From an uncultured Bacteroidales bacterium (GTDB taxonomy: Bacteria; Bacteroidota; Bacteroidia; Bacteroidales; Muribaculaceae), in contig CADBNR010000035.1 in assembly GCA_902796035.1 (NCBI GenBank), forward strand, positions 1 through 38,414: 38,414 nt of DNA, given 5' to 3'. A program made the translations under genes and the position numbers. Numbering within the stretch: the first letter of the stretch is position 1; each line of letters starts with the position of its first letter. A model generated the notes under the pieces. It made no database searches, had not been told where the DNA came from, and saw only the letters and a list, made by a program, of their open reading frames with translations. Shown here in pieces: positions 1-38,414 of this stretch.

Positions 1-69
1 AACTACGAACGCCCCCATCAGAGCGTCGGAGAAGTCCTTCCGGCCCGAAGCTACGGATTAATCGCATAA
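1..69 (+). CDS. IS3-family transposase, C-terminal fragment (cut by window edge)
   Basis: The frame open from base 1 reads NYERPHQSVGEVLPARSYG and stops at 67-69. The NxERPHQSxG...P sequence is the typical end of the DDE (rve-type) integrase domain of IS3/IS150-family OrfB transposases, where the last catalytic Glu helix is followed by a YNxxRPHxSLGxxTPxExY tail. Only the last 22 codons are inside the window, so intactness cannot be judged. It points toward the adhesin-like gene that begins about 180 bases downstream. The assignment rests on this tail motif alone. Confidence 0.6.
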   Translation, partial: NYERPHQSVGEVLPARSYGLIA

Positions 70-145
70 AAATTTGGAAAATAATGGGAAAAGAACTAAT
101 TTCGGGGTGGAAAAACAAAAACCTTGACTTGTCAAGGTCGGGGCA
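70..145 (+). mobile_element. Probable right end of the IS3-like element
   Basis: The 76 bases after the transposase stop hold an AT-rich stretch and then a perfect hairpin (CCTTGAC-TT-GTCAAGG, 122-137) followed by GGTCGGGGCA. IS3 elements commonly end in ...CA shortly after orfB, so the terminus is tentatively placed at 145. The left end lies outside the window, so neither the inverted repeat nor the target duplication can be confirmed. If correct, the element inserted about 105 bases upstream of the ATG at 251 and may have replaced that gene's original upstream region. Confidence 0.35.
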
Positions 146-250
146 AAGAGGAGGAGTTGGCCTCCGCCGCTTCTCCCTTTGTTCTGAAAATTATTGAAGT
201 TTAACCCCCTGTCGAAAAACGGGGAGTACTATAGATTAAAACAACATAAT

Positions 251-3200
251 ATGATGCGAATGAGAACATTATTACTGATTGCATCCGGCTTGCTGTCACT
301 GGCCTCCGTGGCGACGGCGGGAGTTCCGGAGCGCACGACGCATGTCACGTCGAAAGGAGCCCTGAGGCAGATGCGCGCTGCGCATCAGCAGGTGCCCGAC
401 GCACGGGTTCAGATTCCCGTGGCCAAGGAGGCGCCGGCCAACACCGTCGAAGTACCCTTTACCCATGACTTAGGCAAAGGAGGCACGGAAGTCAAGAACT
501 ACACCGACATCAATGTCAATGGCGACAATCGCAAATGGCAATACGGCAAGGTCAACGGATATGCCGCCTGTATGGTGCCGAACGCAGACAACGTTGACGC
601 CAACGACGACTGGCTTGTTACCGTGCCAATTCACCTGCCTGCCGGTAGCTACATCCTCTCGTTTGAGGTTGGAATGATGGGATCCGGCGCGGTTTCCGTA
701 TCCTTGGATGCAAGTATCGGAAAGACTCCTACTGTAGAAGGATTGACCACGCAGGTAGTGGCTCCGATTACCCAGACTCAGACACAGTTCCAAAAATATG
801 AGTATGGCGTTACGATCGACGAGGAAGGATATTATTATGTAGGCTTCCATTGCACTACAACCAAGGCGCAGAAAGGCACATTGAAGCTCGCCAATGTCGG
901 TATGCGTGCCGGTACCGTCGCACCTCCCGCCGACCCTCCGGCTGCGGGTCAGCTCAGCTGGACGCTTGCGCCCAGGGGCGAACTGAAGGCAACGGTTACA
1001 TACGTGGCTCCCACCAAGACCGTATCGGGCGCCGACCTGACCGAGATATCCAAGGTGCTGATCACCTCGCGATGGGATGTGGACAAGTTTGAATACACCG
1101 ATGTCCAGCCGGGCCAGACCATCACACGCGAGGTGGAGATGTACGCCGGTATCAACAACCGCTTCACCGCCGTGGCATACGTGGGCGACACCCCGGGCGA
1201 GAAGGTGGAATACAAGAACATCTGGTGTGGTCCCGATACACCGAAGGCCCCCGAGAACGTGAAACTGACACCCTCGGCAGATTATACGAAGGCCACGCTG
1301 ACATGGGATGTCGTCACCGAGGGCGAGCATGAGGGCGGCTATGTCGATCCTTCGGCTCTGACTTACTACATCTTCGATGCCTTCGGAAGCTACTATGATC
1401 CGGCCGTCGCCCAGGTGGAAGGCACCACATCCTACACCTTCGATTACTCCGACCTTGACGCTCAGGATTTCGTGGCCTATCAGGTCACAGCAGGCAACGG
1501 CGACCTGTATTCGCTCGACACTTCGTCAAACATCGTGGTGGTTGGCAAGCCCGACCAGGCTCCGTTCGTGGAATCCTTCACCGATGGCAGTTATGACAAG
1601 GTATGGGTGCTCGATCCTCAGACATCCTACAGCGGCCAGGATTACGGCACGGTCGATGACTCTTACTTCGAGTCGCTGCTCGATCCCGAGGATCCCGAGG
1701 CTCCCAAGCCTCTGAAATCGCAGGACGGAGACAACGGTTTCTTCTTCTGGATGCCGATAGAGTCCAATGTAATGTGGGGTCTTCAGTCAGTGCGCGTCGA
1801 CCTGTCGAAGACGAAGAATCCGGTACTCGACGTCTGGTATCAGGGCAAGGGAAGCACCCTCGATATCATGGCCGCGCACGGCGAAGATGAATTCGCTCCG
1901 TTGCGTACCATCGCCCTCAAGGACGCTCCTACCGATGACTGGACCCTGTGCCGAGTCCCACTCGACGAGTTCAAGTCCGATGGCACCGTGCGAGTAGCCT
2001 TGCGCCTTACAGCCACCGACAACACCGACACCGAGATGTGGAGCGTACCGCTGGATCATATCTCCATCCACGATCTCGTCGAGAAGGATCTGGCCTTGCG
2101 TGGACTGAACGTAGCTGAATCAGTCAAGGCCGGCGAAAAACTGCCTGTAACTGCCCGCGTAGAAAATGTCGGTACCGCCCATACCCCCGAGGCAACGCTG
2201 GAATGGAGCATCAACGGAGAGAAGATTGCCGAAAACTCGCTGTCTGCCATTTCGCCCAACGAAATCAGGATGGTTTCCGCCGAATTGCCCATAGCCCTCA
2301 ATGCCACCGACATTATAGAAGTCGCAGCCCGCATAGTGGCCGAAGGCGATGCCGCGGAGCATAACAACTCCCACACAGCTTCCGTGACAGTGAAATTCAA
2401 TGAGTTTCCCACTGTCACCGACCTTGCCGCAAATGTCAGCAAGGATATTGTCAGTCTGACATGGTCCGCCCCCGCACTCGACAACCTCTCCGGTCCTAAG
2501 ACAGTGACCGAAGACTTCGAGAGCGAGGACTATACGCCCATGTCAATCTCCGGCGCCGGAGACTGGACCGTCTACGATGGCGATAAGGGCAAGACTTACA
2601 ACATATTCCGCGAAGAGTATAATCCCTTCCAGACTCAGCCCATGGCCTTCCAGCTGTTCAATACGAAGCTGGCTCAGATTCCCGAGCAGCATCAGCCGGA
2701 TGCCGAGACCCATAGCGGCGATTCGTTCATGATGGCCCCCAGCGCCCAGGCCAAGAACGACAACTGGCTCATATCTCCCGAACTGTCGGGCAACGCGCAG
2801 ACCATATCGTTCTGGGCTAAAAGCATGATGTCGGCCTGGCCCGAATCGTTCGAGGTACTTTACTCCGTCACAGGCAATACCCGTGACTGCTTCACACAGA
2901 CAGTCGAGGTGCAGAACTATCCCGCCAGTGGCGAGGTGCCCGAGATCTGGACCGAGTTTAAGGCCCCTCTGCCTGAGGGTGCGAAATATTTCGCCATCCA
3001 TCACGACAGCGAAGACACACTGGCCCTGTTGATAGACGATGTGACTTACGAGGCGGCTCCCGAGATTCCGCTCGATCTTGCCGTAACAGGCTATCATGTC
3101 TTCCGCAACGGCAAGCAGATCACCGAAACTACCGTGCCCGAAACCACTTACTCGGATACTCCCGTCGCCACTTATAACGAAACCGGAAGCCACACGTTCC

Positions 3201-3421
3201 GTTACTCGGTAGTGCCTGTTTACAATCACGGTGCTGCGCGTGTCAGCAATGAGGTGGAAGTTGCGATCACATCCAGCGGTGTCGAAGTCGTAGGTATCGA
3301 GGAGCTTCATAGAGCCAAGGTTTACAACCTGCAGGGCATACGTGTCGCCACCCGCGACATCGTGCCCGGTGTCTACATCGTGGTTGACTCCGACGGCCCG
3401 CGCAAGGTCCTCGTGAAATAA
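251..3421 (+). CDS. Secreted multidomain adhesin-like protein with T9SS-type C-terminal tail
   Basis: ATG at 251 is chosen because it directly precedes a signal peptide (MMRMRTLLLIASGLLSLASVATAG). The frame extends upstream only to a TTG at 194 with no signal-like residues. The mature part of the roughly 1056-residue protein holds beta-rich modules: an N-terminal jelly-roll-like region, FN3-like segments, a CARDB-like region near residues 615-720 (ARVENVGTAHTPEATLEW), and a choice-of-anchor J / cleaved-adhesin-like domain near 750-940 (EDFESEDYTPMSISGAGDW ... DNWLISPEL ... LIDDVTYE). The end, VYNLQGIRVATRDIVPGVY...RKVLVK, resembles a type IX secretion sorting domain. Such proteins are normally exported and attached to or shed from the cell surface. 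No catalytic motif is seen, so the ligand is unknown. A strong terminator follows. Confidence 0.8.
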   Translation: MMRMRTLLLIASGLLSLASVATAGVPERTTHVTSKGALRQMRAAHQQVPDARVQIPVAKEAPANTVEVPFTHDLGKGGTEVKNYTDINVNGDNRKWQYGKVNGYAACMVPNADNVDANDDWLVTVPIHLPAGSYILSFEVGMMGSGAVSVSLDASIGKTPTVEGLTTQVVAPITQTQTQFQKYEYGVTIDEEGYYYVGFHCTTTKAQKGTLKLANVGMRAGTVAPPADPPAAGQLSWTLAPRGELKATVTYVAPTKTVSGADLTEISKVLITSRWDVDKFEYTDVQPGQTITREVEMYAGINNRFTAVAYVGDTPGEKVEYKNIWCGPDTPKAPENVKLTPSADYTKATLTWDVVTEGEHEGGYVDPSALTYYIFDAFGSYYDPAVAQVEGTTSYTFDYSDLDAQDFVAYQVTAGNGDLYSLDTSSNIVVVGKPDQAPFVESFTDGSYDKVWVLDPQTSYSGQDYGTVDDSYFESLLDPEDPEAPKPLKSQDGDNGFFFWMPIESNVMWGLQSVRVDLSKTKNPVLDVWYQGKGSTLDIMAAHGEDEFAPLRTIALKDAPTDDWTLCRVPLDEFKSDGTVRVALRLTATDNTDTEMWSVPLDHISIHDLVEKDLALRGLNVAESVKAGEKLPVTARVENVGTAHTPEATLEWSINGEKIAENSLSAISPNEIRMVSAELPIALNATDIIEVAARIVAEGDAAEHNNSHTASVTVKFNEFPTVTDLAANVSKDIVSLTWSAPALDNLSGPKTVTEDFESEDYTPMSISGAGDWTVYDGDKGKTYNIFREEYNPFQTQPMAFQLFNTKLAQIPEQHQPDAETHSGDSFMMAPSAQAKNDNWLISPELSGNAQTISFWAKSMMSAWPESFEVLYSVTGNTRDCFTQTVEVQNYPASGEVPEIWTEFKAPLPEGAKYFAIHHDSEDTLALLIDDVTYEAAPEIPLDLAVTGYHVFRNGKQITETTVPETTYSDTPVATYNETGSHTFRYSVVPVYNHGAARVSNEVEVAITSSGVEVVGIEELHRAKVYNLQGIRVATRDIVPGVYIVVDSDGPRKVLVK

Positions 3422-3443
3422 TTCCTGATATTCCCGATACACT

Positions 3444-3478
3444 CCGGGGCCGTGCTCGATCGCACGGCCCCGGTTTTA
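3444..3478 (+). terminator. Rho-independent terminator of the adhesin-like gene
   Basis: A perfect 12-bp GC-rich stem (CCGGGGCCGTGC at 3444-3455, GCACGGCCCCGG at 3462-3473) with a 6-base loop is followed by TTTTATT. It starts 22 bases after the stop codon at 3421 and separates this gene from the convergent NUDIX gene. The minus strand lacks a T-run after the stem, so it should act mainly on the plus strand. Confidence 0.85.
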
Positions 3479-3532
3479 TTAATGCCGATTTCACGTAATG
3501 ACAGCAGCTGACTGACGCTTCCCGATCCTGTT

Positions 3533-4093
3533 TCACAGCGGGAGCCGCCCCTGCGCCTTCAGGGCGAAGTATTTCCAGAGCGGAGCGGCCATCAATGCCT
3601 GCTTCATCTCGTCTTCGACGAGGATGCGGTAAACCTCATCCTCGGTCAGCAACCGCACCTTGATGTCTTCGGTAGCATCGAGATGCTGATCCGACACTTT
3701 CTCTACATCGGTGGCTAAAAACACATGAGTCAGGTTGTCGGAATTGCCCGGATTCTGAGATATCGTCATAAACTCCCGCCACGTTCCGTTGCCATAGCCC
3801 GATTCCTCCAGCAGCTCCCGCCTGGCGGCCTCAAGAAAAGTCTCACCTTCCTCCATGGCTCCACCCACTATCTCGGTGTATACATCGCGCAGTCCATGAC
3901 GGTATTGCTCCACCATCACGAACTTTCCCTCGCGGGTTATCGCTATGATGTTCACCCATGTCGGCAATTCGAAGATATAATATTCCGGATTTATCACGCC
4001 CGTCGGCAGGCGGCACACGTCCCGCCTCACGTTCACCCACGGACTCCGCAGCTTATATTCCGAACTTATGATCTCCCATTTCTTTATTTCCAT
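3533..4093 (-). CDS. NUDIX hydrolase, ADP-ribose pyrophosphatase-like
   Basis: This 186-residue protein carries a complete Nudix box (G-x5-E-x7-RELxEExG-hydrophobic) at about residues 78-100: GAMEEGETFLEAARRELL then EESGY. Upstream, VMVEQYRHGLRDVYTEIVGG is the strand pattern typical of ADP-ribose/NDP-sugar pyrophosphatases, which hydrolyse a nucleoside diphosphate linked to X using Mg2+ bound by the box glutamates. Length is normal for the family and no signal peptide is seen, so it should be cytoplasmic. It is transcribed alone, convergent with the adhesin-like gene and divergent from the EamA transporter. The exact substrate cannot be read from sequence. All key box residues are present. 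Confidence 0.85.
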   Translation of the reverse strand: MEIKKWEIISSEYKLRSPWVNVRRDVCRLPTGVINPEYYIFELPTWVNIIAITREGKFVMVEQYRHGLRDVYTEIVGGAMEEGETFLEAARRELLEESGYGNGTWREFMTISQNPGNSDNLTHVFLATDVEKVSDQHLDATEDIKVRLLTEDEVYRILVEDEMKQALMAAPLWKYFALKAQGRLPL

Positions 4094-4237
4094 ATCCTTT
4101 TCTTTGATATGCTTTTAACGGTTTCCCGGCCACGATTATTGAATATTCGGCTTCGATTTCCCACAAGCCTTCGTGAAATAAGTTGCCGGGGTTGTTCGTT
4201 GGTTGAATTAGGCTCAATCCCTGAAACGACCTATTTG

Positions 4238-5128
4238 ATGAAGAAACTTAGCAAACAGGCGCTGATCGGTTATCCGGCGGGTATCATTACGGGTGTGACT
4301 TACGGTCTCAATCCCCTGTTCGCCATGCCGCTGCTCATGGCCGGCGCGGCCGTGCAGTCCGTATTGTTTTTCCGCTACGCCATCGCGGTAGTGTTGCTGG
4401 GCGGCTGGCTGCTGTTGCGCCGCCGGAATTTCCGAGTAGACCTCCGGCAACTCGGCGTACTTCTCATCACGGGCCTGCTATATACCTCGAGCAGCCTATT
4501 CCTGTTCATGGCATACCGCTATGTCGCCTCAGGACTGGCCACCACCCTGGTGTTCCTCGCCCCGGTGTTCGTGGCCATAATCATGGTCTTTTTAGGCAAG
4601 ACGCCCTCCTGGCCGGTATGGCTGGCCATAGCGGCCACGTTCGCCGGAGTGGTGATCATGACCGGAGGCGACGAAGGTGCAGCCATCGACACCCGCGGCG
4701 TCTGGCTCGCCATCGCATCTGCATTGGCATACGCCATATTCATGGTGATAATCAACCACAACAAGCGTATAGCCGACATTCCCGACACATTACTCACGTT
4801 TTACGTCCTGACGGTCGGAGCATTCGTATTCCTTGGAATAGCGGGCTGGTCCGGCAACTCGCTGACGGCTCATTTAAACAATACCCGTGCCATACTCAGC
4901 CTGACAGGGCTGGCCGTTCTGCCTACCATCGTATCTACCGCCACACTGGCCGTGGCTACCAGGAATATCGGAGCCACCAAGGCCTCCATATTGGAGGTGT
5001 TCGAGCCTATCACCGCCATTCTCGTGGGCGCCGTCGCCTTCGGCGAGCCCCTGACACCCGGAATCATCGCCGGCATATCCATCGCCATCGTGGCCGTCAC
5101 CTTCATGATCTACGCCACCAGACGATAG
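4238..5128 (+). CDS. EamA/DMT-family drug/metabolite transporter
   Basis: This 296-residue inner-membrane protein has about ten hydrophobic segments arranged as two EamA repeats, for example GYPAGIITGVTYGLNPLFAM in the first half and GVWLAIASALAYAIFMVII opening the second. The second repeat ends with the common pattern TKASILEVFEPITAILVGAV. DMT carriers export or exchange small metabolites and the substrate is not predictable here. ATG at 4238 is chosen because it begins MKKLSKQALIGYP directly before the first membrane span. The same frame is open back to 3725, but that part overlaps the opposite-strand NUDIX gene and looks non-coding. Its stop at 5126-5128 is followed in the same frame by a short hydrophobic ORF. 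Confidence 0.85.
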   Translation: MKKLSKQALIGYPAGIITGVTYGLNPLFAMPLLMAGAAVQSVLFFRYAIAVVLLGGWLLLRRRNFRVDLRQLGVLLITGLLYTSSSLFLFMAYRYVASGLATTLVFLAPVFVAIIMVFLGKTPSWPVWLAIAATFAGVVIMTGGDEGAAIDTRGVWLAIASALAYAIFMVIINHNKRIADIPDTLLTFYVLTVGAFVFLGIAGWSGNSLTAHLNNTRAILSLTGLAVLPTIVSTATLAVATRNIGATKASILEVFEPITAILVGAVAFGEPLTPGIIAGISIAIVAVTFMIYATRR

Positions 5129-5161
5129 GTTCGGCACGCTGACTATATCAATACTAATAAT

Positions 5162-5377
5162 CTGTTCCACAAAATAAAAGGCAAGGTTTGGATCTACATC
5201 TTACGGGGAGTGTTTATTTTTTGCGCAATGATCGGCGTCGGCATATTCATGGTTTGTCGCACCACCACCATGATCAATCCCTGGATTGTAGCCACAGTGT
5301 GTACGGTGCTGTCCGTGCCCATAGCCTGGCTGTTCTCCCAAAGATTCCGCGGCATCATCATTTTAATGTTAAAGTGA
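5162..5377 (+). CDS. Possible small membrane protein, start uncertain
   Basis: Directly after the EamA stop the same frame stays open to a TGA at 5375-5377. It reads LFHKIKGKVWIYILRGVFIF..., then two hydrophobic spans (VFIFCAMIGVGIFMVC and WIVATVCTVLSVPIAWLF) and a basic end (SQRFRGIIILMLK). The lysine-rich stretch before the first span and the two clean spans look like a real small membrane protein. However, no ATG precedes the first span: CTG at 5162 and GTG at 5210 are the candidates, and the first ATG lies inside the first span. It could be a non-ATG gene, a fragment whose 5' end was lost, or chance. Function unknown. Confidence 0.35.
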   Translation: MFHKIKGKVWIYILRGVFIFCAMIGVGIFMVCRTTTMINPWIVATVCTVLSVPIAWLFSQRFRGIIILMLK

Positions 5378-5428
5378 AGCTGCCGCCAACTGTAAAATTT
5401 TATCATTGCGTCGCCGTTATTGCTATAG

Positions 5429-6787
5429 ATGTCATTCGCAAACAAGATACTCGGATTTATAAATAAAGGGAGCGGACGTTCGGTAAGGGCAAAAAAGAAT
5501 ATAGTCTATATGTTTGCCCTCAGAGGCGTCAGCATCATCTGCTCGCTCCTTACCGTACCGTTGACCATTAATTATGTATCGAGTTACGCATACGGCATCT
5601 GGCTGACCATATCCTCACTTGTGGCGTGGCTTAGCTTTTTCGACATAGGCATAGGCAACGGATTGCGCAACAAATTTATTGAAGCCGTTGAAAGCGGCGA
5701 TTCTCTCCGAGCCCGCAGACTGGTCAGCACGGCATACGCCATCATCTCCATCATGGTCGTGTCGATTTGGGTCATATCCATGTCTGCCTCCTGCTTCATA
5801 GACTGGAACAATTTATTGAATGTCAAAGGCGTCCCCGAACGTCAGCTGTTATACACCGTTCTTATAGCCATCACAAATTTCTGCGTACTTTTCATACTCG
5901 GACTGAACCGTACATTGCTGAACGCGCTGCAGAAACCCGCACTGGCATCTGCATTCGACACTGTCACACAGGTGTTGCTGTGCCTTGTTCTGCTGGTCAT
6001 CACACACTTCAGCCACGGCAATATAGTCTATCTGGCCCTTGCCATGGGCGGCACATCCATATTCGTGCTGACCACGTCTAATATCTGGACCTTCCGCACC
6101 ATTCTGAAAGAGTACAGGCTCTCGGTGAAGTATGTGAGATTCAGTTACGCAAAGGACATCATGTCACTCGGAATCATGTTTTTCTTCCTTTCGGTGCTAT
6201 CCATTGCGTTCTATCAGACCAACAATCTTATCATATCCCATTACCTCGGACCGGAAGAAGTGACGGTATATAACATAGCATACAGATACATCAACGTCCT
6301 TCCCATGATCTTCACCATAATCATCACCCCGTTCTGGAGTGCCTTTGCCGAAGCCCAGGTACACAACGACTACGTCTGGATGAAATCCGTCAGGAGACGT
6401 CTGATGCAGACCATTATGCTGCTGGGCCTCGCCGGCCTTGTGATGGTATTGGTTTCACCCGTGATATATAAGGTCTGGATCAAGGATATGGTAACGGTGC
6501 CGGTCATGGTCACCTTGCTGGTATACCTGTTCCAGATGTTCAATATGTGGGGCACATTGTGGACTCAGTTGTTGTCGGGACTCGGCAAACTCCGGCTTCA
6601 GGTCATCTGCTCCACCGTGTGTTGCGTGACATACGTCCCTTTTGGATGCTGGTTCTGCCACAAATACGGGCTATACGGTCTCCTTGCGGTATCCGTTGGG
6701 CTCCAGATTCTATGCACGGCGTGGTTCGGAGTGATACAGACCAACAAATTGATGAATAAAACGGCTACCGGAATATGGAACAAATAG
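5429..6787 (+). CDS. Polysaccharide flippase (Wzx-like, MOP superfamily)
   Basis: This 452-residue inner-membrane protein has about 12 hydrophobic segments. The N-terminal pattern NIVYMFALRGVSIICSLLTV...YGIWLTISSLVAWLSFFDIG is characteristic of O-antigen/capsule flippases of the MOP exporter superfamily. These move undecaprenyl-linked glycan units across the membrane for capsule, EPS or O-antigen assembly. The later segment YLGPEEVTVYNIAYRYINV is also typical. It is immediately followed by a frameshifted glycosyltransferase remnant, so it is probably the survivor of a larger surface-polysaccharide cluster. Length is normal and the reading frame is intact. The transported glycan cannot be inferred. 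Confidence 0.8.
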   Translation: MSFANKILGFINKGSGRSVRAKKNIVYMFALRGVSIICSLLTVPLTINYVSSYAYGIWLTISSLVAWLSFFDIGIGNGLRNKFIEAVESGDSLRARRLVSTAYAIISIMVVSIWVISMSASCFIDWNNLLNVKGVPERQLLYTVLIAITNFCVLFILGLNRTLLNALQKPALASAFDTVTQVLLCLVLLVITHFSHGNIVYLALAMGGTSIFVLTTSNIWTFRTILKEYRLSVKYVRFSYAKDIMSLGIMFFFLSVLSIAFYQTNNLIISHYLGPEEVTVYNIAYRYINVLPMIFTIIITPFWSAFAEAQVHNDYVWMKSVRRRLMQTIMLLGLAGLVMVLVSPVIYKVWIKDMVTVPVMVTLLVYLFQMFNMWGTLWTQLLSGLGKLRLQVICSTVCCVTYVPFGCWFCHKYGLYGLLAVSVGLQILCTAWFGVIQTNKLMNKTATGIWNK

Positions 6788-6803
6788 AGAAGACTCTGAC
6801 TGA

Positions 6804-7018
6804 CAGATCATCGGCTCTTCGGAACGTCCAGCCGATATGCCCGGATGGATAGAGTATTACCGGCAACCGGACCGTGACACGCACAACCGCATCTATAATT
6901 CCAGTTCCATTTATCTGGCTTCGAGCCTCAGGAAGGCTGGGGGCTGACCGTGGGCGAAGCCATGATATGCGGCAATGCCATTGTGTGCACCGACACCCTC
7001 GGGTTTCAGGAAGTTTGA
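6804..7018 (+). pseudogene. Glycosyltransferase (GT4-type) C-terminal remnant, frameshifted
   Basis: Between the flippase and lutA, one frame from about 6804 reads SSERPADMPGWIEYYRQPDR, DTHNRIYNSSSIYLASSL. After the loss of one base near 6927-6929, a second frame continues as QEGWGLTVGEAMICGNAIVC, TDTLGFQEV and stops at 7016-7018. This is the nucleotide-sugar-binding part of a GT-B (GT4-like) glycosyltransferase: the EGWGL...EAM-x-CG-x-A pattern carries the conserved E-x7-E motif. The N-terminal domain is missing upstream and the end is missing downstream, so the gene is not functional. It supports decay of a surface-glycan locus next to the flippase. Confidence 0.7.
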
Positions 7019-7166
7019 ATCCCTGCTGACACTCTGACCGCTTACCGGAATGACGGCGTCCTCGCCGTCAAAATGAGGGCGACGTGGACGTCGCCGCTCC
7101 AATTGCGGAACCAATTAACCTTGCGGGCTGTTATACCTCAAAGGAGTAAACAAAAATTGCAAGGTT

Positions 7167-7919
7167 ATGAAAATCGGTTTCTTCGTTCCGTGCTACATGG
7201 ATGCCCTCTATCCTCAGGCGGCCATCTCCACGTGGGAACTGCTCAGGAAGCTCGGGCTGGACGTGGAGTTCATCAACCGGGCGGCCTGCTGCGGCCTTCC
7301 TGAACTCGACATGGGCTATGTGAAGCATTCATGTACGCTCGAAAATGGGACCGTCCCCTTTGTGGCCGACGGTCGATATGATTATGTGGTGGTGCCTTCC
7401 GGCATCTGCACCGACCAGTTCCGCTGCCATTTCGACGAGGTGGAACAGACGCCCGAGGTGATGCATTTCCGTAATACCGTCTATGATCCCGTCGAGTTTC
7501 TGCACGACGTGCTCAAGATAACGGAACTTCCCGGCCATCCTGTTTTTCCGCACCGCGTGGCCATCCACAACGGCTGCCACTCCCTGCGCTATCTGATGGA
7601 GGCGCGACCCACGGAGCTGATGATTCCATCGTTCGACAAATGCGCCGACCTGCTCCGGCTGGTGGACGGCATCGAGATAGGCTATGCCACCCGCCGCGAC
7701 GAATGCTGCGGATTCGGCGGCATCTTTGCCATCTGGGACCCTTCGTGCTCCGGCCAGCAGGGACGCGACAAGGTCAGCGACTACGCACGCAACGGCTTTA
7801 AGTACGTCACCTCGCAGGACATGTCCTGCATGATACATCAGCAGACCGTGGCCCGAAAGATCGGCCTTGACCTCAAAATGTACTATATCACTGAAATCCT
7901 AAACGGCGACGCGAAATGA
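7167..7919 (+). CDS. lutA: LutA-like (Fe-S)-binding lactate utilisation protein
   Basis: This 250-residue protein has two CCG-domain motifs, RAACCGLPELD (Cys 41-42) and RDECCGFGGIF (Cys 180-181). These are the cysteine-rich signatures of LutA/YkgE and of heterodisulfide reductase-type subunits, which ligate an iron-sulfur centre. LutABC oxidises L-lactate to pyruvate, and LutA is thought to pass on the electrons. No signal peptide, so cytoplasmic or peripheral. The stop overlaps the start of the lutB-lutC fusion by four bases (ATGA), indicating translational coupling. Upstream, an AAGGAG lies 20 bases before the ATG, and a 9-bp inverted repeat (7116-7124/7159-7167) reaches the first base of the start codon. 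Confidence 0.85.
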   Translation: MKIGFFVPCYMDALYPQAAISTWELLRKLGLDVEFINRAACCGLPELDMGYVKHSCTLENGTVPFVADGRYDYVVVPSGICTDQFRCHFDEVEQTPEVMHFRNTVYDPVEFLHDVLKITELPGHPVFPHRVAIHNGCHSLRYLMEARPTELMIPSFDKCADLLRLVDGIEIGYATRRDECCGFGGIFAIWDPSCSGQQGRDKVSDYARNGFKYVTSQDMSCMIHQQTVARKIGLDLKMYYITEILNGDAK

Positions 7920-9910
7920 AACAGGTAAACCAGGTAAAATCAGGAGCGGAGTTCATAAACCGTCGCGCCCACCGCGAATCGCACGACCGCTGTCTGTGGG
8001 AGGCGCGCATGCGTCGCGACAAGGTGGCCTCCACCATTCCCGAATGGGAGGAGATGCGCAAGCTCGCATCCGAGATTAAACAGCATACGCTCACGAATCT
8101 TGACCGCTATCTGGACCGGTTCATAGCCAACGCGGAGGCCAACGGCATCCACGTGCATCGGGCCCGCGACGCCAAGGAGCATAACGAGATAATCCTCGAC
8201 ATATTCCGCAGTCACGGCGTCCGCACCGTTACCAAAGGGAAGTCCATGACCATGGACGAATGTGGCATGCGCGAGTATATGGAAGCTCATGGCATCGAAA
8301 TATACGAGGCGGACTTAGGCGAACGCATACAGCAGCTGGACCGGCAGCGGCCATCGCACATCGTCATGCCGGCCATCCATAAGCTGCGCAGCGACGTGGC
8401 CGAGCTGTTCGCCCGCACCCTCGGCTCGGATCCGGATATCGACGATCCGCATTACCTTAACGGCGTGATGCGCGCCGACATGCGCCCGCGATATGTCAAG
8501 GCCGACGCAGGAATGACGGGCGTAAACTTCGGAATCGCCGAGACAGGGGGCATCGTGGTATGCACCAACGAGGGCAACGCCGACATCAGCTCCACCCTCC
8601 CGCCGCTGTATGTGGCCACCATGGGAATGGAGAAGGTGATACCGCGCCAGAGCGACCTGCCGCTGTTCATCCGGCTTCTGTCACGCAGCGCACTGGGCCT
8701 GGACATGACACAGTACACCTCGCACTTCCACGGGCCGCGACCGGGACAGGAGATGCACCTGATCATCCTGGACAACGGGCGCTCCGAACGCCTCGCATCG
8801 CCCGACTACTGGCAGGTGTTGAAGTGCATACGCTGCGGCGCATGCATGAACACATGCCCCGTGTTCCGACGCACGTCGGGCATCAGCTACGACGCCACGT
8901 ATATGGGTCCCATCGGCATCGTGCTCGAACCGAGCTACGATCTGTATAAGTACGCGCGCCTGCCATATTCCTGCACGCATTGCGGTTCGTGCGGCAACGT
9001 CTGCCCCGTCAAGGTGCCCATCCCTGAGCTGGTGTTCTACTGGCGCAGCGAGGTAGTGAAGCATGGCTACGGCCAGCCGTCGCACAACATCGAGCAGGCC
9101 ATGGCCGTGCCGATGCTGAAAAGCAGCACCAACCTCGCCATGGCCGAGAAGGTAGGTCTCTGGGCCCTCCGCAATATGCCCAAGGCCCTGACCGAATCGC
9201 GCCTCAATCCCTGGGCCATCGACCACACCAACCCCGAGCCTCCCAAAGAGACCTTCCGCCAATACTACGCCCGCGTCATCGCCCCGCAGACGCAGGCAGC
9301 GGCTGCCACCAGCGCCCCCACCCCGCAGGAAGCAGCCCCCACCCCGCAGGCAATAGGCGCCTCCTCCTTCCCGCTCCCTGACGTCCCCATGTATCCCTGG
9401 CCCGGCGACCCGTTGGCCGGCTTCATCTCGCACCTGGAAGGCTTTGACGGCAAAGCCGTCAAGTTCGCCACGCGCGCCGAGGCGCTGCGCTGGCTCGCCA
9501 CGCAGCCCGAAATGGCCCCGAGTCAGAATGCCGTCTACTACACCCTCGACGACGTGACCGGTAATTTCGGAGAAAAGGACCTTACCGACCTTCGTAACGC
9601 CGAGAAGATCAACACCTGCGTCACCGAGGCCGAAATGGGCGTAGGTGAAATGGGATCGGTATGGGTCACCGACCGCACGCTTCGGCATCCCGCATGCGCG
9701 CTGATGTCGCGACACCTGTTCGTGCTGCTGGACGCCTCCAAGATTGTTGGCGGTCTGCATCAGGCTTACGCCAGGCTCAGCCTGCGCAATCAGCAATACG
9801 GCTCCTTCTTCACCGGCCCGTCCGCTACCGCCGACATCGAGGCAGTGCACATCACCGGCGCACAGGGCCCCCTCTCCATGACCGTATTGTTATACAATTG
9901 CAAGCAATAA
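7916..9910 (+). CDS. LutB-LutC fusion protein (lactate utilisation)
   Basis: This 664-residue protein joins two subunits usually encoded separately. Residues 1-460 match LutB/YkgF: a LUD domain, then two 4Fe-4S motifs, CIRCGACMNTCPV (from Cys304) and CTHCGSCGNVCPVK (from Cys353). A proline/alanine-rich linker near 460-485 contains a duplicated APTPQ unit, encoded by a 21-base direct repeat near 9314-9355. Residues 490-664 match LutC/YkgG, a second LUD domain ending in DIEAVHITGAQGPLSMTVLL. With lutA, which it overlaps by four bases, it should form the complete lactate oxidation complex. All eight cluster cysteines are present. The order lutA-lutB-lutC is conserved; the fusion is the unusual part. 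Confidence 0.88.
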   Translation: MKQVNQVKSGAEFINRRAHRESHDRCLWEARMRRDKVASTIPEWEEMRKLASEIKQHTLTNLDRYLDRFIANAEANGIHVHRARDAKEHNEIILDIFRSHGVRTVTKGKSMTMDECGMREYMEAHGIEIYEADLGERIQQLDRQRPSHIVMPAIHKLRSDVAELFARTLGSDPDIDDPHYLNGVMRADMRPRYVKADAGMTGVNFGIAETGGIVVCTNEGNADISSTLPPLYVATMGMEKVIPRQSDLPLFIRLLSRSALGLDMTQYTSHFHGPRPGQEMHLIILDNGRSERLASPDYWQVLKCIRCGACMNTCPVFRRTSGISYDATYMGPIGIVLEPSYDLYKYARLPYSCTHCGSCGNVCPVKVPIPELVFYWRSEVVKHGYGQPSHNIEQAMAVPMLKSSTNLAMAEKVGLWALRNMPKALTESRLNPWAIDHTNPEPPKETFRQYYARVIAPQTQAAAATSAPTPQEAAPTPQAIGASSFPLPDVPMYPWPGDPLAGFISHLEGFDGKAVKFATRAEALRWLATQPEMAPSQNAVYYTLDDVTGNFGEKDLTDLRNAEKINTCVTEAEMGVGEMGSVWVTDRTLRHPACALMSRHLFVLLDASKIVGGLHQAYARLSLRNQQYGSFFTGPSATADIEAVHITGAQGPLSMTVLLYNCKQ

Positions 9911-9927
9911 CTATAAAATAATATGTT

Positions 9928-10278
9928 ATGAATACAAAGCAAAGAACCTATCTTGTCAGTTTCCGCAACAGCGACAAATATCTTGTACGGTTTGACGGCA
10001 CCAAGGAGGAATTGGAGCAGTCCCCGCAGTTCAAGGCCATCGAGTAGAAGATAGCCACCTATATGCAGCAGCACTTCGCCACGGATCGCGAAATCGACAA
10101 ACTCACCGTTCCGGATATAGAAGAAGTGGAGGATCCCTCCAGATATGACTGCTATCAGACTCTCGACCTCACGGCAGTCGACAGTCTCAAGCAATCCCTG
10201 ACGCGCGAAGCCAAAAACATTCTCGACCAGAAGCAGATGGACCGCAACGCCCCCTTCGACGATATAAAACCTTACTAA
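9928..10278 (+). pseudogene. Small conserved-looking protein interrupted by in-frame TAG
   Basis: From ATG 9928 the frame reads MNTKQRTYLVSFRNSDKYLV, then RFDGTKEELEQSPQFKAIE. It then meets a TAG at 10045-10047 and continues in the same frame as KIATYMQQHFATDREIDKLT... to a TAA at 10276-10278. Composition and codon use are continuous across the stop, and IE-x-KIATY reads as one helix. A single substitution (GAG or AAG to TAG) in a roughly 116-residue cytoplasmic protein is therefore the simplest explanation. An internal ATG at 10063 could start a 71-residue C-terminal product. No function is recognised. It follows the lut genes by 17 bases and may share their transcript, ending at the terminator just downstream. 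Confidence 0.6.
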
Positions 10279-10281
10279 AAA

Positions 10282-10314
10282 GAAAGCCGGGACCCGACAC
10301 GAGCCCCGGCTTTC
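10282..10314. terminator. Bidirectional terminator between convergent genes
   Basis: A 10-bp stem (GAAAGCCGGG at 10282-10291, CCCGGCTTTC at 10305-10314) lies four bases after the plus-strand stop at 10278 and about 25 bases beyond the minus-strand gene ending at 10339. On the minus strand the stem runs into a T-rich tail (TTTTTAG). On the plus strand the tail is only TTTCGCTTTC. It should stop the glucan PUL transcript and, more weakly, the lut transcript. Confidence 0.75.
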
Positions 10315-10338
10315 GCTTTCCATATATTTTGAGTCCTA

Positions 10339-12384
10339 TCAGCGCACTACGTACTTGCGGCCACCGGCCACATAGATGCCGGCAGGCAGGTTGATGATGT
10401 CCATTACCTTGGCGTCGCGCAGCACGCGCACACCCTGCAGGTTGTAAACGTCCACGATAGTGTCAGGCGTAACGTCGATAGCCTCGACACCGGTCGGAGT
10501 CTTGGCGACCTCGCTGCCCATCACCTTCATTTCCTTCAGCTTGATACCCCATACGGTTGCAGCAGTCTTGGTTTCCAGCTTGACAGTCTGAGCGGGAATC
10601 GTAGAGAAGTCCGCGTTGTACAGGTTCTTGCGGGGTGTCAGATTCGGACCTCCGACACCGTCGTTTACAGTGAATACCTTAGGCTCGGCTGCGGCTTTCT
10701 GCATTGCGCCGGCTGCGGCGGCAGGAGTCAGAGTCACAGTGTACTCCTTGGCCGAGGCACCTTCCCATACTAACTGAACTGCCTGAATCTCATATTCCTT
10801 CTCCAGCGTTACCGTCACGTAGTGCTCCGCTCCTGTTTCGGGAGCCCATTCGATCTGTGTTCCTTCGTTACCGTCGAATGCGAGCGCGGCATCCACATCA
10901 CCGTCAGCCTCGTAAGTTGCATTGATGGCATGTACGCCCTGTGCATCGCTGTCAAGGAAGCACTCCAACGCAATGTTGCTTGTTGCTGTTCCACAGGTGG
11001 CGGTTATATTGCCGATTCCCTTAGCCGTAGCGGTCAGGACACCGTCAACCAAAGTAAACGGAGCCGCTACTGTGCAGTCGGCTGCTTTCTCCACCAGATA
11101 ATGACCGTTGTTGTCCTTAACGATAGAACTTACATTATAAGATTCATTCACGACCATGGCATCGGGAAGGCCATTGATTTCAATGCTTGCCGGATCAGTG
11201 TAGGCTACTGCATCATTCTCCAGGCCGGTCCTATAGCCATATACATCCAATCTTGTATCACCGCCGTCGTATGCAGGGAAATAATATACATACAATTGTG
11301 CGTCCTCATCGAATGTTGCGGCCGTGGTGTATGTGAATTTACCATCCACATTCGTCATCACCTCTATCTTGTCATGACCTTGCACGCACACATTAGCCTT
11401 CCATACCAGGCCCACGATATTGCCCTGACAATGAGGAACAGCCTGTATTGTAACCGTGCCGTCCACATTATAGCTGATTGCAGTTTCAATTGATACGGGG
11501 ATGGAACGACGTGATGTCGCAGGATCTTCACCTGCCAGATATGCATTATTGATAAATCCATCCTTGATGGTGTGCCATACCTTGGCAGCTGTAGCGTCAC
11601 GGTTGGTCTTAAACTCCACTTTTACCTCCTTGCCTGTATAGTCCTGACCGTCCTTGGTGGCCACGGCCTTCATCGTGTAGGAATAATCGGTGGAGGGTGT
11701 CAGGTCGGTCAAAGCGATGGGAGAAGCCGTGGCTTCGGCATCGTTCAGATATACCTTGACTGTGGCGCCTGTCAGTTCTTCGGGCAGAGTAACCTCGTAG
11801 GCAATCTCGGCGGAATTGGCGGTTATGTTCTGAGCCTTGGTAGTAAGTTTAGGCAGAATTTCCTTTACCGGTTTTTCATTCGCAGCTCCGAACTTATAAC
11901 CATCTATAGCCTGATTTACTACCCCTCCACTTTCATACGGAAAATAGAAATGCAGCGGCGCGACAGTATTTCCAAGTTCAAAAGTGGGATTGTCAGGCGA
12001 CACCCAGGTATATGAGCCATCTTCATTTTTAACAGCGGTTGTCCAGCCGCCACCGCCTATCTGCATCTGGAGCACTGCAAGACCGGGCACCTTGTCCAGT
12101 CCCTCAATTGTAGCGTCTACCTGCAGGTGATTGTTCTCCAACGCCGTAAGACTATAGTCGAACGTTACGGCGAGATCTCCGGAAGTCCATTCGGCATTGC
12201 CATACCACTTGTTGCCGTAAGCATAGTCGGAGGCGTTTTCGCCTTCGGCGCGTAGAGTGTTGGTCACTTCTGGTTCGGACTGCCGGCCATCTGTAGAGGA
12301 TGCCTGCCGGGAAACGTTGCCCGTCACGCCGGCTGTGGCCATCAGTCCACCAAGCAGCAGCGCTGTCAGTAAAATTTTCTTCAT
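10339..12384 (-). CDS. Secreted multimodular protein, last gene of the glucan PUL
   Basis: This 681-residue protein begins with a signal peptide (MKKILLTALLLGGLMATAG). Two related modules of about 110 residues sit near 54-170 and 270-385; both end in a YFP...DGYKFG / YFPAYDGGDTRLDVYGYRTG pattern and look like an internal duplication. An FN3-like domain lies between them (NSAEIAYEVTLPEELTGATV). A discoidin/F5-8C-like segment near 480-600 contains AALAFDGNEGTQIEWAP and HYVTVTLEKEYEIQAVQLVW, a common carbohydrate-binding fold. The C-terminus (VDVYNLQGVRVL...LPAGIYVAGGRKYVVR) is T9SS-like. No glycosidase motif is seen, so a surface glycan-binding role is likely. It starts 35 bases after the GH128 gene and ends the operon. 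Confidence 0.7.
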   Translation of the reverse strand: MKKILLTALLLGGLMATAGVTGNVSRQASSTDGRQSEPEVTNTLRAEGENASDYAYGNKWYGNAEWTSGDLAVTFDYSLTALENNHLQVDATIEGLDKVPGLAVLQMQIGGGGWTTAVKNEDGSYTWVSPDNPTFELGNTVAPLHFYFPYESGGVVNQAIDGYKFGAANEKPVKEILPKLTTKAQNITANSAEIAYEVTLPEELTGATVKVYLNDAEATASPIALTDLTPSTDYSYTMKAVATKDGQDYTGKEVKVEFKTNRDATAAKVWHTIKDGFINNAYLAGEDPATSRRSIPVSIETAISYNVDGTVTIQAVPHCQGNIVGLVWKANVCVQGHDKIEVMTNVDGKFTYTTAATFDEDAQLYVYYFPAYDGGDTRLDVYGYRTGLENDAVAYTDPASIEINGLPDAMVVNESYNVSSIVKDNNGHYLVEKAADCTVAAPFTLVDGVLTATAKGIGNITATCGTATSNIALECFLDSDAQGVHAINATYEADGDVDAALAFDGNEGTQIEWAPETGAEHYVTVTLEKEYEIQAVQLVWEGASAKEYTVTLTPAAAAGAMQKAAAEPKVFTVNDGVGGPNLTPRKNLYNADFSTIPAQTVKLETKTAATVWGIKLKEMKVMGSEVAKTPTGVEAIDVTPDTIVDVYNLQGVRVLRDAKVMDIINLPAGIYVAGGRKYVVR

Positions 12385-12418
12385 GGTTAAAATTGTTATT
12401 GATGATTGTTAACTATTA

Positions 12419-13882
12419 TCACTTTATCAGAACTTTGCGATTGTCGATAATGTAGAGGCCGGGGGCAAGTCCGTCGATGGCTGTGGCTGGGTCTACGTTG
12501 CGTTTCAACATCACACCTTGCATGTTGTACACATTCACTTTAGTTAAGGTTTCCATAGCCACACCCTCCACGGCTCCGGTGCCTTCGGCATAGAGGCCTA
12601 CGCGCGAAATCCTGATTCCGCTGGGCTGATACGGCGCTGCGTCGGCAAGTCGCAGTGTCACATGTCCCGAGGGCAACGTCACATTGATGGCACGCGCCTC
12701 GTACTTCTCGTCGGAGTTGGGCAGAGTCATTTTTACCACGTCGGTCAGGTCGGTCACCTCGTCTCCGTTCACAAGCTGCACCTTAAGCTGCGGGTCGAAA
12801 CGCACGGGTTCGCCCATACCTGCCACAGTCAGTTTCAGGTCATACCTGCCGGCCTCGGGCACATCAAACTGCCAGTCTACGGTCGATCCTGAATTAAAAC
12901 GGCTTATCTCAATCGGTTTTGCGCAACCGGCGTCATTGCCGGGATATAGTTCGATTGCGTTCGACGCTACATAATCCACTGCCGGGAACTCGGTGCCGAC
13001 GGCGTTCCATACCTCCCTGTCGAAATCGCTCATGTAGCAGTACACCATTCCCTGAGGCGACAGCCGGCGCTCGTCGTAACCCGTCTGGGGTATGATCAGA
13101 CCATAGTTCGGTCCCTTGTTGCTGTTGTAGCCGCCCTTTGCCTTGAACCACGCATATTTGTGAATCCATGGAGTAGTCTCAAGCCATTCCAGAGCCTGGG
13201 TCATGAAGTTTATCTGAGTAGACGGGGTCACCGACGAATTCTGATTGCCGGCCTCGGGCCAGTAGCAGAACTCCGTCACCCACACATCCTTGCCATATTT
13301 GTCATGGAACTTTGTGGCCAGATCCGTCAGCACGCCGTAACCGCCATACACATGGATAGCCGTGTAATCGAAAGCGTCCGGTCCCACTAAGGCCACGAAC
13401 TCGTCCATCCACTTGCAGGGATCCTGATAAGGCGCGTTGGGCGAATAGTTTAGTGCCGGAGCCACAAGCTTCAGGTTCAGTTCCCGGGCCAGGGCCTGCA
13501 CCGCGGGCCAATGGCCGGCGGCCACCTCGGGCGTCATATTGGCCTGTTGGGTAAAGTTCGGCTCGTTGAAGCCCAACAGATATTTGCACTCGGGGTGAGT
13601 CTTGACATACTCGCGGATCTTGTCGGCGTTATAGTTGGCGTTCCAGCACATCGGCACGAAATCGATTCCCTCGTAGGCCTCCACCTGTCCGCTCACGCCG
13701 GCGGAGGGAGTATTGGCCCAGTTGTAGTACCAGCTCACGCCGGGCTTGACGGCATCCAGCTCCACGGCCAGCGAGAACTTGTTCTCGCCCACGCCGCGCT
13801 TCGGACTCTTGCCCCATGCCGGAGCTGACGCCATACACGTCAGCACCACGCCTGCCAATAATATTGATGTCGTTCTTTTCAT
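12419..13882 (-). CDS. GH128-like endo-beta-1,3-glucanase with CBM6-like domain
   Basis: This 487-residue protein has a signal peptide (MKRTTSILLAGVVLTCMASAPAWG). Residues 35-300 match the GH128/Asl1 TIM-barrel pattern: GVSWYYNWANTP, VPMCWN, LLGFNEPNF with Glu107 as probable acid/base, and DVWVTEFCYWPE with Glu204 as probable nucleophile. GH128 enzymes cleave beta-1,3-glucans. Residues 310-425 resemble CBM6 (STVDWQFDVPEAGRYDLKL ... PSGIRISRVGLYAEG). The end (VNVYNMQGVMLK...LAPGLYIIDNRKVLIK) is a T9SS-type tail. There is no lipobox, so it is probably secreted or T9SS-anchored rather than a lipoprotein. Its start overlaps the GH16 stop by four bases. Confidence 0.82.
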   Translation of the reverse strand: MKRTTSILLAGVVLTCMASAPAWGKSPKRGVGENKFSLAVELDAVKPGVSWYYNWANTPSAGVSGQVEAYEGIDFVPMCWNANYNADKIREYVKTHPECKYLLGFNEPNFTQQANMTPEVAAGHWPAVQALARELNLKLVAPALNYSPNAPYQDPCKWMDEFVALVGPDAFDYTAIHVYGGYGVLTDLATKFHDKYGKDVWVTEFCYWPEAGNQNSSVTPSTQINFMTQALEWLETTPWIHKYAWFKAKGGYNSNKGPNYGLIIPQTGYDERRLSPQGMVYCYMSDFDREVWNAVGTEFPAVDYVASNAIELYPGNDAGCAKPIEISRFNSGSTVDWQFDVPEAGRYDLKLTVAGMGEPVRFDPQLKVQLVNGDEVTDLTDVVKMTLPNSDEKYEARAINVTLPSGHVTLRLADAAPYQPSGIRISRVGLYAEGTGAVEGVAMETLTKVNVYNMQGVMLKRNVDPATAIDGLAPGLYIIDNRKVLIK

Positions 13883-15063
13883 AACATTTCCTTGAGTATG
13901 GTTTTATTTCCGTAATCGTCGCGCGCGCTCAGAATCACCAAACCGCGCCCCATGCGCGACAGGTCGAGTGTATCGCGGCCGGCGCCCATCAGGCGTCCGG
14001 AGGCGTCGAATGCCTTCAGGTCGGCCCCTTCGCAGTTGGCATGGCCCGATTCGATACGTATCTTCAGATTGCCGGCAAGACTCGGGCTTATCACACCCGA
14101 CCCCTCGATATCATCGCCCGGAACCGTCATGCTTATCGATTCGTCGCCGTTGCCTTTCTGATACACCTTCACATAGTTCACATACATCGAGGCCTGATGG
14201 TTGTTTTCATCGTTCAGAGCGGTGATGCCGGCGGCATCGTGGATGCCGGGGAAGTTGCCTCCCACCGCCACGTTGAACAGCAAGAAATTCTCCTTATGGA
14301 AGTAATTGCCCGGCGAATTGGCGTCATCGGGACTATCCTGCGTGATGTTCATCTGGAAGTATGGAGTCTGCCTGGGCGTCTTGTCGAGGTCCACGTACAT
14401 GCGCACCTTGTTCTCGTCCCATACCACGGTGAATATGTGGAACTCGCCGTCCTGCAGCGAATAGCTTTTGGTGTTGTCGTGTGCATACGAGCATGCAGGC
14501 CAGCCCTGGCCCCAGTGCATGGCGCCGTTGAAGTACCGGTCCTGTGTGCCGGGACCGAAGGCATTCTGATGGCCCATCTCCACTATGTCGGTCTCGCCGC
14601 TCTTGGGCCAGCCCACCTCCTTGTGGTCGTTGCCCATCATCCAGAATGCCGGCCACAGGCCATTGGCCGTATTAGGCATCCGGATGGCGGCCTCTATCTT
14701 GCCATGCTTGAAGGCGAACAGTTTTTGAGTGTTGACTCGGCCCGAAGTGAACTCCTTGCCCTGATAGTTCTCGCGAATCGCCGTCAATATCAGACAGCCG
14801 TTGCCTTGGCCGTCGTCGCCCACACGCACGTTGCATTCACGGTCGGTGTAGTACTGCAGCTCAGCGTTTCCTCCGCCGTTGCCGTTCACCTCCACGTTCC
14901 ATCGGTTGCGGTTCAGTTCCGTGCCGTCAAACAGGTCCTGCCACACCAGACGGTATCCGTCGGTCTCTCCCGTGCCGTTCTGGCTCTCCGTGGCCTGACA
15001 CTGTGCGCCTGAAACACCGGCCAGCATCACGGCTATTCCGGTTCCCAGTATCTTGTGTATCAT
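13879..15063 (-). CDS. GH16 endo-beta-1,3-glucanase (laminarinase-like)
   Basis: This 394-residue protein has a signal peptide ending near GVSGAQC. The cysteine context does not fit a lipobox. The GH16 catalytic motif is intact: SGETDIVEMG with Glu157 (nucleophile), Asp159 and Glu162 (acid/base), the ExDxxE arrangement of the laminarinase/lichenase branch. Supporting blocks are LVWQDLFDGTELNRNRW, LWPAFWMMG, FHIFTVVWDENKVRMYVD and FLLFNVAVGGNFPG. It should cut internal beta-1,3 (or mixed-linkage) glucan bonds outside the cell. A weak tail (LKAFDASGRLMG...) resembles the sorting domains of its neighbours. It pairs with GH128, whose start it overlaps by four bases. Confidence in family is high; substrate range is inferred from context. 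Confidence 0.9.
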   Translation of the reverse strand: MIHKILGTGIAVMLAGVSGAQCQATESQNGTGETDGYRLVWQDLFDGTELNRNRWNVEVNGNGGGNAELQYYTDRECNVRVGDDGQGNGCLILTAIRENYQGKEFTSGRVNTQKLFAFKHGKIEAAIRMPNTANGLWPAFWMMGNDHKEVGWPKSGETDIVEMGHQNAFGPGTQDRYFNGAMHWGQGWPACSYAHDNTKSYSLQDGEFHIFTVVWDENKVRMYVDLDKTPRQTPYFQMNITQDSPDDANSPGNYFHKENFLLFNVAVGGNFPGIHDAAGITALNDENNHQASMYVNYVKVYQKGNGDESISMTVPGDDIEGSGVISPSLAGNLKIRIESGHANCEGADLKAFDASGRLMGAGRDTLDLSRMGRGLVILSARDDYGNKTILKEML

Positions 15064-15116
15064 AATTCGTTTAGCCCTTGGCTCTTATTAATTCTTTATT
15101 GTTTTTGGTATCCGAA

Positions 15117-15132
15117 GGAGGGTCACCCCTCC
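15117..15132 (-). other. Intergenic hairpin upstream of the GH16 gene
   Basis: In the 89-base gap between the secreted-protein gene and GH16, GGAGGG (15117-15122) pairs with CCCTCC (15127-15132) around a 4-base loop. The minus strand has no strong T-run after it, so it could be a partial terminator or an mRNA-stabilising hairpin that lowers enzyme expression relative to SusC/D. Function is inferred from position only. Confidence 0.35.
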
Positions 15133-15152
15133 CCCGGACTATGATCGGGAAC

Positions 15153-16073
15153 TTACTTTACGACTATTTTCTTGGCCTGGTTGCCGCTCTTGGCAACGTA
15201 AACGCCCTTTGCGAGGTTGCTCAGACCCAGTGTTGTGCCTGCAGTCTTCTTCACCAGCTGGCCGCCTAAGTTATACAGCTCGATGCCGTTGGCGCCTGCC
15301 ACGTTCACGGTATTGGCGGTCACTACCCACTCTGCCTCGTCAGCGCTGATGCCGTTGATGCCGCTGCCGTCGCCGAGCTGATAGAAATAGATCGCGTCAA
15401 ATGCGAAGGCCTGACCTGTAACGCCACCGGCCAGGAACGACATGATGTTGCCCTTCCACTCCTTTACGGCCTTCCAGTCGAAAGTGGGATACAGTTTCTT
15501 GAGGTCGCTGAAGCTGATGTCGATACCCTGCCAGTCGTCGCCGGCCTTGGGACCCACTGCGGGGAAGATAGCGCCGTTGTCGTTGAACGCATCACCGAGG
15601 GCTACCTTGGCGGGCTGGCTTCCCATGTCCCCGCCGTCGGCAACGATGATGGCGATGGATGCGGGGGCTGTACCCGGCGACATGTATGCGATGTGGAAAC
15701 GGGTGTCGGCATTCCACCACTCTGTGTTGATAGCCGTGCAGTTGTAACCTGCGCCCGACCAGCCTAAGGTTCCTACCGTGAACGATGCGTAGCCGTCGAA
15801 ATGGTCTCCCACACCGGGATTGGTAGCGTCACCGGCCTGCAGCGTGTTGTCCCATACCCACAGATTGTTGTCTGCGTCATTGGGGGCTGCGGATGTCACG
15901 TTGGCGCCCTGTGCCTCGAACTTTGCCAATGCACCCTCATCCAGTGCGACAGGCATTACCTGGCTCACTTTCCCCTTGGCGAGTACGGTCTCCACGGTGG
16001 GATTACAGGTGTACTGTGCGCTTGTGCTCAGAGCGGCCAGAGCGGCTGCTGCTATTAATGTAATCTTCTGCAT
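15153..16073 (-). CDS. Secreted PUL protein, probable glycan-binding
   Basis: This 306-residue protein has a signal peptide cut near STSA|QYTC and a T9SS-like end (IELYNLGGQLVKK...LAKGVYVAKSGNQAKKIVVK). Between them is a beta-rich region with many aromatic residues (NLWVWDN, HFDGYASFTVGTLGWSG, NTEWWNADTRFHIAYM, DWQGIDISF), resembling a CBM-type jelly roll that binds sugars through tryptophans. It lies right after SusD, where PULs usually encode a surface glycan-binding protein (SusE/F or SGBP). Unlike classic SGBPs it has no lipobox. No catalytic motif is recognised. The role is inferred from position and aromatic content. Confidence 0.65.
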   Translation of the reverse strand: MQKITLIAAAALAALSTSAQYTCNPTVETVLAKGKVSQVMPVALDEGALAKFEAQGANVTSAAPNDADNNLWVWDNTLQAGDATNPGVGDHFDGYASFTVGTLGWSGAGYNCTAINTEWWNADTRFHIAYMSPGTAPASIAIIVADGGDMGSQPAKVALGDAFNDNGAIFPAVGPKAGDDWQGIDISFSDLKKLYPTFDWKAVKEWKGNIMSFLAGGVTGQAFAFDAIYFYQLGDGSGINGISADEAEWVVTANTVNVAGANGIELYNLGGQLVKKTAGTTLGLSNLAKGVYVAKSGNQAKKIVVK

Positions 16074-16189
16074 TGTCTTTAGTTTTTAAAGGTTAATTTA
16101 TTAGCGTTCAGTTAGTTTTCATACTGTTCGGTCAGCCTGCGGATCGCAAGACCCGCAAACCGTAATTGTATATTTATGAGGCAATTGGA

Positions 16190-17785
16190 TTAATACCCGG
16201 CGTTCTGTTCCATCGGGTTGAGGTTTATCTCCTCAGCCGGTATGGGGAACAGCTCGTTCTTGCCCTTGATGAAGTTGGCCATCTCGGCGCGGGCCTCGTC
16301 CGATTCGTTCTTGCCGTAGCTGCCCTGATCCTTGTCAAGCGTTTCGTAGGCAATGCCCCAGCGCACCAGGTCGAACCAGCGGTGACCCTCCATGCCGAGC
16401 TCCACGCGGCGCTCGTGACGTATGGCCTGTCGCAACCCGTCGGTAGTGTCGGCATATCCGTAACCGGGGAAGGAGGGCAGAGTGTTGGCCGGATCGGCCG
16501 AACAGTTGCGGGCGCGCTTGCGTACTTCCTCCAGGGCCCATTTGGCACCGGCCACGTCCTTGCCACTTTCCAATGCAGCCTCGGCATAAAGCAGCAGCAC
16601 ATCGGAAGCGCGTACCAGCCGGTAGTTCATAGGCGACCGGGAGTCGTGGGACAGCGACGGAAAATCTCCGTTCTCGCAGTATGCGGTCTTGTTGTTGTAA
16701 TAGGATGATCCAAGATAATTCACCTCCACCTCAAGCTGTGCCGCTTCGGAAGGAATGCCTACGGTCGCCTCGCGACGGGGGTCGCCCTGTTCGAATTCGG
16801 CGTAGAGGTCGCGTGTGGGGTGATTCCAGCCCCAACCCTTGCGTGAACTTAACTCGGAGCAGCGCGGACGGGTCAGAATTGTGGTGAACGTGCCGCGTGT
16901 GAATCCGAAGCCCTCGCCGTAGTCGCTGGTCGGGTCTTCCATGTACTGTATCTCGAACACACTCTCGGGGCCGTTCTCTCCGGCAAGTGTGAAGTTGTCG
17001 CTGTAATTGGAACAGAGGGTGTATTCCTTGCCGTACTGTTCCTCGCGGAACCTCTTGCCCCACACGTATGCGTTGTCGTAGTCCTTGTTATAGAGGTACA
17101 CCTTGCAGAGCATGGCCTGTGCGGCACCCTTGGTGGCGCGGCCGAGGTCCTCGGCGGGATATTGCGACTTGTTCCACAGCATCTCCTCGGCTTTCAGCAG
17201 GTCCGCCACGATATGGTCGTACACCTCCTGAGCGGTGGCGCGGGGCTGCTGCCACTTGTCGCTGCTGTCTATCACGAAGTCCACCAACGGTACGCCGCCG
17301 AACACGCGCACTAACTGGAAGTAATAGAACGCACGCATGAAATAGGCTTCGCCCATCAGGCACTCCTTGCGCTCCTGCGTCATGTACTCGTCCGGCTCCA
17401 TTCCGGACACCTGCTGCAGCGCGAGGTTGCAGCGTGCTATACCCTGGTATTTCGCGCGGTAGTAGTCCAGCACTATCGCGTTGTTGGCGTTCACCTTGAA
17501 GTTGTCGATGTCGTATGCATCGGCGCCGTCGGCCACGTCCTGACCTCCCTTCAGCGCGTCGTCGGAGGCGATGTCGCCGAAAAACCACTCGGCGAAATAG
17601 CTGTTGTTGTATTCCCATGCCAGCGGCACATAGCAGGCGTTGACCGTCTGTATCGCTACCGCACCGCTCGTGAAGAAGTCGTCGAAATCCTGCGACCCGG
17701 GCGCCTCCTCCTTCAGCCAGTCGTTGCAACCCGTCAGCATCAGGGCACCGGCTATCATCGGTATCGCTATATATCTTGTTTTCAT
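16190..17785 (-). CDS. SusD/RagB-family outer-membrane lipoprotein
   Basis: This 531-residue protein starts with a lipoprotein signal (MKTRYIAIPMIAGALMLTGC, acylated Cys20) followed by NDWLKEEAPGSQ. SusD hallmarks are visible: TPR-like helices with ARCNLALQQV, GEAYFMRAFYYFQLVRVFGG, a conserved DVLLLYAEAALESG segment, and the end block ERRVELGMEGHRWFDLVRWG. SusD lids the SusC pore and captures oligosaccharides at the cell surface. It follows the SusC gene by 35 bases and precedes the secreted glycan-binding candidate. With GH16 and GH128 downstream, the ligand is most likely a beta-1,3-glucan oligosaccharide. Length is normal and the protein is complete. Confidence 0.95.
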   Translation of the reverse strand: MKTRYIAIPMIAGALMLTGCNDWLKEEAPGSQDFDDFFTSGAVAIQTVNACYVPLAWEYNNSYFAEWFFGDIASDDALKGGQDVADGADAYDIDNFKVNANNAIVLDYYRAKYQGIARCNLALQQVSGMEPDEYMTQERKECLMGEAYFMRAFYYFQLVRVFGGVPLVDFVIDSSDKWQQPRATAQEVYDHIVADLLKAEEMLWNKSQYPAEDLGRATKGAAQAMLCKVYLYNKDYDNAYVWGKRFREEQYGKEYTLCSNYSDNFTLAGENGPESVFEIQYMEDPTSDYGEGFGFTRGTFTTILTRPRCSELSSRKGWGWNHPTRDLYAEFEQGDPRREATVGIPSEAAQLEVEVNYLGSSYYNNKTAYCENGDFPSLSHDSRSPMNYRLVRASDVLLLYAEAALESGKDVAGAKWALEEVRKRARNCSADPANTLPSFPGYGYADTTDGLRQAIRHERRVELGMEGHRWFDLVRWGIAYETLDKDQGSYGKNESDEARAEMANFIKGKNELFPIPAEEINLNPMEQNAGY

Positions 17786-17820
17786 CGTTATATATCCTTG
17801 TTTGTGTTATGTATTCCGTA

Positions 17821-20800
17821 TCAATAGGTGATGTTCACGCCGAAGATGAAGCTGCGTGCCTGGGGATAGTTGCCGTAGTCCACGCCGCCCAGGGTCTCGG
17901 GGTCGTAGCCCTTGTATCTGGTGACGGTGAAGAGGTTTCCGCCCTGGAAGTAGAAGCGGCACTTCTGGAAGCCGATGGCGCTCATCCATTTCTGTGGCAG
18001 CGTATAGCCTACCTGCAGGTTCTTGAGGCGGAAGTACGATCCACTCTCCAGGAACCGGTCGGATACATAGTAGTTGATGGTGTTCTTGGGGTTGGGTATG
18101 GAACCGTCGGGATTGTTCGGTGTCCATGCATCGGTCATGACGGGCGAAAGTACGGAAGTCGAGCCGTTGCCCTCAAGACGGTGACGCATCTGGTTGTATA
18201 TCTTGTTGCCGCCCACGCCCTGGAAGAAGATGGAGAGGTCTATTCCCTTCCACTCGGCGCCGATGGTCAGACCGTAGTTGAGCCATGGAATCGAGCTGCC
18301 GAGTTTCACGCGGTCCTTGTCGTCGATGCGGCCGTCGCCGTTGTTGTCGCGGTATTTCGCGTCGCCGGCGTGGAAGGGGATGTCGGCCGAGGTATATCCC
18401 TTCAGGTGGTCCAGGGCCTCCTGATCGGTCTTATAGACGCCTTCATAGTTGTAGCCCCAGAAGTAATAGAGGGGATATCCCTGGTCCACAACCTGGACGT
18501 TGTTGTAGTTGGTATATATGGGCGAACCTCCGTTCAGGGCCGTCAGCTTGTTGTCGATGAACGACACGTTGCCGTTGATCCAATAGTTGACGTTCCCAAC
18601 CCAGTTGCGGTGCTCCAGGGTGATCTCGATACCCTTGTTGCGCACCTTGCCCACATTGGCGGTGGCCGAATAGCGGTTACCCACGTGTGCCGGAGCCGTC
18701 ACGCTCATCAGCATGTCGTTGGTGTCGCGGATGAAGCCTTCGATCGAACCGGTCAGCTTGTTCTGGAAGAATCCGAAGTCGACGCCGACGCTCCATTGCT
18801 CGGTGTTCTCCCAATGGCCGCCGTTGTTGACCCAGGTCAGCACCGTGGCGCCGTTGGCCAGTTGCTGGTCCTTGCCGAACACATAGTCCACGAATGTGGG
18901 TCCTGTGTTGAACATCTGCAGCAGGAATGCATTGTTGCTGATCAGGTCGTTGCCCACCTTACCCCAGCCGAAGCGCAGCTTCAGGTTGTTCACCCAGCTC
19001 ACGTCGCGCAGGAACTTCTCCTGGTCTATGCGCCATGCCAGTGCGAACGATGGGAAGAAGCCCCAGCACTTGTCGCGGAACTTGCTGGAACCGTCGGCAC
19101 GGAAGTTGACTGTGGCCATGTAGCGGTCGTCGTACGCATAATGCACACGGCCCAGCCATGACTGGCGGCGGTTGCGCGACACGCTGTCGCCGGGGCGTCC
19201 GAAGTTGTCCGTAACCTGCGAGAGGTACCAGTTCTTCTCCACCGGGTTCAGGATGTCCGAACCGCTCGAGCCGATGCTGTAGTAGTTGAATTCCTCGATG
19301 GTCATGCCGGCCATCAGGTTCAGGTAGTTCTTGCCGAACGTGTTGTAGTACGACAGGATATTGTCGACTATATAGTTGAAGCTGCGGGCCATGGACGAGG
19401 AAAGGAAGTTGTGCTCGCGCTTGTCGTAGGCCGAAACCTCGTATGCCTCCGAGAAGCTGCGGTCGCGCGTCAGCTTGTAGTCGAAGCTGAACGTGGACTT
19501 CAGTGTCAGCGTCGACCAGGGATTGATCTCCGCGAATACGTTACCCAGCCAGCGCTCGTTGTTCACCTTGGGATTGGAGTATTCCACCATGCTCAGAGGG
19601 TTGGTCACGTTCTTGAAGTTGGAGCCTGCGGAGATTCCGCCGGACAGATCCTTGCCGTTGCGGTTCACCGAGCCTTCGGGATAACGTGTGGGGTCCCAGG
19701 GAGCCATGGCAAAGGCGGCGGAGATGATGTTGGCGCCTGCGCTCTCCACATTGTCGCCGCTTTCGTAGGCGTTTCTGGACTGCGACGAGGTGAACGACAG
19801 GTTCTCGCCTATCTTCAGCCACTTGGTGGCCTGATAGGTGGTGTTGAGGCGTGCCGTCAGACGGCTGAAGTTCGATCCGATTATAGTACCCTCCTGGCCG
19901 AACCAACTGCCCGACATCGAATAGGTGAACTTGTCGGTACCGCCGTCGATGCTGAGGTGATAGTTCTGAATCGTGGCGTCGCGGAACACAACGTCCTGCC
20001 AGTCAGTGTCTACCGCGCTGTAGTCGAATCCCGCGGGATTGGTCTCTGCGTTGTAGACCGTGGGAAAGTAAGGAGACGCGCCTACACCCATGAAGGTATT
20101 CAGCCATGCGTTGAAGCCCTGCTCCTCGTACACCTTGCGTGCGCGGGCGTTGGCGTTGATGTTCACGTATGTATCGGCGAAGTCCTTGGCGTTCATCACG
20201 TCGAGCTTGCGCCAGCGCGACTGCCAGCCGGCATACATGTCGAACGTGATATGGGCGCGCTCGCCCTTCTTGCCGGTCTTGGTGGTCACAATCACCACGC
20301 CGTTGGCACCTCGGCTTCCGTAGATGGCTGTGGCCGATGCATCTTTCAGAATCTCGGTGCTTGCTATGTCGCTGGGCGACAGGAAGGAAATGTCGTCGGT
20401 AATGACGCCGTCCACCACATATATGGGCGATGCTCCGTTCACGGTTCCGACACCGCGGATGCGCACCTCGGCGCTCGCGCCGGGACGGCCTGTGAGCGAA
20501 TTGACTGTCACACCCGCCGCCTGACCCTGAAGGGCGTTGGCCAAAGACGCGGAGGGCGTTTTCTGAAGATTCTCGGCGGCAATCGAGCTTACCGAACCGG
20601 TCACGTCGCTCTTTTTCATCGTACCGTAACCTATCACCACCACCTCGTCAAGTGTCTTGGTGCTCGCAAGCTTAACGTCGTAGCGCTGCGATGCGCTGAA
20701 TTTCTTTCTTTGCCGGTCGAATCCCATGTAGCTGTATTCTACGGTCTGGCCCGGCTGCAGACTGATGCTGTAATTACCGTCCAGATCCGTAACCGTTCCG

Positions 20801-20946
20801 TTGGTCGGATTCTCTACCACGCGGACCGTAGCTCCTATCAGAGTCTCGCCGTCGTCGGCCGATGTAACCGTTCCTGTCACGGTCACCTGGGCCGCAGCCG
20901 TCAGACATCCTAATAATAAGGCTATGCAAAACATCAAGTTTTTCAT
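17821..20946 (-). CDS. SusC/RagA-family TonB-linked outer-membrane transporter
   Basis: This 1041-residue protein has a signal peptide (MKNLMFCIALLLGCLTAAAQ). A carboxypeptidase-regulatory-like domain follows at about 20-95 (VTGTVTSADDGETLIGATVR), then the SusC signature DEVVVIGYGTMKKSDVTGSV, a plug domain containing IRGVGTVNGASPIYVVDG and SRGANGVVIVTTK, and a long beta-barrel ending in aromatic-rich strands (ARSFIFGVNITY). SusC imports oligosaccharides across the outer membrane with TonB energy. It is first in the minus-strand PUL, divergent from the regulator at 21291, with a good TAnnTTTG promoter about 100 bases upstream. The substrate is inferred from GH16 and GH128 downstream. Confidence 0.96.
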   Translation of the reverse strand: MKNLMFCIALLLGCLTAAAQVTVTGTVTSADDGETLIGATVRVVENPTNGTVTDLDGNYSISLQPGQTVEYSYMGFDRQRKKFSASQRYDVKLASTKTLDEVVVIGYGTMKKSDVTGSVSSIAAENLQKTPSASLANALQGQAAGVTVNSLTGRPGASAEVRIRGVGTVNGASPIYVVDGVITDDISFLSPSDIASTEILKDASATAIYGSRGANGVVIVTTKTGKKGERAHITFDMYAGWQSRWRKLDVMNAKDFADTYVNINANARARKVYEEQGFNAWLNTFMGVGASPYFPTVYNAETNPAGFDYSAVDTDWQDVVFRDATIQNYHLSIDGGTDKFTYSMSGSWFGQEGTIIGSNFSRLTARLNTTYQATKWLKIGENLSFTSSQSRNAYESGDNVESAGANIISAAFAMAPWDPTRYPEGSVNRNGKDLSGGISAGSNFKNVTNPLSMVEYSNPKVNNERWLGNVFAEINPWSTLTLKSTFSFDYKLTRDRSFSEAYEVSAYDKREHNFLSSSMARSFNYIVDNILSYYNTFGKNYLNLMAGMTIEEFNYYSIGSSGSDILNPVEKNWYLSQVTDNFGRPGDSVSRNRRQSWLGRVHYAYDDRYMATVNFRADGSSKFRDKCWGFFPSFALAWRIDQEKFLRDVSWVNNLKLRFGWGKVGNDLISNNAFLLQMFNTGPTFVDYVFGKDQQLANGATVLTWVNNGGHWENTEQWSVGVDFGFFQNKLTGSIEGFIRDTNDMLMSVTAPAHVGNRYSATANVGKVRNKGIEITLEHRNWVGNVNYWINGNVSFIDNKLTALNGGSPIYTNYNNVQVVDQGYPLYYFWGYNYEGVYKTDQEALDHLKGYTSADIPFHAGDAKYRDNNGDGRIDDKDRVKLGSSIPWLNYGLTIGAEWKGIDLSIFFQGVGGNKIYNQMRHRLEGNGSTSVLSPVMTDAWTPNNPDGSIPNPKNTINYYVSDRFLESGSYFRLKNLQVGYTLPQKWMSAIGFQKCRFYFQGGNLFTVTRYKGYDPETLGGVDYGNYPQARSFIFGVNITY

Positions 20947-21290
20947 GTCGCTCCCTAATATTGTTACTGTTGTTATCGTAGTGTTTGAACTGTTTCAGAT
21001 TTCCATCGGACATCATTATGTGGAGTCGATGTTCGATTTCGGCCACAAAATTAGATGTCGCATTTAGTATTGTCAAGGTTTTTGTATTCACAATAACTCT
21101 ACATTGACTTTTTAACAACCCTACATCAACTATATTAATGATATTTATATATCTGATATTATGTTTGTTATTAAAAATATGTTTTATAACATATTTTACA
21201 TATAGACTCACAAACAGCTTTTTTACGTTAAATATTAGTCCAACCTGAATAATTATTTCGATATACCCCTATTGTGAGTTTCAGGACGTC
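20947..21290. other. AT-rich divergent regulatory region of the glucan PUL
   Basis: This 344-base gap separates susC (-) from its regulator (+). It is much more AT-rich than the flanking genes, especially 21110-21260, and contains the susC promoter described separately. A TATGTTTG at 21160-21167 fits the -7 consensus for the plus-strand regulator gene but lacks a convincing -33 partner. No gene is supported inside it. Confidence 0.5.
21046..21077 (-). promoter_or_regulatory. Bacteroidetes-type promoter of the SusC-led operon
   Basis: Read on the minus strand, CTTG (21074-21077, -33 element) is followed after exactly 20 bases by TAATTTTG (21046-21053), a full match to the TAnnTTTG -7 consensus of the Bacteroidetes primary sigma factor. 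Transcription should start near 21040, leaving a 5' leader of about 90-95 bases before the susC ATG. The same octamer occurs in the promoter at 28037. Confidence 0.65.
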
Positions 21291-24155
21291 ATGAAAGCTT
21301 CGAAATGGACATATCCGATGCTTGTTTCGGCAATATTGTTGCTGAACTGCATCACGGCACTGGGCTCCTACCCGGTGGTGGTAAACTATTCACGCAAGGC
21401 CACCGGAGGGGGCACCCAGACATGGGATGCGGTGCAGGACAGCGTGGGACGCATGTATTTCGCCAACAAGAACGGACTCCTTATACATAACGGCAACGAG
21501 TGGCAGCTGGAACAGATACCGCACGGCCTGACGCTCCGCGCATCCCTGCTTGACAATGCATCTCGCCGGCTGTACATCGGATCGTCCGAGGAATTAGGGT
21601 ATTTTTCACTAAACGAGGATTCATACACGCTGGCCTACCATTCGCTGCGTCCGCTGTTAGGCGCAGCTCCGCGCTCGTTCGGCGAGGTGTGGGACATACA
21701 TAAGCTGGGCAATACCGTCTGGTTCCGAGCCGACAGGGATATTTTCCGCTACGACGGCCACCGCATGCTTCGCATCGTGCTGCCGGGCAAGATCAGCTGT
21801 TCGGCGCTGATTAAGGGTTCGCTGTATATCGCCATCCAGGGTCACGGCCTTTACGAGCTGCGCGATTCACGGCTCCTGCCCGTCCGCGGATTCAGGAAGG
21901 TGCGCGACTACCGCATCGTCTCTATCCTACCCTTCCGCGAATCCGTCATGATCGTCACCGCAGACCACGGACTGTTTCTGACCTCAGGAGGCGACATCGT
22001 TCCCCTCACCACCGAAATCGACGGTTTTCTTAAGGAGAGCCAGGTGTTCTGCGCCGCATATTCCGACAACAGGTATGCTTTCGGCACCATCCTGAACGGC
22101 GTGGTGACCAAGGACTTCGCCACGGGCAACGTATCGTATGCAAACATCACCACCGGAATGCAGAACAATACCGTCCTGTCTCTGTCTTTCGACGTCAACC
22201 GCAATCTGTGGGCGGGACTGGACGACGGCATCGACCTGATCAAACTTAACTCTCCGTATACCAACCTTCTGAGTTCGGCAAACCGTTTCGGCGCGGGCTA
22301 TATGTCGCTGCTGGACAATGGGTCGCTCTATTTAGGCACCAACCAGGGTCTGTTCGTGACCCGCTATCCCTGCAACGGTCCGAGCGCGCCGGACCTGACG
22401 CCGGTGATACGTGGTCAGGTATGGGATGTATCGGCCATCGACGGCAGGATATTCGTATGTGCCGACAATGGCCTGTACTGCGGCTCCGGATCACATTTCT
22501 CAGTAATACCCGGCATCTCAGGCGCATGGAGTGTCCAGCAACTGAAGGCACATCCGGGATATGCCCTGGTGTCGGGATACGATGGGTTCTTCATTCTGAG
22601 TCTTGACGGACCGGTCACCAACCGCGGACGCGTTTACGGATACGACGACATAGGCGGCCACTTCACCCAGGACAACGAGGGATATATATGGATGCCGCAC
22701 TGGCTCAAGGGCCTGTACAGGCTCTCGGTCAATCCCGAAACGCTCATGGTGACGCGCTGCGACTTTTTCAACAGCCGTCAGGGCCTGGCCACGGACCATA
22801 ACAACAATGTGATGATGATAGGAGGCCGGCTGACCTTCTCGACCGAAGGCGGCTTCATGACTTTCGACGGACAGAGGTTCAATTACGACACTCCGCTGGG
22901 CCGTAGGCTGGGAGTGTTCACGCCGGCCAAGCTGATAGAGGCCCCGTCGGGCGACTTATGGTGCATCTCCGACAAACATATAGTGCATTCGCGCAACACC
23001 GCGGCCGGACAGACGGGCATAGACTCGGTGCGTTATTCCTTCATCGGGCCGATGCTCATCCCCGGTTTCGAGAACTTTAATTTCCTGCCGGACAATCATT
23101 TGATTGTATCGGGTCAGGAAGGCTTTATAGACATCGACATGCAGTATGACCCGGGGCATTCACGCCCCCTTAAGCTGATAATAGACGAGATTTCGGCCAA
23201 CGGCTCCACAGTGGTGTGTCGCGCCGGATTCGGCGGCGATATGCCGAAACTGGAGATCGGGCCGGAAATAAGCACGCTCGACTTCCGGTTTGCCATGCCC
23301 ATGAGCAACGATGACAGCCGCATCACCTACAGCTGTATGCTCGAGGGATGCGACGACGACTGGAGCAGCTATACCGGCGCCTCGCTCAAAGGCTACACCA
23401 ATCTGGGCCCGGGCAAATACGTGATGCATGTCCGCGCCATGCACCCGCTGATGCCTAAGGAATACGAGACGAGCTTCGCATTCACCATACTCCCTCCCTG
23501 GTACCTGAGCAACTGGGCCAAGGGGGTGTATATGATACTTGTACTTGCGTTGCTGGAATGCGCGCGCCGTGCCGGCAAGCTATGGATGACGCGCTCCACG
23601 CGCCGTCTGACCGATCGTAAGGAGAAGGAGCTGGAGGAAACACGCCGCAAGGCCCGCGAGGACGCACTGCAGAAGGATGTGGAAATCGCCACCCTCAAAG
23701 GGCGCCAGCTGGAGCTTGATGTCAGACACAAGGCCGAGGAACTCTCCAACCTCACAATGAACATCGTGCGCAAAAACGAGATACTCGGCGACATATCCAA
23801 CCGCCTCAAAAAGCTGCAGGACGGAGAGATATCTGTGGAAATAAACAAACAGATAGAGAAGTTGCACGGCATTATCCGCGACAACATCAGCCATGACGAC
23901 GACTGGAAGAATTTCGTACACAATTTCGACGCGGCCTACGAAGACTTCACCAAGCGGCTCACGGCCTTGCATCCCGACCTTACAATAACAGAATTGCGCA
24001 CCTGCTGCTACATCAAGATGGGATTGAGCAGCAAGGACATCGCGCCGCTGTTCAACATATCCTACCGTTCGGTGGAAATGACGCGCTACCGACTGCGCCG
24101 CAAGCTAAACCTTGACCGCTCCGAGAACCTGTCCGACTACCTCCTCAAAATCTGA
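21291..24155 (+). CDS. Membrane-spanning sensor-regulator: beta-propeller, Y_Y_Y, LuxR-type HTH
   Basis: This 954-residue protein has a signal peptide or anchor (residues 1-25, MKASKWTYPMLVSAILLLNC). A large periplasmic region of propeller-type repeats spans about 30-650 (for example DSVGRMYFANKNGLLIHNG, NRNLWAGLDDGIDLIKL), followed by a Y_Y_Y domain near 664-737 (YSCMLEGCDDDWSSYTG ... PGKYVMHVRAM) and one membrane span at about 742-763. A cytoplasmic coiled coil (about 770-870) and a LuxR-type HTH near 895-945 (LTITELRTCCYIKMGLSSKD, IAPLFNISYRSVEMTRYRLR) complete it. It lacks the kinase and receiver domains of hybrid two-component PUL sensors, so binding outside must be passed directly to the HTH. 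Divergent placement makes it the likely activator of the glucan PUL. Confidence 0.85.
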   Translation: MKASKWTYPMLVSAILLLNCITALGSYPVVVNYSRKATGGGTQTWDAVQDSVGRMYFANKNGLLIHNGNEWQLEQIPHGLTLRASLLDNASRRLYIGSSEELGYFSLNEDSYTLAYHSLRPLLGAAPRSFGEVWDIHKLGNTVWFRADRDIFRYDGHRMLRIVLPGKISCSALIKGSLYIAIQGHGLYELRDSRLLPVRGFRKVRDYRIVSILPFRESVMIVTADHGLFLTSGGDIVPLTTEIDGFLKESQVFCAAYSDNRYAFGTILNGVVTKDFATGNVSYANITTGMQNNTVLSLSFDVNRNLWAGLDDGIDLIKLNSPYTNLLSSANRFGAGYMSLLDNGSLYLGTNQGLFVTRYPCNGPSAPDLTPVIRGQVWDVSAIDGRIFVCADNGLYCGSGSHFSVIPGISGAWSVQQLKAHPGYALVSGYDGFFILSLDGPVTNRGRVYGYDDIGGHFTQDNEGYIWMPHWLKGLYRLSVNPETLMVTRCDFFNSRQGLATDHNNNVMMIGGRLTFSTEGGFMTFDGQRFNYDTPLGRRLGVFTPAKLIEAPSGDLWCISDKHIVHSRNTAAGQTGIDSVRYSFIGPMLIPGFENFNFLPDNHLIVSGQEGFIDIDMQYDPGHSRPLKLIIDEISANGSTVVCRAGFGGDMPKLEIGPEISTLDFRFAMPMSNDDSRITYSCMLEGCDDDWSSYTGASLKGYTNLGPGKYVMHVRAMHPLMPKEYETSFAFTILPPWYLSNWAKGVYMILVLALLECARRAGKLWMTRSTRRLTDRKEKELEETRRKAREDALQKDVEIATLKGRQLELDVRHKAEELSNLTMNIVRKNEILGDISNRLKKLQDGEISVEINKQIEKLHGIIRDNISHDDDWKNFVHNFDAAYEDFTKRLTALHPDLTITELRTCCYIKMGLSSKDIAPLFNISYRSVEMTRYRLRRKLNLDRSENLSDYLLKI

Positions 24156-24161
24156 CGGAGT

Positions 24162-24198
24162 GGCTATTATAGCTATTATAGCTACCTTAGCTATAGCC
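24162..24198. repeat. TAGCTA-N3 nonamer array
   Basis: Right after the regulator stop, TAGCTA (itself a palindrome) recurs at 24170, 24179 and 24188 with a strict 9-base period (spacers TTA, CCT, TAG). The outer GGCTAT (24162-24167) and ATAGCC (24193-24198) can pair, so the array may fold as a hairpin. It lies between convergent genes. A second array with the same unit is at 36428-36472. Confidence 0.7.
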
Positions 24199-24224
24199 GC
24201 GACGGTGCCCACGCGGCTGTGACG

Positions 24225-26216
24225 TCAATACAAGTCGAACGCCAGGCCGACCTGCAAGGCGGCGCCGTCGGTCAGCGGGCAGTTCAGGTAATAATATTTC
24301 GGCTTATAGTTTAAAATATTGTCGACCGCCAGATTCAGCGTCACGTAGCGTGTGAAGCGCTGCGATACGTTCAGCTTCCACAGCGTGTAGGCGGGATAGT
24401 TCACCGTCACGGTGCCCTTCGAGATGTCGTAGTAATCACGATACTCCACATTCTTCACTCCCGACAGCACGCGCCCGTTCACCGACACGTTCAGCGCATA
24501 GACCTTGCTGAACTCCTTGCCCCAGTCCAGACGGTATGTCAGCGAGTGCTTGCGCGCCGGGATATATTGGTTCGCCACATTATTGCCGCTCCTGTCCCTG
24601 GCCTGATGCTCGTCGGTGTAGGCATAGCTGACGCGGGCGCCGAAGCCATTGCTCCACTTGCCCTGAAGCGTCACCTCTCCTCCCCACACCGTGAACCGGT
24701 TCAGGTTCACATAGTCTAAGTACAGTTCCGTCGGATCGTCGGGCCTGTAATAAGGCACTCCTGTGGTTATCTTGTTGCGGATGTTGTTATAATAACCGGA
24801 CACCGTCACATTGTAGTTGCCGTGAGTGTAATCTGCCGACAATGTCACGTTATGGCCGGTCTCTGACTTCAGGTTGGGATTGCCGCTCACTATCCAGATG
24901 CCGGCCATGTCGAAGCTGTAATATTTCTCCTTCAGAGTGGGGGCGCGGAATCCCATACCGTATCCCAGACGGATGTTTATATCGTTATGCGGACGGTAAC
25001 GCGCCGATACTTTAGGAGTGACGCGCGACATGGCGCCGTCGGACACATAATCGTAGCGGACGGCTCCCACCACTTCCCAGCGCGGGTCGATGATCCAGTC
25101 ATACTGCAGGAAGGCGTCGGCCCATGTCTCGTGTCTCCGGCGGTCGTCCAGCTTCGTGTTGAACTTGAAGTTGTACAGAACATCGGCGCCTGCCGTGAAT
25201 ATGTCCTCATTGCCGAAGGTATGGTTATACAGAGCGCGCACCGTGTTCTGCACGTTGCTGTAGCTGCGCACGTCGCGATTGCTGCGGCGGTAATAATCCG
25301 ACTTGTCGTACTGGTCGAACGAGTATGCCACCTCCAGTCGGTCGTTTTCCGTTATGCCCCACTCGCCGCGCAGTCCGGCGGTGAAGTCGCGGTAACGCTC
25401 CGGAGCGTCGGCCTCGCGCGTAAGCTGGCGGAAATAATATCCGGCACGGCCTGACAGTTTAATATTGTCGATGGGCTGGTACGTGATGCGCTCCTGCACG
25501 TTCCAGACGCGACTGCCGTAGACGGTGCCTATGACACGCGTCACAGGGTCCGGAGCGCTCTTTACATTATAATTGTCTATGTCATAGAAACTTCCGGTCA
25601 GCACGTTGCTGACCTTGCTGCCCCGGGCCGTGACCGACAGATTGTAGCGTTGCTCGTTATGCTTCGACCATCGGGCGTCGCCGTTGACGCGCCAGGGCTT
25701 CGCGGCCTTGCGGGTGATGATGTTGATGACGCCTCCTCCGGCATTGCTGCCGTACAGGGCCGACGAGGCTCCCTTCACAATCTCGATGTGGTCCACGTTG
25801 GCCATGTCCAGACGCGAGAAGTCCACGTCGTCCATGGTCTCGCCGGCAAGCCGCTCGCCGTCCACCAGAAAGAGGACGCTCTGTCCTCCCTGGCCGTTGA
25901 AGTTGAGGTGCGTCTGCTGGTTCATGGCGTAGCTGAACTCCACGCCGGGCATCTCGGCCTGGAGCAGGTCGCGTATGTCGGTGGCGTCGGAGCGCTCGAT
26001 GTCGCGGCGAGTTATCAGGCGAGTCTGCACCGGAGTGTCTTTCAGCAGCTTGGGCACGCGGACGCCGGTCACCACGATCTCGTCGAGGTCGAAATTGCGG
26101 ACACCGGCGGTATCGGCAGTCTCCGACGCCCGAGCCGCGGGCTCGAGCCACAGTCCGGCCAAGCACAACAACACGGGCGCAAGCCGGCGCGCAAAGGCGG
26201 AATGGCGCGGTGTCAT
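24225..26216 (-). CDS. TonB-dependent outer-membrane receptor (HmuR-like)
   Basis: ATG at 26216 is chosen because it overlaps the HmuY-like stop by four bases (ATGA) and begins a signal peptide (MTPRHSAFARRLAPVLLCLA ... PAARA). The open frame further upstream runs through that gene and is not coding. The 663-residue protein has a TonB-box-like region (FDLDEIVVTG), a plug (DLLQAEMPGVEFSY ... GGQSVLFLVDGERLAG ... SSALYGSNAGGGVINIITR) and a 22-strand-type barrel. It carries the heme-receptor-like FRAPTLKEKYY and GNPNLKSETG blocks. Such receptors import heme, B12 or siderophores. Pairing with an HmuY-like lipoprotein favours heme. No SusC signature is present. Confidence 0.85.
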   Translation of the reverse strand: MTPRHSAFARRLAPVLLCLAGLWLEPAARASETADTAGVRNFDLDEIVVTGVRVPKLLKDTPVQTRLITRRDIERSDATDIRDLLQAEMPGVEFSYAMNQQTHLNFNGQGGQSVLFLVDGERLAGETMDDVDFSRLDMANVDHIEIVKGASSALYGSNAGGGVINIITRKAAKPWRVNGDARWSKHNEQRYNLSVTARGSKVSNVLTGSFYDIDNYNVKSAPDPVTRVIGTVYGSRVWNVQERITYQPIDNIKLSGRAGYYFRQLTREADAPERYRDFTAGLRGEWGITENDRLEVAYSFDQYDKSDYYRRSNRDVRSYSNVQNTVRALYNHTFGNEDIFTAGADVLYNFKFNTKLDDRRRHETWADAFLQYDWIIDPRWEVVGAVRYDYVSDGAMSRVTPKVSARYRPHNDINIRLGYGMGFRAPTLKEKYYSFDMAGIWIVSGNPNLKSETGHNVTLSADYTHGNYNVTVSGYYNNIRNKITTGVPYYRPDDPTELYLDYVNLNRFTVWGGEVTLQGKWSNGFGARVSYAYTDEHQARDRSGNNVANQYIPARKHSLTYRLDWGKEFSKVYALNVSVNGRVLSGVKNVEYRDYYDISKGTVTVNYPAYTLWKLNVSQRFTRYVTLNLAVDNILNYKPKYYYLNCPLTDGAALQVGLAFDLY

Positions 26217-26992
26217 AGCGGGTAACGGTATTTGATGGTCAGACAGCATTTCACGCCTTCGGAGCTGACATAGTCCTGGAGCTGTATGGCTGCATACGTG
26301 CCGTCGGGCAGACGCAACACGAACACTTCGGGATTCATGGTGAAGGCAGGCGGCATCGGTGGGATGTCCACACGCAGCCATGACGACAGCACGGGATTCA
26401 CCTCCATGCTCTGATTGCCTATCAGGCCGGACAGCATCCGGTCGCGTATCACCCACACGTCGCGCTCGTTCCATTCGTCGGCACGATACGTCAGACCGTC
26501 AAGGTATTCCGGATTGTCCGGAATCTCGTCGATATCGGTTAGTCCTGTGGCAGCGGCTTCACATCCGTTGGTCCTCACGTTGTTGCGGTGCACGGCTATG
26601 GTCCAGGAATCCGGTTCGGGCTGGAGCGCAGTGGGGTAGAAATCGCGGAACTCGTTTACCGATATTCCTGCGCCGAACACATCATACCAGTATGTATATA
26701 TACCGTTGCGGTCACCGGGATCGGGGTCTATCAGCGGCTCGGTCGGTATGTCGAAGATGCGCCAGGCCAGGGATGTGTTGTAGGTAGAGTCAGCGGCCAC
26801 GGAATCGGCCAATTGATGCAGATCCAGATAGTGCCACTGCGTCCAGTCGGAGGCGTCCACATACAGGGTGCCGTTCACCGTCACCTCTCCGCGGTTGTCC
26901 GGCTCGTCGTATATGCCGCCGAACACACCCTCGCATCCGGTCAGCACCGCAGCCATCGCCAAGCCTGTCAATATCCCGTTGACCTTCAACAT
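26213..26992 (-). CDS. HmuY-family lipoprotein
   Basis: This 259-residue protein has a lipoprotein signal (MLKVNGILTGLAMAAVLTGC, Cys20). The body fits the HmuY family: WHYLDL near the start, then SLAWRIFDIPTE, WTIAVHRNNVRTNGCEAAAT, and a late beta region ending VSSEGVKCCLTIKYRYPL. HmuY proteins sit on the cell surface, bind heme and hand it to the TonB receptor HmuR; P. gingivalis hmuY-hmuR is the model. The receptor gene follows with a four-base overlap, the expected order. The heme-ligating residues vary among homologues and cannot be fixed here. It starts 13 bases after the calycin-like gene, within the same operon. Confidence 0.75.
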   Translation of the reverse strand: MLKVNGILTGLAMAAVLTGCEGVFGGIYDEPDNRGEVTVNGTLYVDASDWTQWHYLDLHQLADSVAADSTYNTSLAWRIFDIPTEPLIDPDPGDRNGIYTYWYDVFGAGISVNEFRDFYPTALQPEPDSWTIAVHRNNVRTNGCEAAATGLTDIDEIPDNPEYLDGLTYRADEWNERDVWVIRDRMLSGLIGNQSMEVNPVLSSWLRVDIPPMPPAFTMNPEVFVLRLPDGTYAAIQLQDYVSSEGVKCCLTIKYRYPL

Positions 26993-27005
26993 ACCTCGTC
27001 ACTTA

Positions 27006-27578
27006 TCACTTCTTACCCGTAAAGGTCTGCGTGAGCGGGAAAGGCATACGGCCGAGTTTGAAGGGGTTGGTCACCTTGATGCCGTCGGCGGTCTTCTCGA
27101 TGGTGATCTCGCTGGTCTCGCCCAACACATAGTCCTGGTTCATCGAGGTTCCGTTGCTGCAGAACTGAGTCAGTCCCAGACTGCTGTAATCCAGATAGTA
27201 GGCATTCTTCTCGGCCACGTAGGGTATGTTGGGTATCGTGAGTGTTCCGAGAGTCAGGTCGCCCATTAAGGTGCCTGTAAGCTGATACTGCGGCCATGTG
27301 AAGTTGATGGTGCCGTCGGCGTTCTCCGCGATGGTGCAGGTGATGCTTTCGGCAGTATAGGGATCGAAACTTCCTACCTGCACTACATTGTTACCGGTAT
27401 ATTCGCCGGTCATGGATGTAGGTTCTTCGGTGCCGAAGCTGAGCTGCTTGATGTCGTCCACTGGGATAGTCTTTGTGGTGCCGTCGTTCATGTCTATTAT
27501 CAGCAGCTCGGGATTCTGGGCTGTGGCAGTGATGGTTGCTATCGCGAAGGCCGCGAGGGCCATGATATTCCTTTTCAT
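27006..27578 (-). CDS. Secreted calycin-like beta-barrel protein
   Basis: ATG at 27578 is chosen because it overlaps the stop of the preceding gene by four bases and starts a clear signal peptide (MKRNIMALAAFAIATITATA). The mature roughly 170-residue protein has a short strand (LLIIDMNDGTTKTIPVDDIK) typical of Bacteroidales surface proteins. It is followed by a beta-rich domain (MTGEYTGNNVVQV ... GTINFTWPQYQLTGTLMGDL ... EITIEKTADGIKVTN ... PLTQTFTGKK) resembling the bacteroidal calycin-like family, which often neighbours HmuY genes. Calycins bind small hydrophobic ligands such as tetrapyrroles, fitting a heme role, but the ligand is not shown by sequence. The frame upstream to 27716 is read-through only. 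Confidence 0.65.
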   Translation of the reverse strand: MKRNIMALAAFAIATITATAQNPELLIIDMNDGTTKTIPVDDIKQLSFGTEEPTSMTGEYTGNNVVQVGSFDPYTAESITCTIAENADGTINFTWPQYQLTGTLMGDLTLGTLTIPNIPYVAEKNAYYLDYSSLGLTQFCSNGTSMNQDYVLGETSEITIEKTADGIKVTNPFKLGRMPFPLTQTFTGKK

Positions 27579-28015
27579 TTGATTATCTTGATTGTTGTGT
27601 TGTTTGCCTTGATTATATATATTCCATTGGAGAGAGAGAGAGTCGACACCCGGTCGCGCCCGGTCAGCACGAGGCGTCCGTTCATGTCGTAGACTGCGAT
27701 GTCGCTGCCGTCGCAACGGAATTCGGTGCCGTCGTAATAATAATTCTCGGCAAATCTGCCGGCTACCGAGAGGCTGCCGTTATCGACGAACGTTATGTTG
27801 CGCACATCGGCTCGGGGATATGTCACTTCCGCGCCCGGAGCGGTTATCTTCATGTCGGTGGCGCCGAAAGTCACCACCGGCTTCTCAGTCAGAGTGAACG
27901 TCCGGATATTGCCGTCGTTGAGAGTCACTTTCAGCGACAGCTCCTCGGCCATTGCCGTCGAGGCTCCGGCCATCAACGCCGACATCAACAATAGGGTTAA
28001 TTTTTTCATTATCAT
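27575..28015 (-). CDS. Small secreted protein with T9SS-like tail
   Basis: This protein of 146 residues (or 144 from the second ATG at 28009) has a signal peptide (MKKLTLLLMSALMAGASTAMA). The body contains LKVTLNDGNIRTFTLTEKPV followed by VTYPRADVRNITF, the short beta module often found in Bacteroidales surface proteins. The C-terminus SDIAVYDMNGRLVLTGR...LSNGIYIIKANNTTIKIIK is a typical type IX sorting tail. A similar strand (DMNDGTTKTIPVDDIKQLSF) opens the next gene's product, so the two may be related or act together. It is directly downstream of a good promoter (28037-28068) and appears to lead the calycin/HmuY/receptor operon. No known function. Confidence 0.7.
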   Translation of the reverse strand: MIMKKLTLLLMSALMAGASTAMAEELSLKVTLNDGNIRTFTLTEKPVVTFGATDMKITAPGAEVTYPRADVRNITFVDNGSLSVAGRFAENYYYDGTEFRCDGSDIAVYDMNGRLVLTGRDRVSTLSLSNGIYIIKANNTTIKIIK

Positions 28016-28036
28016 GTTTTATTCTGATTTCGACTG

Positions 28037-28068
28037 CAAAATTACTATATAATCCGGACGTCTGCAAT
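28037..28068 (-). promoter_or_regulatory. Promoter of the putative heme-uptake operon
   Basis: On the minus strand ATTG (28065-28068) lies 20 bases before TAATTTTG (28037-28044), an exact TAnnTTTG -7 box and the same octamer as in the susC promoter. The first start codon (28015) is about 21 bases downstream of the box, giving a short leader. It sits inside the 69-base gap after the thioredoxin-like gene. Confidence 0.6.
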
Positions 28069-28084
28069 ACTCAAAAAGTGTTAA

Positions 28085-28582
28085 TTATAGGTCGTCGGGA
28101 TCAAATGGGGTCGTGTCGTCGTAGACAGCTTCAATCACCGAATCCTGATTAGTAATGTACACGCGCGGTATCGACACTGTGGCGAACAGATTGTAGACCG
28201 CGCGGTCGGACTGCGGCGAGTATGGCAGAGTCAGACCGTTTTCGCTCCAATATGCCGCGATTTCCTCCTTTTCTTCCTCGCGCGCGATACATACCACCTT
28301 ATATCCGGGGTCATCCTTGACACGGTCGTATGCCTGCTGTATCAAGGGGAGCTCGCGGCGGCAATCAGGGCACTCGGTGTTGAAGAACACTATCATGCCA
28401 CGTTTGCCCTGCAGTTCGCTGCTGCGAAACGTGCTGTCGTCGCTCATTGTCACGCTGAACACCGGCACCGGGTCGCCTACGGCAAGGCCCCGCTCTTCGG
28501 GCATATCCTCCTTGATGCAGGCTGACAGAAACGCCCACATCACGGCCGCGACGGTCATTATGATCAATCCTCTTGATTTCAC
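28085..28582 (-). CDS. TlpA-like membrane-anchored thioredoxin lipoprotein
   Basis: The protein has a thioredoxin fold with the redox motif CPDC in VFFNTECPDCRRELPLIQQAY, preceded by the TlpA/AhpC-type entry GLAVGDPVPVFSVTMSDDST. A GTG start at 28582 is favoured. It gives the lipoprotein signal MKSRGLIIMTVAAVMWAFLSAC with a basic N-terminus and lipobox LSAC, and a TAACTTTG box lies only five bases upstream. ATGs at 28624 and 28612 lie on the far side of that box; ATG 28558 is also possible but would lack the basic residues. TlpA proteins reduce disulfides in the periplasm, for example in heme or cytochrome handling. It precedes the HmuY cluster. About 165 residues, normal for the family. Confidence 0.75.
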   Translation of the reverse strand: MKSRGLIIMTVAAVMWAFLSACIKEDMPEERGLAVGDPVPVFSVTMSDDSTFRSSELQGKRGMIVFFNTECPDCRRELPLIQQAYDRVKDDPGYKVVCIAREEEKEEIAAYWSENGLTLPYSPQSDRAVYNLFATVSIPRVYITNQDSVIEAVYDDTTPFDPDDL

Positions 28583-28587
28583 CGCCA

Positions 28588-28619
28588 CAAAGTTAACGAT
28601 TCTTCCCGACATAATAAAA
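28588..28619 (-). promoter_or_regulatory. Putative promoter giving a leaderless thioredoxin mRNA
   Basis: TAACTTTG (28588-28595, minus strand) is an exact -7 consensus. A poor -33 match (TTTT, 28616-28619) lies 20 bases upstream. Only five bases separate the box from the GTG at 28582, so the transcript would begin at or next to the start codon. The identical octamer is used with a four-base gap at 35054-35081. Confidence 0.45.
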
Positions 28620-28689
28620 TTCATTGAGTGACACCACCCTCTAAAGCGTATATTGACAGGTATATGGTATGGTCGGGGTTCGTTTTAAA

Positions 28690-28731
28690 CGATTATTGCA
28701 CGATTTTGAATGATTATTGCACAGGTTTGAA
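28690..28731. repeat. 21-bp tandem direct repeat, candidate operator
   Basis: Two adjacent 21-base units (28690-28710 and 28711-28731) share GATTATTGCAC and TTTGAA, with about four differences. The period equals two helical turns, so a dimeric activator could bind both units on one face. They lie in the 292-base gap between the thioredoxin gene (-) and the 68-codon ORF (+); either could be the target. Confidence 0.6.
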
Positions 28732-28768
28732 AGATCAATACTTAAGGGCACCACTTAAGGAAACCACT

Positions 28769-28848
28769 GACACACAAAATACACCTCAGGCTGCATCAAC
28801 CTGAGATAACACACAAAACACACCCCCGGAATACATTAACCCGGAGAA
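28769..28848. repeat. Imperfect 39-40-base tandem duplication with internal dyads
   Basis: Two copies begin ACACACAAAA and each contains a short dyad: CTCAGG/CCTGAG in the first (28786-28805), CCGG/CCGG in the second. The dyad sequence differs while pairing is kept, which hints at RNA structure. It lies just before the ORF at 28875. Just upstream, CTTAAG is repeated at 28741 and about 28754. Confidence 0.5.
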
Positions 28849-28874
28849 AGAACACACTCGATCACTTTAAGATT

Positions 28875-29081
28875 ATGATCACCTATACATTACGAAACGC
28901 CTTGCGTAAGGGGCGGTTCGCCCTTAACCTTAAAAAGAGGCTTCTGGCTGCCGGCGTCGTCCACACCGCCTCGCATCAGGCCGACGCCCCGCAGGTATCC
29001 TTCACACTTCCCGCCGGCGTCTATGTCCTGAAGGCCGATGACGGCACCGAGCGCAAAACCGCCAAACTGATCATCCGCTGA
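28875..29081 (+). CDS. 68-residue ORF carrying only a T9SS-like tail
   Basis: The ORF starts MITYTLRNALRKGRFALNLK, is basic, and ends VSFTLPAGVYVLKADDGTER-KTAKLIIR. That end matches the C-terminal part of the sorting tails on the large secreted proteins in this window (PAGVYV...K-x-I-x-R). There is no signal peptide and no room for a passenger domain. It is either the 3' remnant of a lost cell-surface gene or a genuine small protein. The repeat-rich DNA on both sides fits rearrangement. If expressed, it is probably cytoplasmic. Confidence 0.45.
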   Translation: MITYTLRNALRKGRFALNLKKRLLAAGVVHTASHQADAPQVSFTLPAGVYVLKADDGTERKTAKLIIR

Positions 29082-29129
29082 TAGGTTCAGACATGAGACC
29101 ACAAATAGGTCAGACAGTATAAAATTTTA

Positions 29130-29252
29130 GACAGGAGAACAGGAGAAACCGGAGTGTCAACACAATAAACCTCCTGTTTCTCCTGTTCTCCTGTCAAAAA
29201 ACCAAATATCCATCCGTAAACCTCCTGTTTCTCCTGTTCTCCTGTCAAAAAA
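29130..29252. repeat. AGGAG-rich inverted and direct repeat, copy 1
   Basis: A 25-base arm rich in AGGAG (29130-29154) is complementary, with one mismatch, to 29171-29195, forming a long hairpin with a 16-base loop. The right arm plus flank is repeated exactly as a 36-base direct repeat (29166-29201 and 29217-29252). Within the arms ACAGGAGA recurs with a period near 8-9. The last copy ends seven bases before the DUF1573 ATG. A related copy is at 34151-34267. Confidence 0.8.
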
Positions 29253-29259
29253 ACAAAAT

Positions 29260-29643
29260 ATGAAACGCGCAGTGAAAATATTTATGTCCGTGGTGTCGAT
29301 ACTGCTCCTGTGCGGGGCGACAAAGCCGGAATCGGGCATACTGCACTTGGTGAACGACACCATCGACCTCGGCGACGTGCCGCAGAACAGCGTCGTATCG
29401 GCTCCGTTGCAGGTGACCAACACCGGCTCCGCCCCGTTCGTCATCACGTCAGTGCGCACCAACTGCAGCTGCAGCGTGGGAAGCTATCCGCATGAGGAGA
29501 TAGCCCCCGGCGACACAGCCGAGATAATAATAAAATTCTCGGCCCGGGACAGACGCCCGGGCCGAGTTCACAAGTATATATATATCAGATCCACATCTTC
29601 GGTGCCCCGAAGCGTGGCTTTCCTGAAAGCCAACGTAAAGTAA
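29260..29643 (+). CDS. DUF1573-family secreted protein
   Basis: This 127-residue protein has a signal peptide (MKRAVKIFMSVVSILLLCGA). The DUF1573 (ASH-like Ig fold) signature is clear: IDLGDVPQNSVVSAPLQVTN, TGSAPFVITSVRTNCSCSVG, and EIAPGDTAEIIIKFSARDRR followed by PGRVHKYIYIRST. The CxC in NCSCS corresponds to the usual CGC motif. Such proteins are exported in Bacteroidetes and of unknown function. It is a single domain, shorter than many relatives. It stands alone on the plus strand, convergent with the AEC carrier and preceded by the AGGAG repeat with no obvious promoter. An 11-bp perfect stem lies inside the coding sequence at 29538-29566. Confidence 0.8.
   Translation: MKRAVKIFMSVVSILLLCGATKPESGILHLVNDTIDLGDVPQNSVVSAPLQVTNTGSAPFVITSVRTNCSCSVGSYPHEEIAPGDTAEIIIKFSARDRRPGRVHKYIYIRSTSSVPRSVAFLKANVK
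29538..29566 (+). other. Strong hairpin inside the DUF1573 coding sequence
   Basis: CTCGGCCCGGG (29538-29548) pairs perfectly with CCCGGGCCGAG (29556-29566) around a 7-base loop. It encodes part of the conserved FSARDRRPGRVHK segment. There is no T-run after it, so it is not a standard terminator. It could slow ribosomes or stabilise the transcript, or reflect codon preference by chance. Confidence 0.5.
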
Positions 29644-29704
29644 GTATAAGGTCAGAGTAATGAGTGATGAAGTAAACTTGTCACTTGTCACTATAACTTC
29701 TTAC

Positions 29705-30754
29705 TTATCCCAGGAAGTGGGCGTAGCAGAACTGCGTGCACCAGATCCAGAAGGGACAGAAACCGATGAAGGTAATGATGGACAATGCCAGCGACGACGT
29801 GGAGGTAGCCACGTATGTGTCGTACTCGTCGGCGATTATGATTCCGGAGAATGCCGGAGGCAGTGCGCCGGCTATCACCATCATGGCGAGGTTGGTCTCG
29901 GTCATCTTGAACAGCAGACCCACTATCAGCAGCAGCGCCGGCATCACGATCATCTTGAGGACACAACCTAAGATACCCTGCCAGTTGATGGTAATCTTGA
30001 ATGCCGAAAGCGTAATACCTGCGGCGAACACGGCCATCGAGGCGTTGGCCCCGTTGATCAGGTCGAACGAAGGGCTGAGCCACTCGGGCCATGGAATTCC
30101 GACTACAACCCAAATCACGGCTAAGATAGGAGCCCATGCCACAGGCTGTTCCAGAGCGTTGATCACGGCCTTCCAGCCGGCATTACGGCGGGGCTTGCCT
30201 GTAGCGGCACCACCGGCTGCGCCGGCCGTCGCTGCCACGGTGCCGCCGTTGGCCACGGTCTTCTGCGCGGCTTCCTTGTCAAGCGCGTTGTTAAGCAGCG
30301 ACAGTCCGACAGGAATACCCACGGCGTTGACCACGATACCCACGATGGCCACTACCAGTGCCACACCCACGGTGTGTCCGAAGATCGGCTCCAGGACGGC
30401 GAATCCCAGGAAGCCGATTGTCGGCGAACCGTTCACCAGCGCCATAATGGCGCCGTCGGCGGCGGTGGTGTTCTTGAAGCATTTGGCATAGATGAAGTAC
30501 ACGGCCATGAAGCACGCCATAATCACCACAAGCGATATGACGGTAAGCTTCAGGTCCTCCACCAGCATGTGCCGGTTGGCCTGAACTATCGATACGAACA
30601 GAGCGGCCGGCAATGCGTAGTCAAGCACTACCTTGTTGAAGGCCTTCCCGTTGTCGGCGGTAAAGATTCCCTTCTTGCCCGATATGTATCCTGCAAGCAT
30701 CACCACGATAATCGGGACGATGGCATACAGGATGATATGCATCATGTTACTCAT
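29705..30754 (-). CDS. AEC-family carrier of the oxalate module (YfdV-like)
   Basis: This 349-residue inner-membrane protein has about ten spans in two halves joined by a cytoplasmic loop rich in Ala/Gly (VAATAGAAGGAATGKPRRNA). AEC features include LPAALFVSIVQAN, NGSPTIGFLGFAVLEPIFG and the late GALPPAFSGIIIADEYDT. AEC proteins carry organic anions such as malate, and E. coli YfdV is encoded with the oxalate enzymes YfdU and YfdW. It follows the oxalyl-CoA decarboxylase gene by 18 bases, so the most likely cargo is oxalate, formate or their exchange. That substrate is inferred. The carrier is unrelated to the MFS-type OxlT of Oxalobacter. Confidence 0.82.
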   Translation of the reverse strand: MSNMMHIILYAIVPIIVVMLAGYISGKKGIFTADNGKAFNKVVLDYALPAALFVSIVQANRHMLVEDLKLTVISLVVIMACFMAVYFIYAKCFKNTTAADGAIMALVNGSPTIGFLGFAVLEPIFGHTVGVALVVAIVGIVVNAVGIPVGLSLLNNALDKEAAQKTVANGGTVAATAGAAGGAATGKPRRNAGWKAVINALEQPVAWAPILAVIWVVVGIPWPEWLSPSFDLINGANASMAVFAAGITLSAFKITINWQGILGCVLKMIVMPALLLIVGLLFKMTETNLAMMVIAGALPPAFSGIIIADEYDTYVATSTSSLALSIITFIGFCPFWIWCTQFCYAHFLG

Positions 30755-30772
30755 AACCTTTTGTTTTAATAA

Positions 30773-32515
30773 TTAAACGGCATAGTCGATCAGCGGAGCC
30801 GGGTTGAGGTATCCGATGTGGCCGGATTCCTTGCCGGAGTCGGCGGCAAGCTGCACGTCGATCAGGGCCGGTTTCTTGGAGGCGATGGCCTCGGTTAGAG
30901 CTTTCTTCAGGTCGGCCACGTTATCGACACGGTAACCGACCGCTCCGAAGCACTCCCCTATCAGGTTGTACTGCGCGTTGATGTCGAGCGTTGTGGGCGC
31001 GGGCGCGTCGCCTCCGCCCGGATTGACTCCGACACCGTTGTAGATGCCGCCGTTGTTGAACACCACGACGGTGACGGGCAGATTGAAACGGCAGATTGTA
31101 GCGAAATCCATGCCCGAGAAACCGAACGCGGAGTCACCCTCGATGGCCACGACGCTCTTGCCCGTGGCCACGGCGGCACCGACACACGAACCCATACCCA
31201 TGCCCATGATGGCCCATGTGGCGCAGTCCACGCGATGGCGCGGCAGCGACATGTCGATGGAATCGCGCGTGTCGTCAAGCGTATTGGCACCTTCGTTTAT
31301 AAGCACGATGTCGGGATTGGCCTCTAGTATCGGCTTGATCACGCTGAGAGCCGTCCAATGGTTCATGGGCATTGCCGAGGAGGCGTCCTCGAGGCGTTTG
31401 GCGAACTTGGCATTCTTCGCGGCGGTCTCGGCCTGCAGGCCGCTTACCCATGTCGGGTCGGCGGCGATGGTCTTGCCCTTAAGTCCGTCGAGAATCATCT
31501 GTAGCGACGTGCGCATGTCGCCCACCACCGGCGCGGCGATAGGCACGTTGCGGTCTATCTCCTCGGCGCAGGCGTCAAGCTGAATAAACTTGCCGGCGGG
31601 GTTCCACTTGCCGCGGCCGAAAGATAGCATCCAGTTCAGGCGCGCGCCGATCACTACGACCACATCCGCCTCCACCATGATGGTTGAGCGGCAGCTGATG
31701 GCGCTGAGCGGGCCGTTGTCGGGCAGCAGTCCCTTGGCCATCGACATGGGGTAATAAGGTATCTTGTACGTTTCTACCAGTTCCTTCACCAGATCCTCAA
31801 GGCCGGCGTAAGCGGCTCCCTTGCCCAGAAGGATGGCGGGCTTTTTGGCCGAGGTCAGCAGCTCGACGGCGCGTTTCACCGCGTCGGCGTTGGGTGCGAC
31901 AGTGGAATAGATGTCAACCGGGGTGTAGAACAGTTTCTCGGCGTCGGCGGCATCCATAATCTCGGCCAGAGCCGGAGTGGTCATGTCGATGTACACGCCG
32001 CCGGGACGGCCTGAGACGGCTGCGCGGTATGCGCGGGCCACTGCCGATGGAATATCCTTGGCATACGAACAGCGGAAGGCAGCCTTGACCAGAGGCCGCG
32101 CCGTGTTGAGCTGGTCCAATTCCTCGTATGTACCCATCTTCATGTCGACCATGGTCGGGTCGGTGGCGCCGGATATCTGAATCATCGGGTAGCAGTTCAC
32201 GGTGGCGTTGGCCGTGGCCGTCAGACCGTTCATGAATCCGAGCGACGACACGGTGAGAAGCACACCGGGACGGCGTGTCAGATAGCCGTAGGTCGCGGCG
32301 GCCATACCGGCCTGCTGCTCGAAACGGAAGCCGTAGAAGTTCATGCCTACTTTCTGCATGGCGTAGGCGGCCTCGGTGACGGGGATGCCCACAAGTCCGA
32401 ACACATCCATCAGACCCAGGCGGCGAAGACTCTCGGCAAGTATATACATACCCGTCACCTGCTCCGGAAACTTGGGAGTCGGCTTCGGATTGCAGTTACA
32501 TGTTGTGTTTCCCAT
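30773..32515 (-). CDS. oxc: Oxalyl-CoA decarboxylase
   Basis: This 580-residue thiamine-diphosphate enzyme converts oxalyl-CoA to formyl-CoA and CO2. The cofactor-activating glutamate is in FRFEQQAGMAAATYGYLT (Glu66). The central domain shows RPGGVYIDMTTPALAEIMDA and PAILLGKGAAYAGLE. The ThDP/Mg motif begins at EGDSAFGFSGMDFATI (Asp461) and ends FNNGGIYNGVG. Closeness to Oxalobacter and E. coli Oxc is supported by the CoA-transferase gene just upstream. The N-terminus has an unusual MGNTTCNCNPKPTPKFPEQV extension before the usual start of the domain. It is cytoplasmic. A heptamer inverted repeat in its 5' leader region could affect expression. Confidence 0.93.
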   Translation of the reverse strand: MGNTTCNCNPKPTPKFPEQVTGMYILAESLRRLGLMDVFGLVGIPVTEAAYAMQKVGMNFYGFRFEQQAGMAAATYGYLTRRPGVLLTVSSLGFMNGLTATANATVNCYPMIQISGATDPTMVDMKMGTYEELDQLNTARPLVKAAFRCSYAKDIPSAVARAYRAAVSGRPGGVYIDMTTPALAEIMDAADAEKLFYTPVDIYSTVAPNADAVKRAVELLTSAKKPAILLGKGAAYAGLEDLVKELVETYKIPYYPMSMAKGLLPDNGPLSAISCRSTIMVEADVVVVIGARLNWMLSFGRGKWNPAGKFIQLDACAEEIDRNVPIAAPVVGDMRTSLQMILDGLKGKTIAADPTWVSGLQAETAAKNAKFAKRLEDASSAMPMNHWTALSVIKPILEANPDIVLINEGANTLDDTRDSIDMSLPRHRVDCATWAIMGMGMGSCVGAAVATGKSVVAIEGDSAFGFSGMDFATICRFNLPVTVVVFNNGGIYNGVGVNPGGGDAPAPTTLDINAQYNLIGECFGAVGYRVDNVADLKKALTEAIASKKPALIDVQLAADSGKESGHIGYLNPAPLIDYAV

Positions 32516-32556
32516 AATCTTGAATTGTGTTAAAGGTGGAATCTATGCATTGTAAT

Positions 32557-32625
32557 CAGAAATTAGCAATCAGTAATTAGAAAATGCCAATTAAATGATT
32601 ACTAATTACTAATTGCTAATTACTG
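32557..32625. repeat. Heptamer tandem repeats in inverted arms between frc and oxc
   Basis: Left arm 32557-32583 is built of AATTAGC, AATCAGT, AATTAGA-type units. Right arm 32599-32625 is ACTAATT, ACTAATT, GCTAATT. The arms pair over about 27 bases with three mismatches and a 15-base loop, then TTTTTTTT follows on the plus strand. It fills the frc-oxc gap (123 bases), so on the mRNA it forms an AT-only hairpin between the two coding regions. Confidence 0.7.
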
Positions 32626-32638
32626 TTTTTTTTAGCAT

Positions 32639-33940
32639 TTACATCTTCCCGTCGGGCAGCGGAGCGGTGGTGCCGTTCTTGGCGAACTCGGCTATCTGGG
32701 CGTCGGTGTATCCGTATTCCTTCAGTACCTCGGCGGTGTTGCCGCCTAATGTCGGGCAGGGAGGATACGTAGGCTGGAAGTTGCTCATGGTGAAGGGCAC
32801 TCCGACGGTGACGAACTCGCCTACCTTGCCGGGCTGGTCTATCTTGACCAGTGTATTGCCGTCGTACAGCGACTGGTCGTCCATGATCTCCTTGGTGTTG
32901 AGCACCGGAGCCACGGGCACGCCTGCGGGAGCCAGCTTCTCGGTGACCTGATATTTGTCGAGGTCATTATCGAGAACCCATTTCTGAACGCGGGCTATCA
33001 GGGCGTCCTTGTGGCGGTCGCGGGCGTCGGCGGTGTTGAAGTCGGGATTGGTCAGCCAGTCCTGGAAACCGAATACCTCCACGGCCTTCTCGAAGTCCTT
33101 CTTACCGCGCTGGAAGATGATGTAAGCGTATGCGTTGGGGTCGGTCTCCCAGCCCTTGCACTTGTATGTCCAACCGAGCACGCCGCTACCCTCGGTATTA
33201 CCGGAACGAGGCACGTAGTCGGGGAACTTCTCGTTAGGATACTGCATGAACTGGGTCAGGTATCCTATCTTGTCGAGCGTGAGCTGGTCGCGCGTCTTGA
33301 TACGGCACAGGTTCAGACATGCGTTGTGCATGGACTGATATACGTACGTTCCCTCGCCGGTGTGTGTGCGCTGTATCAGGGCCGCAAGCAGACCGATGGC
33401 GAGGTGCATACCGGTATTGGAGTCGCCCAGGGCGGCGCCGGACTGTGTCGGGATGTTGTCGGGACCGCTGTACCAGCCGGTGGTGGAAGCGGCGGCTGCC
33501 GTAACCTGGGCCACAGGCTCGTAAGCCTTCAGGTTGGCGTAACGCGAGCTTACCGGGAAGCCCTTGATGGTGCCGTAGATGCAGCGGGGGTTCAGCTTGT
33601 GCACTTCCTCCCAGCTGAAGCCCAGTTTGTCCATGGCTCCCGGATGAAGGTTCTCGACGAATATGTCGGCGGTCTCGATCAGTTTGGTCAGTATGGCCTT
33701 GCCGTCGGGAGTGGCGGCGTCAAGAGTCAGCGACTTCTTGCCGCTGTTCAGCTGCAGGAAGTAATAGCTGGGGCAATCGGGGTCGAACTGGAGCTCGTTA
33801 CGGGTGGCGTCACCCGAGCCCGGACGCTCGATTTTGATGACTTCGGCTCCAAGCCATCCCAACAACTGTGTACATGACGGACCGGACTGTACGCTGGTGA
33901 AGTCTATCACCTTGATTCCTTGCAATGGTGCTGTGTTCAT
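32639..33940 (-). CDS. frc: Formyl-CoA:oxalate CoA-transferase
   Basis: This 433-residue class III CoA-transferase (CaiB/BaiF family) transfers CoA from formyl-CoA to oxalate, making oxalyl-CoA for Oxc and releasing formate. Family blocks are visible: LQGIKVIDFTSVQSGPSCTQ, LLGWLGAEVIKIERPGSGD and DIFVENLHPGAMDKLGFSWE. The catalytic aspartate is in LGDSNTGMHLAIG (Asp173, corresponding to Asp169 of the Oxalobacter enzyme). Length and the closely matching GDSN-GMH region favour Frc over carnitine or other CoA-transferases, and the oxc neighbour confirms it. It is the first gene of the oxalate module, 123 bases before oxc. No convincing TAnnTTTG promoter was found in the upstream gap. Confidence 0.93.
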   Translation of the reverse strand: MNTAPLQGIKVIDFTSVQSGPSCTQLLGWLGAEVIKIERPGSGDATRNELQFDPDCPSYYFLQLNSGKKSLTLDAATPDGKAILTKLIETADIFVENLHPGAMDKLGFSWEEVHKLNPRCIYGTIKGFPVSSRYANLKAYEPVAQVTAAAASTTGWYSGPDNIPTQSGAALGDSNTGMHLAIGLLAALIQRTHTGEGTYVYQSMHNACLNLCRIKTRDQLTLDKIGYLTQFMQYPNEKFPDYVPRSGNTEGSGVLGWTYKCKGWETDPNAYAYIIFQRGKKDFEKAVEVFGFQDWLTNPDFNTADARDRHKDALIARVQKWVLDNDLDKYQVTEKLAPAGVPVAPVLNTKEIMDDQSLYDGNTLVKIDQPGKVGEFVTVGVPFTMSNFQPTYPPCPTLGGNTAEVLKEYGYTDAQIAEFAKNGTTAPLPDGKM

Positions 33941-33992
33941 AGTATTCTAATTTTATTAAATTCGTGATGTATAACAGCTTATGTGTAATCGT

Positions 33993-34016
33993 GATGCGAA
34001 TCGCGCAATGCGCATC
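33993..34016. promoter_or_regulatory. Imperfect dyad upstream of frc, candidate operator
   Basis: GATGCG (33993-33998) and CGCATC (34011-34016) form the outer arms of a 24-base dyad with a GC-rich centre (AATCGCGCAATG), in an otherwise AT-rich gap 53-76 bases before the frc start. Position suits a regulator site or an mRNA hairpin. No known operator matches it. Confidence 0.35.
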
Positions 34017-34105
34017 GCATAATCCGCTATTCTTGAAATTTTTAAATTAGAACACCTATGAGTTAAAATAAGTTTGGACCCTCGGAAAAATAAGTTGTAT
34101 GGAAC

Positions 34106-34126
34106 AAAAAGGCGCCCCGAGGCGCC
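34106..34126 (-). terminator. Terminator of the thioesterase gene
   Basis: On the minus strand GGCGCC-TCGG-GGCGCC (34111-34126) is followed by TTTTTG. It lies about 140 bases after the thioesterase stop, beyond the AGGAG repeat, and separates that transcript from frc, which is on the same strand. Confidence 0.65.
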
Positions 34127-34150
34127 ACACATTACGCATTATCACTTTTA

Positions 34151-34267
34151 GACAGGAGAACAGGAGAAGCAGGAGATCCTGTTGTAATAATACTCTGAAA
34201 ATTTCTTCTGGCTAGAGAACAGGAGTCTAACCTGTGTTGTCTCTCCTGTTTCTCCTGTTCTCCTGTC
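34151..34267. repeat. AGGAG-rich inverted repeat, copy 2
   Basis: Left arm 34151-34175 and right arm 34243-34267 are complementary over 25 bases with one mismatch, and the right arm is identical to 29171-29195. A partial unit (GAGAACAGGAGT) sits at 34215-34226. On the minus strand the unit begins TAGACAGGAG, and its TAG is exactly the thioesterase stop codon. With copy 1 it brackets the DUF1573 and oxalate genes. Confidence 0.8.
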
Positions 34268-35049
34268 TACATTCTCGTGACACGGTCCAGGCGCGCAATG
34301 AGGCCCGGCTCGCCTGTCTCAAGGTTGTTGATGGAGAAATAGGAGGTGAGGTCGTGGTCGGCGCGCCACACCAAGGCATGCTGATCATAGCGCGACTCGT
34401 GCATGAAGGCCAGTTCCATGCGCTTGACACGCGTACGGTCGAAATCCTCCAGCGTGAGGCGGTTCAGCAGCAGCTCGATATACTTCACAGTATTTACATG
34501 CCGGTAAAAGTCGAGGTCGCAGTATTTGAACCTGTATTCGTATGCCGGCGCAGTTGCCACCACGGCGCCCTTCGGCGGCTCGCCGTCATGGTCAATGGGG
34601 AGCACCGGCACATGCTTGCCCTGGCGCGCTATGGGACAGCGGCCCGGCATGGGAAGATCCTCAGGTATCACTAAGTGGGACAGCCCGACTGACTGGCGCG
34701 TATTGTAGTCCAGCACCATCCACACAGCGCGCGAATAGCCCAACGGATTGCCATCCGAGTCCGACACCTGCACTATGCGCTCGGAGAAGTGGCGGTTGTA
34801 GCTTTCTATCCATGTGGTGAGGCTATATTCCTCGTTGACTTTGGGATAGCGTTCCATTTCGAGTGCCAGACGCGACAGCACCCAGCCGCAGCCACGGTCG
34901 GCCATGTCGGGATTGCCGATATGCAGCGCGTTGGCGTGCGCCGTGGATATGTCTATGATTCTGGACGTGAGCAGGGGCAGCGACAGCTCGGCCTCGGCAT
35001 TGGTCTCGCCGGCCGACAGAAAGTATCTTTGAGTCAATTGTGGTGTCAT
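34267..35049 (-). CDS. Acyl-ACP thioesterase
   Basis: This 260-residue protein is built of two hot-dog domains, as in bacterial acyl-ACP thioesterases (FatA/B-like family): N-terminal DRGCGWVLSRLALEMERYPK and YSLTTWIESYNRHFSERIVQ, C-terminal DLDFYRHVNTVKYIELLLN with the conserved His/Asn region. It hydrolyses acyl-ACP to free fatty acid, ending chain elongation. Cytoplasmic. The stop codon comes from the first bases of the AGGAG repeat, so the last residues (DRVTRM) may have been set by that repeat. The start lies inside a large dyad shared with the divergent dGTPase gene, predicting a leaderless transcript. Confidence 0.85.
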   Translation of the reverse strand: MTPQLTQRYFLSAGETNAEAELSLPLLTSRIIDISTAHANALHIGNPDMADRGCGWVLSRLALEMERYPKVNEEYSLTTWIESYNRHFSERIVQVSDSDGNPLGYSRAVWMVLDYNTRQSVGLSHLVIPEDLPMPGRCPIARQGKHVPVLPIDHDGEPPKGAVVATAPAYEYRFKYCDLDFYRHVNTVKYIELLLNRLTLEDFDRTRVKRMELAFMHESRYDQHALVWRADHDLTSYFSINNLETGEPGLIARLDRVTRM

Positions 35050-35088
35050 GGTGCAAAGTTACAAATTTTTGAGTAACTTTGCACCATG
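35047..35088. promoter_or_regulatory. Mirror-image divergent leaderless promoter
   Basis: CATGGTGCAAAGTTAC (35047-35062) is perfectly complementary to GTAACTTTGCACCATG (35073-35088) around a 10-base AT-rich centre. Each arm contains a -7 box TAACTTTG (35074-35081 plus; 35054-35061 minus), four bases, and the ATG of a gene: thioesterase on minus, dGTPase on plus. Both transcripts should start at or near their ATG. No clear -33 TTTG is present on either side. Confidence 0.8.
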
Positions 35089-36423
35089 AGTACAGAAAAA
35101 GCGCCGATGCGCTGGGACCGGCTGATAAGCGACCGGCGGCTGGGCATGGAGGAATACCACGACGAGCGGGTGCATACCCGTTCGGACTTTCAGCGTGACT
35201 ACGACCGACTGATCTTCTCGTCGCCGTTCCGGCGGCTGCAGAACAAGACGCAGGTGTTCCCCCTGCCGGGCAGCATCTTTGTCCATAACCGTCTGACCCA
35301 TTCGCTGGAGGTCAGCTCCGTGGGCCGCTCCCTGGGCCACGAGATAGCACTTGGCCTGCGCGAACGGCACGGCGACTGCTACGGCATATTCGACAACATA
35401 CGCGACATCGTGGCCGCGGCGTGTCTGTGCCACGACCTGGGCAATCCCCCGTTCGGTCATTCGGGCGAAAAGACTATCTCCACCTTCTTCAGCGAGGGAC
35501 CGGGGCTGGAGTTCCGCCCTCTCCTCTCCGACCGCGAATGGGCCGACCTGATTCATTTCGAGGGGAACGCCAATTCGTTTCGGCTGCTGACCCATCAGTT
35601 CGTGGGACGGCGCAACGGCGGCATGACCATGACATACAGCACATTGGCGTCGGTGGTGAAGTATCCCTACACCTCGCTTCATGCGGGTGCGAAGGGTAAG
35701 TTCGGTTTCTTCGAAAGCGAGGATGAGATATATCGCCGCGTGGCCGACTGGCTCGGCATCCCGGAGAAGGAGCCGGGGCTGTTCGCGCGCCATCCGTTGG
35801 TGTACATGATGGAGGCGGCCGACGACATATGCTATCAGATAATGGATATAGAGGACGCGCACAAGCTGCGAATACTCTCCACGCCCGAGGTGACCGACCT
35901 GCTGTTGGGATTCTTCGGCGACACGCAGCGCGCACGCCTGGAAAACGGCATGAAGCGTCTGGACGATCCGAACGAGAAGATAGCCTATCTGCGTTCGGTT
36001 GTGATTGGCGCACTGGTCAGCGACTCGGCCCGCGTGTTCCTGCAGAACGAGGGCACTATACTGCAAGGCGAGTTCCTGGGACAGTTGCTGAACCACATCA
36101 CGCCTGAGCTTCAGGCAGCTTACGCCCGTTGTTCGGACACGGCATGGAAGCGAATATACTGTGCCCGCGAGGTTGTTGACATCGAGATAGCCGGCAACCG
36201 CATCATAACCTACCTGATGAACGCATTAGTGGAGGCCGTGATGCACCCGGAGCGCAACGCCTCGCGCCTGTTGCTGAACATCATACCGGGTCAGTACGAC
36301 ACGCGCAACGAGTCGCCCTACACGCGCCTGCAGTCTGTATTGGATCACGTCAGCGGCATGACCGACGTCTACGCCCTCGACCTCTACCGCAAACTGAACG
36401 GACATTCCCTGCCCGCTGTTTAA
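35086..36423 (+). CDS. dgt: dGTP triphosphohydrolase (dGTPase, HD family)
   Basis: This 445-residue cytoplasmic protein has the HD-domain metal site: His72 in NRLTHSLEVSSVGRSLG and His116-Asp117 in AACLCHDLGNPPFGHSGE. Upstream, RTRSDFQRDYDRLIFSSPFRRLQNKTQVFPL-like sequence (about 30-61) is the dGTPase entry motif. A later YMMEAADDICYQIMDIEDAH supplies the distal aspartate. It hydrolyses dGTP (or other dNTPs) to the nucleoside and triphosphate and so controls dNTP pools, sometimes also limiting phage. ATG at 35086 lies at the edge of the shared dyad, with a -7 box ending four bases before it. Length and motifs are complete. Confidence 0.9.
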   Translation: MSTEKAPMRWDRLISDRRLGMEEYHDERVHTRSDFQRDYDRLIFSSPFRRLQNKTQVFPLPGSIFVHNRLTHSLEVSSVGRSLGHEIALGLRERHGDCYGIFDNIRDIVAAACLCHDLGNPPFGHSGEKTISTFFSEGPGLEFRPLLSDREWADLIHFEGNANSFRLLTHQFVGRRNGGMTMTYSTLASVVKYPYTSLHAGAKGKFGFFESEDEIYRRVADWLGIPEKEPGLFARHPLVYMMEAADDICYQIMDIEDAHKLRILSTPEVTDLLLGFFGDTQRARLENGMKRLDDPNEKIAYLRSVVIGALVSDSARVFLQNEGTILQGEFLGQLLNHITPELQAAYARCSDTAWKRIYCAREVVDIEIAGNRIITYLMNALVEAVMHPERNASRLLLNIIPGQYDTRNESPYTRLQSVLDHVSGMTDVYALDLYRKLNGHSLPAV

Positions 36424-36427
36424 TCAA

Positions 36428-36472
36428 TAGCTAAAATAGTTACAATAGCTACAATAGCTAAAATAGCTACAA
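36428..36472. repeat. Five-unit TAGCTA-N3 nonamer array
   Basis: Five contiguous 9-base units follow the dGTPase stop: TAGCTAAAA, TAGTTACAA, TAGCTACAA, TAGCTAAAA, TAGCTACAA. The unit matches the array at 24162-24198. It ends 19 bases before the next ATG, so it fills most of the leader of the TPM-domain gene. Confidence 0.8.
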
Positions 36473-36490
36473 AAAAGACCCTACAAAATC

Positions 36491-37762
36491 ATGCTGATTA
36501 TGAAAAGGCTGTCAATATTATTTTTACTGATATATTATCTTGTTCCCATGGAGGCCCGGGTGTACGAGCCGGATCAGATGGTGAACCCTAATGTGGCCGA
36601 CCGCTACAAGTTCGTATGCGACCCGGCACATCTGCTGGACGCCACCACGACCGACAGCGTGAACCGCCGCCTGTACGACCTGCGCCGGACCACCACCTGC
36701 GAAGTGGCCGTGATAGTGGTGCCGAGCATAGGCGACACTCCCATAGAGGACTGGTGCGAGCAGGTGTTCACACGCTGGGGCATAGGCAAGGGCGACAAGG
36801 ACAACGGCGCGCTGCTGCTCATAGCCGTGGACGACCACAAGACACGCATACAGACCGGCTACGGCGTGGAGGGCGTGCTGACCGACATAGCCTGCAACAA
36901 CATCATAGGCGAAACCATTGTCCCCAATATGCGCGAAAACCGTCTCGATGCTGCCGTCGACCAGTCGACGCAGCTGATCAGCGACGCGCTGACCGACCCG
37001 GCCGTGGCCGAGGAACTGCGCTCGTCGCAGGCCGACAACTACAGTGGCAGCGTCTCCACGCTGGACAAGGAGGTGATTTGGGAGTTCGTCCGGATTGTGG
37101 CCGGATTCGTATTTCTGCTTGCGTTGGCGCTGTTTGCCTACGACCTGTGGAGCCTGCGCCGCAAAAACGGTTATGACAAGGCCCGCACATGGCGTGGCCA
37201 TCTCATGACTTTCGCCATCTGCGGCATCCTGTCGTTGGGCACCGGCATAATATTCTGGCTGCTGGCGCTGTGGCTGTACCGTTCCAACCGCAACAGGCGC
37301 CTGAAGTGTCCTACATGCGGCTCGAAGATGAATCGCCTGAACGAGGAGGAGGACAACAACTATCTGAGCGACTCGCAGGACTTCGAGGAACAGCTCAAGA
37401 CCGTAGACTACGACGTATGGGTATGCCCCACATGCGGCACCATCGAACGATTCCCATACGCCGAGAAGCAGACCAAATACAGCAAGTGTCCGGCATGCGG
37501 CACAGTGGCTATGCGTCTGGTGAAGGATATCATAACCCGTCCGGCCACGACGCGCCATGACGGCGAGGGCGTGAAGATATACGAATGCGAGTTCTGTCAC
37601 CATCAGGAGCATAGGAAATACCGCATACCTAAGAAGGATGATAGCGGACTCGCTGCGGCGGCCATCCTTGGCGCAGCAGCCGGTAGAGGAGGCGGTGGCG
37701 GATTCGGCGGTGGCTTCGGAGGCGGTTCCACAGGCGGTGGCGGAGCCTCCGGAAGCTGGTAA
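36491..37762 (+). CDS. TPM-domain (YgcG-like) membrane protein with zinc ribbons
   Basis: This 423-residue protein has an N-terminal signal (MKRLSILFLLIYYLVPMEA; the second ATG at 36500 is also a plausible start). The TPM domain spans about 45-175 (TTTCEVAVIVVPSIGDTPIE, FTRWGIGKGDKDNGALLLIA, TRIQTGYGVEGVLTD). Two membrane spans follow near 197-217 and 235-262. Beyond them come repeated CxxC pairs (CPTCGSKM, CPTCGTIERF, CPACGTVA, CEFCHHQEH) that should bind zinc. The glycine-rich end (GGGGFGGGFGGGSTGGGG, ASGSW) is common in TPM proteins. TPM domains are linked to membrane-protein repair or phosphatase activity; the role here is not known. Confidence 0.8.
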   Translation: MLIMKRLSILFLLIYYLVPMEARVYEPDQMVNPNVADRYKFVCDPAHLLDATTTDSVNRRLYDLRRTTTCEVAVIVVPSIGDTPIEDWCEQVFTRWGIGKGDKDNGALLLIAVDDHKTRIQTGYGVEGVLTDIACNNIIGETIVPNMRENRLDAAVDQSTQLISDALTDPAVAEELRSSQADNYSGSVSTLDKEVIWEFVRIVAGFVFLLALALFAYDLWSLRRKNGYDKARTWRGHLMTFAICGILSLGTGIIFWLLALWLYRSNRNRRLKCPTCGSKMNRLNEEEDNNYLSDSQDFEEQLKTVDYDVWVCPTCGTIERFPYAEKQTKYSKCPACGTVAMRLVKDIITRPATTRHDGEGVKIYECEFCHHQEHRKYRIPKKDDSGLAAAAILGAAAGRGGGGGFGGGFGGGSTGGGGASGSW

Positions 37763-37884
37763 AGGGAAGTTAAAGGTGTTAAAGTATCTCAATTGGGATA
37801 AGGTCTGAATGATTTTGGCGTTTGGTTTGTGATGAATGCAACAAAATACTAATTGCAACAAATAACCCGACACAAACCGAAACA

Positions 37885-38328
37885 ATGAAGAAACTGATCA
37901 CACTGCTGACCCTGATGATGATAAGCATCAGCGCATGGGCATTCCCCTTCGACAAGTACACCATCGACCGCAAGGAACTGCCCGAGGAGGCCCAGACATT
38001 CCTGAACACCCACTTCGGAAAAGCGAAAGTGAGCATGATCAAGGTCGACAAGAAACTGCTGCGCAAGCCCGACTACGAGGTGAAACTGACGAACGGTACC
38101 GAGATAGAGTTCAACAGCCGTGGCAAATGGACCGAAGTAGACTGCAAGAAGAAAGAGGTTCCCTCGGCCATCCTTCCCTCGGCAATACGTCGCCACGTGA
38201 CAAAGAAATATCCCGGTCTGGCGGTAGTCAAGATCGAAAAGACCACCAAGGGCTACGAAGTAGACCTGTCGGACAACACCGGTCTGCGCTACGACCTGCT
38301 CGGCAGCTTCAAGGGCGTGATGGACTAA
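37885..38328 (+). CDS. PepSY-like (DUF2874-type) secreted protein
   Basis: ATG at 37885 begins a signal peptide (MKKLITLLTLMMISISAWA); the open frame back to 37822 adds non-signal residues. The 147-residue protein contains two PepSY-like repeats. The first is LPEEAQTFLNTHFGKAKVSM, then YEVKLTNGTEIEFNSRGKWT. The second is LPSAIRRHVTKKYPGLAVVK, then YEVDLSDNTGLRYDLLGSFK. Such periplasmic proteins are common in Bacteroidetes; the module is thought to bind or inhibit a partner, but function is unproven. It lies 122 bases after the TPM gene, whose leader holds no clear promoter match, so co-transcription is possible. Confidence 0.8.
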   Translation: MKKLITLLTLMMISISAWAFPFDKYTIDRKELPEEAQTFLNTHFGKAKVSMIKVDKKLLRKPDYEVKLTNGTEIEFNSRGKWTEVDCKKKEVPSAILPSAIRRHVTKKYPGLAVVKIEKTTKGYEVDLSDNTGLRYDLLGSFKGVMD

Positions 38329-38336
38329 GAGCTTGT

Positions 38337-38414
38337 TTAATAAAAAATGTTGCCGATAGGGTCGCATATCCCGAGACGTTTTTCGTTCTGTCCCGAAGGA
38401 GTGTACCGGGGTAC
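38337..38414 (-). other. Window-edge sequence, possible 3' end of a minus-strand ORF
   Basis: Read on the minus strand the frame is open from the window edge (VPRYTPSGQNEKRLGICDPI, then GNIFY) to a TAA at 38337-38339. It is only 25 codons, with no recognised motif. It may be the end of a gene or mobile element that lies mostly outside the window, or chance. Confidence 0.2.

Follow-up and report, generated by a model that had tools for sequence, protein, structure and literature searches.

What is a DNA palindrome in which each arm carries both a promoter box and a start codon, and what sets the distance between its two promoters? The question is raised by the intergenic region separating an acyl-ACP thioesterase gene (34267-35049, minus strand, 260 aa, PF01643 and PF20791) from a dGTP triphosphohydrolase gene, dgt (35086-36423, plus strand, 445 aa, TIGR01353 above cut-off, with a rival start ATG at 35107, i.e. 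Met8), in the whole stretch of 38,414 nt that we analysed, called here the window. There we found an inverted repeat at positions 35046-35089, with 17-nt arms (35046-35062 and 35073-35089) that are 100% complementary and a 10-nt loop. An earlier note on this DNA had described perfect arms of 16 bases; the perfect pairing stands, the length is corrected here to 17 nt. Read outward, each arm is GTAACTTTGCACCATGA, in which the -7 box TAACTTTG is followed by CACC and then by ATG. Both boxes were assigned by their sequence, which has the form TAnnTTTG given for the -7 element of the Bacteroidota sigma-ABfr promoter, the -33 element being TTTG (PMC7366714, PMC9723704; these and the third source used below are cited from excerpts). 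The box of the thioesterase promoter is at 35054-35061 on the minus strand and that of the dgt promoter at 35074-35081 on the plus strand, and a 12-bp gap (35062-35073; like the arms, without strand) separates the two facing boxes.

Considering the inverted repeats with arms of at least 15 nt and a loop of at most 30 nt, the real window has two, i.e. the dyad and a repeat at 29131-29194, and none was found in 40 first-order Markov resamplings of the window. Within the 2.2-Mb assembly TAACTTTGCACCATG occurs exactly twice, both copies being the dyad arms, and with up to two mismatches it was found in 16 places versus 1 for the reversed control. We rejected a role as an RNA hairpin, since the dyad is upstream of both predicted transcription starts, except for ATGA at each end. 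The other repeat of the window has 19-nt arms (29131-29149 and 29176-29194); its right arm belongs to a 32-nt unit, CCTCCTGTTTCTCCTGTTCTCCTGTCAAAAAA, at 29170, a second copy of which follows 51 bp downstream (span 29170-29252), immediately ahead of an ORF at 29260.

The predicted transcription starts are on the A of each ATG (35086, plus strand, for dgt and 35049, minus strand, for the thioesterase gene) because we placed the boxes at -12 to -5, the positions that the -7 box occupies in F. psychrophilum (PMC9723704). A second basis for both predictions is an excess of ATG exactly three nucleotides (N3) after TTTGC: this spacing was found at 17 of the 160 half-sites of the gap-12 class described below (132 of the 160 had an ATG-started ORF within 200 bp), and these 17 are not independent, 8 of them coming from lon/methyltransferase loci. 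One divergent pair with a gap-12 site, present in two genomes (loci L128 and L184), is by sequence likeness ruvA-like and recR-like, and the ATG of its recR-like gene stands exactly N3 after the box.

The two start codons differ in how well they are matched among homologues. For the thioesterase, an ATG stands at the matching position in 17 of the 29 other loci of the genus. For dgt, an ATG stands at the codon matching Met8 (35107) in 78 of 79 other loci and at residue 1 in 1 of 79; 52 of the 79 have no ATG from the codon-8 ATG up to the nearest upstream in-frame stop, none of the nine nearest relatives being among those 52. Met8 is thus likely the start of most dgt homologues, and by these alignments translation of dgt from 35107, behind a 21-nt leader, is a strong alternative to Met1. 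Since the ATG at the Met8 codon is so widely kept, leaderlessness is firmer for the thioesterase than for dgt. The earlier note had proposed two start codons and two leaderless or near-leaderless mRNAs: both ATGs are indeed present in the arms, and the box-to-ATG spacing predicts a leaderless thioesterase mRNA, while the dgt half of the proposal is left ambiguous by its strong rival.

To place the dyad among other sites, we defined a class of facing boxes by the pattern GCAAANNTA-N{2,32}-TANNTTTGC (31 gap lengths), in which the letters searched are those of the -7 box plus the flanking C, and used the reversed pattern as a control. The window's genome has 15 such sites versus 0 in the control, with a gap of exactly 12 in 6 of the 15, the window's dyad included. 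Across the 61 genomes of the genus there are 634 sites versus 21 in the control; the form GCAAANNTA-N12-TANNTTTGC accounts for 178 sites, distributed over 60 of the 61 genomes (reversed control 0), hence for 28% of the total (178/634) versus an expected 1/31, or 3%, which makes 12 bp the commonest gap. These counts are not of independent sites, orthologous sites being common to related genomes. The 81 gap-12 sites that we sorted by locus correspond to 44 locus families, and 61 of 80 lie between divergent ORFs according to a simple ORF caller, which misclassed the window's own dyad (represented there by locus L009). On eight contigs of one genome (G135) a single gap-12 site recurs with nearly identical letters; perhaps it belongs to a repeated or mobile element carrying a two-way promoter.

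The gap lengths are not restricted to 12. In the ten genomes of the genus considered in full (90 of the 634 sites), 30 sites have gap 12, 11 have gaps of 2-6, 9 of 13-14, 21 of 20-25 and 10 of 30-32, with 9 elsewhere and none at 17-19. We counted 102 gap-12 sites, versus 5 in the control, in 118 further genomes of the order; the share of gap 12 in 59 of those genomes is 52/508, or 41/480 without a genome of the same family and one genome with repeat copies, so the gap-12 peak is weaker outside the genus. Of the 508 matches, 71 are listed with their gaps (four listed G135 sites being excluded from the spectrum), 25 of them at 10-14 and 24 at 20-24. A period of about 10 bp is pronounced in both sets even when gap 12 is left aside (genus without gap 12, R=0.55; order, R=0.55; 0 of 20,000 simulations in each case). 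For the convergent arrangement of the same boxes (196 sites) this phasing is absent (R=0.09, p=0.60, on 75 of the 196 sites), and 4 of these 75 listed sites have gap 12. In a sample of the phylum, nine further genomes of the taxonomic class have 48 facing-box sites versus 18 in the control; in 31 genomes of the phylum outside that class the facing boxes (30) are not above the control (26).

As a possible reason for the 12-bp spacing, we considered where the -33 element of each promoter would fall. The survey of single boxes used a genus-type set that also includes five loci of other genera of the family (L275, L276, L289-L291). Among the genus-type single boxes with a T-rich spacer, TTG begins at -23 relative to the TA of the box in 16 of 105, versus a per-position background of 2.3% (p=3e-9), both the position and the T-rich filter having been picked after looking at the data. 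Without the filter the preference is blunter, 25 of 325 genus boxes having TTG at -23 and 19 having it at -22. Elsewhere in Bacteroidales TTG prefers -22 (20/184 versus 10/184 at -23), which would favour a gap of 11. A preference at -22 in the mixed taxa had argued against any interlock; we set it aside once the split by taxon and the T-rich filter gave -23 in the genus and -22 elsewhere. A longer element, TTGnAAA, was also rejected, TTG and AAA at -19 being unlinked in single promoters (1/16).

A gap of 12 puts the G of the opposing GCAAA at -21, and therefore TTGCAAA supplies a TTG at -23. The heptamer TTTGCAA, which is the same sequence on the opposite strand, was found at 87 of 160 half-sites with gap 12, 19 of 68 with another gap and 45 of 299 single boxes; with one site per locus family the excess falls to 41/88 versus 17/64, with p=0.018 only. 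In the window's dyad the predicted -33 contact of the dgt promoter is at 35051-35053 (plus strand), -23 from its TA, where GTG replaces TTG and the G is that of the opposing GCAAA; the predicted contact of the thioesterase promoter, at 35082-35084 (minus strand), is its mirror image. Both triplets are thus GTG at the position preferred in the genus, the consensus being TTTG/TTG. We consider the -33 overlap the best available reason for the 12-bp spacing, supported by these counts and not proven by them; alone, it leaves the gap peaks at 20-25 and 30-32 unexplained.

Taken together, these results make it likely that the dyad works as a two-way promoter for the housekeeping sigma factor of Bacteroidota, with its elements interlocked at a preferred spacing. 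Precisely, two -7 boxes (TAnnTTTG) would face outward 12 bp apart, with the centres of their 9-bp elements 21 bp apart, i.e. about two helical turns. The -33 of each promoter (TTG, from 23 bp before its TA) would fall on the end of the other's -7 box, so that the two promoters probably interlock. These 42 bp would accept polymerase in one orientation or the other, with a single enzyme bound at any moment, and it is plausible that two overlapping polymerases cannot fit there by geometry and hence exclude each other. From the predicted starts on the A of the ATGs, the thioesterase mRNA would be leaderless and that of dgt either leaderless or, if Met8 is its start, provided with a 21-nt leader. 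The sequence itself shows the boxes, their gap, the class across the genus with its peak at 12 bp and its phasing, and the preference of the genus for a -33 at -23, whereas promoter activity, start sites, exclusion of polymerases and the role of the -33 overlap in fixing the gap are inferred. The earlier note's central proposal of two mirror-image promoters is supported: they would be of the sigma-A type, with a predicted +1 at the A of each ATG, and their layout is that of a recurrent class with a preferred spacing. As a general rule, which we hold with slightly less than even confidence, the design of the housekeeping promoter of Bacteroidales would allow the end of a facing -7 box, read on the opposite strand, to serve as its -33, and such promoters would be packed interlocked at a gap of 12 bp, or of 12 bp plus one or two helical turns; the extreme case would be two promoters and two start codons in 42 bp, giving two leaderless mRNAs.

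The extreme layout is itself recurrent. A search of 397 genomes of the family for the double-ATG form, CATNNNGCAAANNTA-N12-TANNTTTGCNNNATG, found it in 17 (control 0). Long reading frames begin at both ATGs in 14 of these; in L278, L288 and L289 at least one of the ATGs has none. The 14 loci represent six gene pairs: thioesterase/dgt (two loci); Lon protease/small methyltransferase (seven loci, L280-L284, L286 and L287); acyltransferase/no Pfam match (two loci, one by family search); radical SAM/SpoU methylase; FKBP/no Pfam match; and DUF4369/WYL regulator. The methyltransferase beside Lon is presumably TrmN6-like; L283 was assigned by family search and the other Lon/methyltransferase loci by likeness of their N-terminal letters. 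When the methyltransferase loci are taken irrespective of gap, Lon is divergent in 16 of 30 loci of the genus, with gap 12 in five (L216, L217, L219, L220, L230), gap 13 in two, gaps 33, 34 and 42 in one each and another arrangement in six; among 29 such loci of the order that belong to other genera and families, Lon is divergent in four, with gap 12 in none. The gap of 12 is hence loosely constrained between orthologues and not strictly kept. In two lon/methyltransferase intergenic regions (L225 and L229) the -7 boxes have apparently crossed past each other, so that each promoter lies close to the start of the opposite gene and is directed across its partner.

The perfect symmetry of the window's arms needs separate treatment. 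The earlier note had set, as a check, that arm symmetry be kept among homologous loci, and this is contradicted at another locus by the lon/methyltransferase dyads, which keep the boxes, the gap and the ATG spacing and lose the symmetry, no more than 11-15 of 21 positions of their arms being matched. The layout therefore does not require the arms to be symmetric outside the boxes, and usually they are not; where such symmetry is present, it may reflect inverted copying, i.e. template switching between the arms, by which perfect arms would have arisen or been kept alike and a neighbour would have received a ready-made promoter and start codon. We regard this origin as possible and rather doubtful; it is compatible with the bidirectional promoter, so that the probabilities of the two do not compete. 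In its favour, the arms are identical at all 6 free positions in 3 of 9 double-ATG loci (the window, L279 and L289) versus 0 of 144 cross-pairings of arms from different loci, and after deduplication the two arms of gap-12 sites agree slightly better than shuffled pairs do (5.61 versus 4.90 of 13, p=0.001). The first of these counts is, however, weakened by its members, since the window was selected for its symmetry, the left reading frame of L289 has only 4 aa and a single one (L279) of the five other double-ATG loci with both frames is perfectly symmetric; the Lon/methyltransferase dyads, without arm identity, also speak against it.

Three further readings concern what the dyad does. Mutually exclusive promoters could act as a metabolic switch coupling fatty-acid release with dNTP breakdown, as the earlier note had suggested. 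Overlapping promoters would exclude each other geometrically, and the excerpted text of PMC12825309 describes steric exclusion at the bidirectional promoters of E. coli, but the same source reports that basal activity at the five E. coli bidirectional promoters tested is too low for competition between polymerases to matter. The gene pair itself is not conserved: the thioesterase adjoins dgt in 1 of 80 dgt loci (L009, 97% amino acid identity to the window's) and is absent beside the other 79 (tblastn, 1e-8; some loci incomplete), and dgt, present beside the window's own thioesterase, is absent beside 29 other thioesterase loci of the genus (tblastn, 1e-8; the search gave a match in 53 of 61 genomes, and 30 loci were examined). 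Among the loci compared, the two genes thus stand side by side in the window's genome and in a single close relative only. The 42-bp dyad is identical in L009 and L277, the surrounding 1.2 kb being 92% identical; with 94/1235 and 95/1238 mismatches to the window, these two probably come from one species or assembly and were counted once, and genome G492, which carries the same dyad, is probably the same as L009. We did not take this identity as evidence of conservation, since no more than 10 of the 294 closest coding bases are changed, which makes it not significant. The same kind of dyad moreover fronts other gene pairs, so that we judge the switch very improbable, and a compact promoter shared by neighbouring genes more likely. 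As to other dgt loci of Bacteroidales, L017, L034, L044 and L066 have facing -7 boxes with gaps of 43, 41, 42 and 44, about three helical turns more than 12, and in Bacteroidales MAGs that do not belong to the family a facing-box site recurs in a single locus family close to dgt, with gap 12 in L030, L033, L050, L052 and L053 and gap 11 in L049 and L065.

The palindrome could instead be the operator of a dimeric repressor or activator governing both genes. Spacing by two helical turns is typical of many dimer sites, and both the 21-bp centre-to-centre distance and the phasing of the class at about 10 bp would suit one; on the other side, the letters searched are just those of the -7 box and the flanking C, 44 locus families are many for a specific operator, and the arm letters outside the boxes vary at the lon/methyltransferase dyads. 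An operator is accordingly improbable, and the single repressor shutting both genes that the earlier note had envisaged is not borne out, the letters of the palindrome outside the boxes not being conserved between sites. A somewhat less improbable reading, still an unlikely one, is that two ordinary promoters abut by chance, each kept by its own gene and with no interlock, the symmetry being consensus plus chance. Consistent with it, the two boxes both fit the consensus, sites with other gap lengths are numerous, the gap varies among orthologous lon/methyltransferase loci and most dyads lack symmetry of the arms outside the boxes. Independent promoters would not be expected, however, to show a sharp peak at gap 12 and a phasing at 10 bp while the convergent control stays flat.

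Compared with known systems, both boxes of the dyad match the -7 consensus of the sigma-ABfr promoter and the spacer is AT-rich; that promoter is described, in the excerpts of PMC7366714 and PMC9723704, as single-direction and with no facing pair at a preferred gap. A search at the level of titles and abstracts, covering few subscription papers, found no description of promoters with facing -7 boxes in Bacteroidota. Leaderless mRNAs are known in the phylum, being 5.5% of the mRNAs of F. psychrophilum (PMC9723704), and in B. thetaiotaomicron about 3.7% of the 5' UTRs are under 10 nt (PMC7366714). As in those leaderless mRNAs, the starts predicted here are at the A of the ATG; what differs here is that a single dyad may give leaderless mRNAs for two divergent genes, with dgt uncertain. 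If our reading is true, the double-ATG loci supply gene pairs in which both members may be leaderless, and on which leaderless translation could be tested in a phylum without Shine-Dalgarno sequences in its mRNAs, the spacing rule (gap 12, period about 10) predicts divergent transcription from sequence in Bacteroidales, and the sites offer compact two-way promoters for use in laboratory strains of gut commensals.

The dyad also resembles the kind of bidirectional promoter known from E. coli and other prokaryotes (Warman, Grainger and co-workers), in which, as far as the excerpts of PMC12825309 describe them, polymerase binds pseudo-symmetrical DNA in either orientation, one at a time, and divergent starts are a few tens of bp apart or less. 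The promoter elements of the dyad have such a pseudo-symmetry. In E. coli a single -10 element is shared, with the starts inside it or to either side, and the commonest distance between starts is 18 bp, 10 and 23 bp being frequent too (PMC12825309); in contrast, the dyad has no single shared element, having two separate and complete outward -7 boxes across a 12-bp gap, with predicted starts 37 bp apart (35049 and 35086), and its overlap would join the -33 of one promoter with the -7 of the other. If this holds, bidirectional promoters would extend from the shared -10 type of E. coli to the -33/-7 promoter of Bacteroidota.
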